Assembly: GCF_014725735.1 (NCBI RefSeq)
Contig: NZ_CP061368.1
Span: 635,225 to 699,224, forward strand
Length of the DNA: 64,000 bases
Direction: 5' to 3'
DNA from: Wenzhouxiangella sp. AB-CW3
Lineage (GTDB): Bacteria; Pseudomonadota; Gammaproteobacteria; Xanthomonadales; Wenzhouxiangellaceae
Shown: in pieces, positions 1 to 64,000 of the stretch
Layout: each line of letters opens with the position of its first letter
Numbering within the stretch: position 1 is the stretch's first letter
Notes under the pieces: model-generated
The model's database searches: none
The model's input: only the letters and a program-made list of their open reading frames with translations
What the model was told of the DNA's origin: nothing
Position numbers and translations under genes: made by a program

Positions 1-1
1 G

Positions 2-568
2 ATGCCGGCGCCGGAGCTGGACCGGGTCAGTTGTACGGAGGTTGATTGGCATCAGAACATGATGCGTGACTACCCCTGGGTTGCCAATGGCTGCCACGAA
101 GCCATCGTTGTTGATGGCAAAAAGTGGGCGCGCTTCGAGGCTGTGTTTCAGCAAACCAATCGCGATGGGACGATTACATCGAACTTCAAGAGTGATCGTG
201 GCCGCTCGCTTGGCGACGTCAAGCTGAGGCCGGGTCCTGACCAGCGCGTGTTGCTGGATGGTCGTGCTACGAGGTTTTCAGACCTGCGCCGCGGCCAGGT
301 CCTGAACTTCTATGCGCCGGAAGGCATGTACGCCTTTGCCACGGAGCCGGGCGCACCGCCTGCCGAAGTGGTTCAGATTGTCGAGCCACAGCCGACCGCA
401 CAGGCACCAGTTCAAATGGCCCAGGCGCAGCCGACCACATCCCCCAGACCGACCACTTTGCCGGCAACCGCCGGCCCGCTGCCGATCATTGCTCTGGGCG
501 GACTGCTGTCGCTACTGGGTGGGATCACTCTGACCATGTGCCGGCGTTTCAAGACACCGAGCGCCTGA
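2..568 (+). CDS. Hypothetical protein with LPxTA/G-like C-terminal sorting tail (5' end probably outside window)
   Basis: The frame is open from the window edge and the visible N-terminus has no signal peptide, so the gene probably begins upstream. The first ~125 residues resemble no family I recognise. A Pro/Gln/Thr/Ala-rich linker follows (about residues 125-155), then LPATAG at about 154-159, a ~20-residue hydrophobic helix and a short tail starting CRRF. The layout (low-complexity spacer, LPxT-type motif, membrane helix, Arg-rich tail) is that of a C-terminal cell-envelope sorting signal. Such tails are known in some Gram-negative proteins, but no sortase-like gene is visible here. Function is unknown; anchoring is inferred from the tail alone. 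Confidence 0.65.
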   Translation: MPAPELDRVSCTEVDWHQNMMRDYPWVANGCHEAIVVDGKKWARFEAVFQQTNRDGTITSNFKSDRGRSLGDVKLRPGPDQRVLLDGRATRFSDLRRGQVLNFYAPEGMYAFATEPGAPPAEVVQIVEPQPTAQAPVQMAQAQPTTSPRPTTLPATAGPLPIIALGGLLSLLGGITLTMCRRFKTPSA

Positions 569-582
569 ACCATGGGAACCTT

Positions 583-611
583 GCCGGGCGGTCGCTAGCC
601 GATCGCCCGGC
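583..611 (+). terminator. GC-rich hairpin after the first gene
   Basis: A perfect 8-bp inverted repeat (GCCGGGCG / CGCCCGGC) lies 15 bp after the stop codon of the preceding gene and before the dodecin gene. There is no T tract after it, so it may be a weak terminator or an mRNA-stabilising hairpin. Confidence 0.4.
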
Positions 612-634
612 CTATTCATCATCAGGATATAGCC

Positions 635-835
635 ATGACCATTGCCAAGATAATTGAAATTTCAAGTGACTCTTCAATCAGCTTTCAGGACGCCATCGAA
701 TCCGGCATCAAGCGTGCCGAACGTACGGTGCACAATGTAAAAGGCGCCTGGATAGCCGAACAGAAGTTGACCATTGACGATGGCAAGATCACCAACTACC
801 GCGTGATCATGCGGATCAGTTTTGTCATCGACTGA
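635..835 (+). CDS. Dodecin family protein
   Basis: The 66-residue product has the length and pattern of dodecins, small beta-alpha-beta-beta proteins that assemble into hollow dodecamers binding flavin or similar aromatic cofactors. Visible family features are the ISSDSSISFQDAIESGI segment leading into the helix, a Trp (W39) in the usual flavin-stacking region, and a C-terminal strand ending RISFVID. It stands alone: a hairpin precedes it and a clear Rho-independent terminator follows 20 bp after the stop, so it is probably a single-gene transcript. Role inferred from family: flavin storage or buffering in the cytoplasm. Confidence 0.9.
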   Translation: MTIAKIIEISSDSSISFQDAIESGIKRAERTVHNVKGAWIAEQKLTIDDGKITNYRVIMRISFVID

Positions 836-854
836 CCGGGCTGGCAATACCGAG

Positions 855-882
855 AAAATGGGCGCATCAGCGCCCATTTTTC
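855..882 (+). terminator. Rho-independent terminator of the dodecin gene
   Basis: A perfect 11-bp inverted repeat (AAAATGGGCGC / GCGCCCATTTT) with a 4-base ATCA loop ends in a T run, starting 20 bp after the dodecin stop. The A run on the 5' side could also make it work in the opposite direction. Confidence 0.9.
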
Positions 883-1160
883 CAAGTGCGCCTTGCCACA
901 AGCGCTGACAGGCCGAAGCTGAGTGTCTGCTCAATAGTGAGACCGTTAGTACAGATGATCCGTGCGCTACCGAACAGTAAGCGAGCAATATGTGCGCTAG
1001 CGCACCGACGGGCGACTAGCGCGTTGATAGGCTGACCAATCAGCCCAGGATGAACAGGTGAGCGAAAACTGTGTCTATTCAGATGCCCGGCCAGGAACCC
1101 CACGGTCGCCGAGTCCGGCCTTGCTCCGAAAGACTGGATGAGTGGGAGAATGAAGGGGGC
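883..1160. other. Intergenic stretch before the diguanylate cyclase
   Basis: No gene of its own is supported here. The reading frame of the next gene is open from 1071, but its better ribosome-binding site lies just before 1161. Several short GCGCTAGCGC-type palindromic pieces occur near 990-1010. I see no clear promoter. Confidence 0.4.
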
Positions 1161-2558
1161 ATGGTGTCCAGACCGTCTACGGCCAATCAGTTCGATGAAA
1201 TCCAGCGCCCTTTGAGTACCGAAGCGGAGATTGCGCTGCTGGAAGTCCTGCCACTAGGCATTATGATCACCGACCTGGACGGCATCATCACCTATAGCAA
1301 TCCAGCCTGCCAGAGGTTATATGCAGCATCGGCATCGGAACTATTGGGCACCAACTGGTGCCAGGCCATCGATGCGAGAGATAGAGCGGCGATTCCTATC
1401 CGGTGGCAGGAAGCCAGTGCTGGGCAGGACCCACTGAGCTTCGATGTTCGCATGATTGATGGCGCCGGACAACAGACCTGGACCAGGCATGGCATTGCAC
1501 GTCTGGAGACTGATCCGGCGCCTGAATGCCGTATCCACACCATTGAAGATATCACTGCCATCAAGGCTGCCGAGCAGGCTGCAACCGAAGCACTTTCCAG
1601 CGAACGGGAGCGCGCGCGGGTCACGCTGGAGTGCATTGGCGATGCAGTCATCAGTACCGATGCCTCAGGCCGGGTGAGCTATCTGAATGCCGTGGCGGAA
1701 GAACTGACTGGCTGGTCTCGCGAGGCCGCATGCGGTCAGCCGATCAATAGGGTATTCAGGGTGGTTGATGCGAGCAGCAGGCTACCGGTATGCAATCCAG
1801 CCGATCGGGCCATGGAGGGTCTGGGGATCGTTCAGATGCCACCCAATTGCCTGCTCCTGCGGCCCGACGGTAGTGAGTTGGCCGTCGAGGATTCGGCCGC
1901 ACCCATCATTGACACCGCCGGCCGACTTGCTGGTGCGGTCGTGATATTTCGTGACCAGAAAATGTCCAGGCAGAACGTGGCACGAGTGACACACCTGGCC
2001 CGCCACGATGCTCTGACCGGTCTGCTCAATCGGGCGGCTTTTGCCGAACACTTCGATCAGGCGATCCATCTGGCCAGGCGCCACCAGAACTGCGTCGGGC
2101 TGATGTTCATCGATCTCGACAACTTCAAGCAGGTCAATGACAGCCTGGGTCACAAAGTCGGCGACCAGCTATTGAAGCTCCTGTCGTGGAGGCTGACATC
2201 CTGCGTGCGCAGCACCGATCTGATCTGCCGTCATGGCGGCGATGAGTTTGTCGTTTTGCTTAGCGAGATCAGGCAGCGCGAGGATGCAGTGAGAGTCGCT
2301 GAAAAGATGCTGGCGGCAGCAACCATGCCTTACCATGCACATGCCCCCACGGAAAGCCTGGAGTTGAGTGTAGGAATCAGTCTTTATCCAGAACATGGCA
2401 TCAATATGAAATCACTGATGCACAGGGCGGATACAGCCATGTACCACGCCAAAGTTGGCAGTGGCAGCGGATACCGTATCTATCAGGCCGGCATGCAGCG
2501 ACCGCTTCCTGGGTCACGCATCGACAATGTGTTCAAGCGTACAGACGCAATCGGGTAA
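1161..2558 (+). CDS. PAS-PAS-GGDEF diguanylate cyclase
   Basis: Predicted 465-residue cytoplasmic enzyme making cyclic di-GMP from two GTP. Two PAS sensor domains (about residues 25-130 and 155-265) precede a GGDEF domain (about 290-445). The active-site motif GGDEF is intact at residues 359-363, and RSTD lies exactly five residues before it, matching the RxxD product-inhibition site. There is no EAL or HD-GYP domain and no membrane segment. The frame is open from an ATG at 1071, but GAAGGGGG just before the ATG at 1161 makes that the better start. It stands alone. The PAS ligand cannot be read from sequence. The Clp-like regulator near 31 kb could be one receptor for its product (inference). 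Confidence 0.9.
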   Translation: MVSRPSTANQFDEIQRPLSTEAEIALLEVLPLGIMITDLDGIITYSNPACQRLYAASASELLGTNWCQAIDARDRAAIPIRWQEASAGQDPLSFDVRMIDGAGQQTWTRHGIARLETDPAPECRIHTIEDITAIKAAEQAATEALSSERERARVTLECIGDAVISTDASGRVSYLNAVAEELTGWSREAACGQPINRVFRVVDASSRLPVCNPADRAMEGLGIVQMPPNCLLLRPDGSELAVEDSAAPIIDTAGRLAGAVVIFRDQKMSRQNVARVTHLARHDALTGLLNRAAFAEHFDQAIHLARRHQNCVGLMFIDLDNFKQVNDSLGHKVGDQLLKLLSWRLTSCVRSTDLICRHGGDEFVVLLSEIRQREDAVRVAEKMLAAATMPYHAHAPTESLELSVGISLYPEHGINMKSLMHRADTAMYHAKVGSGSGYRIYQAGMQRPLPGSRIDNVFKRTDAIG

Positions 2559-2619
2559 TGGGGGCGATCATTCCACACGGTGGTACTTTGTCCCGACTTT
2601 CAAGGTGCCAGGATCCACC

Positions 2620-2757
2620 CTGATCATTGCAAACATCACCGTGGAGGTGTTATGGAACGTCGTGCATTTGAATGGCCTTGTCAGCTTCGAGACAGAGATC
2701 GATACCGCGGTCGAACTGATTCGATCGGTTGTCAATGTACAGTCGGCCAGGCCCAGA
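2620..2757 (+). pseudogene. Remnant of a BON-domain gene
   Basis: One forward frame between the cyclase and the PRC-barrel gene reads NVVHLNGLVSFETEIDTAVE followed by LIRSVVNVQS. This matches the BON core: a strand, L-x-G-x-V, an acidic helix, then R-S-V-x-x-V. There is no start codon in context, the N-terminal part is missing, and after about 2757 the match is lost, as after a frameshift. BON and PRC-barrel genes often neighbour each other, which supports the call. Short match, so moderate confidence. Confidence 0.45.
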
Positions 2758-2800
2758 AAGGCGTGGGTGATGCGCAGGCAAAGATCATGCGGGGCACATC

Positions 2801-3223
2801 ATGAACGATACCTCTGAAGTGGCAAGCAAAGCTCGTTCGGATACCCGGTCAGCCCGCAAATATGGCACCTTGCTGCTTTCGGCGACCACGCTTGTCGGTG
2901 ATGACATTTGTAACCGCTATGGCGAGAAGCTGGGCTACATCAAGGATTTCATGTTTGACATGGACAACGGCAGAATCCGCTACGCGGTGATGAGCTGCGG
3001 CGGCTTCCTCGGCATGGGCGACCGACTGTTTGCCATTCCGTGGAGCGCGCTCGACCTCGATACCGATCGCAAGTGTTTCTTGCTCGATGTCGGAATCGAC
3101 CGTCTCAAGGCGGCGCCAGGTTTTGACAAGGACCACTGGCCCGATATGGCTGATGAACAGTGGGCCGGCAAGGTGCGCTATCACTTTCGCCGACTCAAGG
3201 ATGGATCAAGGTCGGCTCTGTAG
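2801..3223 (+). CDS. PRC-barrel domain protein
   Basis: A 140-residue soluble protein whose central part (about residues 28-105) is a PRC-barrel: GDDICNRYGEKLGYIKDFMF, then a turn, RYAVMSCGGFLGMGDRLFAI and the PWSAL motif. This small beta-barrel occurs in the photosynthetic reaction-centre H subunit, in RimM and in many stand-alone stress proteins. There is no signal peptide or membrane helix. The C-terminal tail (DKDHWPDMADEQW) is typical of stand-alone bacterial versions. A BON-domain remnant lies just upstream. Biological role unknown. Confidence 0.85.
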   Translation: MNDTSEVASKARSDTRSARKYGTLLLSATTLVGDDICNRYGEKLGYIKDFMFDMDNGRIRYAVMSCGGFLGMGDRLFAIPWSALDLDTDRKCFLLDVGIDRLKAAPGFDKDHWPDMADEQWAGKVRYHFRRLKDGSRSAL

Positions 3224-3331
3224 CCGGCAGTTGGTCCGCGACTGGTTGTGTTCGCTTCCGTACAGAAGTCGCCTCCATCGTTGTGATGCAATGATTTCGC
3301 ATCCTTAAAAGAAGGTCCGAAGTTTGACATC

Positions 3332-4468
3332 ATGACCGCAAGCAATCCGCCACTGGCCACAGCCAACGTTATCTACTTCATCGCTGTCCACCTGCTCGCT
3401 CTGGTGGCCGCTCCCTTGTGGGGCGTGCTGGTGGGCTTCAGCGGCTGGGCCTGGCTGACCGCCGGGCTGATCTGGCTGTTCAGCGGACTTTCGATTACCG
3501 CCGGCTACCATCGGCTGTGGTCGCATCGCAGTTACCAGGCGGCCTGGCCGTTGAAACTGTTCTTCGTCATCTTCGGCACTTTCGCCTTGCAGAACTCGGT
3601 GCTGGTCTGGTGTGCGCGCCATCGTCTTCATCATCGCTTCGTTGATGACATCGAGCGTGATCCACATTCGATCCGTACCGGCTTCTGGCACGCCCATATT
3701 GGCTGGATGCTGCGCCACTGGCCTTCCAGTGCGGTTGATTTCAGTCAGGTTCGCGATCTCGAACGCGATCCGCTGCTCAAGTGGCAACACCGCCATTACT
3801 TTCTCCTGACCTGGCTGTTCAACCTGGGTGTGCCGGTCCTGCTCGGCGTGCTGGTCGGCGAGGTCATCGGCATGGTGCTGCTGGCCGGCGCAGTCCGGCT
3901 GGTATTCAGCCAGCACTGTACCTTCTTCATCAATTCGCTGGCTCATACCTGGGGCAAGCGCCACTACAGTGATGAAAACACCTCCCGCGACAACGGCTGG
4001 CTGGCGCTTGTGACCTGGGGCGAGGGCTATCACAACTTTCACCATGCCTTTCAGGCCGATTACCGCAACGGTACACGCTGGTGGCATTTCGACCCGGGCA
4101 AGTGGCTGATCGCAGCCTGTTCATCGCTTGGATTGGCCAGCCAGCTCAAGCGCACCCCGAACTTCAGGATCCGGCGGGCAAAAGTGGCAATGCAGATTCG
4201 CCAACTCGAAAGCGAGCTGGCCTCAAGCCATGCCGGCCAAACCTGGGCCGAAGCCCTCGAGCGCGAGTACCAGCAGTTCAGGGATACCGTCGGCCAGTGG
4301 CAGTCTGTTCAGGCCGAGCGGCTCCAGGCCGGTAGCGCGGCACTGCGCGAGCGTTGGCAGAAGCATGTCTTCAGAAAGCGCTTTCGGGAACTCGATCGAC
4401 GCCTGAAGGCCCAGGCCCGCCGCCTGGCCAGTCTGCAACAGGATTGGCATTCCGAATCAGCTCATTGA
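3332..4468 (+). CDS. Membrane fatty acid (acyl-CoA type) desaturase
   Basis: Integral-membrane di-iron desaturase, 378 residues, expected to introduce a double bond (typically delta-9) into acyl chains and so tune membrane fluidity. All three histidine boxes are present: HRLWSH (60-65), HRLHH (97-101) and HNFHH (234-238). Hydrophobic segments lie at about 12-57, 73-92 and 155-200. After the last box comes a ~110-residue hydrophilic, Arg/Gln-rich, probably coiled-coil tail (about 268-378), longer than in minimal family members. The gene is alone on its strand, with a GC-rich inverted repeat just past the stop. The electron donor is not encoded here. Confidence 0.92.
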   Translation: MTASNPPLATANVIYFIAVHLLALVAAPLWGVLVGFSGWAWLTAGLIWLFSGLSITAGYHRLWSHRSYQAAWPLKLFFVIFGTFALQNSVLVWCARHRLHHRFVDDIERDPHSIRTGFWHAHIGWMLRHWPSSAVDFSQVRDLERDPLLKWQHRHYFLLTWLFNLGVPVLLGVLVGEVIGMVLLAGAVRLVFSQHCTFFINSLAHTWGKRHYSDENTSRDNGWLALVTWGEGYHNFHHAFQADYRNGTRWWHFDPGKWLIAACSSLGLASQLKRTPNFRIRRAKVAMQIRQLESELASSHAGQTWAEALEREYQQFRDTVGQWQSVQAERLQAGSAALRERWQKHVFRKRFRELDRRLKAQARRLASLQQDWHSESAH

Positions 4469-4476
4469 GGCGGTGC

Positions 4477-4497
4477 GGTGCGCATCGTGAGCGCACC
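4477..4497 (+). terminator. Hairpin downstream of the desaturase gene
   Basis: A perfect 7-bp inverted repeat (GGTGCGC / GCGCACC) with a 7-base loop lies 9 bp past the desaturase stop. There is no T tract, so terminator function is tentative. Confidence 0.4.
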
Positions 4498-4584
4498 TGA
4501 CGGGCAGATCGAGGTCGCTTCTTCGCCGGCCCAGTGCACCACTTTCCCGGTTCATCTGCCCAGAGTCGATCCGGTGCCCGATTA

Positions 4585-4659
4585 TTACCACCGGCTGGTC
4601 CGGCGCGCTGCATGGATCAGCACCAGTGCCAGAACCATCACCAGCAGCAGACCAGCCAT
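4585..4659 (-). CDS. Possible 24-residue single-span membrane peptide
   Basis: A short reverse-strand frame encodes a start, a hydrophobic stretch (AGLLLVMVLALVLI) and a basic end (HAARRTSRW). A strong GAGGGGGG ribosome-binding site sits 9 bases before the ATG. Without the adjacent IS3-family element this site would directly follow the stop codon of the membrane gene now at 6304-6651, so the two may once have been translationally coupled. The peptide ending RTSRW resembles the RTRW ending of that neighbour. No homologue recognised; short enough to be chance. Confidence 0.35.
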   Translation of the reverse strand: MAGLLLVMVLALVLIHAARRTSRW

Positions 4660-4738
4660 GAGGCCGGTCCCCCCTCTGTCAGGATAGTTGTCGTCTCCTC
4701 TAAAATAGTCTCCAAGAGGGGGCGGACAGGAGCTGACA

Positions 4739-5233
4739 GTGAAGTATTCAGAAGAACGCAGAAAATCAGTGCTGGCCAAATTGTGCCCACCACATAATCG
4801 AACGGTCCGAGAAGTCGCCGCTGAGGAAGGCATTTCTGAGCCGACGGTGTACTTGTGGCGCAAGCAGGCTCGGGAGCGCGGAGAGCTGTACCCCGATGCC
4901 GGATCTGACGCCCAGGGCTGGAGTGCTCGGGACAAGTTCGCGGCCGTGATTGAAACGGCTTCGATGAACGAGTCTGAGCGCTCGGAATACTGCCGCAAGC
5001 GCGGCCTGTATCCTGAGCAGCTGGCTGCTTGGCGTCGGGCCTGCGAGCAGGCCAACGACTGGGCCGAGGAACGCACCGCCAGCCAAGTGAAGGCTGACCG
5101 GGAACAACGCCGGAAGATGCGCGAACTCGAGCGCGATCTGGCACGCAAGGAAAAGGCCCTGGCGGAGACGGCTGCCTTGCTTACCTTGTCAAAAAAAGCC
5201 CGGGCGATCTGGGGGGACGGAGAGGACGAATGA
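4739..5233 (+). CDS. IS3-family transposase OrfA
   Basis: A 164-residue DNA-binding subunit. The N-terminal helix-turn-helix of the Tnp_1 type (about 10-50, including TVREVAAEEGISEPTVYLW) recognises the terminal repeats, and a basic helical, coiled-coil-like region (about 100-150) ends the protein. It overlaps orfB by four bases (ATGA). Near the 3' end the in-frame string TC A-AAA-AAA-G can shift ribosomes by -1 into the orfB frame. It looks intact. Confidence 0.9.
   Translation: MKYSEERRKSVLAKLCPPHNRTVREVAAEEGISEPTVYLWRKQARERGELYPDAGSDAQGWSARDKFAAVIETASMNESERSEYCRKRGLYPEQLAAWRRACEQANDWAEERTASQVKADREQRRKMRELERDLARKEKALAETAALLTLSKKARAIWGDGEDE
5191..5197 (+). promoter_or_regulatory. A7 slippery heptamer for programmed -1 frameshifting
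   Basis: Seven A residues are read as A-AAA-AAA in the orfA frame. A -1 slip enters the orfB frame, which is open from 5197 to the orfB ATG at 5230 with no stop. This is the usual IS3-family way to make the OrfAB transposase fusion. I did not establish a downstream stimulatory structure. Confidence 0.75.
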
Positions 5234-6285
5234 TCAGCACCCCGGATCGCCAGAAAGCTGTTGAGCTGATCGACGAGGCCAGAACCGCTGGCGCCCGTCT
5301 CAGGCCCGCCTGCCAGGTGCTGGGCATCACGGCACGCACTTATCAGCGCTGGACGGCTGATGGCGGCGTGCGCGCCGACAAACGGCCTGAGGCAGTGCGC
5401 CCGTTGCCTTCTCACGCGCTCAAGCCTGAAGAACGGCAAGCGATTGTAACGGTCTGCAACGAGCCCGAGCACGCTTCCATGCCGCCGGGCCAGATCGTGC
5501 CGAAGTTGGCCGACGAGGGCCGCTACCTGGCCTCTGAGTCGAGCTTTTACCGCGTACTGAATGACGAGGACCAGCAGCACCATCGCGGTCGTGCCCGCAA
5601 GCCTGCAGCGGCCCGGCCGCCAGCGACGCACTGTGCCGATGCGCCCAACACCGTTTGGTGTTGGGACATCACCTGGTTGCCGGCCGATATCCGTGGGCGC
5701 TTCTTCTTCCTGTACCTGATCATGGATCTGTTCAGCCGCAAGATCGTAGGCTGGGAAGTGCATGATAGCGAGAGTGCCGTGCTGTCCAGTGAGCTGGTGC
5801 AGCAGACGGTCTGGCGGGAAGGCTGCGTCGATCAACCGCTGGTCCTCCATGGTGATAACGGCAGCCCGATCAAAGGTCAGACCGTCCAGGTCATGCTCGG
5901 CAAGCTGGGTATCACGGCCTCGTTCAGCCGACCGCGGGTCAGTGATGACAATGCCTTCGTCGAATCGTTGTTCCGAACCTGCAAGTATGTGCCGGACTTC
6001 CCGAAGACTGGCTTTGCCTCGCTGGAAGCGGCACGCGAGTGGGTCGCGCGCTTTGTCGAGTGGTACAACCATCAGCACAAGCATCGCGGGATCAACTACG
6101 TCACCCCGCACCAGCGCCACACTGGACAGGACATTGAGATCCTGGCCAAACGCCATGCCGTCTATCAAGCGGCGCGGGACAAGCATCCACAGCGCTGGAG
6201 TGGGGATACCCGCAACTGGTCTCCGGCAGGAGCCGTGTGGTTGAACCCGGAAAAGGAAAAGCAGCCGGAAAGTCAGGCTGCATGA
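5230..6285 (+). CDS. IS3-family transposase OrfB (DDE integrase domain)
   Basis: A 351-residue catalytic subunit. An N-terminal HTH_21-like region (about 60-115) precedes an rve-type integrase core (about 135-300). The acidic triad is complete: D146 in WCWDITW, D209 in HGDNGS and E245 in NAFVESLF, with the standard 35-residue D-E spacing. It starts inside the last codons of orfA and is probably made mainly as an OrfAB fusion by -1 frameshifting. No internal stop, so the element may still be active. Confidence 0.93.
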   Translation: MISTPDRQKAVELIDEARTAGARLRPACQVLGITARTYQRWTADGGVRADKRPEAVRPLPSHALKPEERQAIVTVCNEPEHASMPPGQIVPKLADEGRYLASESSFYRVLNDEDQQHHRGRARKPAAARPPATHCADAPNTVWCWDITWLPADIRGRFFFLYLIMDLFSRKIVGWEVHDSESAVLSSELVQQTVWREGCVDQPLVLHGDNGSPIKGQTVQVMLGKLGITASFSRPRVSDDNAFVESLFRTCKYVPDFPKTGFASLEAAREWVARFVEWYNHQHKHRGINYVTPHQRHTGQDIEILAKRHAVYQAARDKHPQRWSGDTRNWSPAGAVWLNPEKEKQPESQAA

Positions 6286-6303
6286 GTATGGAAAAGGCGA
6301 CTT

Positions 6304-6651
6304 CTATCTTGACAACCACCGGGTCCGGGGCGCCATGGCCAGCAGGGCTTCCACCAGTCGGCCCTGTTGCAGGCCGTCGGCCGTGAACCAGGCGATCATC
6401 GCGACAATCACCAGGCCGAGCACGGCCAGGTCGAACAGGTTGTGACTGTATGCCATCGCGATTGCCGCCAGCACCAGTACCAGGCCCAGCGGCATGTACC
6501 AGATCGATCCGGCCAAAAGAGCCTGCCAGGCCACAGCAGTCGCCGCCAGTATTCCCAGTATCGGCGCCAGCAGGACCATCAAGACAGCCAACCCGTAAAG
6601 CAGAAGGCTGACGGTTCTTGATCGTATCGGCGGCGGCAGTATCGCATTCAT
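6304..6651 (-). CDS. Small hydrophobic membrane protein, 3' end altered by IS3-family insertion
   Basis: About 115 residues with roughly three to four predicted membrane helices (LLLYGLAVLMVLLAPILGIL and two further hydrophobic stretches around LVLVLAAIAMAY and LAVLGLVIVAMIAW). No family recognised. The IS3-family element has entered the stop codon: the chromosomal frame ends RTRW plus a lone T, and the first codons of the element add Leu-Ser-Arg and a stop. Rejoining the two flanks restores T+GA, so the original product was about 112 residues and probably still works. ATG 6651 is chosen because the frame further upstream runs into the divergent promoter region. Confidence 0.6.
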   Translation of the reverse strand: MNAILPPPIRSRTVSLLLYGLAVLMVLLAPILGILAATAVAWQALLAGSIWYMPLGLVLVLAAIAMAYSHNLFDLAVLGLVIVAMIAWFTADGLQQGRLVEALLAMAPRTRWLSR

Positions 6652-6772
6652 GCGGCCGATTGTGAAGGAACGCCCCTTTGCCGTCCGTGCGTTACGGAAC
6701 AGATAGAGGATGATTGAAGCTAAAATGAGTTTCCTGCGCAATACCAGCAACGACTGGAGTGGAGCCTGAAGC

Positions 6773-7186
6773 ATGCTTGAGTGGATCGACGATCACTCGG
6801 TGCTATTGTGGATCGGCAGCGCACTATCCTTCGCTGTGCTGGTGGGGAGTTTTTTCCTTGTGCCGTTTCTGGTATCGCATATTCGTCCGGATTATTTCGC
6901 GCATGAACGGCGCCCTGATCGCAGCTGGATCAACCTTTCGCCGCCTGTTCGACTTGTCATTCACATTGGCAAGAACCTGCTGGGCACGCTGCTGCTTGTC
7001 GTCGGGCTGGCCATGCTGGTATTGCCGGGGCCTGGTCTGATCACGCTACTTGTCGGCTTCTTCCTGCTTGATTTTCCCGGCAAGTACCGGTTCGAAAAGT
7101 GGCTGGTCGAAAAAAGGCTGGTTCATCGACCGATCAATTGGCTGCGCCAGCGATCGGGCCGGCAGCCACTGGTGCTGCGCAGATAA
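6773..7186 (+). CDS. PGPGW-like transmembrane protein
   Basis: A 137-residue inner-membrane protein. A first membrane span lies at about 12-35 (WIGSALSFAVLVGSFFLVPF), followed by a polar loop and a hairpin-like hydrophobic region at about 63-98 containing VLPGPGLITLLVGFFLLDFP. This matches the PGPGW family, named for its proline/glycine turn. The C-terminus is basic (RFEKWLVEKRL, then RQRSGR). It is divergent from the small membrane gene at 6304-6651, with ~120 bp between starts. Molecular function unknown. Confidence 0.7.
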   Translation: MLEWIDDHSVLLWIGSALSFAVLVGSFFLVPFLVSHIRPDYFAHERRPDRSWINLSPPVRLVIHIGKNLLGTLLLVVGLAMLVLPGPGLITLLVGFFLLDFPGKYRFEKWLVEKRLVHRPINWLRQRSGRQPLVLRR

Positions 7187-7252
7187 AATCGTTTCGGCGA
7201 CAGGATGCCTGAGCAAGGTCGACCGTCGGCCATACGCGCGACTGGTCGCTCT

Positions 7253-7371
7253 GAAGGGGCTGCTTCGCTGCGCGAAACCGCCCCTTCGACGCTCCCTGCG
7301 CTACGCCGACCTGAAATGGCGGCAGTCCCGAATAATCCGACAGGAATGTAGGTCGGGGTTACATCCCCGAC
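7253..7371. repeat. Intergenic inverted repeats between PGPGW-like and HEXXH genes
   Basis: The ~280-bp gap holds no convincing gene. Two inverted repeats stand out: GAAGGGGC at 7253-7260 pairs with GCCCCTTC at 7280-7287, and GTCGGGG at 7352-7358 pairs with CCCCGAC at 7365-7371 around a TTACAT loop. The second looks like a short dispersed palindrome, but I found only one copy in this window. Confidence 0.45.
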
Positions 7372-7465
7372 GGACGAGGGTGAAACTTTTTCCACCGAGT
7401 CGTTCCTGTACTCCCCTGGGTGTTACCCAAAAAAGACTTGACGAGAGTATCCGGTACGTCGGACG

Positions 7466-8188
7466 ATGCAGCCTGGTGCTTGGCTCGGGATGGTTTTTCT
7501 TGCCAGCGAGGTCGTCGATGATCTCGGGAGAAGAGATATCAGGAGCTTTTGCGCGCGGTTTGGCGGTCTGATGCTTGTCCTGGCCTGGACAGCTCCTGGA
7601 GCCCATGCCGACTATGATTTCCCGGCTCGCCCTTACCTGGAACAGGGCCTGTCCCGTGCGGCCGAGCAATTTCCCGGCGACCTGCCCCACCAGCGCTGCT
7701 GGGCGGCAGCCAATGCAATCTGGGAATACACGCTCAACCAGTTTGGTCCGGATCATGCCCAGGCCTGGCTGGCGCCGTGGTGGAAAAGTGGTCAATGGCG
7801 CAAGCTGTGCAATGGGCAAGGCTTGCGCACCAGGCAATCACGCCACTGGGGAATTACCTGCCCGTATCGCTCCTGCCCGGAAGGGGAAGGGCCCTACATC
7901 AGCATCAATCATGATCGCATCTACTCGGGTCATTGGCCGGAATCCTGGCTGCACGGGCGCTTCTACTACGTCATGGCGCATGAGATGGCGCATGCTATCG
8001 GTCACTACTACGGCGACCCAAATTGGGCCGATGATCATTGGGCAGATGGGGTGGCCCGCGCCTTCGGCGCGCCGGTCTGTGCGCATTCTCCCTACTGTCG
8101 TCGAGTTCCACCCTACCCGAAGTTCCAGCTGCAGGAGCATGCCGAAGCTGTGATTGTTCCGCCATTGGCTCCGGTGAAAGGCCGATAG
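7466..8188 (+). CDS. Putative secreted HEXXH metalloprotein
   Basis: Up to 240 residues; family not recognised. The central motif HEMAH, preceded by FYYVMA and followed by AIGHYYGDPNWADDHWADGV, has the HEXXH...(H/D) layout of zincin metallopeptidases, with a further His and several Asp available as third ligand. The segment LMLVLAWTAPGAHA looks like the core and cleavage site of a signal peptide, so the protein is probably exported. The start is uncertain: an ATG at 7571 would give a very short signal peptide and 7466 a long n-region, and neither has a good ribosome-binding site. Six cysteines could form disulfides. Peptidase activity is inferred only from the motif. Confidence 0.6.
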   Translation: MQPGAWLGMVFLASEVVDDLGRRDIRSFCARFGGLMLVLAWTAPGAHADYDFPARPYLEQGLSRAAEQFPGDLPHQRCWAAANAIWEYTLNQFGPDHAQAWLAPWWKSGQWRKLCNGQGLRTRQSRHWGITCPYRSCPEGEGPYISINHDRIYSGHWPESWLHGRFYYVMAHEMAHAIGHYYGDPNWADDHWADGVARAFGAPVCAHSPYCRRVPPYPKFQLQEHAEAVIVPPLAPVKGR

Positions 8189-8244
8189 TGAACATCCTGC
8201 CGCCCTGAGAGGTCCGGCGATGCTGGTGGTCGTCTATCCTGGAT

Positions 8245-8679
8245 TCATTGATTGACTCGAATCGTACCCGACTCAATCATCTGACCACCGGCTACCGGGG
8301 AGTCCATACGAGCGTTGTATGTGATCGTACCGACCCTGCCGAAGCAGAGACTGGCGCTTTCATTGGGTTTGATCGTGGCCGACTCCTGCTGCCGCCGGAG
8401 CAGACTGGAAAACCCGGACTGACAAACCACATCGTCCAGCGCACCGTCGAGGAATTCCAGCTTCACAGGCGTGCTGCGCCGATTGACCCAGCGAACCTCA
8501 TCGCCGTGCCGTACGCGCAGATTGGTCGGCGTCATGCGCTCCTCGAACTGCACGTCGTGGATCGTGCCGGTTCTCGAACTGTCTGCGATCCCGGCAGTAC
8601 CCGCCATTGCAGCACAGCCGGCGATAGCCAGAATTGCCGTGGCGAATGCGAGGTATTTCATGATCGTTAAAGTCTTCAT
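8245..8679 (-). CDS. Cupredoxin-like lipoprotein, 5' region cut by IS30-family element
   Basis: About 144 residues. A lipoprotein signal peptide ends in a lipobox (LAIAGC), so the mature protein should be membrane-anchored. The rest reads as a cupredoxin-like beta-barrel: TPTNLRVRHGDEVRWVNR near the start and a late CFGRVGTITYNARM strand. The usual His-Cys-His-Met copper set is not complete by eye, so copper binding is doubtful. The ATG at 8679 is only five bases from the IS30-family end at 8684 (alternative ATG at 8661). The native promoter is therefore lost or displaced, and expression may depend on the element or have ceased. Confidence 0.6.
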   Translation of the reverse strand: MKTLTIMKYLAFATAILAIAGCAAMAGTAGIADSSRTGTIHDVQFEERMTPTNLRVRHGDEVRWVNRRSTPVKLEFLDGALDDVVCQSGFSSLLRRQQESATIKPNESASLCFGRVGTITYNARMDSPVAGGQMIESGTIRVNQ

Positions 8680-8683
8680 TGTG

Positions 8684-9760
8684 CTTGGATTCAACCGCGA
8701 AGTGCAACACCACTGATTGGTTAGGGGTGAGGTGCGCTAGCATCGGCACTCTAACCACCACGTTGGAGTTGCACGATGAGCTACACGCACCTCACCAAGG
8801 AAGAACGTTACCAGATTCGAGCTATGCTTGAAGCCAACTGCACGATTCGCTGCATCGCTGGCATTCTGGGCCGTTCTCCGGGCACCATATCGCGGGAGTT
8901 GTCTCGCAATCGGGGTCTGAGAGGCTATCGACCCGGGCAGGCGGATCGACTCGCCAGCGAGCGCGCGGCTGCCAGTCGATGCCGGCACCGAATCACCAAG
9001 CGCCAATGGACCGAGGTCAGCCGGCTGATTCGCCTTGACTGGAGCCCGGAGCAGATCAGCGCTCGGGCAGCCCTGGAGGGCACGCTGGCCATCTCGCCGG
9101 AATGGATCTATCAGTTCATCTACGCCGACAAGGCGGTCGGTGGCGATCTGTGGCGCCATCTGAGGTGCCAACGCAAGCGGCGCAAGCGCTACGGCAGTGG
9201 ACGGGATCGGCGAGGCCGCATTCCCGACCGGGTGGGCATTGAGGCCCGCCCGGGGGACGTGTCCACGCGCGAGACTATGGGCCATTGGGAAGGTGACACC
9301 ATCATCGGCAAAGGTCATCGCGGCGCCGCCATGACGGCGGTCGAGCGCAAGTCGCGATTGCTTCGTATCGGCAAGCTGCCGAGCAAGTCGGCCAACGCGA
9401 TGCGGCAGGCGTTTCGGCGTCGTCTCGGCCCCATGGCCGAGGCTGTGCAATCGATTACATTCGACAACGGCAAGGAGTTCTCGCAACATCGCCTGATCGG
9501 GGAAGATTTGAACAGTTTGACGTACTTTGCCGACCCGTATGCTTCGTGGCAGCGCGGCACCAACGAGAACACCAACGGACTGATCCGGCAGTATCTCCCC
9601 AAGAGCCGAAATCTGGAGACGCTGACCGGTGGCGAGATTCGAATGATCGAGCATCGAATCAACAACCGACCAAGGAAGTGCAATGGGTATCTGACGCCAA
9701 ACGAAGTTGCTTACAATAAGCGAGAAAAGTTAACCGTTGCACTTCGTAGTTGAAACCAAG
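8684..9760 (+). mobile_element. IS30-family insertion sequence (about 1.08 kb)
   Basis: Terminal inverted repeats of 25 bp with three mismatches: left CTTGGATTCAACCGCGAAG from 8684, right (reverse complement) CTTGGTTTCAACTACGAAG from 9760, both continuing TGCAAC. A single transposase gene fills the element. No clear short target duplication is visible. The flanks do not rejoin into one gene: on the left is the start of a lipoprotein gene, on the right a truncated PaiB-like gene. An adjacent deletion probably accompanied or followed insertion. Confidence 0.88.
8776..9753 (+). CDS. IS30-family transposase
   Basis: A 325-residue transposase. The N-terminus holds the IS30 helix-turn-helix (MSYTHLTKEERYQIRAMLEA and a second helix pair containing RSPGTISRELSRN). 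The C-terminal DDE domain has GHWEGDTIIG (Asp), TFDNGKEF (Asp) and NENTNGLIRQYLPK (Glu), all in the expected order. The frame is complete from ATG to stop within the terminal repeats, so the element may be active. Confidence 0.94.
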   Translation: MSYTHLTKEERYQIRAMLEANCTIRCIAGILGRSPGTISRELSRNRGLRGYRPGQADRLASERAAASRCRHRITKRQWTEVSRLIRLDWSPEQISARAALEGTLAISPEWIYQFIYADKAVGGDLWRHLRCQRKRRKRYGSGRDRRGRIPDRVGIEARPGDVSTRETMGHWEGDTIIGKGHRGAAMTAVERKSRLLRIGKLPSKSANAMRQAFRRRLGPMAEAVQSITFDNGKEFSQHRLIGEDLNSLTYFADPYASWQRGTNENTNGLIRQYLPKSRNLETLTGGEIRMIEHRINNRPRKCNGYLTPNEVAYNKREKLTVALRS

Positions 9761-9956
9761 GCAGAAAATGATGAGGGCGATCACCGCCTTCGAGATCGAC
9801 GTACAGAACATCGACACCGTGTTCAAGCTGAGCCAGGACCGGGATGCCGAAAGCTATCGCAATATCATCGAAAAACTGAACGAACAGGGCGAAGACGGCC
9901 GGGCGCTTGCCGCTGAAATGCAACAGCGGGCATCACGGCTCTTCCCGGATGGTTGA
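9761..9956 (+). pseudogene. C-terminal fragment of a PaiB-like FMN-binding regulator
   Basis: Directly after the IS30-family right end an open frame reads MMRAITAFEIDVQNIDTVFK, then LSQDRD and a helical tail to a stop at 9954-9956. This matches the last quarter of PaiB-type proteins (FMN-binding negative transcriptional regulators, about 200 residues), whose C-terminus has the pattern MMRxIxxFEIxV...KFKLSQNR. The first three quarters are absent and are not on the other side of the element. The nearest upstream start codon lies inside the element, so any product would be a nonfunctional stub. Confidence 0.7.
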
Positions 9957-9989
9957 CGAGCAACCGGAAGCGAAGTGAAGCCCGCTGGA

Positions 9990-10397
9990 CACTAGTGGGC
10001 CATGCGGCAAGTTAGGTAACACTCAGCCGTCGCACAAGCGTCGTGGGCAAGGCGCGCGAGCGCAGGCAATGGAAGCTTTGCGGTTTCGAGCTTGCTCGAA
10101 GAAGCGAAGCTGGAATGCCGTTGCGCGTGCAGGACTGGCCGTCGCCAATTCAAGCGAGTGCAACACGAGCAACGGCTCCGCTCGCAAGGCTTCATTCGCT
10201 GCGCGAAAGTCGCCATGCGGCTTCGCCTGCCCTGCCCTCGGCGCTTGTGCGGCGGCCCTTCGGGAGCCACTGTGCCGGCGCGACTCGGCGTTGCGTTTCT
10301 TGGCAAGGGCTACGGCCATTCCCTGCGAAACGCGCCTTGATTCGCGACGGCACAATGGCTCTGAGTGTTACCTAACTTGCCGCATGGCCCACTAGTG
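9990..10397. mobile_element. 408-bp MITE-like element with perfect 37-bp terminal inverted repeats
   Basis: Positions 9990-10026 (CACTAGTGGGCCATGCGGCA...) are an exact reverse complement of 10361-10397. The outer 8 bases CACTAGTG are themselves palindromic, so they could be part of the repeat or a target duplication; a CTAG core would fit IS5-group target preference. The interior has no convincing gene, and weaker terminal similarity continues a few bases inward (GCCGTCGC). Length, perfect ends and lack of a transposase fit a non-autonomous element. One copy in the window. Confidence 0.8.
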
Positions 10398-10409
10398 CCT
10401 CACCAGGAT

Positions 10410-10625
10410 CAGCCTGCCGCAAAAAACGCCTCCCCAATCAAAAACACCCCAATGCCTCCATCCTGCAATCCTTTGACGTAGACGTCTTCCCGAGTATGAA
10501 TCCCCCTCTACTAAACCACCAGCCAGTCCTTCGGCACCATCGGCGCCAACCCTAGCGTGCTTTCCAGGTCGGTTTTAAACCGGTGCATATCGTGGTTGTT
10601 GATTCCCACTAGGTCGCCGGGCATC
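10410..10625 (-). pseudogene. Decayed 3' end of trpC (copy A)
   Basis: The reverse strand reads GDLVGINNHDMHRFKTDLE, STLGLAPMVPKDWLVV, two stops, GIHTREDV and then GVFLIGEAFFAAG. This is the C-terminal third of indole-3-glycerol phosphate synthase (GINNRD...F..DL..T..LAP.VP...LVVSESGI...DV..L...G). In-frame stops and at least one frameshift kill it. A second, slightly better preserved copy lies in the same orientation at 11890-12135. The two form a direct repeat around a zinc-ribbon antitoxin remnant and the VapBC-like pair. Confidence 0.75.
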
Positions 10626-10800
10626 TTCAGCGCCCGGCCCCTCTCCGCCCCAATCTGGGGCAGCGAACTCCACCGTCTCCGGCACATGCCGCTCGAAATT
10701 CAGCCCGAATGCGCGCCGCTTGCTCAGACGTTCAAATTCCCTGCGGAGGTCTTCCGCAAGCAGCAGTTCGTCGCTTCGCTTCAGCGATGAGGCGATCGTT
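10626..10800 (-). pseudogene. Possible N-terminal remnant of a site-specific DNA methyltransferase
   Basis: One reverse frame reads LLLAEDLRREFERLSKRRAF, then GLNFERHVPETVEF. That resembles the opening of some type III-like DNA methyltransferases (LA.DLR.EFE.L.K.R.FGLVFERH.PE). No catalytic motif follows; the frame runs straight into the trpC remnant. A related piece (RLAADLRREFEQLSK) occurs at 14380-14490. Recognition rests on a short stretch, so low confidence. Confidence 0.35.
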
Positions 10801-10971
10801 AGCCCGGATGTGTTCGGGCCGAAAAATTTCGGCGCCGCAGTGATCGCAGGCCAGGCACACCAGCTCTTCCAGGTGCAGCGTGCGATCGCGGTATTCGATC
10901 GTGTCGCTGTAGGCCTCCGGCTGCAGTTGACAGGTTTCACAATCCGGGCAAACTTCAGATTGCTTGTTCAT
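10732..10971 (-). pseudogene. Truncated MqsA/YgiT-type zinc-finger antitoxin
   Basis: From ATG 10971 the product begins MNKQSEVCPDCETC and continues to CLACDHCGAEIF and IRANDRLIAEAKRR. The paired Cys motifs (CPDC and CxxCxxC) and the layout match the N-terminal zinc ribbon of MqsA-family antitoxins. The C-terminal Xre-type DNA-binding domain is missing: after AEAKRR the frame is lost and the neighbouring remnant takes over. No MqsR-like toxin gene is visible beside it. Probably dead. Confidence 0.55.
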
Positions 10972-11086
10972 GGATGCCTCTTTCATGGCAGGAGCACAGC
11001 TCGATAACCACACAGTCGCGGCTCAATCTCGGTTTAATGTAGAGATCGAAGCAATTGCCCGGTGCTCCCAAATTCAGGCGACCAGC

Positions 11087-11512
11087 TTAGTCCGAGGCGG
11101 CCAGCAGCCTTTCGATTGCTCCGGACAAATCGATGACTTCGACTTCAACGCTCCTGGAGCCGTACAGGTGGCCGAAATCCCGCCGGTCACCGGCAACCAG
11201 CAGGTCCGCGCCCTGGGCAATGGCCGCCGCCAGAATCGGTATGTCTTTGTCCGGCAGTCCGTGCCCTCGCGCCATTGCGAGGTGCGACTCGCCGGGCTCC
11301 CTGCCGATCAGAGCCAGGCCCGCGAATCGCTCCAGCGCCGGTTGTCGTCCAGGGCGTTTGCGCGCGATATTCCGGCGGGCTTCTTCCACGGCGAGGCGGG
11401 AAGTTGTCAATTCACAAAACTCCGCTGCCGCCAGTTCGAACAATAGCGCGGCGTCCGCGCCTTCCTTCCAGGCCGCTGAAAAGAAAATGTTGGCATCCAG
11501 GAATACCCGCAT
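11087..11512 (-). CDS. VapC-like PIN-domain toxin
   Basis: A 141-residue PIN-domain ribonuclease candidate. The acidic set typical of PIN folds is visible: D6 in FLDANIFF, E44 in VEEARR, the Asp pair in LPDKDIPIL and an Asp in VAGDRRDF. VapC-type toxins cut RNA, often initiator tRNA or rRNA, when freed from their antitoxin. The gene starts 9 bp after the stop of an AbrB-type antitoxin gene on the same strand, the normal antitoxin-first order. Both frames are intact, in contrast to the decayed modules around them. Confidence 0.8.
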   Translation of the reverse strand: MRVFLDANIFFSAAWKEGADAALLFELAAAEFCELTTSRLAVEEARRNIARKRPGRQPALERFAGLALIGREPGESHLAMARGHGLPDKDIPILAAAIAQGADLLVAGDRRDFGHLYGSRSVEVEVIDLSGAIERLLAASD

Positions 11513-11521
11513 GCCGTCGGG

Positions 11522-11782
11522 CTACTTGTTCTTCGCCCGGCGGTTCACGGCTTGTCCGACGCGTTCCCGGAATGACCCCGGCAATCGGTTCTCGCGTTCG
11601 AAATCGGCGATGCGCTCATCGCTGTAGAGTTCGATCGGATACACCACGGCCGGCCGCAGACGGATGCTGCCGTCGGGCTCCGATTCGATGATCACCTGCG
11701 ATTCTGCCGGCAGGCCCGCTTGCTCCAGCACACGGCGCGGGATGGTCACCTGGCCTTTTTTGCCGATTTTTACGGTCTCCAT
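11522..11782 (-). CDS. AbrB/SpoVT-type antitoxin (VapB-like)
   Basis: An 86-residue protein. The first ~45 residues form an AbrB-fold DNA-binding domain (KIGKKGQVTIPRRVLEQAGL, then VIIESEPDGSIRLRPA). The rest (YSDERIADFERENRLPG onward) should wrap and neutralise the PIN toxin. It is first in a two-gene operon, with the toxin 9 bp downstream. Two overlapping palindromes begin two bases upstream of the start codon, a likely operator for autorepression by the toxin-antitoxin complex. Confidence 0.82.
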   Translation of the reverse strand: METVKIGKKGQVTIPRRVLEQAGLPAESQVIIESEPDGSIRLRPAVVYPIELYSDERIADFERENRLPGSFRERVGQAVNRRAKNK

Positions 11783-11783
11783 A

Positions 11784-11807
11784 CCGGCATTATGCCGGAA
11801 TTCCGGC
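11784..11807. promoter_or_regulatory. Candidate autoregulatory operator of the VapBC-like pair
   Basis: Two overlapping palindromes, CCGGCATTATGCCGG (11784-11798) and GCCGGAATTCCGGC (11794-11807), lie immediately upstream of the antitoxin start, and a further GCCGGC piece follows at 11810-11814. AbrB-type antitoxins usually bind such repeats in their own promoter. Promoter boxes cannot be assigned with confidence. Confidence 0.55.
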
Positions 11808-11889
11808 TTGCCGGCAATCCGGAACTATGCGGCTGGCGATGCCGATTCTGTCGACCGTACGAGGTCGCTATCCGGTGGCCTCATCTGGC

Positions 11890-12135
11890 CATTAGCCGAC
11901 TCAAATCCTCCCCTGGCTCCCCCAACTCGCATAAAAGTCTCCCCACTCAAAAACGCCCCCATCCTGCAGTCTTTTGACGTCTTCGCGAGAATGAATCCCA
12001 CTCTCCGAAACCACCAACCGGTCCGTCGGCACCATCGGGGCCAACCTTAGCGTGGTTTCCAGATCGGTTTCAAACCGGTGCATGTCGGGGTTGTTGATGC
12101 CGCCAAGATCGTCGGGGGCTGTGCGTGCGCATTCT
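11890..12135 (-). pseudogene. Decayed 3' end of trpC (copy B)
   Basis: The reverse strand reads DDLGGINNPDMHRFETDLE, TTLRLAPMVPTDRLVV, SESGIHSREDVKRLQDGGVF and a short divergent end. This is a recognisable C-terminal third of indole-3-glycerol phosphate synthase without the active-site N-terminal part. It shares ~200 bp of clear similarity with copy A, in the same orientation about 1.5 kb away. It lacks a plausible start and should be inactive. Confidence 0.75.
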
Positions 12136-12150
12136 ATTTCCGTCTCAAAC

Positions 12151-12616
12151 TCAGGCCGCCAACTCCACCCGCACCTTCTTGCCCAGCGCCATTGCGGCAC
12201 GCTCAATCGTCAGTAAAGTAACAGAAGGATTGGACCCGGCTTATTCATGACCCAGTCTACTGCGACAGCGCCAGGCCCCGCATCTGCGGCGTTTCACTCG
12301 GTCGCGCATCCTCACCGTAGCGACGGCTACGCTTCCGGTGCGCTCGGTCGCGAAACCCCACAGCTGCGGGACCTGACACTGTCTCGCTACGTCTGGGTCA
12401 TGAATAAGCCGGGTTGGATGGATCGAGCAGGCGCTCGAGCGCGGATCGACTGGTTCCCATTCGGCGGGCCATTTCCGATTTACTCAACCCTTATTGATTC
12501 ATCAACTCCTCGATCTGCCAGGCGATGACCCGCTTGGTGGCTACTGCTTCGCTCTCGGCCAGCAGATCGTCCTGTTCGAGGAAGTCATCAAGGCGGCTTC
12601 CAATATGTTTGCTCAT
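12151..12616 (-). pseudogene. Xre-type antitoxin gene broken by a nonsense codon and a MITE
   Basis: From ATG 12616 the frame reads MSKHIGSRLDDFLEQDD..., AVATKRVIAWQIEELMNQ, then a TAA. Without that stop it continues GLSKSEMARRMGTSRSALER and LLDPSNP, a helix-turn-helix. There a 181-bp element interrupts it. On the far side the same frame resumes PSVTLLTIERAAMALGKKVR and ends VELAA. The rejoined ~97-residue protein is an Xre-family antitoxin of the kind paired with RelE/HigB toxins. Two independent lesions mean it is dead. A matching toxin C-terminus lies just upstream. Confidence 0.75.
12234..12414. mobile_element. 181-bp MITE-like element with 3-bp target duplication
   Basis: Its ends are perfect 22-bp inverted repeats (ACCCGGCTTATTCATGACCC...), and the interior arms remain largely complementary, so the whole element can fold into one long hairpin. 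It is flanked by TGG on both sides (12231-12233 and 12415-12417); removing the element and one TGG exactly restores the reading frame of the interrupted antitoxin gene. No coding capacity. The mobilising transposase is not in this window. Confidence 0.85.
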
Positions 12617-12618
12617 TT

Positions 12619-12700
12619 TCAACGCTCCCGTTCCGCCAGTCGCGAACGGGCCAGGTCAATGTCTGCTGCAGGGCTCAGGTTTTGTCTCGGTTTTCCGCAA
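12619..12700 (-). pseudogene. C-terminal remnant of a RelE/HigB-type toxin
   Basis: Immediately upstream of the broken Xre antitoxin, a reverse frame ends KPRQNLSPAADIDLARSRLA then ERER and a stop. The pattern KK(T/P)x(K/N)xPxxDIxLAxxRL is typical of the last residues of HigB-like toxins. The rest of the toxin is gone, replaced by the 3' end of the DUF4143-type ATPase gene. Short, but the position next to its antitoxin supports it. Confidence 0.5.
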
Positions 12701-14102
12701 CCACCGGTATACCAGCGCTGTCGAGCGTGATGGCGCCGAGGTGATAGCACATGATCGCTGCCGGGATCAAACGGATGAGGATACCATCCTGCTGCCGCTC
12801 GCCCCATTGGTCTATCGTGGTGCAAATCGCCGCATTCAGCCCGGTGCTGCGACAGAACTTGGCCAGGTTGCGAGTCAGGCGGGCGTCTTGCAGCGGTCGG
12901 TTGCTCCACTTGGCTTCCAGTGCCGCCTGGGGTTGAAGATTTCTATGTAGATGAACCAGATCAACCTCGCCGCCGCTCCAGGCGGCGTAGCGAATTTCAC
13001 GGTCGGCGTGAAAAAGCTGTGCCAGCAGCCCAGTTTCGACCAGAGCGCCAAAGCTGTCATGATCTGCGGTCATTTCGCCAAACAGGGCCGCCCGCATGGT
13101 CGGGTTGGTGAGATAGGCCTTGAACTGGCGTTGACGCTTGAATCGTCGTCCCGACTGGTCGATGCGCTGGAGCCGATGGATGAGAAACGCGGCTTCCAGG
13201 TATTCGATGTACTTGAGCAAGGTCGGTTTGGCGACATTGCTCTTCTGACTCAGCTCGCTCGGTGAAATGACCTGGGCGGTGTTGTAGGCCAGCATGGTGA
13301 ACAGGGCATTAAGCTCCTGCACGTCGCTGATGCCGTAAAGAATCGGCAGATCTCTGAGCAGCACCTTGTCGACGATATCGGACTTGATGAAGCGCTGCGC
13401 ATTGGCGCGCACCTCTTTCGACAGCGCGACCTCGGGGTAGCCGCCGTAGTTGAGGTAGTTGATGAAAGCCTGGTTGAGCTGACCGTAATCCGGCACGTCG
13501 TAGCGATTTTCGTTGACGGTCAGCAACTCATGTTGCCCTGACAGGAGCAGATACTCAGGAAAGGTCAGCGGCGGCAGCAGGAAGTCGGTGAAGCGGCCGG
13601 CGCCGGATTCCTGGCTGCTGCGCTTTAGCGCCGCGGCCGCTGATCCAGAAACCAGGATGCGCAGATCCGGCCGTTCATCAACAATTGGCTTGAGATGACG
13701 TTCCCAGTCTCGCAGGTACTGGATTTCGTCGAGAAAGACAAAGCGTGGCTGATCCGGGCTACTTGGAACACCGCTATCCAGCGCGTCGACCAGAGCGGCC
13801 AGAGACTGGTACTGCAGAACTGGGTGCTCGACGTCCAGATAACCAATTCGTCGCGGGTCTACACCATTCTGAATCAGGCGCTCGACCAGGTGGAAGATCA
13901 GGTAGGTCTTGCCAACTCGGCGCGGGCCAAGCAGTACCACTGCGCGCCGAACCGCAAGCTGTGCGACCAGAGGGTAGAGCACTTCCAGGTATGGCCGAGG
14001 CCGGGCGTGTTGGATAGGGGAAATAGCAGCGGAATCGTCCTGCCACCACGGATTGGTGCGCAAAACATGTGCTTTAACCTCTTGATCTGAAATGGTTTTC
14101 AA
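12675..14102 (-). CDS. ATPase of the AAA_14/DUF4143 family
   Basis: A 475-residue protein. Walker A is GPRRVGKT (59-66) and Walker B is FVFLDEI (121-127) in an AAA_14 domain (about 50-190). A winged-helix-like stretch is followed by a DUF4143 C-terminal domain (about 230-420, including YLTNPTMRAALFGE and SGGEVDLVH with nuclease-fold-like spacing). Families of this build are common in accessory DNA, archaea and symbionts, and their role is unsettled. Its last codons overlap the remnant of a HigB-like toxin, so its C-terminus may be displaced. It is the only long intact gene in the middle of the decayed region. Confidence 0.85.
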   Translation of the reverse strand: MKTISDQEVKAHVLRTNPWWQDDSAAISPIQHARPRPYLEVLYPLVAQLAVRRAVVLLGPRRVGKTYLIFHLVERLIQNGVDPRRIGYLDVEHPVLQYQSLAALVDALDSGVPSSPDQPRFVFLDEIQYLRDWERHLKPIVDERPDLRILVSGSAAAALKRSSQESGAGRFTDFLLPPLTFPEYLLLSGQHELLTVNENRYDVPDYGQLNQAFINYLNYGGYPEVALSKEVRANAQRFIKSDIVDKVLLRDLPILYGISDVQELNALFTMLAYNTAQVISPSELSQKSNVAKPTLLKYIEYLEAAFLIHRLQRIDQSGRRFKRQRQFKAYLTNPTMRAALFGEMTADHDSFGALVETGLLAQLFHADREIRYAAWSGGEVDLVHLHRNLQPQAALEAKWSNRPLQDARLTRNLAKFCRSTGLNAAICTTIDQWGERQQDGILIRLIPAAIMCYHLGAITLDSAGIPVVAENRDKT

Positions 14103-14178
14103 TGGAAATCGAAAATAAGAAAACTTTGTTTATCTTATCAGGGAAGTCATCCGTGGGCAATGACTCCTTCGGTTTTGA

Positions 14179-14364
14179 GGCCACGGCGAATTGCTACTGG
14201 CTCACGCCGTTGCCCGCTGTCTAGGCCTGAGAGCAGAACTGGGAGTACGCGTGCTGATGGTCGACGCACTGAACGAAAAAGCCGCCGACTTTTACCGGGC
14301 CTACGGATTCCGCCCGACAACAGCCCGGGCGCTCACGCTTTACCTGCCTTTGGGCACGCCCTGG
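14179..14364 (+). pseudogene. C-terminal fragment of a TacT-like GNAT toxin
   Basis: A forward frame reads GHGELLLAHAVARCLGLRA, VLMVDALNEKAADFYRAYGF and LTLYLPLGTP. This matches the acetyl-CoA-binding half of GNAT-type toxins that pair with DUF1778 antitoxins (LLADAL...VDA.....A..FY..FGF......L.L.L). The N-terminal half and the antitoxin gene are absent. The frame runs on into unrelated sequence to 14529 before a stop. Confidence 0.6.
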
Positions 14365-14379
14365 CCTGAAGAATCGGCT

Positions 14380-14490
14380 TCCAGCGTGCTTACTCAGCTG
14401 CTCGAACTCGCGCCTCAGATCCGCCGCCAGTCGCTCGTCCCGAACCTCGACCTGCCATTCAAGCTCGACACGAATTGCCCCCGTGGTATT
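14380..14490 (-). pseudogene. Second remnant resembling a methyltransferase N-terminus
   Basis: The reverse strand reads MNTTGAIRVELEW, then VRDERLAADLRREFEQLSK before the match is lost. It is similar at DNA level to the remnant at 10626-10800, so both probably derive from the 5' end of the same gene family. Identity of the family is tentative. Confidence 0.3.
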
Positions 14491-14580
14491 CATTGCATTC
14501 CTTCCTGGTTGTCGGCCAATCTCCATTAGAGCGGCTCGGTTTACTCGTGAGCTAGGCGGTGGGTGGTTCGAGGCATTAAA

Positions 14581-15090
14581 TTATCCCAGGCCGAACCGGA
14601 ACTTATTGACCTGGCGGCGCAGCCAGGCTTCTGTGTAGTTTCCGCGCAGCTTGGTGCCGTGAGGCATGCCGAGCGCGGTGGCCATGGCCTCGAGAGAGAT
14701 CAGTTGGTCCAGCCAGCCTGCCTGGCTGCATACGCGGATTGTGCCTATGTCAGGGCTGTTCAGTAGCCAGGCGGGCTCTTCAAACGTTCGCGCAAAGGCC
14801 ACCAAGTGATGCTCCCCGGGATCCAGCCCGTGATCGGGAAAGTAGATATCCATGGTGGCCAGCTCTGTCTTGCTGACTTCGGCGATCTGGCTGAGCTGTT
14901 CCCTGAGCAGAGCGGGGTCGATGTTCTGCTCTTCTGTTCGGTTCTGATGGCCGGTTTGAGTTTCCTTGAAGACTTCCGCTACCGTGACCAGGCGAAACTG
15001 ATTGGCCATGCCTTTCCAGCGTCGGACCCGGTGGGCCTCGATGATCACATTCGCGTCGACCAGGATGAGATTCCCTCTCTGCAACGCCAT
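14581..15090 (-). CDS. PIN-domain protein, putative toxin of Xre-ImmA/PIN pair
   Basis: A 169-residue protein starting with a PIN-like strand and acidic residue (LILVDANVIIEAHR, D12). It continues with a Glu-containing helix (VTVAEVFKETQ), a conserved-looking LDPGEHHLVAFA and a late LLNSPDIGTI carrying another Asp. These fit a PIN-type nuclease fold of the COG2402/DUF4411-like kind. It follows the Xre-ImmA gene by 8 bp on the same strand. Comparative genomics has predicted Xre-COG2856 (ImmA) with COG2402 as a toxin-antitoxin pair, so this would be the toxin. The frame is intact. Confidence 0.7.
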   Translation of the reverse strand: MALQRGNLILVDANVIIEAHRVRRWKGMANQFRLVTVAEVFKETQTGHQNRTEEQNIDPALLREQLSQIAEVSKTELATMDIYFPDHGLDPGEHHLVAFARTFEEPAWLLNSPDIGTIRVCSQAGWLDQLISLEAMATALGMPHGTKLRGNYTEAWLRRQVNKFRFGLG

Positions 15091-15098
15091 GCCACCGA

Positions 15099-16208
15099 CT
15101 ATAGGTCAAATGGCGCTGGTACGTCATGTTCGGTGAACAGGGCATGCAGCGCATCAATCGTCATGCCCATCAGCCCGGCTGCCCGGCGAACGGTGAGGCG
15201 CCCGTGCTCCAGGCCCCAGCGCAGGCGTTCGACGAAACGCGGACTGAAAGGGAGCGGAGCGTGCGAATTGGCGCCGTGGTTCAGGCGAAGTTTCTCGTCG
15301 TCGATTCGTTTTGCCTGTGCGCGGGGCAGGTAGCCCAGATCGACCAGGCGCCACTTCATGGCCGGCCCGCTGACGCCCATCGCGTTGGCCAGCGTCATGA
15401 TCCAGGCAATGTGCTCGGCCGCTTCGGGCTTCGGGTGCTGATTGATCAGTGCTTCCATCGGCTTGCGCGGCATCAGCAGGCCGCTGGCAAAGGCATTGGC
15501 CAGCTGCTCAGGGCGAGGATTGCCATTGGCGCGCAGGCGCACGTTCTCAATGTGCGCCGGCGGCATCTGGTCCCAAGTGGCAAGGTGGAACAGTTCATGG
15601 GCCAGATTGAAGGCGCGGCGGGCGGGTGACTCACTGCGGTTGACCAGCACAAAGTTCAGCCCGCCCAGACGGCAGGCGGCACCGGAAATGCCATCAGGCG
15701 CGTCAATCTGCAACACCAGCACATTGAGCTTCTCGTCCAGTGCTTGCTCAAGGCTGAGTGCCGGCACTGCGCCGAGATCAAACTGGGCAGCAATCGATTC
15801 GCCTTCACTGGCCGCGTCCTCGAAACTGCTCTTCTCGGTAATGTCCAGTTTGGGAACCAGGGAATTGACGGGTTCGCCGGCCGTGCGGCTCAGGTGTCGA
15901 TAGAGCGCCAGCCAGTTCACTGCCTGGTTCTCGAACTCCTGGATGGTTTGTTCCGGGACCTCGTTGCGACGCCACGAAAAGCTGGCCTCATCGACAACCC
16001 GATAGGGATCGGAAAAGGCCGACAGTTCCACGTCGAAAATATCCGCCAGACGCACCAGTTCATCAGCCGACACCTTGCGTTCGCCGGTTTCGATATTGGA
16101 AATGATCTGCCGGTCCTTCACGCCCAGGGCGCGGGCGAGATCGACCTGGCTGATGCCGGCGCGCTCGCGGAAGGCGGCGATTCGCCGGCGAATTCGACTT
16201 GCATCCAT
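15099..16208 (-). CDS. Xre-ImmA/IrrE family metallopeptidase, putative antitoxin/regulator
   Basis: A 369-residue fusion. Residues 5-60 form an Xre helix-turn-helix (ISQVDLARALGVKDRQIISN, IETGERKVSADEL). About 130-290 is an ImmA/IrrE (COG2856) zinc peptidase domain with HELFH at 204-208 and a downstream Glu-rich helix (NAFASGLLMP). The last ~70 residues look like a second small helical DNA-binding region. ATG 16208 is preferred over an upstream in-frame start because it fits the Xre fold. An operator-promoter lies upstream and a PIN gene 8 bp downstream. By analogy with ImmA, the protein probably represses its own promoter and may be cleaved, or cleave a partner, on a signal. Confidence 0.85.
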   Translation of the reverse strand: MDASRIRRRIAAFRERAGISQVDLARALGVKDRQIISNIETGERKVSADELVRLADIFDVELSAFSDPYRVVDEASFSWRRNEVPEQTIQEFENQAVNWLALYRHLSRTAGEPVNSLVPKLDITEKSSFEDAASEGESIAAQFDLGAVPALSLEQALDEKLNVLVLQIDAPDGISGAACRLGGLNFVLVNRSESPARRAFNLAHELFHLATWDQMPPAHIENVRLRANGNPRPEQLANAFASGLLMPRKPMEALINQHPKPEAAEHIAWIMTLANAMGVSGPAMKWRLVDLGYLPRAQAKRIDDEKLRLNHGANSHAPLPFSPRFVERLRWGLEHGRLTVRRAAGLMGMTIDALHALFTEHDVPAPFDL

Positions 16209-16232
16209 TGCGACACCCCGGGCTTTAGGCAA

Positions 16233-16264
16233 TAAAATCTTGCATTACGATATGTTGCAAGATT
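16233..16264 (-). promoter_or_regulatory. Promoter/operator of the Xre-ImmA/PIN operon
   Basis: A 9-bp inverted repeat, AATCTTGCA (16236-16244) and TGCAAGATT (16256-16264), spans a sigma70-like promoter read on the reverse strand: -35 TTGCAA and -10 TTTTAT with a 17-bp spacer. One repeat arm covers the -35 and the other abuts the -10, the standard layout for an Xre-type repressor controlling its own operon. The region is AT-rich against a GC-rich background. Confidence 0.6.
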
Positions 16265-16442
16265 ATTGCATAGGATGCCCCACGTGAGGTGAGATTCTTG
16301 GTTTCTGCTATTGGGGTGTTGTAACCCTATGAAAATAAGCTGTTTCCTAGGGTTTTGTGGAATAGGGAAAGAGGGCTTTCCTTATTTTCCTCAGTGCCGT
16401 GGGCGGAGCGCTGCGGTCGTCGTTGACCCTGATGTCGGCAAT

Positions 16443-18332
16443 TTATACCTCGATTTCGGCCAGGTTGCCTTTTTCCTCCAGCCACTGGCGGCGGTCGGCG
16501 GCGCGCTTGCGGCCCAGCAGCATGTCCATGATGGCGTCGGTGGCGGCCGGGTCGTCGACGGTCATTTGCAGCAGGCGGCGGGTATCGGGGTCGATGGTGG
16601 ATTCGCGAAGCTGCAGCGGGCTCATTTCGCCCAGGCCCTTGAAGCGTGTTTCGGTGACCTTGCCCTTTAGTTTCTCGGCCTCGATGCGGGCGAACAGGCC
16701 CTGGCGTTCTTCACGATCCAGCGCGTAGAAGGTTTGCTTGCCGACATCGATCCGGAACAGCGGCGGCATGGCCACGAACACGCGGCCGGCCTCGACCAGC
16801 GGGCGGAAATGCTTGAGAAACAGGGCCGAGAGCAGGGTGGCGATATGCAGCCCGTCGGAGTCGGCATCGGCCAGGATGATGACCTTGCCGTACCTGAGTT
16901 TCGACAGGTCGTCGGAGCCCGGATCGACGCCGATGGCGATGGCCAAGTCATGCACTTCCTGTGACTGTAGCACCTGGGCCGGGTCGGTTTCCCAGGTGTT
17001 GAGGATCTTGCCCCGGAGCGGCATGATGGCCTGGTACTCGCGATTGCGGGCCTGCTTGGCGCTGCCACCGGCCGAGTCGCCCTCGACCAGGAACAGTTCG
17101 GTTTCCTCCAGGTCCGAGGAGGCGCAGTCGGCCAGCTTGCCGGGCAGGGCGGGGCCGGCGGTGACCTTGCGTCGGGCCACCTTCTTGCGTGCCTTCTGGC
17201 GCTTGAGCGCGTTGTCGATGGCCAGCTTGGCGATCGCCTCGCCGTCCTCGACATGCTTGTTCAGCCACAGCGCGAAGGCGTCCTTGACCACGCCGGAGAC
17301 GAAGCTGGCCGCGGCGCGTGAACTCAGCCGTTCCTTGGTCTGACCGGAGAACTGCGGGTCGGCCAGCTTGACCGACAACAGAAAACTCAGCCGCTCCCAG
17401 ACATCTTCGGGCGAAAGCTTGAGGCCACGCGGCAGCAGGTTGCGGATCTCGCAGAACTCCCTCAGCGCCTCGATCAGGCCCGTTCTCAAACCGTTGGTAT
17501 GGGTGCCGCCGGCCGGCGTGGGAATCAGGTTGACGTAGGATTCCTGCAGGAGTTCGCCCTCGGGCACCCAGCTCAGGGCCCAGGCCGCTTCCTGGTCGGC
17601 GCCGGAGAACTCGCCGGTAAACGGTTTTTTCGGCACCCGCTCCAGTCCTTCCAGGTTTTCGGTCAGGTAGTCGGTCAGTCCGTCGGCGAACTGCCAGGTT
17701 TCGGTCTCGTCGTTCTTGAGATCGTTGAGCGTCACTTTCAGGCCGGGGCAGAGAATGGCCTTGGCCTTGAGCAGGTGCTTCAGGCGCGGGCGCGAGATAT
17801 TGGGGGAGTCGAAGTAGGACTCGTCGGGCCAGAAATGTACCGAGGTGCCGGTGTTGCGCTTGCCGACTTCGCCGACAACGCTCAGCGGCTCGACCGTTTC
17901 GCCGGCGGCAAAGATTGTTTGGTGTTCGGACCCGTTGCGCTTGATGCGGCAGATGAGTTTTTTCGACAACGCGTTGACCACGGAAACACCCACCCCGTGC
18001 AGCCCGCCGGAAAACTTGTAGTTCTTGCCCGAGAACTTGCCGCCGGCATGCAACCGGGTGAGGATCAGCTCGACGCCGGGCAGCTTGTGCTCCGGGTGCG
18101 GGTCCACGGGCATGCCGCGCCCGTCGTCGACCACCTCGACCGAGCCGTCTTTGTGCAGGGTCACTTCGATATGCTTGGCGTAACCGGCCAGCGCCTCGTC
18201 GACCGAGTTGTCGACCACTTCGGCGACCAGGTGATTGGGCCGGGTGGTGTCGGTATACATGCCGGGCCGGCGCTTGACCGGCTCGAGGCCCTGCAGGACT
18301 TCGATATCGGAGGCCTGATACTGGTTGCTCAT
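16443..18332 (-). CDS. parE: DNA topoisomerase IV subunit B
   Basis: A 629-residue ATPase subunit of topoisomerase IV, which decatenates daughter chromosomes with ParC. GHKL ATPase motifs are present: VVDNSVDEALAG, DDGRGMPVD and GGLHGVGVSVVNALS. The transducer domain follows (about 225-395). The TOPRIM part has VEGDSAGGSAKQARNRE, PLRGKILN and the metal-binding DADSDG. The length fits ParE and excludes GyrB of gammaproteobacteria (about 800 residues with an insert). It is divergent from the Nmad3-domain gene with 71 bp between starts; parC is not in the window. Confidence 0.96.
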   Translation of the reverse strand: MSNQYQASDIEVLQGLEPVKRRPGMYTDTTRPNHLVAEVVDNSVDEALAGYAKHIEVTLHKDGSVEVVDDGRGMPVDPHPEHKLPGVELILTRLHAGGKFSGKNYKFSGGLHGVGVSVVNALSKKLICRIKRNGSEHQTIFAAGETVEPLSVVGEVGKRNTGTSVHFWPDESYFDSPNISRPRLKHLLKAKAILCPGLKVTLNDLKNDETETWQFADGLTDYLTENLEGLERVPKKPFTGEFSGADQEAAWALSWVPEGELLQESYVNLIPTPAGGTHTNGLRTGLIEALREFCEIRNLLPRGLKLSPEDVWERLSFLLSVKLADPQFSGQTKERLSSRAAASFVSGVVKDAFALWLNKHVEDGEAIAKLAIDNALKRQKARKKVARRKVTAGPALPGKLADCASSDLEETELFLVEGDSAGGSAKQARNREYQAIMPLRGKILNTWETDPAQVLQSQEVHDLAIAIGVDPGSDDLSKLRYGKVIILADADSDGLHIATLLSALFLKHFRPLVEAGRVFVAMPPLFRIDVGKQTFYALDREERQGLFARIEAEKLKGKVTETRFKGLGEMSPLQLRESTIDPDTRRLLQMTVDDPAATDAIMDMLLGRKRAADRRQWLEEKGNLAEIEV

Positions 18333-18403
18333 GAATCTCTCTGCGCGACAATGAATCGGATGAACGAGAGTATCTCAGATTCGGCCGGCCCCAGGGGTCG
18401 ACC

Positions 18404-19255
18404 GTGAAGATCATTCTCAGCCGCAAGGGTTTTGATTCCTCGGCCGGCGGCGTGCCCAGCCCGATCCTGCCCGACGGCCGGCTGATCTCCCTGCCCATCC
18501 CCGATGCCCTGTCGACCATACGCTACGGGGAGATCGGCGATGAAACGCGCCCGATCGGAAAGCTGGTGTCCAACCTGACCCGTGGACGAATCCGCGCAAC
18601 CAGCCGTGCCCACCTCGACCCCGATCTCGTGGCATCGGACTTGCCGCGCGCAGGCGGCTGGCGAGCGCTGTTCGGCCAGACAGGCGCGGCGCAGGGCCAT
18701 CTGGCCGGCCAGGATATCGGCTCGGGCGATCTGTTTGTCTTCTTCGGCCTGTTCCGGCAGACCCGATGGCATCGCGGGCGACTGCAGTTCATGCCGGGCG
18801 CCCCGCGCCAGCACCTGATCTGGGGCTGGCTGCAGGTCGACGAGGTCGTGCCCGTGGATGCGTGCCCGGAAACGGTTCGACGATATGCCGATTATCACCC
18901 GCACTTACGCCGTGACCCCGACCCGGCCAATACGCTCTACATCGCCCGCAGCGAACTGACGCTACCGGCCGGCCCAAATCCGGGCCAGCCCGGCGCCGGC
19001 GTCTTCGAACACTTCAGCCCGGCACGCTGCCTGACCGATGCCAACGCCACCGGCCCCAGCCAGTGGCGCCTGCCCGCCTGGTGCCGGCCCCGGAATGGAT
19101 ATGTACCTTTGAGTTGCCACGACCGCCTGGCGCGCTGGCACAGCGATGCCAATGGCGTGCGCCTGCAATCGGTGGCCAGGGGACAGGAGTTTGTCCTCGA
19201 TACCGGCCGGTATCCGGAAGCGCTGGATTGGGTAGCTGTAATGTTTCGGAGTTGA
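18404..19255 (+). CDS. Nmad3-domain protein (nucleotide modification associated)
   Basis: A 283-residue soluble protein starting with GTG, preceded by an AGGGG ribosome-binding site. The opening KIILSRKGFDSSAGGVPSPI, LPDGRLISLPIPD and the later LFVFFGLFR and HLIWGWLQV match the Nmad3 family, named for association with DNA-base modification genes in computational studies. Such proteins are stand-alone in many bacteria and their biochemical activity is unknown. Here it is divergent from parE, not next to modification enzymes. No catalytic motif can be assigned from sequence. Confidence 0.75.
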   Translation: MKIILSRKGFDSSAGGVPSPILPDGRLISLPIPDALSTIRYGEIGDETRPIGKLVSNLTRGRIRATSRAHLDPDLVASDLPRAGGWRALFGQTGAAQGHLAGQDIGSGDLFVFFGLFRQTRWHRGRLQFMPGAPRQHLIWGWLQVDEVVPVDACPETVRRYADYHPHLRRDPDPANTLYIARSELTLPAGPNPGQPGAGVFEHFSPARCLTDANATGPSQWRLPAWCRPRNGYVPLSCHDRLARWHSDANGVRLQSVARGQEFVLDTGRYPEALDWVAVMFRS

Positions 19256-19300
19256 TCGAGACGTACATGACAGCTCCATGTGGATTGGGGTGATGGGGGC

Positions 19301-19516
19301 AGGGTGGCGAGTGGTCTTGCCCGTGGCCGGAACCGAGGTGAATCGCGTTGTACCGGTTTAGGGCTCGGTGGCGTTCTGGTGCCAGCAAAACTTCCCCTCT
19401 TCAAAGTTGGGCTGGCCTTGCTGGCTACCAAGACTTGGGGGCGCTCGAAGTTCGGATATGCCGTGCCGGCTTCCATCACCTCGAACCCGGCCACGGGCAA
19501 GACCACTCCCCACCTG
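19301..19516. repeat. ~216-bp palindromic MITE-like element, family 1
   Basis: Terminal inverted repeats of ~35 bp: left GAGTGGTCTTGCCCGTGGCC (19309 on), matched by the reverse complement of 19480-19506. The outermost bases (CAGG-TGG-GAG) also pair with small gaps. It lies just downstream of the Nmad3-domain gene and beside a second, unrelated element of nearly the same length (19592-19804). No gene inside. Only one copy in this window. Confidence 0.65.
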
Positions 19517-19591
19517 ACGTGTGGGAGTAGATTGATGACAGGGTCAAGGAAAGGCCGCCACCAGCCTTTCAAGCTTCCTCTCACACATCAA

Positions 19592-19804
19592 AGCGGGTGG
19601 TATTCGACCGATGGTGGTTCGAACGGGTGGCGGAACCGGGCACGGACTCCTCCCGGGCCATCATTGCCCCCGAATGTTGCATCGAAGTCATCGGGATTCT
19701 ATGTGGCAACGAGGCAGTTTCGCCGACGCAATGGCCACCACGTAAACATTCACTGCCCAGGCCGATCACCCGCGCGGGCCGCCATCGGTCGGATGCCGCC
19801 CGCT
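19592..19804. repeat. 213-bp palindromic MITE-like element, family 2, copy 1
   Basis: The terminal ~43 bp are inverted repeats starting AGCGGGTGGTATTCGACCGA at the left and, read from the other strand, AGCGGGCGGCATCCGACCGA at the right. A homologous 212-bp copy lies at 20979-21190 in the same orientation, and the interior is similar too (GGCAC-GA-TCCTCCC-GGCCATCA and GCCGACGCAA-GGCCACCA). No gene inside. The two copies bracket the DUF2306 and 135-residue genes. Confidence 0.8.
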
Positions 19805-19892
19805 ACTCCTCCAAACCTCAACCAGACGAGACAGTTCGGCGCCAAAAGGGTATAAAGTCCGGAGCCCACAAGCTCGCGACATCGAAGCGGAA

Positions 19893-20519
19893 ATGACAAG
19901 CGCCCACCGGCTTGGTCCGATGTCCATTGGCTGGGTCATCATGACCCTGCTGGCCATTGGCGTGGCCGGCTATTCGTCCATGGCCTGGTGGAGCCCGGAC
20001 ACCATCGGTTTCATCCAGGCACGCGAGGGCTTTCTCCGGCAATTGCTGGTGGCCCATGCCCTGACCGGTCTGGTCGCGCTGGCCATCGGCCCGTTCCAGT
20101 TTCTTTCCAGCCTGCGAAAACGTTGGCCACGGCTGCACCGCTTGCTGGGGCGCACCTATCTGCTGGCCATTCTGTTCAGTGGCCTGAGCGGTTTGTGGCT
20201 GGCGTTCTACACGGTCGGCGGTTTCGCCGCCACTTCCGGCTTTCTCGTGCTGTCGATCGGCTGGCTGCTGACCGGTTCGCTGGCTTTGCGCGCCGCATTG
20301 CGAAGGGATTTCGCGGCGCACCGTGCCTGGATGATGCGCTCTTACGCGCTGACCTTCGCCGCCGTTACCTTGAGGATCTATCTTGGCCTGGGGGCGGCTG
20401 CCGGGATACCCTTCGCCGAGATCTATGCGACGGCCGCCTGGATGTCCTGGGTGCTGAATCTGGTGGTGGTCGAATGGTGGTTGCTGGGCCGGCCCGCACC
20501 GAAACGTGGGAGAGTATGA
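19893..20519 (+). CDS. DUF2306 membrane protein
   Basis: A 208-residue inner-membrane protein with about six predicted helices. Conserved DUF2306 features are HALTGLVALAIGPFQF, the RWPRLHRLLGRTYLLAILF segment (a histidine-containing loop typical of the family) and HRAWMMRSYALTFAAVTLR. It has been compared loosely with cytochrome b561-like four-helix proteins through its histidines, but no function is established. The next gene starts 3 bp after its stop, so the pair is probably co-transcribed. The two genes sit between two copies of a palindromic repeat. Confidence 0.8.
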   Translation: MTSAHRLGPMSIGWVIMTLLAIGVAGYSSMAWWSPDTIGFIQAREGFLRQLLVAHALTGLVALAIGPFQFLSSLRKRWPRLHRLLGRTYLLAILFSGLSGLWLAFYTVGGFAATSGFLVLSIGWLLTGSLALRAALRRDFAAHRAWMMRSYALTFAAVTLRIYLGLGAAAGIPFAEIYATAAWMSWVLNLVVVEWWLLGRPAPKRGRV

Positions 20520-20522
20520 GGC

Positions 20523-20930
20523 ATGCCTGAGTTCAAGCTGGTGGAGGCGGGCGATGAGCACGTCGATCTTGCGCTGGTGCAGTTGACCGATGACGCATAC
20601 GAATTGCGCCTGCGTGTGAAGGTCGGTTACAACTTTTCCTACTTCCCGGCCCGCAATCTGGGCTTATATGTGTTCAGGTTCAGCCCGAACGAGCTGAGCG
20701 AGTTTCTCAAAGACCTCGATGCGGGCAGGGAGTCGCGACACGCCACCGTCGATGGCCGCTGGCGCTTCAGTATTGCCCTCAGGTCTGCACCCTCCGGCCT
20801 GCCCATGAGAGATGTCGTCCTGCGCGGCCGCTTTCTGTTCGGGATACCGACTCCCCCGGTCCTGACAACCATCTGCACTGAAGCAATCGAGCAGCTACGC
20901 GACTATCATCGCCAACATTCCCTGTCGTAA
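20523..20930 (+). CDS. Hypothetical protein (135 aa)
   Basis: No family recognised. A soluble, mixed alpha/beta protein: a run of amphipathic strands (DLALVQLTDDAYELRLRVKV, NLGLYVFRFSPNEL), a short helical segment, more strands (WRFSIALRS, DVVLRGRFLFG) and a final helix (TTICTEAIEQLRDYHRQ). No signal peptide or membrane span. It starts 3 bp after the DUF2306 gene and is probably expressed with it. The 290-bp gap after it holds the second palindromic repeat copy. Confidence 0.6.
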   Translation: MPEFKLVEAGDEHVDLALVQLTDDAYELRLRVKVGYNFSYFPARNLGLYVFRFSPNELSEFLKDLDAGRESRHATVDGRWRFSIALRSAPSGLPMRDVVLRGRFLFGIPTPPVLTTICTEAIEQLRDYHRQHSLS

Positions 20931-20978
20931 TCAGCCGGCACCGGCCAGGCTGATGAAAACCTTCTCCTACACCCCAAA

Positions 20979-21190
20979 GCGGGTGGTATTCGACCAATGG
21001 CGGCCCAAGCGGATGACGGAACCAGGCACCGATTCCTCCCCGGCCATCAGTTCCCCCGATAGCGGGGTCGAAGGCATCGAGGCTTCATGCAGCAATGAGA
21101 TAATTGTGCCGACGCAAAGGCCACCAACTCCGAATCCATCGCCCAGGCCGTTCACCCGCTTGGGCCGCCATTGGTCGGATGCCATCCGCT
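20979..21190. repeat. 212-bp palindromic MITE-like element, family 2, copy 2
   Basis: The ends AGCGGGTGGTATTCGACCAA (left) and, from the other strand, AGCGGATGGCATCCGACCAA (right) form ~43-bp inverted repeats. Compared with copy 1 at 19592-19804, several differences occur symmetrically in both arms (for example CCGATGG in copy 1 and CCAATGG in copy 2), so pairing is kept. It lies just upstream of the acyltransferase gene and may affect its expression. Confidence 0.8.
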
Positions 21191-21223
21191 CCCTCCCCAC
21201 TCTCCTGGGCTAACATAAAGCCC

Positions 21224-22684
21224 ATGAAGCTCTACTGGCTCCTGATCCGCTTTCTGCGCCTGGTCAACCTGCTCTATTTCGTCGATATCCGTTCTGTCGG
21301 CCGTGAGCAGGTGCCCGGGCAGGGGCCGGTGATTGTGGCCGCCAATCACCCCAGTTCCATTCTAGACTCCATTCTGCTGGCCACGCAGATTCACAGGCCG
21401 ATCAACTACCTTGCCCGCAGCGGACTGTTCCGGTTTCCGGTGATTTCGACCGTGTTTCGCTGGCTGGGCGCGGTGCCGATCTACCGGCCCCACGAGGTCA
21501 AGGATTATGCCGTGCGCAACGTGGCGGTCTTCGACAAGGTGTTTGAACTGCTCGAGGCCGGCGGCTGCGTCGGCGTTTTTCCCGAGGGGCAGAACTCGCC
21601 GCCGACCCGGATCGGTCCCTTGCGCAAGGGCACGGCGCGCATGGCCCTGGGTGCCGAGGCGCAGAATGATTATTCGCTCGGCCTGGTGATCGTGCCGGTG
21701 GGGGTGAATTTCGAGAATCGCGACTTTCTCATGAATACCGTGCTGTTGCGCTTCGGACTGCCGATTCGGGTGGCCGACTACGCCGAGCTGCATCGCAGCG
21801 AACCGGAAAAGGCGTTTGCCGAGCTGACCGCGCGCATCAAGCGCGAGCTCAACCGCTCGACCATGCATATCGAGGACGAGCGCATCGGGCAGATGGTCGA
21901 GGAGCTTTCGCAGGTCTTTGGCGACACCCTGGGTGAGCGATTCGAGCTTGATGAGAGTGAACGACATGTCGATCCGGCAGGTCAGCGGTTCTACAAGCGC
22001 TGGCTTTGGAAGATAGCGGCCTGGTATCGGCGTACCACCCCGGAGCACAGCGCGGCCTTCGAGCGACGCATGCACTCACGCCAGCAGATTCACGACATTC
22101 TCACCAAGGCCTGGCAGTCGGATCCCGACCGTGTTGTTGCGCTGAACAACCGGCTTGATCGCTACAAGGATCACCTGCGCCAGACCGAGTTGCGCGAGGC
22201 GCTGAAGCATTCTTTCGATACTCCGGTGCGCCAGCGGTTGATTCGCCTGCGCATGACGCTCTACTCGCTGCTGATGGCGCCGCTGGCGTTGTTCGGGTTA
22301 GTGCACAACATGGCGCCCTACTTACTGACCAAGACGCTCTCGCAGCTCAACCGCGACGAGGCGGTGCGTGCCTTCAGCTATTTCGGGCTCGGGGTGATCA
22401 CCTTCGGTGCGACCTATTCTTTCATCGGGCTGTGGTTGTGGCATTACACCGATTTCGGCATCGCCTGGTCGGTGGTCTATCTTGCCGCACTGCCGCCGAC
22501 CGGGTTTGTGGCGCTGCGCTATCGGCGCAACGTGCTGGTCTATCGTGATCGCATCCTGGTGCGTACCCTGTTTTTCAATCGTCAGGAGCTCATTGATCTG
22601 CTTCGGCGGGAGCGTCGCCTGCTGCACGAGCAGTTCCTTGCCCTGGCCGGGGACCGACCTGACACCAGCCCGAGCCGTGACTGA
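21224..22684 (+). CDS. PlsC-type acyltransferase with C-terminal membrane domain
   Basis: A 486-residue membrane enzyme of the lysophosphatidic-acid acyltransferase fold. The N-terminal acyltransferase domain (about 15-230) has the HX4D motif in AANHPSSILDS, a GAVPIYRP block and the FPEGQNSPP motif. A helical, hydrophilic middle (about 230-350) and four or so hydrophobic helices (about 345-440) follow. Expected reaction: acyl transfer to a glycerophospholipid or related acceptor at the inner membrane. ATG 21224 is chosen because the frame upstream lies inside a repeat element. The LonP2-like gene follows after 36 bp. Confidence 0.85.
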   Translation: MKLYWLLIRFLRLVNLLYFVDIRSVGREQVPGQGPVIVAANHPSSILDSILLATQIHRPINYLARSGLFRFPVISTVFRWLGAVPIYRPHEVKDYAVRNVAVFDKVFELLEAGGCVGVFPEGQNSPPTRIGPLRKGTARMALGAEAQNDYSLGLVIVPVGVNFENRDFLMNTVLLRFGLPIRVADYAELHRSEPEKAFAELTARIKRELNRSTMHIEDERIGQMVEELSQVFGDTLGERFELDESERHVDPAGQRFYKRWLWKIAAWYRRTTPEHSAAFERRMHSRQQIHDILTKAWQSDPDRVVALNNRLDRYKDHLRQTELREALKHSFDTPVRQRLIRLRMTLYSLLMAPLALFGLVHNMAPYLLTKTLSQLNRDEAVRAFSYFGLGVITFGATYSFIGLWLWHYTDFGIAWSVVYLAALPPTGFVALRYRRNVLVYRDRILVRTLFFNRQELIDLLRRERRLLHEQFLALAGDRPDTSPSRD

Positions 22685-22720
22685 TAGAGTGACAGGGGTG
22701 GATAAAGCGGAGAGAGCTGA

Positions 22721-25141
22721 ATGGCTGACATCAAGGCGTTAACGCCCGAGCAGGTCTACCGTGCCTGTCCGGTCGAGTCGCTGGATTTCGAAACCACCGA
22801 GCATCTTGATGCGCTGGGCCTGCCCCATGGCCAGCAGCGGGCCGTCAGCGCGTTGCAGTTCGGCGCTGCCATCGAAAACTCCGGTTTCAACCTGTTTGTG
22901 CTGGGACCGCGCGGCATTGATCGGCATGCCCTGATTCGTCAGGTGCTGGGCGAAAGAGCTGCTGCCGAGTCGGTGCCGCCGGACTGGTGCTACGTCTACA
23001 ACTTCACATCCCCGGACAACCCCCGCGCCATCGACCTGAAAGCCGGTGACGGGCGGCGTTTCCATCGCGACATGGACGGGTTCGTGGAGGAGTTGCGCAC
23101 CAGCATGCCCGCGGTGTTCGAAAGCGAGGAATACCAGTCGCGCATGCAGGAGTTGCAGGATGACATCGAGAAGCGCCAGCAGGAGGGGATCGCCGAGATT
23201 GGGCGTGAGGCTGGCGAAAGCGACATCGCGCTGATCAGTACACCGTCGGGATTTACCCTGGCGCCGATGCTCGATGGCGAGGTGATGGAGCCGGAGGAAT
23301 ACGAGAAGCTCCCGGAAGACCAGCGCGAGCGCATCGAGAAAAAGGTGGCCGAGCTGCAAAAGAAGCTGCAGCAGGCCGTCCAGCGCATCCCTCGCCTGCG
23401 CAAGGAACTGGCGACCCGGGTGCGTTCGCTCAACGAGGAAATGATGCTGTTCGCGCTGGGCGGGCCGATGCGCGAACTCAAGGAGCGCTGGTCGCATGCC
23501 CCGTCGGTCATCGAACATCTTGATCGCGTGCGCGAAGACGTGGTCGAGAATGCCGCCGCGTTTCGTGGCGGGCGCGGTGGTGGCCCGCCGGATGAATTGC
23601 TCGATCGCTACCGGGTCAACCTGCTGGTCGACAATGCCGAGCTCGAGGGTGCGCCGCTGGTCTACGAGGACCTGCCCAACCATCATCACCTGGTCGGTCG
23701 CATCGAGCACCAGGTGCGCAACGGCGCCCTGCATACCGAGTTCTCGCTGATTCGGGCCGGCGCCCTGCACCGGGCCAACGGCGGTTACCTGGTGCTCGAC
23801 GCGCGCCGCGTGCTGACCCATCCCATGGCCTGGGAAAGCCTCAAGCGGGTGCTGTTTTCCGGCTCGGTGCAGATCGAGTCGCTGGAAAGGCTTTATGGCC
23901 TGGTCAGTACCGCCAGCCTGCAGCCGGAGCGCATTCCCTTGTCGATCAAGGTGGTACTGGTTGGCGAGCGCATGCTCTACTACCTGCTGGCTCACTACGA
24001 TCCCGACTTTCTCGAACTGTTCAAGGTCGAAGTCGATCTCGAAGATGAACTTGAGCGTGACGACGAAAGCCTGATGCTCTACGCACGCCTGCTCGCGACC
24101 ATGGCCCGCGGGGCCGGGCTGCCGCCACTGGATCGCGGTGCTGTGGCCCGCGTAATCGAGCATGCAAGCCGGCTGGCCGACGACCAGCTCAAGCTCACCG
24201 CCAGCGATCGTGTGCTGCGCGATATTCTGATGGAGGCCGGACACTGGGCCAGTGAGGCGGGCAGCGAAGTGATCGAGGCGGCGCATATCCAGCACGCCAT
24301 CGACGAGCGCCTGTCTCGGGCCGACAGACTGCGACGCAAAAGCCTGGAGCAGATCCGCCGCGGCACGGTATTGCTCGCTACCCGCGGCGAGCGCACAGCC
24401 CAGGTCAACGGGCTGTCGGTGCTGCAGTTGGGTGGATTCCGTTTCGGGCGCCCGTCGCGCATTACCGCGACCGCGCGTCCCGGCAAGGGCCAGGTGGTCG
24501 ACATCGAGCGCGCCGTGGAGCTGGGGGGTCCGATCCACAGCAAGGGCGTGATGATCCTGTCGCGTTTCATCGCCGGCCGCTATGCACCCGAGGGCGAGTT
24601 GTCGCTGTCGGCCAGCCTGGCTTTCGAACAGTCCTATGGCGGCGTGGACGGCGATTCGGCCTCGGTGGCCGAGACCCTGGCGCTGCTCTCGGCCATTGCC
24701 GATGTGCCGCTGAAGCAGTCGCTGGCCGTGACCGGTTCGGTCAACCAGCATGGCGAGGTGCAGGCCGTCGGTGGCGTCAATGAAAAGATCGAGGGCTTCT
24801 ACGATGCCTGCCTGGAAACCGGCGGGATCGATGGCCAGGGGGTGCTGATCCCGGTCAGCAATGTCGAGCACCTGATGCTGCGCGCGGACGTGCGCGAAGC
24901 CATTGCCGAGGAGCGGTTCTTCGTCTATCCGATCGCCAGCGTCGATGACAGCATCGTTTTGATGACTGGGCTGGAGGCCGGTGAGCTTGATGCAGGGGGG
25001 CAGTATCCGGAGGGCAGTTTCAATCGTCGGGTCAGCGAGCGCCTGGAGACTTTTGCAAAATCGGCGCGGCGCGGTAGACGGAACAAGGATGGCAACGGGG
25101 ACGCCAATGGAAAAGCCAGCGACGGCAGCGAGGACGACTGA
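22721..25141 (+). CDS. LonP2-like ATP-dependent protease (AAA_32 / Lon protease domain)
   Basis: An 806-residue cytoplasmic protease of the LonP2/YcbZ type. The N-terminal AAA_32 region (to about 550) contains a long helical insert (about 120-240) and conserved blocks such as HRANGGYLVLDARRVL. The C-terminal Lon protease domain carries the Ser-Lys dyad: S646 in DGDSAS and K689 in NEKIEG, 43 residues apart as in classical Lon. The P-loop position reads GPRGIDRHAL, without the normal GK(S/T), so ATP binding may be altered. The ATG has GGAGAG upstream. The C-terminal ~40 residues are charged and disordered. A Usp-family gene follows 2 bp after the stop. Confidence 0.9.
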   Translation: MADIKALTPEQVYRACPVESLDFETTEHLDALGLPHGQQRAVSALQFGAAIENSGFNLFVLGPRGIDRHALIRQVLGERAAAESVPPDWCYVYNFTSPDNPRAIDLKAGDGRRFHRDMDGFVEELRTSMPAVFESEEYQSRMQELQDDIEKRQQEGIAEIGREAGESDIALISTPSGFTLAPMLDGEVMEPEEYEKLPEDQRERIEKKVAELQKKLQQAVQRIPRLRKELATRVRSLNEEMMLFALGGPMRELKERWSHAPSVIEHLDRVREDVVENAAAFRGGRGGGPPDELLDRYRVNLLVDNAELEGAPLVYEDLPNHHHLVGRIEHQVRNGALHTEFSLIRAGALHRANGGYLVLDARRVLTHPMAWESLKRVLFSGSVQIESLERLYGLVSTASLQPERIPLSIKVVLVGERMLYYLLAHYDPDFLELFKVEVDLEDELERDDESLMLYARLLATMARGAGLPPLDRGAVARVIEHASRLADDQLKLTASDRVLRDILMEAGHWASEAGSEVIEAAHIQHAIDERLSRADRLRRKSLEQIRRGTVLLATRGERTAQVNGLSVLQLGGFRFGRPSRITATARPGKGQVVDIERAVELGGPIHSKGVMILSRFIAGRYAPEGELSLSASLAFEQSYGGVDGDSASVAETLALLSAIADVPLKQSLAVTGSVNQHGEVQAVGGVNEKIEGFYDACLETGGIDGQGVLIPVSNVEHLMLRADVREAIAEERFFVYPIASVDDSIVLMTGLEAGELDAGGQYPEGSFNRRVSERLETFAKSARRGRRNKDGNGDANGKASDGSEDD

Positions 25142-25143
25142 CC

Positions 25144-26016
25144 ATGGCGGCCGGGCCATCCGATCGCCGGGATGGGCCGTTGCCCGTCGGCCAGCGGATC
25201 ATTGTCCTGCTCGATGATTCACCCGAGTCCATGAGGGCACTGGAAACAGCGGCTGGCCTGGCCCGGCATCACCGGGGCGCTTTGCTGGGGCTGTTTGTCG
25301 AGGAGCGGGACCTTGTTCGCAGCGCCGGGTTTGCCTTTGCCGGCGAGATCGGTGCGACATCCGGCGGGCTGCGCCAGCGTCCGGCCGAAGGCGTGAGGGG
25401 TGAAATCAGGCGACGTGTGCGCCTGCTGCGACAGGCCCTGGAGCGCATCGCCCGGGCCCGCGGTATCGAGCATGAGCTCGTTGTGCGTCGCGGGCGCGTC
25501 GTCGAGGAAATCCTGTCGTTCAGCGCCCCCGACGATCTCTTGATCGTGGGTCGTGTCGGTTGGTCCCAACGGCTGGGTCGAACGTTTGGCTCCGTGCCGC
25601 TGGCGCTGGCGCGCTCCGCGCCCGGTGCGGTATTGATCTGGACGGCGAGTCGACCGGTGCCGGGTGGGCGTATTGCCGTGCTGGCCGAGAACGGATCGAC
25701 GCTGGAACCCGTATTGGCCGTGGCCCACGAGCGGGCAACGCTTCATCAATGCGGCATCAGCGTGCTGCTGCCGCCGGGTCTGGCACCGAAACAGATCGAG
25801 AGTGTCAGGCATCAGGCGAATACCGCGCTTGATCCCGCTGAAGTGCCGCATGACATCCGGGTCCTGACTGCCGCCAATCCCGCCAGTCTGATTCACGCAC
25901 TGGGCCAGGCCCGTGCCATCGAACTCATCCTGAGCCGGCGTGGCCAGCTGCTGAACGACCCGGAAGCTGCCCGCTTGCTCGAACGCATTCGCCTGCCGGT
26001 GTGCGTAGCGCCATAG
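25144..26016 (+). CDS. Universal stress protein family (two Usp-like domains)
   Basis: A 290-residue protein made of two Usp-like units. The first (about 18-165) is clear: RIIVLLDDSPESMRALETAA, then DDLLIVGRVG and a glycine-rich FGSVPLALARSAPGAVLIW loop. The second (about 170-290) is degenerate (RIAVLAENGSTLEPVLAVA). ATP-binding Usp proteins use a GX2GX9G(S/T) loop, which is only partly matched here. Its start lies two bases after the stop of the LonP2-like protease gene, so translation is probably coupled and the products may act together in stress proteostasis (inference). Confidence 0.8.
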   Translation: MAAGPSDRRDGPLPVGQRIIVLLDDSPESMRALETAAGLARHHRGALLGLFVEERDLVRSAGFAFAGEIGATSGGLRQRPAEGVRGEIRRRVRLLRQALERIARARGIEHELVVRRGRVVEEILSFSAPDDLLIVGRVGWSQRLGRTFGSVPLALARSAPGAVLIWTASRPVPGGRIAVLAENGSTLEPVLAVAHERATLHQCGISVLLPPGLAPKQIESVRHQANTALDPAEVPHDIRVLTAANPASLIHALGQARAIELILSRRGQLLNDPEAARLLERIRLPVCVAP

Positions 26017-26098
26017 CATGGGTTGACGTTCTCAGACGCTTCAATTCTCGAGAATGATGCTGGCGGAATTCAGTCTTGAGGCGGCGATTCCTGCCAGT

Positions 26099-26581
26099 TT
26101 AGCCCTGCGACGATCGATGGCGTCGAACGGCTTCGAGCAGCTCGACGGCAGCATGATCCCGGGATCGCCCCATGCGCTTCTTTTCGGCGATCAGTTCGTC
26201 CAGGTCCAGCACTCTTAGCGAGCCCACGCTCATTTGCAATTCCGTGGAGGTGTCGACCAGATCCTCGTAGCACTGGTTCTCGCCGATAAACCCCAAGATG
26301 TCCAGCGGTCCGGCCCGCGTGATCAGCAGCAGATGACCGCCAGCGAGGATGTGTTCAACGGTGGGATAAATGGGCTTGTGGTGTTCGCGAAATCGAGCTT
26401 CAAGATTCGACAAGGCCCGGATCAAGCGCTCGGCGTTGGTTTTTTCCAGGCGAACGAGAGTGTCGAGGTCAAAGGTGGTCGTCGGCGCACCGTGAATGAC
26501 GGCAGCCACTCCACCAACAACGATGTATTCAACCTCGTGCTGGTTGAGCGTTTCCAGAATCTCTCGGAAGCTCGGAGTCAT
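26099..26581 (-). CDS. Nucleotidyltransferase-like protein (AbiEii/MNT-like superfamily)
   Basis: A 160-residue protein with the start of a polymerase-beta-type nucleotidyltransferase fold: EYIVVGGVAAVIHGAPTTTF, DLDTLVRLEK, with the GG and D-x-D pattern (F-D-L-D-T). The later DLDELIAEKKRMGRSRDHA resembles the K...R.KD segment found in this superfamily, where the enzyme handles its target or nucleotide. Proteins of this kind act in toxin-antitoxin or defence modules, or as housekeeping enzymes. The gene overlaps a 64-residue gene upstream on the same strand by ~53 bases, which suggests a two-gene unit. Target unknown. Confidence 0.7.
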   Translation of the reverse strand: MTPSFREILETLNQHEVEYIVVGGVAAVIHGAPTTTFDLDTLVRLEKTNAERLIRALSNLEARFREHHKPIYPTVEHILAGGHLLLITRAGPLDILGFIGENQCYEDLVDTSTELQMSVGSLRVLDLDELIAEKKRMGRSRDHAAVELLEAVRRHRSSQG

Positions 26582-26723
26582 GTTCGGACCTCAAGGCATG
26601 GAGAAAGGCAACCCTGGAGTCCAGCTCGGCCAGCCGCTGGTCGGCCGAGAGGCTGGCAAACCAGCGGATCATCGAAGCGTCATGAGAAGATTCTGGTCGA
26701 GATTGAGTGTGTTCTTTCTCCAT
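26529..26723 (-). CDS. Small partner protein upstream of the nucleotidyltransferase gene
   Basis: A 64-residue reverse-strand frame. The central part, MIRWFASLSADQRLAELDSR then VAFLHALRSEH, is a helical segment resembling the short proteins often encoded just before MNT-like genes. It overlaps the start of the downstream nucleotidyltransferase gene in another frame. A CAGG sits just before its ATG. The pairing and compact overlap support it, but the protein is short and its family is not firmly recognised. If real, it may regulate or neutralise the nucleotidyltransferase. Confidence 0.45.
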   Translation of the reverse strand: MEKEHTQSRPESSHDASMIRWFASLSADQRLAELDSRVAFLHALRSEHDSELPRDSGNAQPARG

Positions 26724-26759
26724 TACCTGAGTTTAACGAATCTGCAGGAGCTGCACGAG

Positions 26760-29354
26760 TCAGCTGATGACCAGTTCCCTGGCCGGATCGCGCAGGTTGT
26801 AGCGCGAGGCCATGGCCGCGCCGTAGGCGCCGGTGTTGGCTATCAGCATGACATCGCCTTCGCGGCTTTCGGGCAGCAGGCGGTCCAGGCCCAGGATGTC
26901 GCCGGTCTCGCAGATCGGGCCGACGACGTTGTAGACATGGTCGCCGGCTTCATCGAGCCGGGTGAGGTTGACGATTTCGTGCCAGGCGCCATAGAGCGCC
27001 GGGCGGATCAGCGAGTTCATGCCGGTGGCGACACCGATGTAGCGCACATCGCCCTTGCCCTTGGTCTGGGTGACGCGGGCCAGCAGCACGCCGGCCTCGG
27101 AGACCACGTAGCGACCCGGTTCGATCCAGATTTCGACGGGCTGGGAAAGCTGTTGCCTGAGCCTGGCCAGGCCGCCGTCCAGCGCGGTGATGTCCAGCGG
27201 CTGGCCGTCGGAGCGGTCGGGTACGCCCAGGCCGCCGCCGAGATTAATGACCTCGACTTCGCCGAGCTGGCGCGCGGCCTCGCCCAGTGTTTCCAGGCTG
27301 CGGTGCCAGTTGTCGGCATGCAGGATGCCCGAGCCGGTATGCGCGTGCAGGCCGACGATGCGGATGTCGTGGGCATCGGCCAGGCGCTGGACGCGATCGA
27401 GTTCCGACAAGGGGATGCCGAACTTGGAATGCGAACCGGCGGTTCGCACCAGCTTGTGATGCCCCAGGCCGGAGCCGGGGTCCAGGCGCAGGAATAGTTC
27501 GCGGCCGGCAAAGTCGCTACCCCATTGTTCGAGGATATGCAGGTTGTCGATGGTCAGGCGCATGCCCAGCTCCAGCGCCTTGCGGTATTCGCTGCGCGGA
27601 ATGAAATTGGGCGTGAGCAGCATGGCCGAGGGGTCGAGTCCGTCGACGCTGTTCAGGGCATGCTCGGCTTCGGCCGTGGACACGCATTCGATGCCCAGAC
27701 CGCTGGCGACAACGGTACGCAGGATGTCGGGATGGGAGTTGGCCTTCATCGAGTAGAGCACGCGGTCGACCGACTGCATGGACTTCAGTCGCGTGCAGGC
27801 GGCGCGGACGCAAGCGAGCGAATACACGTAGGCGCTGTCGTGACCCGACAGGCGTTCGAGCAGTTCTTCGCGCTGCTCGCTCCACCACGGGCGGGCCGGC
27901 TTGACCTCGGCATCGCGGCGGAAGAGCTGTTCCCAGGTCGGTCCGAAGATCGAGTCGCCGCCCACGCCACCAGGAATCACCTGCTGGTGCAGTTGCTGGA
28001 CCAGGCGGTCTGCATGGCGCGACTCCACCACGAAGGTCAGGTTGAGGTCGTTGGCTGCCTGGCTGACCTGGTAGATGCGGCGCTGCTCGAACACTTCCAG
28101 CGCGGGCCCGAGCCGGTGCAGGATGGTGCGGATGCCCAGCCCGACCAGGCTGACGGTGGCGCAATCGGGCAGGATCTCGACCCGGCACAGCCTTGAGAGA
28201 CGACGTTCGAGCTCATCGAGTGTTCTTGCATCGGTGACATTGGCGCCGGGGTCCAGCGTCAGCGTGACGTTGGATTCGGAAGTCGAGACCTGGTCGACCG
28301 ACAGACCCATATCGCGAAACACGGCGAACGCGTCGGCCAGGAAACCGACCTGCTGCCACATGCCGATGTCTTCGAGCGAGACCAGGGTGATGCCCTTGCG
28401 CTGCACGATGGCCTTGACTTGGGCACCATGCTCACGCGCATCCGGGGTGATGCGCGTGCCTTCGATATCCGGACGGGAGGTCTGCTTGAGATGCAGTTCG
28501 ATGCCGTTGTCGGCCGCGGGAATCAGCGCACGCGGATGCAGCGCGCGCGCACCCATGGCGGCCAGTTCCTGTGCTTCGCGGTAGCTGACCAGCTTGAGCA
28601 GGCGCGCGGCTGGAATATGGCGAGGGTCGGCGGTAAACAGCCCCGGCACGTCGGAAAAGATATGCACCTGTTCGGCACCCAGCAGCGCGGCGATCAGGGT
28701 AGCCGAGGTGTCCGATCCGCCGCGGCCGAGCAGCACGGTTTCGCCGGCGGCATTGGCGGCGACGAAGCCGGGCATGACGACCACCGGCTGCAAGTCGGAC
28801 AGTCGCCGTTGCACTTGCGGGTCGGGCGTGGTGCGGCATTCGGCCGAAAGATACTCGGCCCGACGGCTGCGCCGGGGGTTGGCCTGGCTTGTGAGGATAT
28901 CGCGACTGTCGAGCCGTTCGGCCGCAATGCCACGGGCCTGAAGGCAGGCTGTTGCCAGTTGGCTTGACAGTAGCTCGCCCATGCCCACGATTCGGGCCTG
29001 CCAGGCGGGATCATCCGGGTCGGCGTCCTGGTCGAGCAGCTCACCCAGCCTGGCGAGCTCACTGTCGAGCAGATCGGTTGCCAGGCCGAGCTTTTCCAGC
29101 AGAGCATGGTGGCGCTGCCGCACCTCATTGCAGACGGCATCTGCTGGCTGGCGGGTCTCGACTCGCGTTTGCGCTTCAAGCAGGTCGGTAATACCCTTGA
29201 GCGCAGAAACAATGATCACGACGCGTTGGCCACTGGCCATACGGTCGCTGACATGGTCGGCAATGCGTGACCAGTTGTCCGGGTTGGCGACGGAACTGCC
29301 GCCGAACTTGCAGATCAGAAATGCGTCGGATGTGCCGGGTTGGATGGAAGTCAT
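26760..29354 (-). CDS. lysAC: Bifunctional aspartate kinase / diaminopimelate decarboxylase
   Basis: An 864-residue fusion catalysing the first and last steps of lysine synthesis. The aspartate kinase part (about 10-290) opens with FLICKFGGSSVANPDNWSR and contains GRGGSDTSATLIAALLGAE. Two ACT domains (about 300-450) normally sense lysine. The PLP-dependent decarboxylase (about 480-864) has VLYSMKANSHPDI (PLP lysine), GLHAHTGSG, WIEPGRYVV and the catalytic CETGD. This fusion is known in Xanthomonas/Xylella relatives and a few other groups, so it is a useful taxonomic hint. ATG 29354 is chosen; a TTG at 29378 is possible. Confidence 0.95.
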   Translation of the reverse strand: MTSIQPGTSDAFLICKFGGSSVANPDNWSRIADHVSDRMASGQRVVIIVSALKGITDLLEAQTRVETRQPADAVCNEVRQRHHALLEKLGLATDLLDSELARLGELLDQDADPDDPAWQARIVGMGELLSSQLATACLQARGIAAERLDSRDILTSQANPRRSRRAEYLSAECRTTPDPQVQRRLSDLQPVVVMPGFVAANAAGETVLLGRGGSDTSATLIAALLGAEQVHIFSDVPGLFTADPRHIPAARLLKLVSYREAQELAAMGARALHPRALIPAADNGIELHLKQTSRPDIEGTRITPDAREHGAQVKAIVQRKGITLVSLEDIGMWQQVGFLADAFAVFRDMGLSVDQVSTSESNVTLTLDPGANVTDARTLDELERRLSRLCRVEILPDCATVSLVGLGIRTILHRLGPALEVFEQRRIYQVSQAANDLNLTFVVESRHADRLVQQLHQQVIPGGVGGDSIFGPTWEQLFRRDAEVKPARPWWSEQREELLERLSGHDSAYVYSLACVRAACTRLKSMQSVDRVLYSMKANSHPDILRTVVASGLGIECVSTAEAEHALNSVDGLDPSAMLLTPNFIPRSEYRKALELGMRLTIDNLHILEQWGSDFAGRELFLRLDPGSGLGHHKLVRTAGSHSKFGIPLSELDRVQRLADAHDIRIVGLHAHTGSGILHADNWHRSLETLGEAARQLGEVEVINLGGGLGVPDRSDGQPLDITALDGGLARLRQQLSQPVEIWIEPGRYVVSEAGVLLARVTQTKGKGDVRYIGVATGMNSLIRPALYGAWHEIVNLTRLDEAGDHVYNVVGPICETGDILGLDRLLPESREGDVMLIANTGAYGAAMASRYNLRDPARELVIS

Positions 29355-29469
29355 CGTGAAGGAATGAGGGTTGCCCACTCGGTATTGATTGGTTGAATGT
29401 CATCAATCGGGTCTGAATTATGACCTTTGAGTGACACGAAAGGCGGCAATTTTACGCTATATAGATAAG

Positions 29470-30267
29470 ATGAGCACTGTATCGCCAGCACCTGAAGGCA
29501 CGCGCTCGGTTGGATTGACGGATATCGGCCGTGTCAGGGGAGAAAATCAGGATGCCATCCTGGCCGATGACGAGTTGGGATTATGGCTCGTGGCCGACGG
29601 CATGGGAGGGCACGCTGGTGGAGCCCGCGCCAGTACCATCGCTCGTGACACGATCCGGCAGCAGGTGCAGTCCGGCGCCGGGCTGGATGATGCCGTGATG
29701 GCTGCGCATTATGCAGTGCGTGCCGAGCAGCGCGATCAGCCCGATGTGGGCGACATGGGGACGACCATAGTTGCCGCGAGGGAACTCGAAGGGCGCGATT
29801 GCGAGATCTGCTGGGTGGGCGACAGCCGCGCCTACAGCTACTCGCGGACCGAGCATCGGCTCGACATGCTCACGGCCGATCACAACGTCGCCGGCATGCT
29901 GGTCGCCTCGGGCGCCCTGAGCCCCGCCGAAGCCGCCTGTCACCCTCAGCGCCACGTGCTGACCGACTGCCTTGGTCTGGCCGGTGACGAGGAGCCTCGC
30001 CTGGGGCAGTTGGTTAGAAGCTGGCAGTCCGAAGAGTTGCTGATTCTGTGTTCTGATGGCCTGAGTGGTGAGCTGAGCGATGAGGAAATCTGCCAGGTGC
30101 TGAAAGATGGCGTCGGGCTGAAGGATATAGCCGGCAGCCTGCTGGATCGAGCCCTGGCAGCTGGTGCGCATGACAATGTCTCGCTGGTGCTGGTGGGTCC
30201 TCCGAAAGTTTCCGGCGGTCGCAAGGGGCGCTGGTTATGGCCGTTTCGTCGCGGCGAGGGAAACTGA
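29470..30267 (+). CDS. PP2C-family serine/threonine phosphatase
   Basis: A 265-residue metal-dependent protein phosphatase. Visible motifs: GLTDIGRVRGENQDA (metal site), VADGMGGHAGG, CWVGDSRAYSY, the DGLSGELSDEE segment and the C-terminal AHDNVSLVLV. There is no membrane helix, so it acts in the cytoplasm. It is followed at ~160 bp by an FHA-domain membrane protein; phosphatase plus FHA is a classic pairing for Ser/Thr phospho-signalling. No Ser/Thr kinase gene is visible in this window. Confidence 0.92.
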   Translation: MSTVSPAPEGTRSVGLTDIGRVRGENQDAILADDELGLWLVADGMGGHAGGARASTIARDTIRQQVQSGAGLDDAVMAAHYAVRAEQRDQPDVGDMGTTIVAARELEGRDCEICWVGDSRAYSYSRTEHRLDMLTADHNVAGMLVASGALSPAEAACHPQRHVLTDCLGLAGDEEPRLGQLVRSWQSEELLILCSDGLSGELSDEEICQVLKDGVGLKDIAGSLLDRALAAGAHDNVSLVLVGPPKVSGGRKGRWLWPFRRGEGN

Positions 30268-30428
30268 AACGAATTGGCGCCGTGCTCTGGTGCTCAGGGG
30301 GTGTCGGTGTATAGAATCATCCTGTGGGTCCCGAACTCCCGTGCAGGTCTTCCTGTCCGGTCGAACTGCGCACAGTGCAAGTACGGCGGATCGGTTCGGG
30401 ATGCCGAGCCACTAATGAGGTGAAGAAT

Positions 30429-30959
30429 ATGAGCAGCAAGGAACAGGAGTCGAAACGCAGGCCGCGACACCAGCGTGACGCGGGGCCGCAAGGGACCCAG
30501 GTGTTCAGCCGCGAGGAAGTCGGCAAGCTGCTGGACGAGGCGGTATCCGATACGGATCAGGCCGATGGCGCTGAGTTGCGCGGGGTCAGCGAGTCGGTTC
30601 ATGGGCAGTCCTATGCACTGGCCGGCAATACGATGGTGGTCGGGCGTTCACCGGATTGCGGAATTCGTATCGAGGAGGCCAGTGTGTCGTCCGAACACGC
30701 CCGTCTGGTGCGTGATGACGATGGCTGGCGGGTGGTGAACCTGCTGTCGACAAACGGGACGTTCGTCAACGATCGCAAGATTTCCAATGCCGCCATCAAG
30801 GATGGTGATCATGTCCGCTTTGGTCGGGCGGAGTTCGTGTTTCACGATGCTGACCACCGAATTGGCAGCGGTGGTCAGCGGAACTTCAAGAGTTGGTGGC
30901 CACTCGCGGTCGCAGCGGCCGCGATCATCGGACTGGCTGTAGTCTTTCTGCTGCTCTGA
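30429..30959 (+). CDS. FHA-domain tail-anchored membrane protein
   Basis: A 176-residue protein. A basic, disordered N-terminus (about 1-45) precedes an FHA domain (about 55-140) with VVGRSPDCGIRI, SSEHARLVRDD and LLSTNGTFVND, the phosphothreonine-binding signature (GR, SxxH, NG). A single C-terminal helix (WWPLAVAAAAIIGLAVVFLL) should hold it in the inner membrane with FHA in the cytoplasm. ATG 30429 has a good GAGGTGAAG site. The neighbouring PP2C phosphatase suggests a shared phospho-signalling role. It converges with the Clp-like regulator gene. Confidence 0.88.
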   Translation: MSSKEQESKRRPRHQRDAGPQGTQVFSREEVGKLLDEAVSDTDQADGAELRGVSESVHGQSYALAGNTMVVGRSPDCGIRIEEASVSSEHARLVRDDDGWRVVNLLSTNGTFVNDRKISNAAIKDGDHVRFGRAEFVFHDADHRIGSGGQRNFKSWWPLAVAAAAIIGLAVVFLLL

Positions 30960-30979
30960 AGCCCCTTTTGGCCCCCGGT

Positions 30980-31648
30980 TCAGGCCGGCGGGCCCTTGAA
31001 CGTGCCCAGAACGACGACCGTCTTGCCCGAAGCGCGAATCATGCCTTCGTCTTCGAGGTTTTTCATGACGCGCCCGGCCATTTCACGGGAACAGCCGACA
31101 ATGCGACTGAGTTCCTGGCGGGTGATCTTGATCTGGGTGCCTTCCGGATGCGAAATGGCATCGGGCTCGGAGCACAGGTCGATCAGTGTCTTGGCAATAC
31201 GACCCTGAGTGTCGAGGAACGCGAGGTGATAGACCTTGCGGCGTGTGTGCAGCAGGCGCTGGGCCAGTTTTGAGCCGATGGCGGTGAGGATATCGACCGC
31301 GTACTCACGCAATTCGTTGTCCAGGGCCTCGCGCAGCCGTATGTATGACACCTCGGCCACTTCGCAGCGCGTGCGGGTGCGAACCAGCGATTCGCGTTGA
31401 TTGGGCTTCATGAACAGGCCCATCTCGCCAATGAAGTCCCCGGGGTTGAGATAGCTCAGGATGAGCTCCCGGCCGTCTTCACCTTCCGTTGATACCGAGA
31501 CTGATCCCTCGACGAGGTAAAGAAGGGTTTCGCCCGAGTCACCGGGTCGCATGATGGTGGACTTGGCTGGAAAATGCTGCCGCTGGCAGATGCTCAGAAA
31601 GCGATCCATCGCTTCACGGTCGATGGGATAGAACTGAAAGTCGCGCAT
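30980..31648 (-). CDS. CRP/FNR-family regulator of the Vfr/Clp type
   Basis: A 222-residue global transcription regulator. The cyclic-nucleotide domain (about 10-125) has YLNPGDFIGEMGLF, the helix VSYIRLREALDNELREYA follows, and the C-terminal helix-turn-helix has ITRQELSRIVGCSREMAGRV, the same recognition residues as E. coli CRP. At the nucleotide phosphate contact E. coli has Arg-Ser; here it is Arg-Glu (NQRESLVR). As I recall, Xanthomonas Clp, which responds to cyclic di-GMP, also has Glu there. Cyclic di-GMP rather than cAMP control is therefore an inference. ATG 31648 is used; the frame continues upstream without family similarity. Confidence 0.9.
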   Translation of the reverse strand: MRDFQFYPIDREAMDRFLSICQRQHFPAKSTIMRPGDSGETLLYLVEGSVSVSTEGEDGRELILSYLNPGDFIGEMGLFMKPNQRESLVRTRTRCEVAEVSYIRLREALDNELREYAVDILTAIGSKLAQRLLHTRRKVYHLAFLDTQGRIAKTLIDLCSEPDAISHPEGTQIKITRQELSRIVGCSREMAGRVMKNLEDEGMIRASGKTVVVLGTFKGPPA

Positions 31649-31915
31649 GCTGTTCCGACTCTGACTGGTTGGTTGTTGGAATGATTCTGGCTCGCATACG
31701 CCGGGTGCAAGCGTGACGAGCCACTCAATTCTGCCGCCTGGGGCAGGTTTCGTCAAACATCGCAGCCCTCGGGGCTCTGCCGATCACGGTTTCAGCCGGA
31801 GATTGCCCGCCGGCCTGGATTGTGACCGTGCCGGTACACGGGTGGAAACGAGGGGGCTCGATGGTTGATAATTCGCCACCTGAATTTCCATCTCAACAAT
31901 CCGGTCCCCTCAATC

Positions 31916-32707
31916 ATGGCTTCACGGCGAATCAAGCTTCACGGTTTCAATAATCTGACCAAGGCTCTCAGCTTCAATATCTACGACCTGTGCTATGCCA
32001 CTTCGGAAAGTCAGCGCCGGGAGTACATTGCTTATATCGACGAGGCCTACAACGCCGAGCGCCTGACCCAGATCCTGACCGATGTCTCGACCATCATCGG
32101 TGCCAATATCCTCAACGTTGCGCGCCAGGACTACGAGCCCCAGGGCGCCAGTGTCACCATTCTGATTGCCGAGGAGCCGGTCGAGGGTGACGAGGAGATT
32201 GGCACGGCTGCCCCGGGTCCGTTGCCCGAAAGCGTGGTCGGGCATCTCGACAAAAGCCATATTACCGTGCATACCTATCCGGAAAGCCATCCGCATGACG
32301 GCATCTGCACGTTCCGGGCGGATATCGATGTGGCCACCTGCGGTGTGATTTCACCGCTCAAGGCACTCAACTACCTCATTCACAGCTTCGAGTCCGATAT
32401 CGTGACTGTGGATTACCGGGTGCGCGGGTTCACCCGGGACGTGCGCGGCAAGAAGCACTTCATCGACCACAAGATCACCTCGATTCAGGACTACTTCAGC
32501 CGCGATACCAAGAAGGCCTACGAGATGATCGACGTGAATGTGTATCAGGAAAACCTGTTCCACACCAAGATGCGCCTGAAGGATTTCGACCTCGACAACT
32601 ACCTGTTCGGCATCAATGCCGAGGAGATCGACCGACGCGAGCGGGCACGCATCGAAAAGCGTCTGCGCAAGGAGATGCAGGAGTTGTTTTATGGGCGGAA
32701 TATGTAA
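31916..32707 (+). CDS. speD: S-adenosylmethionine decarboxylase proenzyme (long bacterial type)
   Basis: A 263-residue proenzyme of the E. coli SpeD class. It makes decarboxylated AdoMet, the aminopropyl donor for spermidine. The self-cleavage site is [12 protein letters not shown]: the Lys113-Ser114 bond is cut and Ser114 becomes the pyruvoyl cofactor. The segment [20 protein letters not shown] (catalytic Cys) and the C-terminal half match the family well, as does length (E. coli 264). ATG 31916 ([14 protein letters not shown]) is the standard start although the frame is open further upstream. Divergent from the Clp-like regulator gene; speE is not present here. Confidence 0.95.
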
Positions 32708-32750
32708 GGTGAAAGGAGTTTCCGGGAACCGGAAACCGCACAAGCGCCCC

Positions 32751-35700
32751 TCAGTCCTCCGCCGTCTCCTCGGTCGGACGTGCGGCCAACGGGTCGTTGA
32801 TGGCGCTGATGATCCAGTCGCGCAGGGTGGCGGCTTCTTCGACGTCCATGCCGGTGCGGCTGGCCAGTTCCGCGGCGGTGATGGGTGTTGCCTGTCTGCT
32901 GTCGGGCAGGTAACCACAGTCGGCCAGCCACTGCTCGAGCTGTTCGGTGACATCTGATCGGAAACGGCTGATCTGTCCGTCTTTCAGGGCGTCAACAAGG
33001 TGTCCCGGGTGCCCGCCGAGTTTTTCGGCCAGTTCTACCACCCGCGGCAGGAAGGTCTCGCTGATCAAGCCGCAAGCCTGGAGTGCGGCACCGTCAACCG
33101 GTCGGGCGTGTCGCGATTGCCAGTCCTCGATCACCAGTGCGGCGCCGCGGCAGCGCAGTTCCAGAAGGCGACGCTCGGTCGGATCGAGCAGTTGGTCGTT
33201 CACGTCGGCATCCAGGTAGGCACCCAGCTCGCCGACGCGTTCAAGTTCGCCCCGCATCAGGCGCGTGGCCAGCTCCAGGCGGTCGCGCAGCAGGTGGAAC
33301 AGGTGGAGCTGACCGCTGCCGGCCCATGGGTTGATGGCCCCCACACCGCATTCCCGGGCCCATTGTTCCGGGGGGGTGTCGCCAGGGTCGGGAATCGAGC
33401 GACGGCGGGTCTCGCTTTTCGGCATCCTGGTCTGCAACGCCGGCACCTGGTTGCGCCGGACCTCGGCAAGATCGATCACCAGGGGGGATGGGCCTTCGCC
33501 GGCCCAGGCCGCCCAGGCAGTGGCTTCGTCGCTTTGGGCCGTCAGGTAGAACATCTGCCGGCCGTCCCTGGCGATGTCCTGAACGGCTTCGACCACGAGC
33601 TGGTAGCGATCGGGGTCGGAAGTCGTCAGCACTTCGTCCATGAATACCGGCAGTGGTTCGCTGTCGAGCTCGGCCTGTTCGATCCAGGCCAGCCGCAGGG
33701 CAAGCAGCAGTTGCATGCGGGTCGCGGTCGATAGCTGCGGTATGGTGCGCTGGCGATCGGCTCGGGTGTCGTAGGCCTCGAAGCGTTGGCCATTGAAGTG
33801 CAGCTGGTAGCGATGACGGGTGAACTGTCCGAACCAGCGTCCGGCACGTGCCAGGGTGGCCGGTTCGTTATCGGCCTGGTGAGTAGCGCGTACATCGGCC
33901 ACCAGGAGCTGCCCGGCGCGGGCCAGGAGCTGGCCATCAAGTTCCGATTCCAGGTCTTCGCGCTGACGTTCCAGTTGACCGGTCATTTGCTCCAGGTCAC
34001 GGCGCTTGAGTGTCTCCTCGTGGCGGGTCTTGATCGCGGCAATGCGCTGATTGAGTTCGTCGCGGCGGGTGGCCTGCTCGGCCAGTTCGGCGCGTTGCTG
34101 TTCCAGTTGATCGCGCTCCTGGTCGCGGGCCAGTTCGAGCAGATCCGGTTCTGCCTGCAGGCGCTTCTCCAGCCGCCTGACTTCAAGGGAACTGTCGCTG
34201 CGCTGCTGCTCCAGGCTGCGCCATTTCTCGAAGTGTTCAATGCGGTGGAGCAGCGTGTCGCGTGCATCGTGTTCCAGTCCGGCCTGTTCGTAGATGGCCC
34301 GGTGCTGCCGGGTCAGTCGCTCAATGTCGGCGTCCAGCTCCTCGATGCGTCGCTGTTGCTGGCGCTGCTCATTGATCAGTTCGGACTGGGCGCGCATGCG
34401 CGGTGTCAGTCGGTGCAGTAATCCCGATAATTCACGACTGGTGTCCGTGCCTTCCGGTTTCAATCCATGCTGCTCAATCAGCTCCCGGGCCGCGGCCGCT
34501 TCATTGCGGTGTTGCTCCAGTGCCTGCTCCAGTGCGCGCCGGGCCTGGTCCAGACCGCGACCGGCCTGCTGCCAGTCGTGCAGGTACCGGCACCACAGTA
34601 GAAATCCGGTTTCCATGCGATTCTCGGGGCTCAGTCCCAGCTTCCCGGCTTCCTCTGTCAGTTGCTCGCGCGCCTTTTCCAGGTTGTCCCGTTCCTGGTT
34701 GAGCTGCTCGCGAACCTCGGTGGCCCGCTCCTGTCGGGCGTTGACCAGGCTGGCCGACTGCAGCTCCTGTTCAAGCCGCTCCAGTCGCGACTCGACCTCG
34801 CTCTCTGTCCAGCCCAGCGGAGCTTCCAGGTCGGTGGCTTCGAAGTCGGTCCTTGATCGGCCAAGCCTTCGATAGCGTTCGATGAAACGCCACAACAGGC
34901 CGGCTGGTACGCCCACGGCCAGCAGAATCAGCAGGATGAGTTCGGGTGCGGCTTCGAGTTCTCGCGGGCCAAGCACGCGCCAGGTTGCCATCAGGCCGGC
35001 CGCTCCCAGCCCTCCCCAAAGCCAGCCTTCCAGCGGCGACAGGCGGCAGAACTCCAGCCATTGGATCAGTGCCTGCCGACCACGGCGGAGGCGCTCGTCG
35101 GAATGGCCCTTGGCGGTTGCAGGAACATGGTGTCTGGCCAGCTCGCCGGACAGTGCGCGGACCTTTTCGCGCAGGTTTAGCTGGCGATCGACCAGCCGCT
35201 CGAAACGCTCGAGGCTATCGGCATCCGGCACCGGCGCATCATCGGCCGGTGTTTCGCCCAGACGACGCGCGGCCATGGCCTGGTCGCGCCGGGCCTGTTC
35301 CATGGCCGCGCGCTGCTCGTCGATACGGCTCTCGAGGCGGGCCAGTCGGTCACGTTGCGCGGCCAGGTCGGATTGCAGGGCCTCGAGCTCGTGCGGATCG
35401 GTGGTGCCGCTTTCGCTGAGTTTCGCCTCTGCGGTTTGCAGGCTGCGGTGGGCAAGATCGCGTTCCTTGCGTCTCTCTTCAAGCTGGGTTTCGACCTGGT
35501 CCAGTCGAGTCAGCTCATCGCCACGCAGTCGGTCCATACCCCCCGGATACTCCTCAATCAGGGTGTGTTCCAGCGCGGTTCGCCGGGCAATCGCTTCGGC
35601 CAGGGCGATGGCCTCTTCGCAGGCGCGCAGGCGATGGGCGGCGTCGGCAGTTTGTGCAAGGTCCTGCTGAAGCTGGCCGAGGGTGTCGAGCTCTTCGCGC

Positions 35701-36218
35701 AGGGACGCGTACTCATCTTCCTTGGATCGAATCTGCTGTTGCAGATCCGAATACTCGCGTGCCTTTTTCTGCGGCCGGGCCGGGGTCTCCAGCGGTGGGG
35801 TTGCCAGCAGGGCGTCTAGATCGTAGCCACCGGCAAGCATGGTGCGAACCTGGGCGGCGATATGGGCATCGGTGGTGCCCAAGTCGACCAGGCTTTCGGA
35901 ACTGACCAGGTAGGCGCCAAGACTCTCGATGCCCGGCAGGCGCGGGGGTGGCGCCGGTTCATGATTCTCCAGCCAGGTCACGGCGCTGCCATGTCGTTCG
36001 CATTCCAGCGTTCTGTCGGTAGTCTTCCAGCGGCCGCGAAGATGGCAGAACTCCGGGTACTGGTCCGGGTAGAGCAAGGCACGCACGGCCCGAATCAGGC
36101 TGGATTTTCCGGAAGCATTGGGGCCGGTGATGAAGTTCACCGCGTCGGGGCCGAAGTCGATCGTGAATCCTTCCTCCAGCCCCGGCAGATGAATGATCTC
36201 GAGTTGCTCCAGCTTCAT
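32751..36218 (-). CDS. yhaN: YhaN-like SMC-type ATPase with membrane hairpin and C-terminal extension
   Basis: A 1155-residue Rad50/SbcC-like ATPase. Walker A is TGPNASGKSS near the N-terminus, and the Walker B/D-loop region is FMDEVLTTSDPDRY at about 840-855. Between them lie long coiled coils (about 150-340 and 480-760). In the middle (about 390-450) two hydrophobic spans, WGGLGAAGLMATWRVL and LILLILLAVGVPAGLLW, should insert in the membrane. After the ATPase head comes an unusual ~240-residue helical tail not typical of YhaN. It overlaps the preceding yhaO-like gene by four bases (ATGA), so the nuclease and ATPase are co-translated and probably form one DNA-end processing complex. Confidence 0.85.
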   Translation of the reverse strand: MKLEQLEIIHLPGLEEGFTIDFGPDAVNFITGPNASGKSSLIRAVRALLYPDQYPEFCHLRGRWKTTDRTLECERHGSAVTWLENHEPAPPPRLPGIESLGAYLVSSESLVDLGTTDAHIAAQVRTMLAGGYDLDALLATPPLETPARPQKKAREYSDLQQQIRSKEDEYASLREELDTLGQLQQDLAQTADAAHRLRACEEAIALAEAIARRTALEHTLIEEYPGGMDRLRGDELTRLDQVETQLEERRKERDLAHRSLQTAEAKLSESGTTDPHELEALQSDLAAQRDRLARLESRIDEQRAAMEQARRDQAMAARRLGETPADDAPVPDADSLERFERLVDRQLNLREKVRALSGELARHHVPATAKGHSDERLRRGRQALIQWLEFCRLSPLEGWLWGGLGAAGLMATWRVLGPRELEAAPELILLILLAVGVPAGLLWRFIERYRRLGRSRTDFEATDLEAPLGWTESEVESRLERLEQELQSASLVNARQERATEVREQLNQERDNLEKAREQLTEEAGKLGLSPENRMETGFLLWCRYLHDWQQAGRGLDQARRALEQALEQHRNEAAAARELIEQHGLKPEGTDTSRELSGLLHRLTPRMRAQSELINEQRQQQRRIEELDADIERLTRQHRAIYEQAGLEHDARDTLLHRIEHFEKWRSLEQQRSDSSLEVRRLEKRLQAEPDLLELARDQERDQLEQQRAELAEQATRRDELNQRIAAIKTRHEETLKRRDLEQMTGQLERQREDLESELDGQLLARAGQLLVADVRATHQADNEPATLARAGRWFGQFTRHRYQLHFNGQRFEAYDTRADRQRTIPQLSTATRMQLLLALRLAWIEQAELDSEPLPVFMDEVLTTSDPDRYQLVVEAVQDIARDGRQMFYLTAQSDEATAWAAWAGEGPSPLVIDLAEVRRNQVPALQTRMPKSETRRRSIPDPGDTPPEQWARECGVGAINPWAGSGQLHLFHLLRDRLELATRLMRGELERVGELGAYLDADVNDQLLDPTERRLLELRCRGAALVIEDWQSRHARPVDGAALQACGLISETFLPRVVELAEKLGGHPGHLVDALKDGQISRFRSDVTEQLEQWLADCGYLPDSRQATPITAAELASRTGMDVEEAATLRDWIISAINDPLAARPTEETAED

Positions 36219-37471
36219 GGCCGGTCACCGCGCTGTTCAAGCAGCCGGTCCAGTGCAATCCGGCCGGCATTCAGCAACCAGCGCGCCACCGCTGCGTCGT
36301 CGAGCTTGCGTTCCAGTTGGCGAAACTCGCGCGCACCCGCCAGGGCGTCGAGCGAATCGCGACCCATCGCGATCAGACGCCGGTACTCCTCGCTGTCGGG
36401 GTCTTCCAGCGCGATCAGGCGGCGTGCCAGCAGTCCGCAGGGGTCCGACTGGCGGGCCAGCCTGGCAAGATTGACCGCGGGGGTGGTAGCGACCTCAATG
36501 CGATGGACAAAGCAGGCAATGCCCGATTCTTCCCAGGCACGCCCATCGGACTCCAGCTCGCGGGCGATTTCCTGCAGTGCGGATGTCCATTCGCTGCGGC
36601 CGGTCAGGCGCAGCCGCAGGCCCAGTGCCTGCGGCTGAAACGGCTGCTCGCAGAGTCTGGCCACCAGGGTGCGGCATTCCGCCAAAACCCTTTCACCCAG
36701 GTGTTCAGCCTGTTTCAGTTCGGTGCAGTCAATTTCCAGTGTTTCGTAGCGCAGGGGCGCCAGTGGCAGGTGGCGGGCACTGAGGCCGGAGGAGGTCGTC
36801 TCGACCAGCCACGGCCCTCTTGGGCCGATCTCCGATGCGCGCAGGGCAGTAACGGATCCCAGGTAGCCGATGGGCCGGTTCCCGTCCAGCGCATCGGGAC
36901 GATGGATGTGGCCCAGCATCCAGGCATCGACCGGTGCATCCTGCAGCGCTGCAGATGACACCGGGGCATGGTGGCTGTCGGTGGCATCGCGGTCGCAATG
37001 CAGCAGGCCGATCGTGGTGACTTCGCGATCGGCTTTGTCCAGTGACTCCAGCGGACTTTTGCGAAAGCGTGGTTGCGGGAATGACCAGCCCAGTATGCTC
37101 AGGCTGCCGACCCGGGTTGTTTCCCACTGTCCACCCTGACCGAGCAGGTGCAGCTCCTCGATCTCGCCGGCCAGCCGGGGCAGTACATGGGTGTCATGGT
37201 TGCCGGCAACAGCCACTATGGGAATCCCGGCGTCGGCCAGCTGTTCAATGCCCGTCTTGAGATGACCGTAAGCGACCAGAAAGTCGCGACTGCGGTCGAC
37301 AACATCTCCGGCCAGCAGGACACCGTCGACCTCGCGCTCGACTGCTTCCCTGATCGCTGCCTGCCAGGCCGCCTCCGGCCCGAGCTGACTACAACGACCG
37401 GTCAGTTCTTCGGGGAGTGCCGCGGGCGGGCGGCCGAGGTGCAGGTCACCAATGGCAAGCAGGGTGGTCAT
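36215..37471 (-). CDS. yhaO: YhaO-like metallophosphoesterase (SbcD/Mre11-type nuclease)
   Basis: A 418-residue nuclease subunit of the calcineurin-like phosphoesterase fold. The metal-binding motifs are LAIGDLHLGRPP (D-x-H), LLAGDVVDRS (GD), VAVAGNHDTH (GNHD), GLLHCDRD (H) and MLGHIHRPD (GHxH). The remainder (about 230-418) is a cap/DNA-binding region. By analogy with SbcCD it should trim double-strand ends or hairpins together with the overlapping YhaN-like ATPase. First gene of the pair; transcription runs away from the speD-side genes. Confidence 0.88.
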   Translation of the reverse strand: MTTLLAIGDLHLGRPPAALPEELTGRCSQLGPEAAWQAAIREAVEREVDGVLLAGDVVDRSRDFLVAYGHLKTGIEQLADAGIPIVAVAGNHDTHVLPRLAGEIEELHLLGQGGQWETTRVGSLSILGWSFPQPRFRKSPLESLDKADREVTTIGLLHCDRDATDSHHAPVSSAALQDAPVDAWMLGHIHRPDALDGNRPIGYLGSVTALRASEIGPRGPWLVETTSSGLSARHLPLAPLRYETLEIDCTELKQAEHLGERVLAECRTLVARLCEQPFQPQALGLRLRLTGRSEWTSALQEIARELESDGRAWEESGIACFVHRIEVATTPAVNLARLARQSDPCGLLARRLIALEDPDSEEYRRLIAMGRDSLDALAGAREFRQLERKLDDAAVARWLLNAGRIALDRLLEQRGDRP

Positions 37472-37536
37472 GCGTTCAGGACATTCGGGGTTCGGCGATC
37501 AACATACTGGATCGGCGATGCATGAACAAGCCACAT

Positions 37537-39444
37537 TCAGTCTGGATTCTCGGCCGACTCGAGTGCCTCGGCAACTTCCAGCCATTCCGATTCCAGGCGC
37601 TCGAGCTCACTGCGCAAAGCGGCCTGCCGCGCCAGCAGCTCCTGAAATGCTTCCTGGCCACCGGATTCGTACAGGGCGGGGTCGGCAAGCTGCTGCTCAA
37701 TGTCGTTCAATTCGTCACTGGTGCGCTCCATCAATGCACTGAGTTTGTCGACTTTGTTCCTGAGGGGCTTGATGCGCGCGCGATGCTCGGCCTGTTCGCG
37801 CTTACGATCCTTGCGCGCCGCCTTGCTGTGCTGGCCTGCGCTGTCGGATGAGGTGGCTGTGGCGGATTGGCCACGCTGCTGTTCAGCCAGCCAGCGGCGG
37901 TAGTCGTCCAGGTCGCCCTTGAACGGCGTGACCGAGCCGTGGGCGATCAGCCAGAAATCCTCGACCGTGTTTCTGAGCAGATGACGATCATGGGAGACGG
38001 TGATGACGGCACCTTCAAAGCCCTGCAGCGCCAGGGTCAGGGCATGGCGCATTTCCAGGTCCAGGTGGTTGGTGGGCTCGTCAAGCAGCAGCAGGTTGGG
38101 CCCCTGCCAGACCAGCATGGCCAGTACAAGCCGGGCCTTCTCGCCGCCGGAGAAGTGGCCGACCGGATCGGTGGCCATGTCGCCGCGAAAGTCGAAGCCA
38201 CCAAGAAAGTCGCGCAGCTTCTGCTCCGGCGCTTCCGGCGCCAGGCGCTGCAGGTGCAGCAGCGGGCCGGCTTCGGCATCGAGTTGTTCGATCTGGTGCT
38301 GGGCAAAGTAGCCGGTCTTCAGGCCGCGAGCCGTGGTCATGCTGCCGGCTAGCGGTTCGAGGTCGCCGGCCAGGGCGCGGACCAGGGTGGACTTGCCTGC
38401 ACCGTTGAGACCCAGCAGGCCGATCCGGTCGCCGGGCGCGAGGCTGATCGATACGCGGTCGAGCACGACGGTCGGCCCGTAACCCAGTCGGACCTCGCGC
38501 AGGTTGATCAGCGGGTTGGCCGCTCGCGGCGGCTCGGGAAAAGCGAAGTCGAAGGGTGAGTCGGCATGGGCCGGGGCGACCTGTTCCATGCGCTCGATCG
38601 CCTTGATGCGGCTCTGGGCCGCCTTGGCCTTGGTTGCCTTGGCGCGGAAGCGGTCGATGAACTTCTGCATGTGGGCGATCTGGCGCTGCTGTTTCTCGAA
38701 CGTGGCCTGCTGGTTGGCCAGGCGCTCGGCGCGCTGGCGTTCGAAATCGCTGTAGCCGCCGGTGTAGCTGTTGAGCTTGCGGTTCTCGATATGAATCACC
38801 GATTCGACGACCGCATCGATGAAATCGCGGTCATGCGAGATCAGCACCAGGGTGCCGTTGTAGCGCTTGAGCCAGTCTTCCAGCCAGACCACGGTCTCCA
38901 TGTCGAGGTGGTTGGTGGGTTCGTCGAGCAGCAGCAGGTCTGACGGGCTCATCAGGGCACGCGCCAGGCTCAGGCGGATGCGCCATCCGCCGGAGAAGCT
39001 GCCGACCGGGTTCTCGTGAGAATCCGCGGCAAAGCCCAGCCCGGACAGCAGGCTGCCGGCACGCGCTCGGGCCGTGTAGCCGCCGACATCGCTCAGGCGG
39101 GTGTGGGCCATCCCGATTGCTTCACCATCTCCACGGGTTTCGGCCGCCTCGGCCTCGCGCTCGACCGAGCGCAGCCGCTCATCACCATCGATGACATACT
39201 CGATGGCAGGCCGGTCCAGCTCGGTGATTTCCTGCGCCATGTGCGCCAGCGTCCAGTCCTCCGGAATGGAGACCTCGCCGGCATCCACGCTCAGCCGCCC
39301 CAGCAGCAGGTTGAACAGACTGGTCTTGCCACTGCCATTGGCGCCGATCAGCCCGACCTTGTGGCCCGGGTAGACGGTGGCCGAGGTCTCCTCGAGCAGC
39401 GGCTCGGGGCCATGGCGCAGGGTGATGCTGGATAGTTGGATCAT
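37537..39444 (-). CDS. yheS: ABC-F family ATPase YheS
   Basis: A 635-residue soluble ABC-F protein: two ABC ATPase domains in tandem without membrane segments, joined by the helical P-site linker (about 235-310, RLANQQATFEKQQRQIAHMQ). Walker A motifs are GANGSGKT and GLNGAGKS, signatures FSGGWRIRLSLA and FSGGEKARLVLA, and Walker B ends in LLLDEPTNHLDM and LLLDEPTNHLDL. The C-terminal ~100 residues are a charged coiled coil, usual for YheS. ABC-F proteins work on the ribosome, probably resolving stalled translation. A heptad-repeat element starts 12 bp upstream of the start codon. Confidence 0.92.
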   Translation of the reverse strand: MIQLSSITLRHGPEPLLEETSATVYPGHKVGLIGANGSGKTSLFNLLLGRLSVDAGEVSIPEDWTLAHMAQEITELDRPAIEYVIDGDERLRSVEREAEAAETRGDGEAIGMAHTRLSDVGGYTARARAGSLLSGLGFAADSHENPVGSFSGGWRIRLSLARALMSPSDLLLLDEPTNHLDMETVVWLEDWLKRYNGTLVLISHDRDFIDAVVESVIHIENRKLNSYTGGYSDFERQRAERLANQQATFEKQQRQIAHMQKFIDRFRAKATKAKAAQSRIKAIERMEQVAPAHADSPFDFAFPEPPRAANPLINLREVRLGYGPTVVLDRVSISLAPGDRIGLLGLNGAGKSTLVRALAGDLEPLAGSMTTARGLKTGYFAQHQIEQLDAEAGPLLHLQRLAPEAPEQKLRDFLGGFDFRGDMATDPVGHFSGGEKARLVLAMLVWQGPNLLLLDEPTNHLDLEMRHALTLALQGFEGAVITVSHDRHLLRNTVEDFWLIAHGSVTPFKGDLDDYRRWLAEQQRGQSATATSSDSAGQHSKAARKDRKREQAEHRARIKPLRNKVDKLSALMERTSDELNDIEQQLADPALYESGGQEAFQELLARQAALRSELERLESEWLEVAEALESAENPD

Positions 39445-39455
39445 CTTTCGAGGTC

Positions 39456-39619
39456 AAAGGTAAAAGGTGAAAGGTGAAGGGTGAAAGGTAAAAGGAGTGA
39501 GTACGATGCGCCATCATCCGGGAAATGGGTGGCCAAAGGCCGGATGTCCGCCTTTGGCCACCTTGCGATGAAAAAGCCGACTTGCCGCCCCGTTTTTCCG
39601 TTCACCCGTTTTCCGTTTC
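39456..39619. repeat. Composite intergenic element: heptad array, hairpin, inverted heptads (locus 1)
   Basis: Five full AAAGGTR heptads plus a partial one (39456-39495) are followed after 32 bp by a perfect 13-bp hairpin, GGTGGCCAAAGGC (39528-39540) / GCCTTTGGCCACC (39550-39562). A degenerate inverted series then follows (GTTTTTCCGTTCACCCG at 39592 onward). It fills the gap between the yheS start and the symporter stop. The same order recurs at 41593-41756 and 57969-58104. Confidence 0.75.
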
Positions 39620-39662
39620 GGGCTTCGATTCCGGCGAAGCCATTGGATTGGGCGCCGCCGAG

Positions 39663-40832
39663 TCAGCTCGACTTCGGGCCTGGAGTCTGATCCCCCGCAG
39701 CCTCGTCGATCATCACCGCGATCGCGCCGTCGCCGGTGACGTTGGCCGCGGTACCGAAGCTGTCCTGGGCCATGTACAGGGCGATCATCAGGGCTACCGC
39801 ACTCTCGCCGAAGCCCAGCATGGAGGTCAGCAGGGCAATGGCCGACATGACCGCGCCACCCGGCACGCCCGGTGCGGCCAGCATGACGATGCCGAGCATC
39901 AGGATGAAGGGAATCATGTCCCACAGCGTAGGCATGGCCAGGGCGTCGTGCAGCACCATTACGGCCACCGTGCAGGCGACGATGGTGATGGTGGAGCCGG
40001 CCAGGTGGGTGGTGGCACACAATGGCACGGTGAAGCTCGAGACCTCGCGCTTGACGCCGTTGTTGCGCGTCGATTGCAGCGTGACCGGAATGGTGGCGGC
40101 ACTGGACATGGTGCCCAGGGCGGTGAAATAGGCCGGCAGCATGTTGCGGATCAGGCTGAGGGGCGAGCGCCCGGCCTGCAGCCCGGCGACGACGAACAGG
40201 GTCACGATCCACGCCCAGTGCAAGGCGATGGACAGCAGCAGCACGACACCGAAGGTCTGCAGCGTTTCGAACACCGTGCCGGCCGCGGCCAGCTCGGCGA
40301 ACACGCCGGCGATGTAGAAGGGCAGCAGCGGAATGATCACCGCGACCAGCAGCTTGGAGATGACATCGCGGCCCTGGTCAAACAGGGTCTTGAGCTGATG
40401 CGAGTCGGTCGCCGTGATGCCCAGGCCGAATATGAAGGCGGTGGCCAGCGCGGTCATGATGCCGAACAGCGGCGGGATCTCGATCTCGAAGAAGGCTTCC
40501 AGCGCTTCGCCCTCCGGTGGCGGCGTGGCGCCCGCCCCGGAGGCCAGCATCGGCACGACCACGGCGGCGACCAGGAAGGCCAGCGTACCGGCCAGGATGG
40601 TCGACAGATAGGCCGTGCCCAGCGTTCGACCGAGCAAGACCCCCGAGTCTCTGGGCAGTCCCGCAATCCCGCTGGTGATGAAAAACAGGATCAGCAGCGG
40701 AATGGTGAAAAACAGCAACTGACCGAACAGGTCGCGGAAGGTCAGCAGCGTCTGTGTGATCCAGGCCGGGGCGAACAGGCCGATAAGAATGCCGAGGACG
40801 ATGCCGGCAATCAATTTCAGAATCAGTTTCAT
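39663..40832 (-). CDS. Dicarboxylate/amino acid:cation symporter (DAACS family)
   Basis: A 389-residue inner-membrane transporter with about eight helices plus re-entrant loops. Family blocks: FFTIPLLILFFITSGIAGLP near the N-terminus, a serine-rich re-entrant motif ALGTMSSAATIPVTLQS, LAGSTITIVACTVAVM (cation site region), GVPGGAVMSA and a late QDSFGTAANVTGDGAIAV carrying substrate-binding Asp/Asn. Members take up glutamate, aspartate, C4-dicarboxylates, serine or threonine with Na+ or H+; the exact substrate cannot be read here. The YgjP-like gene upstream on the same strand ends 6 bp before this start. Confidence 0.9.
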   Translation of the reverse strand: MKLILKLIAGIVLGILIGLFAPAWITQTLLTFRDLFGQLLFFTIPLLILFFITSGIAGLPRDSGVLLGRTLGTAYLSTILAGTLAFLVAAVVVPMLASGAGATPPPEGEALEAFFEIEIPPLFGIMTALATAFIFGLGITATDSHQLKTLFDQGRDVISKLLVAVIIPLLPFYIAGVFAELAAAGTVFETLQTFGVVLLLSIALHWAWIVTLFVVAGLQAGRSPLSLIRNMLPAYFTALGTMSSAATIPVTLQSTRNNGVKREVSSFTVPLCATTHLAGSTITIVACTVAVMVLHDALAMPTLWDMIPFILMLGIVMLAAPGVPGGAVMSAIALLTSMLGFGESAVALMIALYMAQDSFGTAANVTGDGAIAVMIDEAAGDQTPGPKSS

Positions 40833-40838
40833 CGAAAT

Positions 40839-41585
40839 CTACCCGTGGTTCTGGTTGTTGTCGGTGGCCTGAACCCACGCTGGCAGCCGTCGCCAGGCCG
40901 AGCGCAGTTCAGCGCTACAGTCTCGGTGATCCGGCACCAGTTCGGCAACCCGTTGCCAGAAGGCCGGCGAGTGGTCGAGGTGCTCGGTATGCGCCAGCTC
41001 GTGCAGCAAGACGTAGCGGCAGGCCGGCGGAGAGCATAACAGGAGCCTGGCGTTGAGCGAAATATTGCCCTGGGCCGAGCAACTGCCCCAGCGGCTGCGC
41101 TGGTTGCGAATGGTGATGCGACCGATGCGGAAGCCATGCTGCTCTGCCAGTCGGCGGGTCTCGGGTACGAGCAGGTCCCGTGCCCGCGCCATCAGCCAGC
41201 GACGCAGGGCGGCACTGGCCAGTGCATCAAGCAGATTGTGATCCGGGACTTCGGGCAACAGAATCTCCAGCCGCCCGTCGTGGCGGATCAGCCGGGCTCG
41301 TGACCCGCCGGTGTTGCGATAGTGCACCGCCCATGTCTCGCCGAACGCCGAAAGCTCGACCCGCTCCGGCCGTTTGCCGCACACTGCCGTATCCAGTTCG
41401 GCACGCTGCAACTCAAGCCGCTGCTGCACCTTCTCCAGCCAGTCCGATCGCTCGGCCAACAGCCCCGGAACACGAGCATGATCAAACCCCGGCGGCACCG
41501 TCACGATCACGCCGTGGTGCGGGTCGACACGCAGCCGGACGTGCTTGGCGCGGGGGTGGGTGCGGATCTGGTGGGGGATGGGCAT
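40839..41585 (-). CDS. YgjP-like M48-type metallopeptidase domain protein
   Basis: A 248-residue protein of the YgjP/WLM-like group (old DUF45). The motif LLHELAHTEHLDHSPAFW supplies HEXXH and a further His for zinc. Just before it comes RWGSCSAQGNISLNARLLL, the family's other conserved block. No signal peptide, so it is probably cytoplasmic. ATG 41585 (MPIPHQIRTHPRAK) is chosen: the frame is open upstream, but there it only translates the heptad array at 41593-41633. It is probably co-transcribed with the symporter gene downstream. Confidence 0.85.
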   Translation of the reverse strand: MPIPHQIRTHPRAKHVRLRVDPHHGVIVTVPPGFDHARVPGLLAERSDWLEKVQQRLELQRAELDTAVCGKRPERVELSAFGETWAVHYRNTGGSRARLIRHDGRLEILLPEVPDHNLLDALASAALRRWLMARARDLLVPETRRLAEQHGFRIGRITIRNQRSRWGSCSAQGNISLNARLLLCSPPACRYVLLHELAHTEHLDHSPAFWQRVAELVPDHRDCSAELRSAWRRLPAWVQATDNNQNHG

Positions 41586-41592
41586 GGATGGA

Positions 41593-41756
41593 AGGTGACA
41601 GGTGACAGGTGACAGGTGACAGGTGACAGGTGGGGAAGGTCTGATCCGTTGTTGTGCGGGTGCTGGCCAATTGCATGGCCCTGCCATTGGCCACTCACCC
41701 AGATCGAGGCCGGACAACTATCCCGCCCTATTACCTGTTACCAGTCACCTGTCACC
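41593..41756. repeat. Composite intergenic element: heptad array, hairpin, inverted heptads (locus 2)
   Basis: Five AGGTGAC heptads and a partial sixth (41593-41633) begin 8 bp upstream of the YgjP-like start codon. After 30 bp comes TGGCCAAT (41664-41671) / ATTGGCCA (41686-41693). At 41733-41756 an inverted series (ACCTGTTACCAGTCACCTGT, then CACC) is complementary to the first array. Same architecture as 39456-39619 and 57969-58104, with a different heptad. Confidence 0.78.
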
Positions 41757-41761
41757 GGCTC

Positions 41762-41793
41762 TTAACAACAACGCGACCCAGTGGGCCGCGTTG
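41762..41793 (-). terminator. Terminator of the membrane pyrophosphatase gene
   Basis: On the reverse strand CAACGCG and CGCGTTG form a 7-bp stem, extended past one mismatch by three more pairs, followed by TTGTTGTTAAG. It lies 38 bp after the hppA stop codon. Confidence 0.6.
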
Positions 41794-41830
41794 CTCGATC
41801 ATGGCGCAGGCCTTTCGGCTACCCGCCCCG

Positions 41831-43867
41831 TCAATTCCCCAACAGCGGGGCGATCACGAGGCTGACGATGGCCATCACGTTGATGAGGATGTTCATCGAC
41901 GGGCCCGAGGTGTCCTTGAGCGGGTCACCCACGGTGTCGCCGACCACATTCGCCTTGTGGGCTTCCGAGCCCTTGCCGCCGAAGTGTCCTTCCTCGACGT
42001 GCTTCTTGGCGTTGTCCCAGGCACCGCCGGCGTTGGCCATGGTCAGCGCCAGCAGCACACAGCCCAGCAGGCCACCGCCGAGCATGCCGCCCAGCGCTTC
42101 CGGGCCCATGCCGAAGCCGACCACGACCGGGCCGAGCACGGCCAGGGCGGCGGGCAGAAGCATGCGCTTGATGGCCGAGGTGGTGGCGATGTCGACACAG
42201 CGCGCGGCATCCGGCTCGGCCTTGCCCTCTAGCAGGCCGGGGATTTCGCGGAACTGGCGACGGATTTCCTGGATCATTTCGAAGGCGGCGTTGCCGACCG
42301 CGGTCATGGTGATCGAGGAGACCAGGAAGGGGAAGATGCCGCCAATGAACATGCCGATCAGGACATCCGGGTTGGAGATGTTGAGCTGGAAGTCCGGCAG
42401 GCGGTGGCTGACCTCGGCGATGTAGGCGGTAATCAGCGTCAGCGCGGCCAGCGCGGCGGCGCCGATGGCAAAGCCCTTGCCGATGGCCGCGGTGGTGTTG
42501 CCGAGCACGTCCAGGCCGTCGGTGATCTTGCGGGTGTCCTCGCCCAGGCCGGCCATCTCGGCGATGCCGCCGGCGTTGTCGGCGACCGGACCGTAGGCGT
42601 CGATGGCCATGGTGAAGCCGACGGTGGCCAGCATGGACACGGCGGCGATGCCGACGCCGTAGAGTTCGGCCTGGCTGTTGGCGATGAAGATCATGGCGCA
42701 GATGGTCAGGATCGGAATGACCACTGACTGCATGCCCACCGACAGGCCGGAAATGATGACCGTGGCCGAGCCGGTTTCACCGGAGCGGGCGATGTCGCGC
42801 ACCGGCTTGCCCGAGGTGTAGTACTCGGTCGACAGGCCAATGATCACGCCGCCGACCGAGCCGACCAGGGTGGCGAACCAGACATTGGCACCGACATCGA
42901 TGGCCTGCATCAGGAAGTAGGCCAGGATGACGAAGCCGATGGAGGCGGCGAAGGTGCCGATGCGCAGTGCCACCTGCGGCGACTTGCCGGAGGCCAGACG
43001 CACGATAACAATCGCGGCTATCGAGCAGACCAGGCCCAGTGCGGCCAGCAGCAGCGGCAGGCTCATCAGGCTGGCGCCGGGAATCTCGGTGCCGGCCAGG
43101 TTGACCATGGCGCCGTCGCCGCCGGCCTGCAGCACCATCACGGTGGCCAGGGCCACGGTGGCGATCATCGCGCCACAGTAGGATTCGAACAGGTCCGAGC
43201 CCATGCCGGCCACGTCGCCGACATTGTCACCGACGTTATCGGCAATCACGCCGGGGTTGCGCGGGTCGTCTTCGGGAATGCCGGCCTCGACCTTGCCGAC
43301 CAGGTCGGCGCCGACGTCGGCCGACTTGGTGAAGATGCCGCCGCCGACACGATAGAACAGTGCGACTACACCGGCACCCATGGCAAAGCCGTGGATATTG
43401 TGCGCGGTCTGCGGATCGGTGCCGAAGACCAGGTAGAGCGAACCGAGCCCGACCAGGCCCAGCGAGGCCAGCACCAGGCCCATGACCGAGCCGCCGAAGA
43501 ACGAGACGGTCAGCGCCTTGTCCTGACCGAAGTCATGTGCCGCGGTGGTGGTCCGCACGTTGGCGCGGGTGGTGGCCATCATGCCGAAGAAACCGGCGGC
43601 CGCCGAGCAGATGGCCCCGACCAGGAACGAGACCGCGGTCTCGATACCCAGGTCTGACACGGCAAGCGCGACGAAAATGACCGCCACCGAAATGCCGATC
43701 AGGATCAGTTCACGCTTCATGAAGGCCATCGCGCCCTGCTGGATGAGCTTGGCAATCTGGGCGGGCTTGCCCTCCATCACCGGATACCGCATCACGATGC
43801 GGAAGATGATGAAGGCCACGATCAGGCCCACAACCCCGAGAATCGGGGGGATCATCATTTGATTCAT
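41831..43867 (-). CDS. hppA: Membrane-bound proton (or sodium)-pumping pyrophosphatase
   Basis: A 678-residue integral-membrane pyrophosphatase with about 16 helices, coupling PPi hydrolysis to cation export. The substrate-binding signature is present ([20 protein letters not shown] and the DNVGDNVGD block), as is the C-terminal [10 protein letters not shown]-type motif with lysines and aspartates. At the K+-dependence position it reads [10 protein letters not shown] (Ala), the K+-dependent subfamily; K+-independent enzymes have Lys there. Whether H+ or Na+ is pumped cannot be decided by eye. A hairpin terminator follows. A soluble pyrophosphatase gene lies 1.3 kb away. Confidence 0.94.
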
Positions 43868-44060
43868 GTTGTCTCCCACTTTATATGTATGAGTGTTTTT
43901 CTGGCTGCTTACTGTTCGAGAATCCGACTCGGCAGTGCGGTTGGTCGCACACTAACAGATTCGAAAAATCGAGTAATTGTAGCGATTCGCCAGGGAGACG
44001 TAAAATGATAGGCGGGAGGCGGGCGAGGTCAGGCGTCAGGCTGCGGTAGAACTCCCCGTC

Positions 44061-44420
44061 TCACCCCTCACCGGCATACACACAGCCCGAAGTGCAGGTT
44101 TCCTGGACGACGATCTGGCTCAGCCCGGGCAGGTCGGGGTGCAGGCGTTGCCAGATCCAGCGGGCGAGGTTCTCGCTGGTCGGGTTTTCCAGGCCCTCGA
44201 TGTCGTTCAGGCAGTGGTGGTCGAGCTGGTCGTAGACGGGCTGGAAGGCACGCTTGAGCTCCGCGAAGTCCATGACCCAGCCCGTGTGCGGGTCAATCGG
44301 CCCTTCGACATGGACTTCGACTCGGAAGGAGTGTCCGTGCATGCGCCGGCATTTGTGGTCCGCGGGAACATTCGGCAGGAAATGCGCCGCCTCGATCTGG
44401 AAGACTTTGAACAGTTTCAT
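44061..44420 (-). CDS. queD: 6-carboxytetrahydropterin synthase
   Basis: A ~119-residue enzyme of the PTPS/QueD family, the second step from GTP towards queuosine: dihydroneopterin triphosphate to 6-carboxytetrahydropterin. Zinc ligands are His in AAHFLP and the HGH of RRMHGHSF, with the catalytic Cys in [16 protein letters not shown] and [11 protein letters not shown] complete the signature, and the C-terminal [11 protein letters not shown] holds the usual Glu. ATG 44420 (MKLFKVF) gives the family-standard N-terminus. The gene stands alone; queC and queE are not in the window. Confidence 0.93.
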
Positions 44421-44596
44421 GGACGCCATTGTATCGCTTCATGCCGGGTCCGAGAGGGGGTGGGGCGTGTCCTGCGACTGATTCAATTCAGCCTGTTATA
44501 CTGACGCGGGCCTCGGCCCGGACACATGGGCGAGGCTGTCGGTGTCTGTTCGGGGGAGCCTTCACCGACTGCCACTAGTATTGAAGGGAGACTTGA

Positions 44597-45103
44597 ATGG
44601 CGGATGTCGTTGTCACGCTGTCCTTGAAGCGAAAGTCCGGGATCCTGGCCGCCGCGGTATCGTCGCTGGCTCGAAACGGGCTTGAGTTCCAGACCCATCG
44701 TTTTGTCGATTCCGATGCAGGGGAAGAACTGCAGGTGGAATTGAATGCCGAGGGTGAAGTGGGGGATGTCAACGGATTGATCGAAACACTCGAGCGTATC
44801 CGCGGCGTTGACAGTGTGGTCGATATCGACTCCGACGGCCAGTCCTTGCTGCATGCTCCCGAACCGGAACCGGAACCGGAACCGGAACCGGAGCCCGAGC
44901 CCGAGCCCGAGCCCGTTGCCGATGCCTCTGACGAGGATGCCGAACAGACGGATGGACCGGGCGGCGAAACGTCCGAGCCGGCGTCTTCAGCCGGCGACGA
45001 AAAGGGCAATACGGACTCGCGCAGTCAATCAGGGCGATCGGATGATTCCGGCAAGAACCCCCGGCGACGCTCCATGATGCGTCGTCGACGGCGATTTACC
45101 TGA
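44597..45103 (+). CDS. ACT-like domain protein with Glu-Pro repeat
   Basis: A 168-residue protein. The first ~75 residues have an ACT-like beta-alpha-beta-beta-alpha-beta pattern (VVVTLSLKRKSGILAAAVSS, then LQVELNAEGEVGDVNGLIET and a closing VDSVVDIDSD). A run of about nine Pro-Glu pairs follows (about 89-107), encoded by an in-frame hexanucleotide repeat. After it come an acidic, disordered stretch and a very basic end (PRRRSMMRRRRRF). The ACT-like unit suggests small-ligand sensing; the basic tail suggests nucleic acid or membrane contact. Function unknown. Confidence 0.7.
   Translation: MADVVVTLSLKRKSGILAAAVSSLARNGLEFQTHRFVDSDAGEELQVELNAEGEVGDVNGLIETLERIRGVDSVVDIDSDGQSLLHAPEPEPEPEPEPEPEPEPEPVADASDEDAEQTDGPGGETSEPASSAGDEKGNTDSRSQSGRSDDSGKNPRRRSMMRRRRRFT
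44858..44916 (+). repeat. In-frame hexanucleotide microsatellite (Pro-Glu repeat)
   Basis: Tandem CCGGAA units are followed by tandem CCCGAG units, all in frame and encoding (Pro-Glu)n. Gain or loss of a unit changes the protein by two residues without a frameshift, so length should vary between strains but not switch the gene off. Confidence 0.85.
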
Positions 45104-45204
45104 AGATTGGTTGAAGGCGACCAAAGTCGCAGGCATATCGGCCGTGCTCGCTGCCCGGGACCCGCTATAATTGCGCTTTTACCGCGAGCACGGAACCCAA
45201 GCGC

Positions 45205-45738
45205 ATGAAAGTCAACGACATCGCCCCCGGCGTCAATCCGCCGGATGATTTCAACGCCATCATCGAAATCCCCCTGGATGGAACGCCCGTCAAGTACGAG
45301 GTGGACAAGGACACCGGCGCGATTCTCGTCAATCGCCTGCTCGCCACTTCCATGCGGTACCCGTGCAACTACGGTTTTGTCCCCAATACTCTGGCCGAGG
45401 ATGGAGATCCGCTTGATGTGATGGTGTTGATCCGGGTGCCCCTGCTGCCCGGTTCGGTTATCCGCTGCCGGCCGATCGGTTTCCTGGAAATGAGCGACGA
45501 GGCCGGTCGCGATGTCAAGATCGCCGCACTGCCGGTCGAACAGGTCAGTCCGCTGCACGAAGACATCACCTCGGTCGACGATCTGGCCCGCTTCAGCCGC
45601 CGCCAGATCCGCCACTTCTTTACCCACTACAAGGATCTGGAATACGGCAAATGGGTCGAGGTGCTGGGCTGGCACGGTCCCGATGCCGCGCGCGAGGAAA
45701 TCCTCAAGTCCATCGAGGCCTTCAAGAACAACGGTTGA
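45205..45738 (+). CDS. ppa: Inorganic pyrophosphatase (family I)
   Basis: A 177-residue cytoplasmic enzyme hydrolysing PPi to two phosphates. The family signature EDGDPLDVMVL with its aspartates is present, along with the active-site KYEVDKDTG region, MRYPCNYGFVPNT and a C-terminal HYKDLEYGKWVEV. Length equals the E. coli enzyme. It coexists in this window with a membrane pyrophosphatase, so PPi can be either dissipated or used for ion pumping. Convergent with the methyltransferase gene downstream, 7 bp apart. Confidence 0.96.
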   Translation: MKVNDIAPGVNPPDDFNAIIEIPLDGTPVKYEVDKDTGAILVNRLLATSMRYPCNYGFVPNTLAEDGDPLDVMVLIRVPLLPGSVIRCRPIGFLEMSDEAGRDVKIAALPVEQVSPLHEDITSVDDLARFSRRQIRHFFTHYKDLEYGKWVEVLGWHGPDAAREEILKSIEAFKNNG

Positions 45739-45745
45739 TCCAGCT

Positions 45746-46942
45746 TCACCGAGTACCGCCCGGTGTGCCGAGCGGGCCGGCATACAACAGCGCCGGCGGG
45801 TCCAGCCTGCCGCGAGCGCTGACGGTGAGGTAGGGCTCCGTGCCCCCTGCCGGCAGCGGCATGGCGCATGACCAGCCGCAGTGGGCCAGCTCAGGCTTTC
45901 CCAGCACGCTTGCCACTTCCGGGCGTGCTTCGCCGGTCGTGATGAAGCGTGACTGTTCGCCAAGACTGATTTCGACACCCTCGATGACGTCGCCGTCCAT
46001 GGAGGCAGCCCAGCCGTGCAGGTGCAAGTTGCCGTCGGCCTGGATGCGGCAGCCGTCGACCCAGCCGCGCAACCCGTGGCGAAGCTCAGTCATCGAGTCC
46101 GGCACCCGGCGTCCGTCGCGGCCGATCATGTAGACATCCTGCTCGTAGGCAATCAGGCGTGGAAAGCGCCGGTAGGCCCGGTCGTGGCCGGTGGCCTGTT
46201 CCAGTGCCCGGCGCACGAAGCATTCGTTGACGAAACTGGTGCCATAGATGGTCGGGCTGAGGTCGGCATTCTCGCTGCCTTCGATATAGAGCAGGCCGGA
46301 ATCGGGTAGCTCCATGTCCTCGGGCAGCAGCGCTTCGTCATGGACGGTGAAGCACAGGATGCCGTCGTCGCTGAGCAGAGCGTGCAACCGGTTCAGCCAG
46401 CGCACGAACAGCTCTTCGGGCAGGTGAGAGAACAGCGAGGCGACCCAGATCATGTCGTAGCGCTGATCGGGCTGAAAGTCTTCCGGGGCTTCGGTCGACT
46501 GCCAGGCCCGAATGCCGCAACGGTGTTGCACGTGACTGACGGCTTCCGGCATGATCTCGGCGGCCTGGATGTTGTCGTGCGGCAGGGCATGGACCAGGAA
46601 GTTGAGCAGACGGCCGTAGCCGCACGCAAAGTCGAGAAATTTCAATTGATCGCGGCCGACCGGATGATGACGGATGATCTGCTCGGCAGCATGAAATTGT
46701 TGCAGGGCAATGGCGAAGTACTGGCTAACCGACAGCCCGGCATCGCCGAGGTGCCTGAGCGAGTGGGAGAGCATCTGGCAGCGCGGGTGAAGGTCGGTGT
46801 CAATCTCGTCGACACTGACCGAACGCGGCAGTTCGCCAAGGTGGTGACGCAGGGTTGCGGCCAGTTGCGGGAGTTGGAGCTGGCGGCGGGCTTCTCGGAC
46901 CAGCTCGGCAGGGATTTCCGTATTCACGACGCGGCAGGGCAT
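45746..46942 (-). CDS. SAM-dependent methyltransferase with C-terminal accessory domain
   Basis: A 398-residue class I methyltransferase. A helical N-terminus (about 1-95) precedes the Rossmann core (about 100-280) with motif I LDFACGYGRLLNFLVHALP, an acidic end to strand 2 (AAEIMPEAV), and WVASLFSHLPEELFVRWL. The last ~110 residues (RGWVDGCRI, LHLHGWAASMDGDVIEGVEI) form a separate beta-rich domain, reminiscent of parts attached to surface-carbohydrate enzymes. Substrate unknown. It is divergent from a second methyltransferase with matching core motifs at 47035-47910; the two look like paralogues. Confidence 0.8.
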   Translation of the reverse strand: MPCRVVNTEIPAELVREARRQLQLPQLAATLRHHLGELPRSVSVDEIDTDLHPRCQMLSHSLRHLGDAGLSVSQYFAIALQQFHAAEQIIRHHPVGRDQLKFLDFACGYGRLLNFLVHALPHDNIQAAEIMPEAVSHVQHRCGIRAWQSTEAPEDFQPDQRYDMIWVASLFSHLPEELFVRWLNRLHALLSDDGILCFTVHDEALLPEDMELPDSGLLYIEGSENADLSPTIYGTSFVNECFVRRALEQATGHDRAYRRFPRLIAYEQDVYMIGRDGRRVPDSMTELRHGLRGWVDGCRIQADGNLHLHGWAASMDGDVIEGVEISLGEQSRFITTGEARPEVASVLGKPELAHCGWSCAMPLPAGGTEPYLTVSARGRLDPPALLYAGPLGTPGGTR

Positions 46943-47034
46943 CCGGTAATGACAGGCGCGGGATGATACCATTGCCGGCCCCGCCGGCACCCGCCCGGGT
47001 CGCCGGCCAGACCGTGGTGAGGAAAGACCAGTTC

Positions 47035-47910
47035 ATGAGTGAAGCACCTGCATTCAGCGCCGAGATTCAGCGCGCCCGCGAGCTCGAATCAAACGACCCG
47101 GATGAGGCCGGACGCCTCTACATGAGCGTGCTGGAGCGAGACCCGGGCAATCTCGAAGCCAGCAACGCGCTGGAACGCCTGCACGACCCGCGCCGCTACA
47201 GCGCCTGGATGCGCATCAACTGCATGATTGACCCCAGGGACGATATTTTCCGTTTTATCGGCACCGGGCCCTACAGTCACAATCCGATTCGTGACTACCT
47301 GGCCGACGGTTGGCGTACCCTGAGCGAGCTGATGGTGGTGATGGACAAGCTCGATCGGCCATTAACCCGGGTATCCAGTTTTCTGGAGTTTGCCAGCGGT
47401 TACGGTCGTTTCACTCGGCACCTGGTCAAGGTGCTGCCGGGAAAGGTTGCCTGTTCCGACGTCATGCCGGGGGCCATGGAATTCGCCCGTGAACAGTTTG
47501 GCGTCGAGGCCTTCTATTCCTCGTTCGAGCCGGAAGAAATCGAGTTCCCGCGCCGTTACGAAGTGGTCTTCGTTCTGTCTCTGTTGACCCATCTGCCAAT
47601 CGAGGTCTGGGGGCGCTGGCTGAAGGCCTGGGCCGGGGCGGTGGCGCCTGGCGGGGTGCTGATCTTCACGGTGCACAACGAGGATGTGCTGCGAAACCAG
47701 CTCGGTGTTGAGTTTGATGAGACCGGATACAGTTTCCTGCCCAGCAGCGAATCGCCGTCGCTGGAAGCCAACCAGTACGGCACCAGCCTGGCGACCGCCA
47801 GCGTCGTGGCCGAGCAGATTCGCCTGGCCTTGGGCACGGACCCGGTGCTGTGGGAGGAGTGCGCTTTCTGGGTCGGTCACGACGCCATCGCCATCCGGCC
47901 GCACGGCTGA
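47035..47910 (+). CDS. SAM-dependent methyltransferase
   Basis: A 291-residue class I methyltransferase. After a short TPR-like helical N-terminus (residues 1-60: RARELESNDPDEAGRLYMSV) and a linker, the core has LEFASGYGRFTRHLVKVLP, CSDVMPGAMEFA and VVFVLSLLTHLPIEVWGRWL. These blocks mirror those of the divergent gene at 45746-46942. ATG 47035 has a good GAGGAAAG site; the frame upstream overlaps the other gene and is ignored. The acceptor is unknown; a role in modifying glycans or small molecules is a guess from similar architectures. Confidence 0.8.
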   Translation: MSEAPAFSAEIQRARELESNDPDEAGRLYMSVLERDPGNLEASNALERLHDPRRYSAWMRINCMIDPRDDIFRFIGTGPYSHNPIRDYLADGWRTLSELMVVMDKLDRPLTRVSSFLEFASGYGRFTRHLVKVLPGKVACSDVMPGAMEFAREQFGVEAFYSSFEPEEIEFPRRYEVVFVLSLLTHLPIEVWGRWLKAWAGAVAPGGVLIFTVHNEDVLRNQLGVEFDETGYSFLPSSESPSLEANQYGTSLATASVVAEQIRLALGTDPVLWEECAFWVGHDAIAIRPHG

Positions 47911-47921
47911 TCGTCAGGTAC

Positions 47922-48857
47922 TCAGTCTGGCGATGAGCCGCCGTTTCCAGCTCGACAATAGCTGAGCAGTACCCAGTCTTCCCGATGGTCTTTCCGCTGC
48001 GGCCTCAGGTGTTCGCGGTAGCGAGCCTCCACGTCCGCAGCCTGAGCTTCGAGTATGCCCGACAGCGCTATTTGGCCAGCGGGTGCGACGGCATCGCAAA
48101 GCCGTGCAGACAGTTCGATCAACGGACCGGCCAGGATATTGGCGACAACGACTCCGGCCCGTTCGGCCAGCGCCTGCTCCGCCTCCGGGGTGTTGGGCAG
48201 CGCGGTGACGATGCGTGGGGCGACCCCGTTGCGCCGGGCATTGTCTAGTGTGGCGGTCAGGGCCTGCGGATCGTGATCGATGGCCACCACGCGTTCGGCG
48301 CCCTTGAGCGCGCAGGCAATGGCCAGGATGCCCGAGCCACAGCCGTAGTCTATAACCTGTTTTCCGCCGAAGTCCTGCTGGTCGATCCACTCCAGGCACA
48401 GGGCGGTGGTCGGGTGCGTGCCGCTGCCAAAGGCCAGGCCGGGATCGAGGCGGATGACCACCGGCCAGTCCGGTTCGGGCTCGATATGCCAGGGGCAGAT
48501 CCACAGGTCGCGACCGAATCGCATGGGCTGGAATCGGTCCATCCAGGCTCGCTCCCAGTCCTGGTCGGCCAGTGTATCGAAGGCCACGGCGTCGGCCGAT
48601 TGCACCAGGCCGGCCCCGTGCAGCCGTTCGCTGATAGCGGCCCGGTCGAGATCGTGCGAGAACAGACCACGCACCAGCACCTGTGGCCACAGCGGCGTCT
48701 CACCGGGATCCGGTTCGTGGACCGGGTGGTCGGCGGCATCGAGCAGGGTGACCGAGGCCGCCCCAGAGGCAAACAGTTCCTCCTCGGCGGCCTCGGCCAT
48801 TCCGGCAGCGACCCGGATGGTGAGCTGGATCCAGCCATCGTCGGTGGCCTGATTCAT
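47922..48857 (-). CDS. prmA: Ribosomal protein L11 methyltransferase
   Basis: A 311-residue enzyme that trimethylates ribosomal protein L11. The N-terminal substrate-binding domain (about 1-65) opens with WIQLTIRVAAGMAEAAEEEL. The catalytic domain has the PrmA signature DPGLAFGSGTHPTT, motif I VIDYGCGSGILAIACALKGA, AIDHDPQAL and NILAGPLIEL. Length is close to the usual 293-300. It converges with the methyltransferase gene at 47035 and lies downstream of the DUF4438 gene on the same strand, separated by 9 bp. Confidence 0.95.
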   Translation of the reverse strand: MNQATDDGWIQLTIRVAAGMAEAAEEELFASGAASVTLLDAADHPVHEPDPGETPLWPQVLVRGLFSHDLDRAAISERLHGAGLVQSADAVAFDTLADQDWERAWMDRFQPMRFGRDLWICPWHIEPEPDWPVVIRLDPGLAFGSGTHPTTALCLEWIDQQDFGGKQVIDYGCGSGILAIACALKGAERVVAIDHDPQALTATLDNARRNGVAPRIVTALPNTPEAEQALAERAGVVVANILAGPLIELSARLCDAVAPAGQIALSGILEAQAADVEARYREHLRPQRKDHREDWVLLSYCRAGNGGSSPD

Positions 48858-48866
48858 GGCTGGTTT

Positions 48867-49832
48867 CTAAGGAATCTCGAGCAGTGACTTGAGGTTGGCC
48901 TCGGCGTCCTCGACCAGCTCGATGTTGCCTGACGGCGAGGTGAACAGCGTGGTCACGCCGGGGCCGTGGCCGGCGGTCATGGTCTTGCCGTGAACCACCA
49001 CGCCCACCGAAATCGCGCCGCCCAGCCAGGTGCGGCCGTGGGAGTGGTCGGCATCGCTGATGGCGACGATATCGCCGAAGCGCAGGCTGTTCAGGTTATG
49101 GCGCTCGTTGACGTCGTCGTCGAACATCTGGATGTCGTAGTCGCCGGTGTAGACGTGATCGCGACCCAGGCCAGAGCCCATGATCTTGGCCGGAATGACG
49201 TGGGTGACCGGAACTCGCAGACGACCTTCGGCGGTGACGCCGGCGCCGTTGGCGTTGAGGGCCTCGATGAGATCGGGGCTGGCATTGAATACGCGCACAT
49301 CCTCGACGTTGGTCAGGCGCATGCCGCCACCGACCGTGCGCACCTGCATGCGATCACCAATGACCAGATGGTCATAGACCTCCGGAGCGAAATCGACCAT
49401 GACATGCTCCACGCCGCCATGCTTGCCGATCACCCAGCCGGTCTCGCCGGTCGCTTCGCCGGAGACGATTCGCACCTGGTTGCCGATCATCGACAGGGCG
49501 TTCAGCGCACGGTTGTCATTGCCGGTGCGGGAACGGTCGGAACCGAGGTTGTAGATGCTCACGGCCGGTTCGACGTGATTGCCGGCCATGTCCACCGCCG
49601 AGTCGCCGGTACGGTAGTTGTAGGTGATCGAGCCGGTGCCGGGGACCATGGCAACCGAGCCATCGGCCTTGACCCGGTAGATCGACTCGCGCATGGCCGG
49701 CTGCGAGATCTCGCCGATCACGGCCTGCTCGACCAGTGCCTCGGCGTTGAACTCGATGGGTTGCAATTCGGCGACCGCAACCAGCGGCAGGGCGAGCAGC
49801 AGGGTGGTTAGAGCGGTTAGGATCTTGCGCAT
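48867..49832 (-). CDS. Exported DUF4438-family protein
   Basis: A 321-residue protein with a clear signal peptide (MRKILTALTTLLLALPLVAVA, predicted cut near AVA-EL), so periplasmic. The mature part matches DUF4438: GTGSITYNYRTGDSAVDMAG, GNQVRIVSGEATG, KHGGVEHVMVDF, IPAKIMGSGLGR and SHGRTWLGGAISVGVVVHG. A structure from Thermotoga is known for this family but its function is not. ATG 49832 is chosen as the start of the signal peptide. prmA follows 9 bp downstream. Confidence 0.85.
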   Translation of the reverse strand: MRKILTALTTLLLALPLVAVAELQPIEFNAEALVEQAVIGEISQPAMRESIYRVKADGSVAMVPGTGSITYNYRTGDSAVDMAGNHVEPAVSIYNLGSDRSRTGNDNRALNALSMIGNQVRIVSGEATGETGWVIGKHGGVEHVMVDFAPEVYDHLVIGDRMQVRTVGGGMRLTNVEDVRVFNASPDLIEALNANGAGVTAEGRLRVPVTHVIPAKIMGSGLGRDHVYTGDYDIQMFDDDVNERHNLNSLRFGDIVAISDADHSHGRTWLGGAISVGVVVHGKTMTAGHGPGVTTLFTSPSGNIELVEDAEANLKSLLEIP

Positions 49833-49909
49833 GGCTGAATACCTGATGATTGGACCAGCAGCGATGTTAAATGAAACGGCCATGCCAGGTCATCTCCACC
49901 GCCCCCGAC

Positions 49910-49944
49910 ACCTGAAACCTAGAACCTCGAACCTCAAACCTCAG
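49910..49944. repeat. Array of five 7-bp repeats (locus 5)
   Basis: Five consecutive heptads of consensus ACCTCRA (ACCTGAA, ACCTAGA, ACCTCGA, ACCTCAA, ACCTCAG). The last one supplies the stop codon of the reverse-strand membrane protein gene at 49941-50579. No clear TGGCCA hairpin or inverted partner array was found here. Confidence 0.75.
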
Positions 49945-50579
49945 TAAGGCCAGGGATGCAGATCCTCGGCCAGAATCGCGATGGCCTCGGCCACGCTGTG
50001 ATCGGTCATCAGCGGCGCGGCCAGGATCATGACCAGCAAGATGGCGATCGAGCCCATGGTCAGCCAGTCGCCGATGCTCCAGCGCTGGCGCCAGGGCCGC
50101 GGGGGTATGTCCCGCTTCTGCGGCGTCTGGACCGAGTCCTTGCCGTTGTTGCCCAGTGCTGCCTTGGCCGCCAGTGCCGCCTCGTCGGTGGCCAGCAGCA
50201 CACCGCGGATGGTGCGTTGCCAGGCCACGAAGCGGGCCGTGGCCTGTGCGCCGGTGCGCGCGGCCGCACTCAGGCCGGCGATGCCGAACAGCAGGTCGAT
50301 GTAGAGGCCCAGCCACAGCGCGGCGAGTACCAGCGCAATATCGAGCTTGATGTGCCAGAGCGTGCGCCCAAGCCGCCGGTCATCGACGCCATTGCGGCCT
50401 AGTGCCCAGTATTCGATGATTCCGTGGGCGGCGACCACCGCGGCCAGCCAGAACATGGAGATGGCCATCGACAGCACCAGCGCCAGGGTGATGTAGAGAA
50501 TGGTAAAAGTGGCGCGATTGTCGTGATCAACCAGCCACTGCCGTGCGCGAGCCAGTCGCCTTCGCCTGGCATAGTTCAT
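49941..50579 (-). CDS. Hypothetical inner-membrane protein (212 aa)
   Basis: A 212-residue protein with four predicted spans (ATFTILYITLALVLSMAISM, AAVVAAHGIIEY, IALVLAALWLGLYIDLLFGI and a C-terminal WLTMGSIAILLVMILAAPLM). The region between spans 3 and 4 is basic and hydrophilic (QTPQKRDIPPRPWRQR). No family recognised. Its ATG overlaps the rsmE stop (ATGA), so it is translated with rsmE. ATG 50579 is used although the frame continues upstream inside rsmE. Confidence 0.65.
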   Translation of the reverse strand: MNYARRRRLARARQWLVDHDNRATFTILYITLALVLSMAISMFWLAAVVAAHGIIEYWALGRNGVDDRRLGRTLWHIKLDIALVLAALWLGLYIDLLFGIAGLSAAARTGAQATARFVAWQRTIRGVLLATDEAALAAKAALGNNGKDSVQTPQKRDIPPRPWRQRWSIGDWLTMGSIAILLVMILAAPLMTDHSVAEAIAILAEDLHPWPY

Positions 50580-51310
50580 TGCAGATCCCCGAACAGCGCC
50601 TGCAGGATGGCAATGGCGGCAGGCCCGGCCGTCTCGGTGCGCAGGACCCTGGGGCCCAGGCGCAGTCCCTCGAAGTCCCGGCGTTTCAGCCACTCGATCT
50701 CGTGATCGGCGAAGCCGCCCTCGGGACCGATGGCCAGCATGGCCCGGCCCGCCGTCGGCGCCGCCATGGCCGGTATGGTGCAATCGGCCGTCGGATCAAG
50801 ATAAAAGCGCGGGGATACTTCCGGCTTCAACGCGGTCAATTGAAGCGGAGTGCCAATATGCGGTATGTGTACCCGGCCGCTTTGTTCGCAGGCTGCCACC
50901 GCCACGCCATGCCAGTGGGCAAGGCGTTTTTCGGCCCGCCGGGCATCGAGTTTCACCTCGGTGCGCTCGGTGAATACCGGAATAATGGCAGCCACGCCCA
51001 GCTCGCAGGCCTTCTGAATGGTCCAGTCCATGCGCTCGCCCCGACCGATGGCCTGGACCAGGGTGATGGCCAGCGGCGATTCGACGGCCGGCGATTCAGC
51101 CCGGGTGACGGTCACGCTGCAGTGACCCGGTGGTCGGCTCTCGGCAATGGTGCCGGAGTATTCCCGGCCGTCGCCGTTGAACAGCACGACCGGGTCGCCG
51201 GCGCGGCGTCGGAGCACCTTGACCAGGTGCCGCGCGGGTCGGGTCTCGAGCTCAACCGTCTGGTCGAGCTCAAGCGGTCGGCTTGTGTGGATTCGGACGG
51301 GCCGAGTCAT
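50576..51310 (-). CDS. rsmE: 16S rRNA (uracil(1498)-N(3))-methyltransferase
   Basis: A 244-residue SPOUT-class enzyme that methylates U1498 of 16S rRNA. An N-terminal PUA-like domain (about 1-70, RHLVKVLRRRAGDPVVLFNG) is followed by the trefoil-knot SAM domain with LVQAIGRGERMDWTIQKACE, ELGVAAIIPV and the knot motifs AIGPEGGFADHE and LRLGPRVLRTETA. Length equals E. coli RsmE (243). Divergent from the gsp operon, with 87 bp between starts. Confidence 0.95.
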   Translation of the reverse strand: MTRPVRIHTSRPLELDQTVELETRPARHLVKVLRRRAGDPVVLFNGDGREYSGTIAESRPPGHCSVTVTRAESPAVESPLAITLVQAIGRGERMDWTIQKACELGVAAIIPVFTERTEVKLDARRAEKRLAHWHGVAVAACEQSGRVHIPHIGTPLQLTALKPEVSPRFYLDPTADCTIPAMAAPTAGRAMLAIGPEGGFADHEIEWLKRRDFEGLRLGPRVLRTETAGPAAIAILQALFGDLQ

Positions 51311-51397
51311 GTTGCCGCGGTCTGCAAACAGGTATTCATGCAAATGATTGATCGGCGTATGATGAACGTTTACCGCAACCAGTGTAGTCAAAGGTCG

Positions 51398-51841
51398 ATG
51401 ACGATGACACGTTTTCCCGTCCGCCGCGCGCGCGGCTTCTCGCTGATCGAAATCCTCGTGGTGGTGGTCATCATCGGGATTCTCGCAGCCGTGGTTGTAC
51501 CGCGTGTCATGGACGAGCCGGACCGGGCCATGGTGACACGCGCCAAGCAGGACGTGCAGGCGCTGGTAACCGCGTTGAACATGTACCGGCTCGACAACCA
51601 CACTTATCCGTCGACCGAGCAGGGGCTGGAAGCCTTGGTGCGGCAACCCTCGGGGCAGCCCGAGGCACCCAACTGGCGACCCGGGGGCTACCTGGACCGT
51701 CTGCCTGAAGACCCCTGGGGACGCGAATACCAGTATCTGCGGCCCGGCGTGCATGGCGAGATCGACGTGTGGTCGTACGGGGCCAACGGCATGCCGGGTG
51801 GCGAGGGCAAGGATGCCGAGATCGGCAACTGGAATCTTTGA
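51398..51841 (+). CDS. gspG: Type II secretion major pseudopilin GspG
   Basis: A 147-residue major pseudopilin. Prepilin peptidase should cut RRARG^FSLIE; the +5 Glu is present and a ~20-residue hydrophobic helix follows (ILVVVVIIGILAAVVVPRVM). The C-terminal domain has NMYRLDNHTYPSTEQGLEAL, PEDPWGREYQYL and the calcium-binding-loop-like end GADGMPGGEGKDAEIGNWN equivalents typical of GspG. It is first in a tight gspG-N operon. Pseudopilin polymerisation pushes folded exoproteins through the outer-membrane secretin, which is not encoded here. Confidence 0.96.
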   Translation: MTMTRFPVRRARGFSLIEILVVVVIIGILAAVVVPRVMDEPDRAMVTRAKQDVQALVTALNMYRLDNHTYPSTEQGLEALVRQPSGQPEAPNWRPGGYLDRLPEDPWGREYQYLRPGVHGEIDVWSYGANGMPGGEGKDAEIGNWNL

Positions 51842-51851
51842 TCCGGTAGCG

Positions 51852-52367
51852 GTGAGATATCCGGCGAGCGGTTACGCGCCGGGTGCGCCGGCGCGCGGCT
51901 TTACCCTGCTCGAAGTGCTGGTCGTGGTGGCCATTGGAGCCATCATGGTGGGTGTTGTCGTGCTGCGCATGGGCGACTGGCGCACCGAGATGTCACCCGA
52001 TCGTCAGCTTGAGCGCCTCGCGGCCCTGATCGAGGCGCAGTGCGACCAGGCCATGTTTCAGTCCCGCCCGCGTGGCATTCGCATCACCGAGGAAGGATAC
52101 GATTTCTGGCAGTCGGCCAGCGACGGCTGGGTTGTCTTGAGTGGTGAGGGCATCAACCGCCCGCGCCATTGGCAGGGCGGCCTGGAACCCAGCCTGGATG
52201 TGACCGGCTACCGTGCGCGCCTCGACGAGGAGCCGGAGTTGCCGCAACTGTGGTGCGACCCGCTGGGCGAACTGAGCCTGTTCACGCTGACACTTGAAGG
52301 CGGTGGCCTGCGGGCAAGTCTGAGCGCAGACCGGCCTGGACGCCTGCGGGTGGAGGCCGGTCGATGA
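51852..52367 (+). CDS. gspH: Type II secretion minor pseudopilin GspH
   Basis: A ~171-residue minor pseudopilin starting with GTG 51852, eleven bases after gspG. The prepilin motif is PARG^FTLLEVLVVVAIGAIMV. The body has the GspH pattern with LERLAALIEAQCDQAMFQSR and GIRITEEGYDFW. There is no clear ribosome-binding site for the GTG, so translation is probably coupled to gspG. It overlaps gspI by four bases. Confidence 0.88.
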   Translation: MRYPASGYAPGAPARGFTLLEVLVVVAIGAIMVGVVVLRMGDWRTEMSPDRQLERLAALIEAQCDQAMFQSRPRGIRITEEGYDFWQSASDGWVVLSGEGINRPRHWQGGLEPSLDVTGYRARLDEEPELPQLWCDPLGELSLFTLTLEGGGLRASLSADRPGRLRVEAGR

Positions 52368-52723
52368 AGTCGACGCGGGCCTTTACCCTGCTCGAGGTAC
52401 TGGTCGCCCTGGCGGTGGTGGCGGTGGCTATTGCGGCTCTTGCACGGGCCGGCAGCCAGGCCATCGACAGCCAGTTCCACCTCGAGGAGCGCACCATGGC
52501 GGTGTGGGTGGCCGACAATGTGCTCGCGGAGCTGCGGCTGGAGTCCCGTGTCGAGACCGGCAGTCGCCAGGGGGTGAGCGACATGGGCGAGCGCGAGTGG
52601 TACTGGGATGTGCTGGTTCAGGAAGCCCCGGGAGGCCAGTTGCTGCGGGCTGATGTGGCCGTCTACACGCATTCGGATCGGCGCGACCCGATACTCACAC
52701 ACACCGGGTTTCTGGCGCCATGA
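52364..52723 (+). CDS. gspI: Type II secretion minor pseudopilin GspI
   Basis: A 119-residue tip pseudopilin: short leader MKSTRA^FTLLEVLVALAVVAVA and then the small GspI body (WVADNVLAELRLES, WYWDVLVQEAP). GspI nucleates the GspI-J-K tip complex of the pseudopilus. Overlaps gspH and gspJ by four bases each (ATGA). Confidence 0.93.
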   Translation: MKSTRAFTLLEVLVALAVVAVAIAALARAGSQAIDSQFHLEERTMAVWVADNVLAELRLESRVETGSRQGVSDMGEREWYWDVLVQEAPGGQLLRADVAVYTHSDRRDPILTHTGFLAP

Positions 52724-53334
52724 AGCCGGTGAGCCCTGTCAATGGCTGCGGGCCGGCGGGCAGTCGCGGCTACACGCTGATCGAGGTGATCGTGGCCGTG
52801 ACAGTCTTCGCCTTTCTTGCCGGCGCGGCTTATGTCTCGCTCGATGGCCTGAGTCGTGCGGCCTTGGATCATCGTGAGCGATCGGAGGATTTCGCCGAAT
52901 TGCAGATGGCGCTGGCGCGGCTGGACAGTGACCTGCGCCAGCTGAGTAGTCGCAGCGTGCGCGGGCCGGACGGTCGTCTCGAACCGGCATTGGCGGGTGA
53001 GCGCAGTCACCTGGAGGGTACACGTGCAGGCTGGGCCAACCCCGCCAATCATGACCGTGCCACCCTGCAGCGATTTGCCTGGCAACAGGCGGGCAGTGAT
53101 TTGCAACGAACCAGCTGGCCGGTGACTGACAGGGTGCCGGCCACCGCGTCATTTGCCGAAGATCTTCTGCCCCGCGTCAATCGCCTGGAGTTCAGCTATC
53201 GTGATCGCGAGGGTCGCTGGCAGGACCGCTGGCCACCCGATGAAGACGAACTCCGCCGCTTGCCGACCGCCATCGAGGTCACCGTGGACTCGGCACGTTT
53301 CGGGCGACTGCGGCGCGTGGTGGTGCTGCTGTGA
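52720..53334 (+). CDS. gspJ: Type II secretion minor pseudopilin GspJ
   Basis: A 204-residue tip pseudopilin. A 16-17-residue leader ends at SRG^YTLIEVIVAVTVFAFL. The body shows GspJ blocks: FAELQMALARLDSDLRQLSS, PALAGERSHLEGTRAGW and a late RRLPTAIEVTVD. Tyr instead of Phe at +1 is tolerated in pseudopilins. It overlaps gspI and gspK by four bases. Confidence 0.93.
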   Translation: MKPVSPVNGCGPAGSRGYTLIEVIVAVTVFAFLAGAAYVSLDGLSRAALDHRERSEDFAELQMALARLDSDLRQLSSRSVRGPDGRLEPALAGERSHLEGTRAGWANPANHDRATLQRFAWQQAGSDLQRTSWPVTDRVPATASFAEDLLPRVNRLEFSYRDREGRWQDRWPPDEDELRRLPTAIEVTVDSARFGRLRRVVVLL

Positions 53335-54260
53335 GCTTGCCCATGCCAGACCGTCAGCGGGGTGGTGCGCTGCTGATTGCCTTGCTGGCCGTGGCCCTGG
53401 CCACGGTGATCGCGGTGGCGCTGATCGAGCGGGGTCAGCAAGGCATGGCACGCACCGAGGCCCTGTTGATCAGCGAACGGGCCTGGCAGTATGCCCGGGG
53501 CATGGAATCGCTGGCCGCCGAGACCATTCGGCGGGCACAGGGCGGCGAAGTCGACCCCACGGTACTGGATGGCACCTGGACCGAGCCGTTCGAAGTGCCC
53601 GGTGGATTTGTCCAGGGTCGTCTGATCGATCAGCAGGCCAGGTTCAACGTCAATGCACTGATTCACCCGGATGCTGCCCATGCAGCGCGGGCTCGCGACA
53701 CCTTTGCCCGTCTGCTCGACCGGCTCGGTCTGGAAGCCGGGATTGCCGAGGAACTGCTGGACTGGTTGGAAGGTGCAACCATGCCGCGGCCCGGCAGTGC
53801 CGCCGATGACTGGTACATGCGCCTGAACCCTCCCTACCGCACGGCCGGCAGTCCGATGGCCACGCCCAGCGAGCTGCGCTGGCTGCGCAGCGTCGATGCC
53901 GATGCCTGGCAGCAACTGGCCGATGTCGTGACCGCGCTGCCCAATCCGGACATGATCATCAACATTAATACCGCACCGGCCGAGCTGGTCGCCAGCCTGT
54001 TCGAGGAGCTCGATGACGATCAGGCCCGGCGGGTGATGGCCGATGGGCCGTTTTCCAGCCGTTCGGCCTTTCTTGAGCATCCAGTGATTCAGCCCCTGGC
54101 CCAGCCGGGCATGGAGCGTTACCTGACTACCGGCAGCCTCTGGTTTCTGGCGCAGTCACGCGTCGTGCTCGACGGCATCGAGCGTGACTATTTCCGTCTG
54201 TTGACGGCCGCGGGGCCGGGTTATGATGAGTTCCGTTATCTCAGCCAGGGCGTACCCTGA
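53331..54260 (+). CDS. gspK: Type II secretion minor pseudopilin GspK
   Basis: A 309-residue protein, the largest minor pseudopilin, capping the tip. The N-terminal region is MPDRQRG^GALLIALLAVALAT; as in other GspK proteins the +5 residue is not Glu. The body has SERAWQYARGMESLAAETI, QARFNVNAL and repeated helix-hairpin-helix-like pieces such as NINTAPAELVASLF. It starts with GTG 53331 overlapping gspJ; an ATG at 53343 is an alternative. Confidence 0.93.
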   Translation: MSLPMPDRQRGGALLIALLAVALATVIAVALIERGQQGMARTEALLISERAWQYARGMESLAAETIRRAQGGEVDPTVLDGTWTEPFEVPGGFVQGRLIDQQARFNVNALIHPDAAHAARARDTFARLLDRLGLEAGIAEELLDWLEGATMPRPGSAADDWYMRLNPPYRTAGSPMATPSELRWLRSVDADAWQQLADVVTALPNPDMIININTAPAELVASLFEELDDDQARRVMADGPFSSRSAFLEHPVIQPLAQPGMERYLTTGSLWFLAQSRVVLDGIERDYFRLLTAAGPGYDEFRYLSQGVP

Positions 54261-54275
54261 GTTCCCGACAGCACG

Positions 54276-55448
54276 ATGGCCAGATCCGGATCGGACAATC
54301 TCCTGATTCACGCACTCGGTGCCGAGTGCCCCTGGGCGTTGCTCGATGCTCAGGGAAGAACCCGGAAATCGGGCAGTTGCCCACCCGATGCTCCGGACTG
54401 GCCGGCTGATCGATCGCAGACCGTTCTGGTCGATGCCGGCCGTTGCATGGGGCTGGAAGTCGAGCTGCCCGAACTGCCATCCAGTCGTCGTCTGCAGGCG
54501 TTGCGCTGGGCGGCGGAAGAGCACCTGGCCGGCAGTGCCGAGGACGAGCATGTTGTTGCCGGTTCGCGTGATGACCAGGGGCGGGTGGCCTGTGTCGTCA
54601 TCGGGCAGGATGCCATGGACGAGTATGCCCAGGCTTTTTCCGACCAGCCTGCCGAACGCATGGTCCCGGACGCGCTGTGCCTGCCTTGGCAGGCCGGGGA
54701 GCTGGCCCTGGCGGAGCGCAAGGGTCGCATCCTGGCACGCTGGGGTCGCATGGACTTCGCCAGTTTCGAGGCCGAGCTGGCGGCAGAGCTGCTGGAAGGG
54801 TTGATCGACGGTGAGGTTGCAGTCATCTGGTACGGCGGCGAGCAACCGGGCTGGCTCGATGCCAGCGCCATTACGAAGGTGGCCGATTCGCAAAGCCTTG
54901 ACCACTGGTTGGCCGCGGGCGCCTGGGCTTCCGGCATCAACCTGCTCAGCGGTCCTTACTCGCCGCGTTCGGCGGTGGCGGCCAGGGGTTACTGGCGCTG
55001 GAGTGCCGGACTGGCAGCCGGTCTGTTGCTGCTGGTGGTTGTCAGCGCGGCGATTGAAACCCGTCAGCTCGAACGCGAATCCGAGCGCCTGCAGTCGGAC
55101 ATCGAGCAACGATTCAGCGAGATGTTTCCCGATGTGGGGCGCGTGGTGCGACCGCGCGAGCAGGCTGAACAGGAGCTGGCCCGCCTGCGTTTCGGTCAGG
55201 CCGCCGGACTGCTGGATCTGATGAACCGGACCGCGCCGGTGATCGACAGTCGCGACGATATCGTGCTCGATGGCCTCAACTACCGGGACGGAGAGCTGGA
55301 ACTGAGCCTGCGTGCTCCCGACGTGGCCGCACTCGATCAGCTTGAGCAGCGCCTGCGAGCGTTGGACCTGGCCGCTGATGTGCGCTCGGCCAGCCTGGAT
55401 GACGACGGCGCCAGCGGGCGCATCAGGGTCAGTGGAGGTGGCGGGTGA
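54276..55448 (+). CDS. gspL: Type II secretion inner-membrane platform protein GspL
   Basis: A 390-residue bitopic protein. The cytoplasmic actin-like domain (about 1-245) includes LVDAGRCMGLEVELPEL and ALRWAAEEHLAGSAEDEHVV; one membrane helix (WSAGLAAGLLLLVVVSAAI) and a periplasmic ferredoxin-like domain (about 300-390) follow. GspL recruits the GspE ATPase to the inner membrane and pairs with GspM. It starts 15 bp after gspK and overlaps gspM by four bases. Confidence 0.9.
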   Translation: MARSGSDNLLIHALGAECPWALLDAQGRTRKSGSCPPDAPDWPADRSQTVLVDAGRCMGLEVELPELPSSRRLQALRWAAEEHLAGSAEDEHVVAGSRDDQGRVACVVIGQDAMDEYAQAFSDQPAERMVPDALCLPWQAGELALAERKGRILARWGRMDFASFEAELAAELLEGLIDGEVAVIWYGGEQPGWLDASAITKVADSQSLDHWLAAGAWASGINLLSGPYSPRSAVAARGYWRWSAGLAAGLLLLVVVSAAIETRQLERESERLQSDIEQRFSEMFPDVGRVVRPREQAEQELARLRFGQAAGLLDLMNRTAPVIDSRDDIVLDGLNYRDGELELSLRAPDVAALDQLEQRLRALDLAADVRSASLDDDGASGRIRVSGGGG

Positions 55449-55930
55449 TCGAATACTGGCAGCAACTCAATCCGCGTCAACGGCGCGTGCTGGGACTGGC
55501 CGGGGTCGTACTGGGTGCACTGCTGCTGTACGTGTGGGTCTGGGAACCGCTGCACGAATCGCGCGCGGTTGAACGAGAACGTGTAGCCGGTCAGCAGGCA
55601 CTGCTGGACTGGCTTGACGCGGTGGCCCCTATGACCGAGCAGTTGCGTCAGACCGGAGAGCGGGCGACTTCGCTGGAAGGCCGCTCGCTGCTTGGCCTGG
55701 CCGATGAGACCGCGCGTGAGGCCGGGCTGGCCGGTGCCCTGAGTCGTATCGAACCAGCCGGCGAGCGCCAGGTGCGGGTCTGGCTTGATGGCGCCGATTT
55801 TGTAAGCGCCATGGGCTGGCTGGAGCAATTGTCGCGGTCTTATCCGATTCGGGTCAGTCAGCTGCAGGTCGATCGTGCCCGGGCCCGCGGTCAGGTCAAC
55901 GTGCGAGTCACGCTGGTGGCCGATGCGTAA
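55445..55930 (+). CDS. gspM: Type II secretion inner-membrane platform protein GspM
   Basis: A 161-residue bitopic protein: short cytoplasmic start MIEYWQQLNPRQRR, one membrane helix (VLGLAGVVLGALLLYVWVW) and a periplasmic domain with a coiled-coil stalk and a ferredoxin-like end (FVSAMGWLEQLSRSYPIRVS). GspM binds and stabilises GspL. GTG start overlapping gspL; gspN begins inside its last codons. Confidence 0.9.
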   Translation: MIEYWQQLNPRQRRVLGLAGVVLGALLLYVWVWEPLHESRAVERERVAGQQALLDWLDAVAPMTEQLRQTGERATSLEGRSLLGLADETAREAGLAGALSRIEPAGERQVRVWLDGADFVSAMGWLEQLSRSYPIRVSQLQVDRARARGQVNVRVTLVADA

Positions 55931-56633
55931 ACTGGTCTGGCTGGTTCTGCTGGCACTGCCCCTGATCATCGCGGCAACGCTCCCGGCCCGGGTGGTGACC
56001 CACTGGGTGGATCTGCCCGATGGCGTCGAACAGGTCCGGGGCACGGTATGGAATGGACAGGCGCAGTGGCGCCAGCCGGGTCATGCACCGATGCGGGTCC
56101 AATGGCGCTGGGACAAGGGTTGGCACTGGGGTTGGCAGGCCTCCGGTGATGCGACCCGCCTGCAGGGCTACTGGCGTCCGGGCGGCGATGGCCTGTCGCT
56201 CAGTGAAGTCTCGGGGCAACTGGGGCTGGACCGGGTCGACCTGGTCCACTGGCTGATGTACGTTCGCCCCGGCGGGTACATCGATGTGGATCTGGACCGC
56301 CTAAGCCTTGCACCGGGTCAGGTGCCGGAGATCGTCGGCGAGTTGGTCTGGCGTGAAGCCCGGCTCGAAGGGGCCGTCCACGAAGATCTGGGCGAGGTGG
56401 GGCTGCAGCTTCGTCGCGAAGGTGAAAGCCAGCAGATTCGGGTCGAGTCACTGCGTCCGGCCAGTGTGCATGTGCAGGGCCGGATCGACCTGGATGCCAG
56501 CCATTACGACGTCGATATCTGGCTGCGGGCGTCGGTCGACCGTCCCGACCTGGTGTCGCAACTGGCCCGCCTTGGAGAAAAACAGCCGGATGGACAGGTG
56601 CGGGTCCAGCTCCGCGGCAGGCTGGGTTGGTAG
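55923..56633 (+). CDS. gspN: Type II secretion system protein GspN
   Basis: A 236-residue envelope protein. An N-terminal hydrophobic segment (MRKLVWLVLLALPLIIAAT) acts as signal or anchor. The rest is periplasmic, with GspN features such as PDGVEQVRGTVWNGQAQW, WRWDKGWHWGWQASGDA and the end DGQVRVQLRGRLGW. Present in only some type II systems; role not settled. Last gsp gene of the operon, with an IMPase-family gene 23 bp downstream. Confidence 0.88.
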   Translation: MRKLVWLVLLALPLIIAATLPARVVTHWVDLPDGVEQVRGTVWNGQAQWRQPGHAPMRVQWRWDKGWHWGWQASGDATRLQGYWRPGGDGLSLSEVSGQLGLDRVDLVHWLMYVRPGGYIDVDLDRLSLAPGQVPEIVGELVWREARLEGAVHEDLGEVGLQLRREGESQQIRVESLRPASVHVQGRIDLDASHYDVDIWLRASVDRPDLVSQLARLGEKQPDGQVRVQLRGRLGW

Positions 56634-56656
56634 GCTCGCGGGCAGGAGATGACAAC

Positions 56657-57439
56657 ATGAACGATATTGATCTGCAACAGGCGCTGAGTGTGGCCCGAGA
56701 CGCGGCCCGGGCCGCCGACCGGGTGGCCATGCACTATTTTCGCGGCCGGCTTGAGGTCGAGACCAAGGCCGACGAAAGCCCGGTGACCATTGCCGACCGG
56801 GAAGCCGAGAGCGCCATTCGGGACATCATCGGCAGGCATTTTCCCGATCATGCCATCGATGGGGAGGAGTTCGGTCGTGCCGGCAGCAGTCGCTGTCTCT
56901 GGTTGATCGATCCGATTGACGGCACCAGAAGCTTCATCCGCGGGCTGCCGTTCTGGTCGGTGCAGATTGCTCTGATGGTCGATGACGAGCTGGTCATGGG
57001 GGTGTCGTCGGCGCCGGCATTCGCGGAAACGGCCTGGGCGGTGTCCGGCGGTGGTGCCTGGATCAACGATCGTCGCGCGCGAGTTCGGCCAGTCAACGAG
57101 TTGAGCCGGGCCGATATCAGCTTCGGCAATCTGCGCTCCCTGGCCGGCGACGCGCGTTGGGCATGGGCCGGCCAGATCGTCGCGGAAGCAGCGCGGTGTC
57201 GTGGATACGGCGACTTCTACGGCTATCATCGTTTGGCCGAGGGCGCTCAGGATGCCGTGATCGAAAGCGACGTCAATATTCTCGACATTGCCGCGCTGGC
57301 CGTCATCGTGCGTGAAGCCGGAGGCGTTCTCACCGACCTGGAAGGCCGGCCGCCCGGACTGGACACGCGGTCGGTGCTGGCGGCCTCACCCGAACTGCAT
57401 CAGCAACTGCTATCCTCCTGCCATGCCATTTCGGGATGA
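56657..57439 (+). CDS. Inositol monophosphatase-family phosphatase (HisN- or CysQ-like)
   Basis: A 260-residue Mg2+-dependent phosphatase of the IMPase fold. Metal-binding motifs are IDGEEFG, LIDPIDGTRSFIRG and the late SDVNILDIAALAVIVREAGG. The sequence context is closer to histidinol-phosphatase (HisN) types than to CysQ by eye, but substrate cannot be fixed. ATG 56657 has a good GGAG site. It overlaps nudE by 17 bases, so the two are co-expressed, probably from the end of the gsp operon. Confidence 0.85.
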   Translation: MNDIDLQQALSVARDAARAADRVAMHYFRGRLEVETKADESPVTIADREAESAIRDIIGRHFPDHAIDGEEFGRAGSSRCLWLIDPIDGTRSFIRGLPFWSVQIALMVDDELVMGVSSAPAFAETAWAVSGGGAWINDRRARVRPVNELSRADISFGNLRSLAGDARWAWAGQIVAEAARCRGYGDFYGYHRLAEGAQDAVIESDVNILDIAALAVIVREAGGVLTDLEGRPPGLDTRSVLAASPELHQQLLSSCHAISG

Positions 57440-57989
57440 ATCACCGCCGCTGCCGATCATCCACGGTCGGCGCGAGAAACGTCCGGCCGACCGCTTCCGG
57501 ATCGAACAGCTGGATCTGGAGTTCTCCAACGGGGAGCGCCGGGTTTACGAACGATTGCTGAGCCGGGGGCTGGGGGCCGTCATCGTGGCAGCCATGCCAG
57601 ACGACGAGCATGTGCTGCTGGTGCGCGAATACGCCTGCGGCGTGCATCGCTACGAGCTCGGCCTGCCCAAGGGGCGGCTGGAGCCGGGCGAGTCACTGCT
57701 GGAAGGTGCCAACCGCGAGCTTCAGGAAGAATGCGGATACGCCGCGCGCGAGCTCCAAGAACTGGGCCACCTGACACTGGCGCCCGGCTACATGACCCAC
57801 ACTACCCACGTCATCCTCGCCCGCGACCTCTATCCCTCCCGCCTGCCGGGCGACGAACCCGAAGAGCTGGAAGTCATCAAGTGGCCGCTGGCCGACCTGG
57901 TCAGCCTGATCGAACGCGACGACTGCACCGAGGGGCGCTCGATTGCGGCGTTGTATATGGCGAGAGAGAAGGTGAAAGGTAAAAGGTAA
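57423..57989 (+). CDS. nudE: ADP compounds hydrolase NudE (Nudix family)
   Basis: A 188-residue Nudix hydrolase acting on ADP-ribose, NADH, Ap3A and similar ADP-containing substrates. The Nudix box is complete: GRLEPGESLLEGANRELQEE followed by CG. Upstream, RVYERLLSRGLGAVIVAAMP and ELGLPKGR fit NudE. The extreme C-terminus (REKVKGKR and the stop) is encoded by a heptad repeat array, so its length and sequence are probably not functionally constrained. Confidence 0.9.
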   Translation: MPFRDESPPLPIIHGRREKRPADRFRIEQLDLEFSNGERRVYERLLSRGLGAVIVAAMPDDEHVLLVREYACGVHRYELGLPKGRLEPGESLLEGANRELQEECGYAARELQELGHLTLAPGYMTHTTHVILARDLYPSRLPGDEPEELEVIKWPLADLVSLIERDDCTEGRSIAALYMAREKVKGKR

Positions 57990-58104
57990 ATGGCGGGATT
58001 TGCAGTGGTTTTAGCTGTTTTGGCTGGCCAATGGCCAGCACCTCGCCGTTGGCCACCCGGTTAGAAAAGAAGGCAAACAGCCATCCCTCCTTTCACCTTT
58101 CACC
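57969..58104. repeat. Composite intergenic element: heptad array, hairpin, inverted heptads (locus 3)
   Basis: About three AAAGGTR heptads (57969-57990), overlapping the nudE stop, are followed after 32 bp by a TGGCCA hairpin (GCTGGCCA / TGGCCAGC, 58023-58039, with a further GTTGGCCACC at 58048-58057). Inverted heptads CCTTTCACCTTTCACC lie at 58089-58104, just before the hemJ stop. Same heptad as locus 1 (39456-39619), 18.5 kb away. Confidence 0.75.
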
Positions 58105-58107
58105 GCC

Positions 58108-58536
58108 TCAAAAAGGCTTCACTACCACCATCACCACCACCACGATCAGGATCAGCGCCGGGATCTCGTTGAACCAGCGATACCATTTTGAACTGCGACG
58201 GTTCTCGCCGCGGGCGAACACGCCGATGAGTTTCCAGCAGTAGAGGTGGTAGGCGATCAGCGCCACGACGAAGGCGAGCTTGACGTGCATCCAGCCCGAC
58301 TGCAGGTGCCAGGGCTGGGCGATCAGCAGTGCCGTTCCGAAGGCCACGGCGAGTGCGCCGCCGATGTGGGTGATTCCCATGAGCCGACGTTGCATGACCA
58401 GCAGCAACTCGTAGCGTTCTCCGGCCGGGTTTTCGGCAGCATAGACGAACAGCCGTGGCAGGTAGAACACTCCGGCAAACCAGGTCACGACGAAGATAAT
58501 GTGAAACGCTTCCAGCCAGAGCATGGCATCGTCCAT
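58108..58536 (-). CDS. hemJ: Protoporphyrinogen oxidase HemJ
   Basis: A 142-residue four-helix membrane protein of the HemJ/UPF0093 family, which oxidises protoporphyrinogen IX to protoporphyrin IX in haem synthesis. Conserved parts: WLEAFHIIFVVTWFAGVFYL with the essential His, PRLFVYAAE, RLMGITHIGGALAVAFGTAL, and SGWMHVKLAFVVALIAYHLY with the essential Lys. The C-terminus RWFNEIPALILIVVVVMVVV is typical. It stands alone, between an element of heptad repeats and the erpA leader. Confidence 0.92.
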   Translation of the reverse strand: MDDAMLWLEAFHIIFVVTWFAGVFYLPRLFVYAAENPAGERYELLLVMQRRLMGITHIGGALAVAFGTALLIAQPWHLQSGWMHVKLAFVVALIAYHLYCWKLIGVFARGENRRSSKWYRWFNEIPALILIVVVVMVVVKPF

Positions 58537-58888
58537 TTGGGCGGCAGCGCCGTATTGTCATTGACTTCAACGCCAATCGCAACTTGACGCAGCCCCCGCC
58601 AGCAGGGTATAAACGACGCGCACATGACAAAAAATTCATGAAAATACAACATCATGAGTTGACAAATAATCAAGTGCAGAACCGTCCGGTTTGGGGCACT
58701 TTGCATTGAAGCGGTCGTATGGCCGCTTTCTTTTTCTCTGTCCAAAGGGCCTGCAACCCGCTGTCTCGCGAGCCTCCCGGGGCATCCTGAACGAATTCGC
58801 CGAGCCAGCCGGGCTTGACAGCTCCTTGAGCAGTCGCCATCTTTTCGTTGTCCAAACCGGCGATGCAACCGAAGTGGAGTCCAGTCAA
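58537..58888. other. Intergenic region between hemJ and erpA
   Basis: No convincing gene here. The stretch 58620-58680 is AT-rich with a TTGACA box (58659-58664) but no good -10 at the right spacing. A hairpin with T run follows at 58709-58735, then ~150 bp of GC-rich sequence that is open in the erpA frame from 58691 but without family similarity. It may be an untranslated leader of erpA. Confidence 0.4.
58709..58735 (+). terminator. Hairpin plus T run in the erpA leader
   Basis: AAGCGG and CCGCTT pair around an 8-base loop and are followed by TCTTTTT. On the forward strand this looks like an intrinsic terminator, but no forward gene ends before it. It could be an attenuator in the long leader of erpA or the terminator of a small transcript starting near 58660. 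Confidence 0.5.
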
Positions 58889-59230
58889 GTGACCGAAGCG
58901 GAACCCATGATCTTTACCCCGGCCGCTGCCGCCAAGGTTCGCGAGCTGATTCTTGAGGAAGCCAATCCCGAGCTCAAGCTGCGCGTATATATTACCGGCG
59001 GCGGATGCTCCGGTTTTCAGTACGGTTTTACCTTCGACGAGAAAATCGATGACGGTGACGTGACCGTGACCCGCGAAGACGTGACGCTGGTGATCGACCC
59101 GCTGAGTTTCCAGTATCTCGAGGGCGCCGAAGTCGATTACAGCGAATCATTGCAGGGCGCCCGCTTCGTGATTCGCAATCCCAATGCAGCCACGACCTGT
59201 GGCTGTGGATCCTCTTTCGGACTGGCCTGA
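58889..59230 (+). CDS. erpA: Iron-sulfur cluster insertion protein ErpA
   Basis: A ~113-residue A-type Fe-S carrier. The three cluster-binding cysteines are present: one in [13 protein letters not shown] and two in TTCGCGSSF. The opening [14 protein letters not shown] and the [11 protein letters not shown] segment are typical of ErpA/IscA proteins; [16 protein letters not shown] follows. GTG 58889 ([11 protein letters not shown]) gives the usual ErpA N-terminus; ATG 58907 is an alternative. It delivers clusters to apo-enzymes such as isoprenoid synthesis proteins. ampE follows 39 bp downstream. Confidence 0.93.
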
Positions 59231-59269
59231 CGCTGGCATCCCGCGCGGTTTTCGTGGTATGACATTGCC

Positions 59270-60091
59270 ATGACCGTGCTTATCGTACTGGCTGGCCTGT
59301 TGATCAGCCACCTGGCCACGGCCGTGGGCCGGTGGCGCAACTTCGACTGGTTGCTGTGGCCGCTGGGCCCGCTGCGCAAACGTTTTCCTGATCACGACTG
59401 GCTGGCGCTGTTGCTGGTGCTGGTTATCGGCATCGGAGCCCCGGTGCTGGCTGTCTGGCTGGTCACCGCACTCATGGGGTTATTCGGCTGGATGTTGCTG
59501 GCGCTTGCCGTGTTTGTCTACACGCTGGGGCCGCGAGACCTCGATCAGGATGTGGCCACCTTGCTGGGCCGCGCTGCCAGTGATGATCCGGCGCATGTAC
59601 GTGAAACCGCCGAGGCGATGCAGCTTGACCTCGACGGCAGTGGCCCGGAGGCTGCCGAAGCCGTGCTTCACGGTGCGCTTTCACGCTGGTTCGGTATTCT
59701 TTTCTGGTTTGTCGTGCTCGGTATTCCGGGAGCTCTGTTATATCGGATCACCCGCAAGGCGCTGCAGATACCCGACCTCGGGCCAGGCGAGATCGACTGG
59801 CTGGCCCGCCTCAGAATCGTGCTGGACTGGCCCGTACTGATCCTGCTCACGCTGGGGGTGGGTCTGTGCGGAGACTTCGACCGGGTGTGGCGCGCGTGGC
59901 GCGAATGGCGGGGAGAACACCCGGCCTGGCTGGCCACGCCGGCCTCGTTGTCGGCAGTGGCCGGTGCGATCCTTGCACCGGAAGACGGTTTCGATCAGGG
60001 TCTGAGCGTGGCGCATCGCATGATGTGGCGAGTTCTGGTGTTGTGGCTGGCTGTCATGAGTGTCATGCTGCTGGCCGGATTTCTGGTCTGA
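59270..60091 (+). CDS. ampE: Regulatory signalling modulator protein AmpE
   Basis: A 273-residue polytopic inner-membrane protein of the AmpE/CobD-like family. Typical blocks: [20 protein letters not shown] near the start, [14 protein letters not shown], and [27 protein letters not shown]. About four to five helices. In enterobacteria ampE follows ampD and is linked to sensing of cell-wall recycling for beta-lactamase control; ampD is not adjacent here. The reaction, if any, is unknown. Confidence 0.85.
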
Positions 60092-60165
60092 GGGGGGCGC
60101 TTCGCGGCAAGGCGGCCTTGGATCATCGTTTAGTGGATATGAACTGTTTTCGGGAGAAAGTTAAA

Positions 60166-61464
<1,299 letters not shown>

Positions 61465-61483
61465 GGCCGGGCGGTTTTGACCT

Positions 61484-61523
61484 GATAGGGGTCGGGGAGG
61501 CTCTGCCCTCCCGCCCCCCTATC
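61484..61523 (+). terminator. Strong hairpin after the amidohydrolase gene
   Basis: GATAGGGG pairs with CCCCTATC, and inside it GGGAGG pairs with CCTCCC, giving a long stem 20 bp after the stop. There is no T run, so it may stop transcription weakly or protect the 3' end. Confidence 0.5.
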
Positions 61524-61539
61524 GGTGAGTTGAGTAAGG

Positions 61540-61790
61540 TGTGAAGTGAGGGGGCTTTCGGTTGGCTGTGCGGAAGGGGGAAGCTGCGGTGGCATGGGTA
61601 GTGTTGGAGGTGTTAAGTGTTAAGTGTTAAGTGTTAAGTGTTAAGAAGCAAGGGGGTGCGTCAATGGGCATTGCCTAACACCTAACACCCATCTCCCAAC
61701 CTGACCCGGAAGGCAAGACGCTTCGTGCTCCCCAAGACGCCCGGTTACGCCCGCCCTTCACACTTCACACTTCAAGCTTCACACTTCAAA
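61540..61790. repeat. Nested heptad-repeat element (locus 4)
   Basis: This gene-free stretch (61465-61791) holds five TGTTAAG heptads (61611-61645), a small palindrome CAATGGGCATTG (61663-61674) and two inverted heptads CCTAACA CCTAACA right after it. Outside these are five CTTCACA-type heptads (61756-61790), paired with a single inverted unit TGTGAAG near 61541. The result is one heptad hairpin nested inside another, between two convergent genes. Confidence 0.72.
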
Positions 61791-61791
61791 C

Positions 61792-62904
61792 TCAATCCCC
61801 ATACCCACTCATCTCCAGGTAGCCGCGACCCAGCGGCTCGCCTGTTTCGGTATCGCTGACTTTCATCGCACCCTCCCAGTAAATCACCGAGCGGTCCCAG
61901 CGCTGTTCGTCGAACAGTGGTTCGACGCGCAGGTCCAAGTCGGCTTTCGGTACGCTGACCTGCCATTCCACGGGCCAGCGATGGCCCTCGTGATCGCGCC
62001 ACCAGCGCTTTTCGGTTGTGCTGAAGTCTTCAAGGCCAAGGTGGGTCGGCGTGCCGTCTTCGGCCACGACCACGCCGGCGGAATAGGGCGACGGGTTGCC
62101 GTCGTGATCGCGCAGGCGGTAGACCATCAGGTCGCGCCCGTCGGCTAGCTGCAGTGCAAACCAGTCCCAGCCGGCCAGGTCGTCTGAAAGCTGGCTCGAT
62201 CCCCACTCGCGGTCCAGCCAGGCGTTGCCGGTCACCAAATGCCAGCGATCACCCAGGCGAATGCGACCGTCGGTGGCCAGGCGGGTGGCCGAGTAGTAGC
62301 GCGAGGCATTGCCCGGCTCCGGGCCTTTCTGGCTGTAGCCGGCATCGCCCTGCAGGACGAAGGGCTTTAGCTGTGCCATGTCCAGATCGACGGCGAAGTC
62401 TCCGGCATCGGCCTTGAGCCGCCAGCCATCCTCGGTGGCCAGCACCTGCCAGTCGCGCAGCCACCAGCGGTCGGTCTCGGCGCCGGCCAGGCCGATGGCA
62501 TCGCGGGCAAAGCGTTCGGCCTGGTAGAAGCGTTCCCCGGCACCATCGCTGACGGCCAGGTGCGCCATCCAGATCGCTTCGGCGGCCCAGGCGGAGTCCG
62601 GCGTCGGCCCGGGATCCAGGGCGAAGCGGAACAGGGTGAACTGGAAACCGGCCGGTCCCTCCGGTCGCTCCAGGCTGCCGGTGAAATACCACCATTCGTT
62701 GCGATAGCCCGGATGCAGGGCATGATCGGCCGGGAATTCCAGCGGCACGGGCCCGGTCACGCGCCGGAATTCGTCGGGTGCGGCGGTCAGCAGGCCGCTG
62801 GCCTGCAGCCTTACCGGCTGCGGTTGTGCTTCGCGCGTCTGCCAGCCCAGCCAGGCAGCCAGCGCCAGCGCAATCAGCAAGACGATGACAAGATCGCGTT
62901 TCAT
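61792..62904 (-). CDS. CrtC-like lipocalin-domain protein
   Basis: A 370-residue protein with an N-terminal membrane anchor or signal (LVIVLLIALALAAWLGW). The rest matches the CrtC N-terminal lipocalin family (hydroxyneurosporene hydratase-like): HPGYRNEWWYFTGSLERPEG, FQFTLFRFAL, HLAVSDGAGERFYQAERFAR and WLDREWGSSQLSDDLAGWDW. Family members next to ABC permease genes are not carotenoid enzymes and are thought to act in the envelope. It overlaps the upstream FtsX-type permease gene by four bases (ATGA), so the two belong together, probably with an ATP-binding subunit beyond the window. Confidence 0.85.
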   Translation of the reverse strand: MKRDLVIVLLIALALAAWLGWQTREAQPQPVRLQASGLLTAAPDEFRRVTGPVPLEFPADHALHPGYRNEWWYFTGSLERPEGPAGFQFTLFRFALDPGPTPDSAWAAEAIWMAHLAVSDGAGERFYQAERFARDAIGLAGAETDRWWLRDWQVLATEDGWRLKADAGDFAVDLDMAQLKPFVLQGDAGYSQKGPEPGNASRYYSATRLATDGRIRLGDRWHLVTGNAWLDREWGSSQLSDDLAGWDWFALQLADGRDLMVYRLRDHDGNPSPYSAGVVVAEDGTPTHLGLEDFSTTEKRWWRDHEGHRWPVEWQVSVPKADLDLRVEPLFDEQRWDRSVIYWEGAMKVSDTETGEPLGRGYLEMSGYGD

Positions 62905-64000
62905 CCGCGGCTCCGCAATTCGCTCGAAGGATTGCGCGAGGCGATCTGCCAGGCCGGGTACAGGCCGGCGATCAGCCCGGCGGCCAGCGCCAGCATGAGC
63001 ATGGCGCCCAGCGGTGGCAAGGGCAGGCTCAGCGGCAGGGACCAGCCGAAAGCGCGCGGTTGCACTACCAGTGTGAGTCCGGCGTGGATGGCGATGGCCA
63101 GCGGCGCGGCGACCAGGGCGCTGGCCGCAGCCAGCCCGGTGGTCTGGCTGACCACCAGGCCGGTCAGTCCGCGCCGAGTCAGGCCCAGGGCGCGCAGGGT
63201 TGCATGGTCGCGCCGCCGCTCCAGCCCCAGCGCCAGCAGGGCGCTGACCAGGGCGATCAGCGCGATGATGCCGACCAGTGCGGCCAGTGCCCAGGAGATG
63301 CGGAAGGTGCGGTCGAACACCACCAGGGTCTGCGCGCGGACCTGCTCTGGCGTGGTGACCACGATGCGCTCGTCGATGGCCTCAAGGCGCTGACGCCAGC
63401 GCTCGATATCGCCGGTTTCGTGAAAGTACAGCCCGAGGCTGTCGCGGACCTCGTCATCGAACCAGTCGCGGTAGTCATCGGCATTCACCGCGATCGCACC
63501 CTGGTCGCTGCCGTAGTCGCGGTAAACGGCGGCAATCGGCAGACTGTGGCGATGGTCGCCCGATTCGATCACAATCTCGTCGCCGATGGTCTTGTCCTGG
63601 CGGCGGGCGAAGGGTTCGGTGACCAGTACCGCTTCGCCGGCCATGAACGCCTCGCGTGCCGGGCCCGGGTCGCCGGCGACCAGCTCGAAACCGTCCCAGG
63701 CGTCGGCCGGCAGGTCGTAGGCGATCAGCACCCGGCCGTCGGGCAGGTGATGCTGGCGCGCACTGGACACCGCGGCGATGCCCTCGAGCTCGCCGATGCG
63801 CTCGGTCAGTTCGGCATCGATGACGCCCTGGCTGACGGTGACATAGGCTTCGGCGCGCAGCAGCCGCTCGATCCAGTCATCGACGGTGACGCGAAAGCCC
63901 AGCACCATCATGCCGATGCCGGCACTCAGGGCCAGTGCCATGCTCAGTGCCGCCAGGGCCGGGGCAATGCGGCGTCGCGAGGTGGCCAGCATGCCCAGCG
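62901..64000 (-). CDS. FtsX-type ABC transporter permease (5' part outside window)
   Basis: The visible ~366 residues are the C-terminal half of a MacB/FtsX-like permease. A membrane helix (LAALSMALALSAGIGMMVLG) is followed by a periplasmic MacB-type domain (about 40-230) and three helices (LAALVGIIALIALVSALLAL, LAAASALVAAPLAIAIHAGL, LGAMLMLALAAGLIAGLYPA). The reading frame is open to the window edge (Leu-Gly before the first visible Met), so translation starts outside. Its coupling to the CrtC-like gene suggests an envelope lipid or lipoprotein export unit. Confidence 0.85.
   Translation of the reverse strand, partial: LGMLATSRRRIAPALAALSMALALSAGIGMMVLGFRVTVDDWIERLLRAEAYVTVSQGVIDAELTERIGELEGIAAVSSARQHHLPDGRVLIAYDLPADAWDGFELVAGDPGPAREAFMAGEAVLVTEPFARRQDKTIGDEIVIESGDHRHSLPIAAVYRDYGSDQGAIAVNADDYRDWFDDEVRDSLGLYFHETGDIERWRQRLEAIDERIVVTTPEQVRAQTLVVFDRTFRISWALAALVGIIALIALVSALLALGLERRRDHATLRALGLTRRGLTGLVVSQTTGLAAASALVAAPLAIAIHAGLTLVVQPRAFGWSLPLSLPLPPLGAMLMLALAAGLIAGLYPAWQIASRNPSSELRSRG

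Follow-up and report, generated by a model that had tools for sequence, protein, structure and literature searches.

The inverted arrays of 7-mers found between two convergent genes of Wenzhouxiangella sp. AB-CW3 are probably one copy of a dispersed, non-coding, MITE-like palindrome with slipping heptad arms. In the family to which this copy belongs (TGTGAAG/TGTTARG), each arm has a TGTGAAG block on the outside and, about 60 bp away, a TGTTARG block on the inside, the G-rich arrays reading inward. This reading is favoured by the recurrence of copies in the genome, a shared right spacer, the spacing within the composite arm, the lock on period 7, the polarity of the arrays, the matching of the arms and their neutrality towards gene context; it is also favoured by the replacement of one complete spacer (yebC-ruvC) in a relative, by two elements that lie inverted, and by arrays that recur in related genomes. 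Recurrence, composite arm, period lock, polarity, arm matching, the one replacement and the two opposite orientations are direct observations, and a benefit to the cell is not needed to explain the data.

The window, i.e. the whole stretch of 64,000 nucleotides that was analysed, belongs to the single contig of a 3.84-Mb genome (G000; G and L numbers denote genomes and loci). In it, the gene of an Amidohydro_1 protein (PF01979; 60184-61464, plus strand), upstream of the gap, faces that of a CrtC/Lipocalin_9 protein (PF07143, PF17186; 61792-62904, minus strand), and the convergent setting described by an earlier, sequence-only reading thus holds. From left to right, the element starts with an outer arm made of a single TGTGAAG (61540-61546, plus strand, direct reading), found where a lone unit near 61541 had been noticed, followed by a G-rich left spacer of 63 bp (61547-61609, plus strand), identified by spacer comparison. 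The inner left arm (61610-61645, plus strand) holds five TGTTAAG units, exact at 61611-61645 as had been claimed, both by direct reading and by Tandem Repeats Finder. After the centre of the palindrome (61646-61673, no strand assigned, direct reading) comes the inner right arm (61674-61688, minus strand, on which the G strand reads TGTTAGG; reading and Tandem Repeats Finder), then an A/C-rich right spacer of 67 bp (61689-61755, minus strand) that ends in ACGCCCGCC, and last the outer right arm of five CTTCACA-type units (61756-61791, minus strand). The two CCTAACA units of the inner right arm are present, one base away from where they had been placed (61674-61687 plus CC, not 61675-61690), and the CAATGGGCATTG palindrome assigned to the centre can be located at 61662-61673, being only imperfect, with 5-bp arms around GG. 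The five CTTCACA-type units at 61756-61790, borne out by reading and by Tandem Repeats Finder, comprise three exact units, one CTTCAAG and one CTTCAAA, and this array abuts the stop codon of the CrtC-like gene (complement of 61792-61794). Just past the amidohydrolase stop there is also a G+C-rich stem-loop (61483-61524; -31 kcal/mol and z -3.26 for 61476-61530, without a T run), which may be the true 3'-end structure of that gene. Elsewhere in the window, at 44861-44915, two hexamer arrays, GAACCG x5 and GAGCCC x4, abut each other.

Complementarity between left and right spacer is absent from the window copy (941 of 1000 shuffles do equally well), so that its outer symmetry rests on one TGTGAAG and on similar spacing (63 vs 67 bp); taken on its sequence, this symmetry becomes convincing only through the other genomic copies. 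The left spacer is related to its counterpart in the copy at C1:3453537 (L010) and, reverse-complemented, to a right spacer of L025, whereby the window copy looks like a mosaic of its family. In the corresponding test against right spacers, the number of shuffles doing as well, out of 500, was 0 for L025, 16 for L192, 28 for L028, 297 for L019 and 457 for L010.

Searched against its own genome, the gap sequence gives at least 92 matches, itself included (40 of the 73 candidate places were scored), among which are copies of 190 bp at C1:1641701 (81% identity), 249 bp at C1:3453537 (67%) and 109 bp at C1:2117027 (81%). The non-heptad right spacer, taken as a 68-bp query (61690-61757), has two other genomic copies, 87% and 79% identical, its ten remaining matches being 19 bp each with an E of 2.75. 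The two units had been regarded as unrelated heptads; they are one-base variants that alternate within single contiguous arrays at L012, L016 and L024, and are better taken as a pair of blocks within a single composite arm. Their concentric arrangement is no coincidence, a possibility that had been considered: it is repeated in 13 half-elements of the genome (two of them from one element), in the order TGTTARG, spacer, TGTGAAG from the centre to the outside, with spacers of 58-69 bp in a search allowing 20-110 bp, a near-constancy that is partly ascertained since many of the loci were chosen for similarity to the gap element. This count leaves aside 4 of the 17 pattern matches, being contiguous arrays without a spacer, and the script skipped, with no tally kept, those matches whose spacer contained additional inner repeats. 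In the element of L019 (C1:610410-610617), the spacers of the two halves are inverted copies of each other with 82% similarity. At L192:11234-11482, TGAAGTG-type arms enclose TGCGAGG, a heptad that really is different. This locus and L192:12981-13403 hold copies of one composite in opposite orientations (72% similarity over 203 bp), TGAAGTG-type units forming the outer arms and TGCGAGG/TTCGAGG the inner heptad, which amounts to a nesting of distinct heptads.

The rules followed by such arrays were drawn from a sample of 824 kb, or about 21% of the genome, made up of the window and 38 further stretches of 20 kb each, with genes called by a simple codon-usage script and hence approximate starts. 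Among periods 2-24, period 7 accounts for 63 intergenic tandem arrays of this sample, against one of period 8, four of period 10, 24 of period 14, 11 of period 21 and two of period 24, those at 14 and 21 being probably for the most part the period-7 arrays again; none was seen at periods 2-6, 9 or 11-13. Period-7 arrays are intergenic in 63 cases and coding in three, and fall, when grouped by eye, into at least eight unit families, namely TGAAAGG, TTCAGGG, TGACGGG, GGGACTC, TGAAGTG/TTAAGTG/TTAGGTG, TTTCCGG, AGACGGG and TTCGAGG/TGCGAGG. Of the 311 spacers in this sampled fifth of the genome that measure 60 bp or more, 50 (roughly one in six) carry an array, with no preference for a gene direction: 10 of 48 convergent, 29 of 186 tandem and 11 of 77 divergent spacers, or 0.54, 0.48 and 0.51 arrays per kb, respectively.

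Polarity is marked. Wherever a spacer has arrays on both strands (16 cases), the G-rich strand reads inward without exception; of 72 arrays, 61 are closer to the spacer edge from which that strand points inward; and inward polarity is kept in 26 of 30 single-array spacers. Within 15 bp of a gene edge, arrays are G-sense at 25 of 27 stop edges and C-sense at eight of nine start edges. The arms of one element are moreover matched to each other (0.627 vs a permuted mean of 0.302 over 16 pairs, with 1 of 20,000 permutations as good). A significant inverted partner exists in 30 of the 50 heptad spacers and is missing in 20. Loops with the heptads masked have another genomic copy in 13 of 46 heptad spacers vs 26 of 206 controls (p 0.013), an excess that is only moderate and in which several matches are leftover degenerate heptads. 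Side observations are a dispersed non-heptad intergenic repeat (GTCGCCCCGGAATCGCC...; L178:15819-15937, L182:7491-8324 and L194:15210-15526, 72-78% alike) and, in the spacer L198:3892-4288, a long tandem repeat with TTGCCGCCCAAAGGGCGGCAA hairpins beside a TTAAGTG array.

As for the same gap in related genomes, the best-matching named record of the CrtC-like protein is from a Wenzhouxiangella MAG (96% amino-acid identity), where AGGGTTC arrays open the gap right at the stop codon and are cut by the end of the contig; in another relative (82%) CGGGTGA units occupy the gap, and the contig likewise ends there. A contig of G031, the same bin as that MAG, has the amidohydrolase side with TTTCCGG and TTCAGGG units around other short repeats, the origin of this contig and of the one with the CrtC-like side from one organism being not sure. 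TGTTAAG/TGTGAAG arrays were not seen in the gap among 12 + 26 relative loci, not all of which have the same neighbours, and the contigs of the closest relatives break off within the gap or right at its border (L042, L043, L044, L147). What the comparison proposed to reveal a stepwise insertion predicts does occur in the gap with other repeat families, as nested (L047 = L136), outer-only (L048, L051 = L135, and L131) and inner-only (L052 = L134) palindromes. The palindromes of L047, L048, L051, L131 and L052 consist of AACGCAAAGACGC- and CCACGGAAGACACGG-type units, whose period is other than 7, with inverted-repeat scores of 109, 77, 85, 45 and 41 vs the best of 60 shuffles each (21-32). Octads at L045 (GTGCGTCA) scored 25, where the best shuffle reached 23, a margin too small to be of use, and in the short gaps of L130, L133, L137, L141 and L146 repeats were not seen. 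In Wenzhouxiangella sp. 15190, a TGTGAAG/TGTTAAG-type array is present in another spacer, 1.6 kb beyond the gap (L047:6685-6717).

Turnover of other spacers was followed in 30 that could be compared with G031, G027 and G024, two of the three stretches (L173 and L178) having been picked as array-rich. The matching spacer of the relative has an array in 11 of 20 comparisons in which the own spacer has one, vs 5 of 47 others (Fisher p 2.5e-4), contigs of one bin being liable to count twice; with window 57989-58107 recoded as own-positive the table becomes 13 of 22 vs 3 of 45. By eye, six of the 11 recurring arrays are of the same family and five of another, so that much of the recurrence is plain inheritance.

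Replacement is seen at the spacer L178:18244-18313, between two genes on the same strand that, from their protein starts, I take to be yebC and ruvC. The own genome, G024 and G027 share a TTCAGGG-type array here, along with some 40 bp of tail; in G031 a 183-bp GGGACTC palindrome fills the alignment between the stop and the start codon, i.e. the whole spacer is replaced. At window 57990-58107, the own genome and G031 share a loop with TGAAAGG arms, and in G024 the loop is inverted with TGACGGG arms on both sides (71 inverted, 20 in the same sense, best of 200 shuffles 24). The GGGACTC element of L173:13422-13641 is likewise inverted in one G031 contig (84 inverted, 16 same, 24 shuffle best), is represented in a second G031 contig by just a 69-bp gap with other repeats, and is absent from G027, where 24 bp lie between the aligned flanks. 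The two inversions could be separate insertions in opposite orientation. Three different heptads occupy L173:14934-15293 in the own genome, G027 and G031. One region is covered twice by G031 contigs (L253 vs L260, 85% identity): this bin is mixed or holds a paralogous region. The own genome and G031 are not relied on as a sister pair, identities varying by region and the bin being mixed. At one clear empty site (L173:2228-2375 vs G024), no target-site duplication was seen by eye.

Beyond the species, three consecutive TGTTAAG units occur in 4 of 43 genomes of the family (0 of 43 for the backward control) and three of AGGGTTC in 25 of 43; within 200 kb sampled from each relative, G015 has no intergenic array and G037 has two. 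An RGGT heptad pattern is found in 26 of 276 genomes of the class (counted from the table) vs 21 of 276 for its backward control, a near-equality that leaves the RGGT core without special standing as a signature at the level of the class. In G261, from another family, 22 stretches (two preceding the even sampling, one of these at a known match) yielded 19 arrays between genes, every one of period 7 in a search of periods 4-12; polarity is inward in all five two-strand spacers, whose left and right units are often different heptads, and in 16 of 19 arrays, and is absent from single-array spacers (2 of 5). In 18 stretches from eight other genomes, picked for holding RGGT arrays, periods are 7 (23 arrays), 8 (two) and 9 (five), and polarity, at 16 of 27, is not significant, with one spacer for it and one against. 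A very small genome, G287 (a 0.35-Mb contig; L299-L301), has AGGTTTG/AGGTGTT heptad arrays and 25 pattern matches. A search with the Y1_Tnp profile found no transposase tied to the elements: there are six matches in the own genome, one in G015 (which has no heptads in 200 kb) and none in G031, G027 and G024, which are 80-85% complete and all have heptad arrays; matches occur in 19 of the 43 family genomes.

Heptanucleotides in tandem are known from cyanobacteria as STRR, for which I know of no inverted composite architecture. A literature search on intergenic repeats of Wenzhouxiangella gave no paper; the systems compared here come from the best-ranked papers of the other searches, and further descriptions may be in print. 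Calothrix heptanucleotides are mentioned by Rehm et al. 2015 (PMC4692102), who describe heptameric GGGAATC / GGGGA(C/T)T repeats in Xanthomonas and Nostoc and propose for them a quadruplex-forming regulatory role. In that article, the Xanthomonas repeats form inverted pairs that converge (70 and 75 such cases in two Xanthomonas), have the G strand sense after stops and antisense before starts, and vary in length and sequence between two species, 83% being kept at the same place; the function of heptad repeats and their commonness in some bacteria are there left open. The element described here is a variant of such heptameric intergenic repeats, its nearest kind being that of Xanthomonas, and heptads themselves were already known. 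It shares with the repeats of PMC4692102 the period of 7, the intergenic and dispersed location, the inverted pairs and the edge rule. It differs from them in having at least eight unit families in one genome and a two-block arm with near-constant spacing, in that divergent spacers are not short of arrays, and in the replacement of one spacer by another family and the opposite orientation of two elements; in addition, GG is absent from TGTTAAG and TGTGAAG, unlike the G-tract units, but present in the TGTTAGG variant and in other families.

Three further systems bear comparison. The TAACTGA repeats of Beggiatoaceae (MacGregor 2015, PMC4679880) are also intergenic heptad arrays of a gammaproteobacterium, but differ in being made of a single unit, nearly all direct and mostly just upstream of starts. 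BrickBuilt of Porphyromonas gingivalis, a MITE with a minisatellite (PMC4596501), is an intergenic miniature inverted-repeat element of tandem repeats as well; its 23-bp units are central and its inverted-repeat ends small, while here the arms themselves are the arrays. REP elements of the GTAG/CGTC type, tagged and in part RAYT-linked (PMC3733652), are dispersed extragenic palindromes often in opposite pairs; at 20-40 bp they do not match an element of about 250 bp with heptad arms, and with no clear Y1_Tnp link either, a REP/RAYT identity was discarded. The present element is short and multi-copy and has the inverted-repeat arms of a MITE, the inverted repeat being imperfect at the window locus. 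It would seem to work like a MITE, as a candidate member of that class with presumed mobility.

Four other explanations need to be considered. That two unrelated elements met at the window locus, one inserted into the other, is improbable: real nesting does exist, of different palindromes in the same gap of L047, with outer-only and inner-only relatives, and of distinct heptads at L192:11234-11482, but the two window units are one-base variants found in contiguous arrays, and a similar inner-outer spacing characterises all 13 half-elements. Still less credit can be given to a bidirectional transcription terminator or a stabiliser of mRNA 3' ends, in spite of the location between convergent genes and of inner arms (61606-61692) that fold on the minus strand better than 200 of 200 shuffles (z -4.04), the plus strand being equalled by 16 of 200 (z -1.67). 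The whole 271-nt element exceeds its shuffles only slightly (RNA z -1.71 and -1.26, DNA z -0.72) and the stretch of a GGGACTC element not at all (z 0.45); 61400-61900 contains neither a terminator-like site (G+C stem then T run) nor an Rfam match at E up to 1; and in G031 an element sits between yebC and ruvC, two genes of one strand. Per kb, divergent spacers hold nearly as many arrays as convergent ones (0.51 vs 0.54), and the similar load of convergent, tandem and divergent spacers, together with a polarity set by the spacer, makes a dedicated terminator or promoter role unlikely; an RNA-element reading was rejected on the same grounds. The chance is slimmer yet that the arrays serve regulation by forming quadruplexes, the role put forward for the repeats of Xanthomonas and Nostoc. 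They agree with PMC4692102 in period, in location between genes, in inverted pairing and in the edge rule, yet the GG-free TGTTAAG and TGTGAAG, which cannot form the G-tract quadruplex of that article, keep the same period and polarity.

Growth in place, without mobility, deserves more attention and is nevertheless doubtful. Slippage would add 7-mers to spacers with a short hairpin, template switching would copy the arms, and each spacer would evolve separately. The lock on one period regardless of unit sequence and the at least eight unit families of one genome agree with it, as do the two arms at window 57990-58107, which changed in concert (TGAAAGG in the own genome and G031, TGACGGG in G024), and the fact that about half of the recurring arrays are of the same family at the same site; a slippage idea linked to the size of the polymerase active site is moreover cited in PMC4692102. 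It does not account for non-heptad spacers common to different genomic places nor for the exchange of the whole yebC-ruvC spacer in G031, and it leaves the fixed inward polarity without reason. The dispersed palindrome has its own weak points, namely the missing duplication at L173:2228-2375, the failure to tie a transposase to it, the six of 11 recurrences in the same family, the 20 of 50 spacers without a significant partner, the unpaired window spacers and the poor folding of the GGGACTC stretch. It is also weakened by the single arrays of G261, which lack polarity, by the often unlike left and right units of that genome, by the 16 of 27 found elsewhere, by the moderate masked-loop excess and by the mixed G031 bin.

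If the dispersed palindrome is the right reading, its 7-mer blocks would grow and shrink by replication slippage, and its arms would be kept alike by inter-arm exchange, either hairpin-templated copying or recombination, which would also flip the centre of the element. Whole elements would be copied between spacers by a putative MITE-like or gene-conversion route, replacing one another. A bolder and unlikely version is that of an undescribed class of invertible, spreading intergenic elements with telomere-like ends of heptad arrays, run by one dedicated machinery: a transposase or template-copying enzyme would set the period of 7 and the inward polarity of the G strand, and would allow many unit sequences. 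Were that true, any spacer could be colonised, flipped and re-colonised by another unit family.

To sum up, this genome sharpens the question of heptad repeats, as the unit sequence varies freely under a fixed period, polarity depends on the spacer rather than on transcription, and some spacers differ wholesale between related genomes. The mechanism, be it slippage, arm copying or transposition, thereby becomes testable through comparison of strains. If the elements move, they would provide a route for rewriting the spacers between genes, along with the promoters and translation leaders that these contain.
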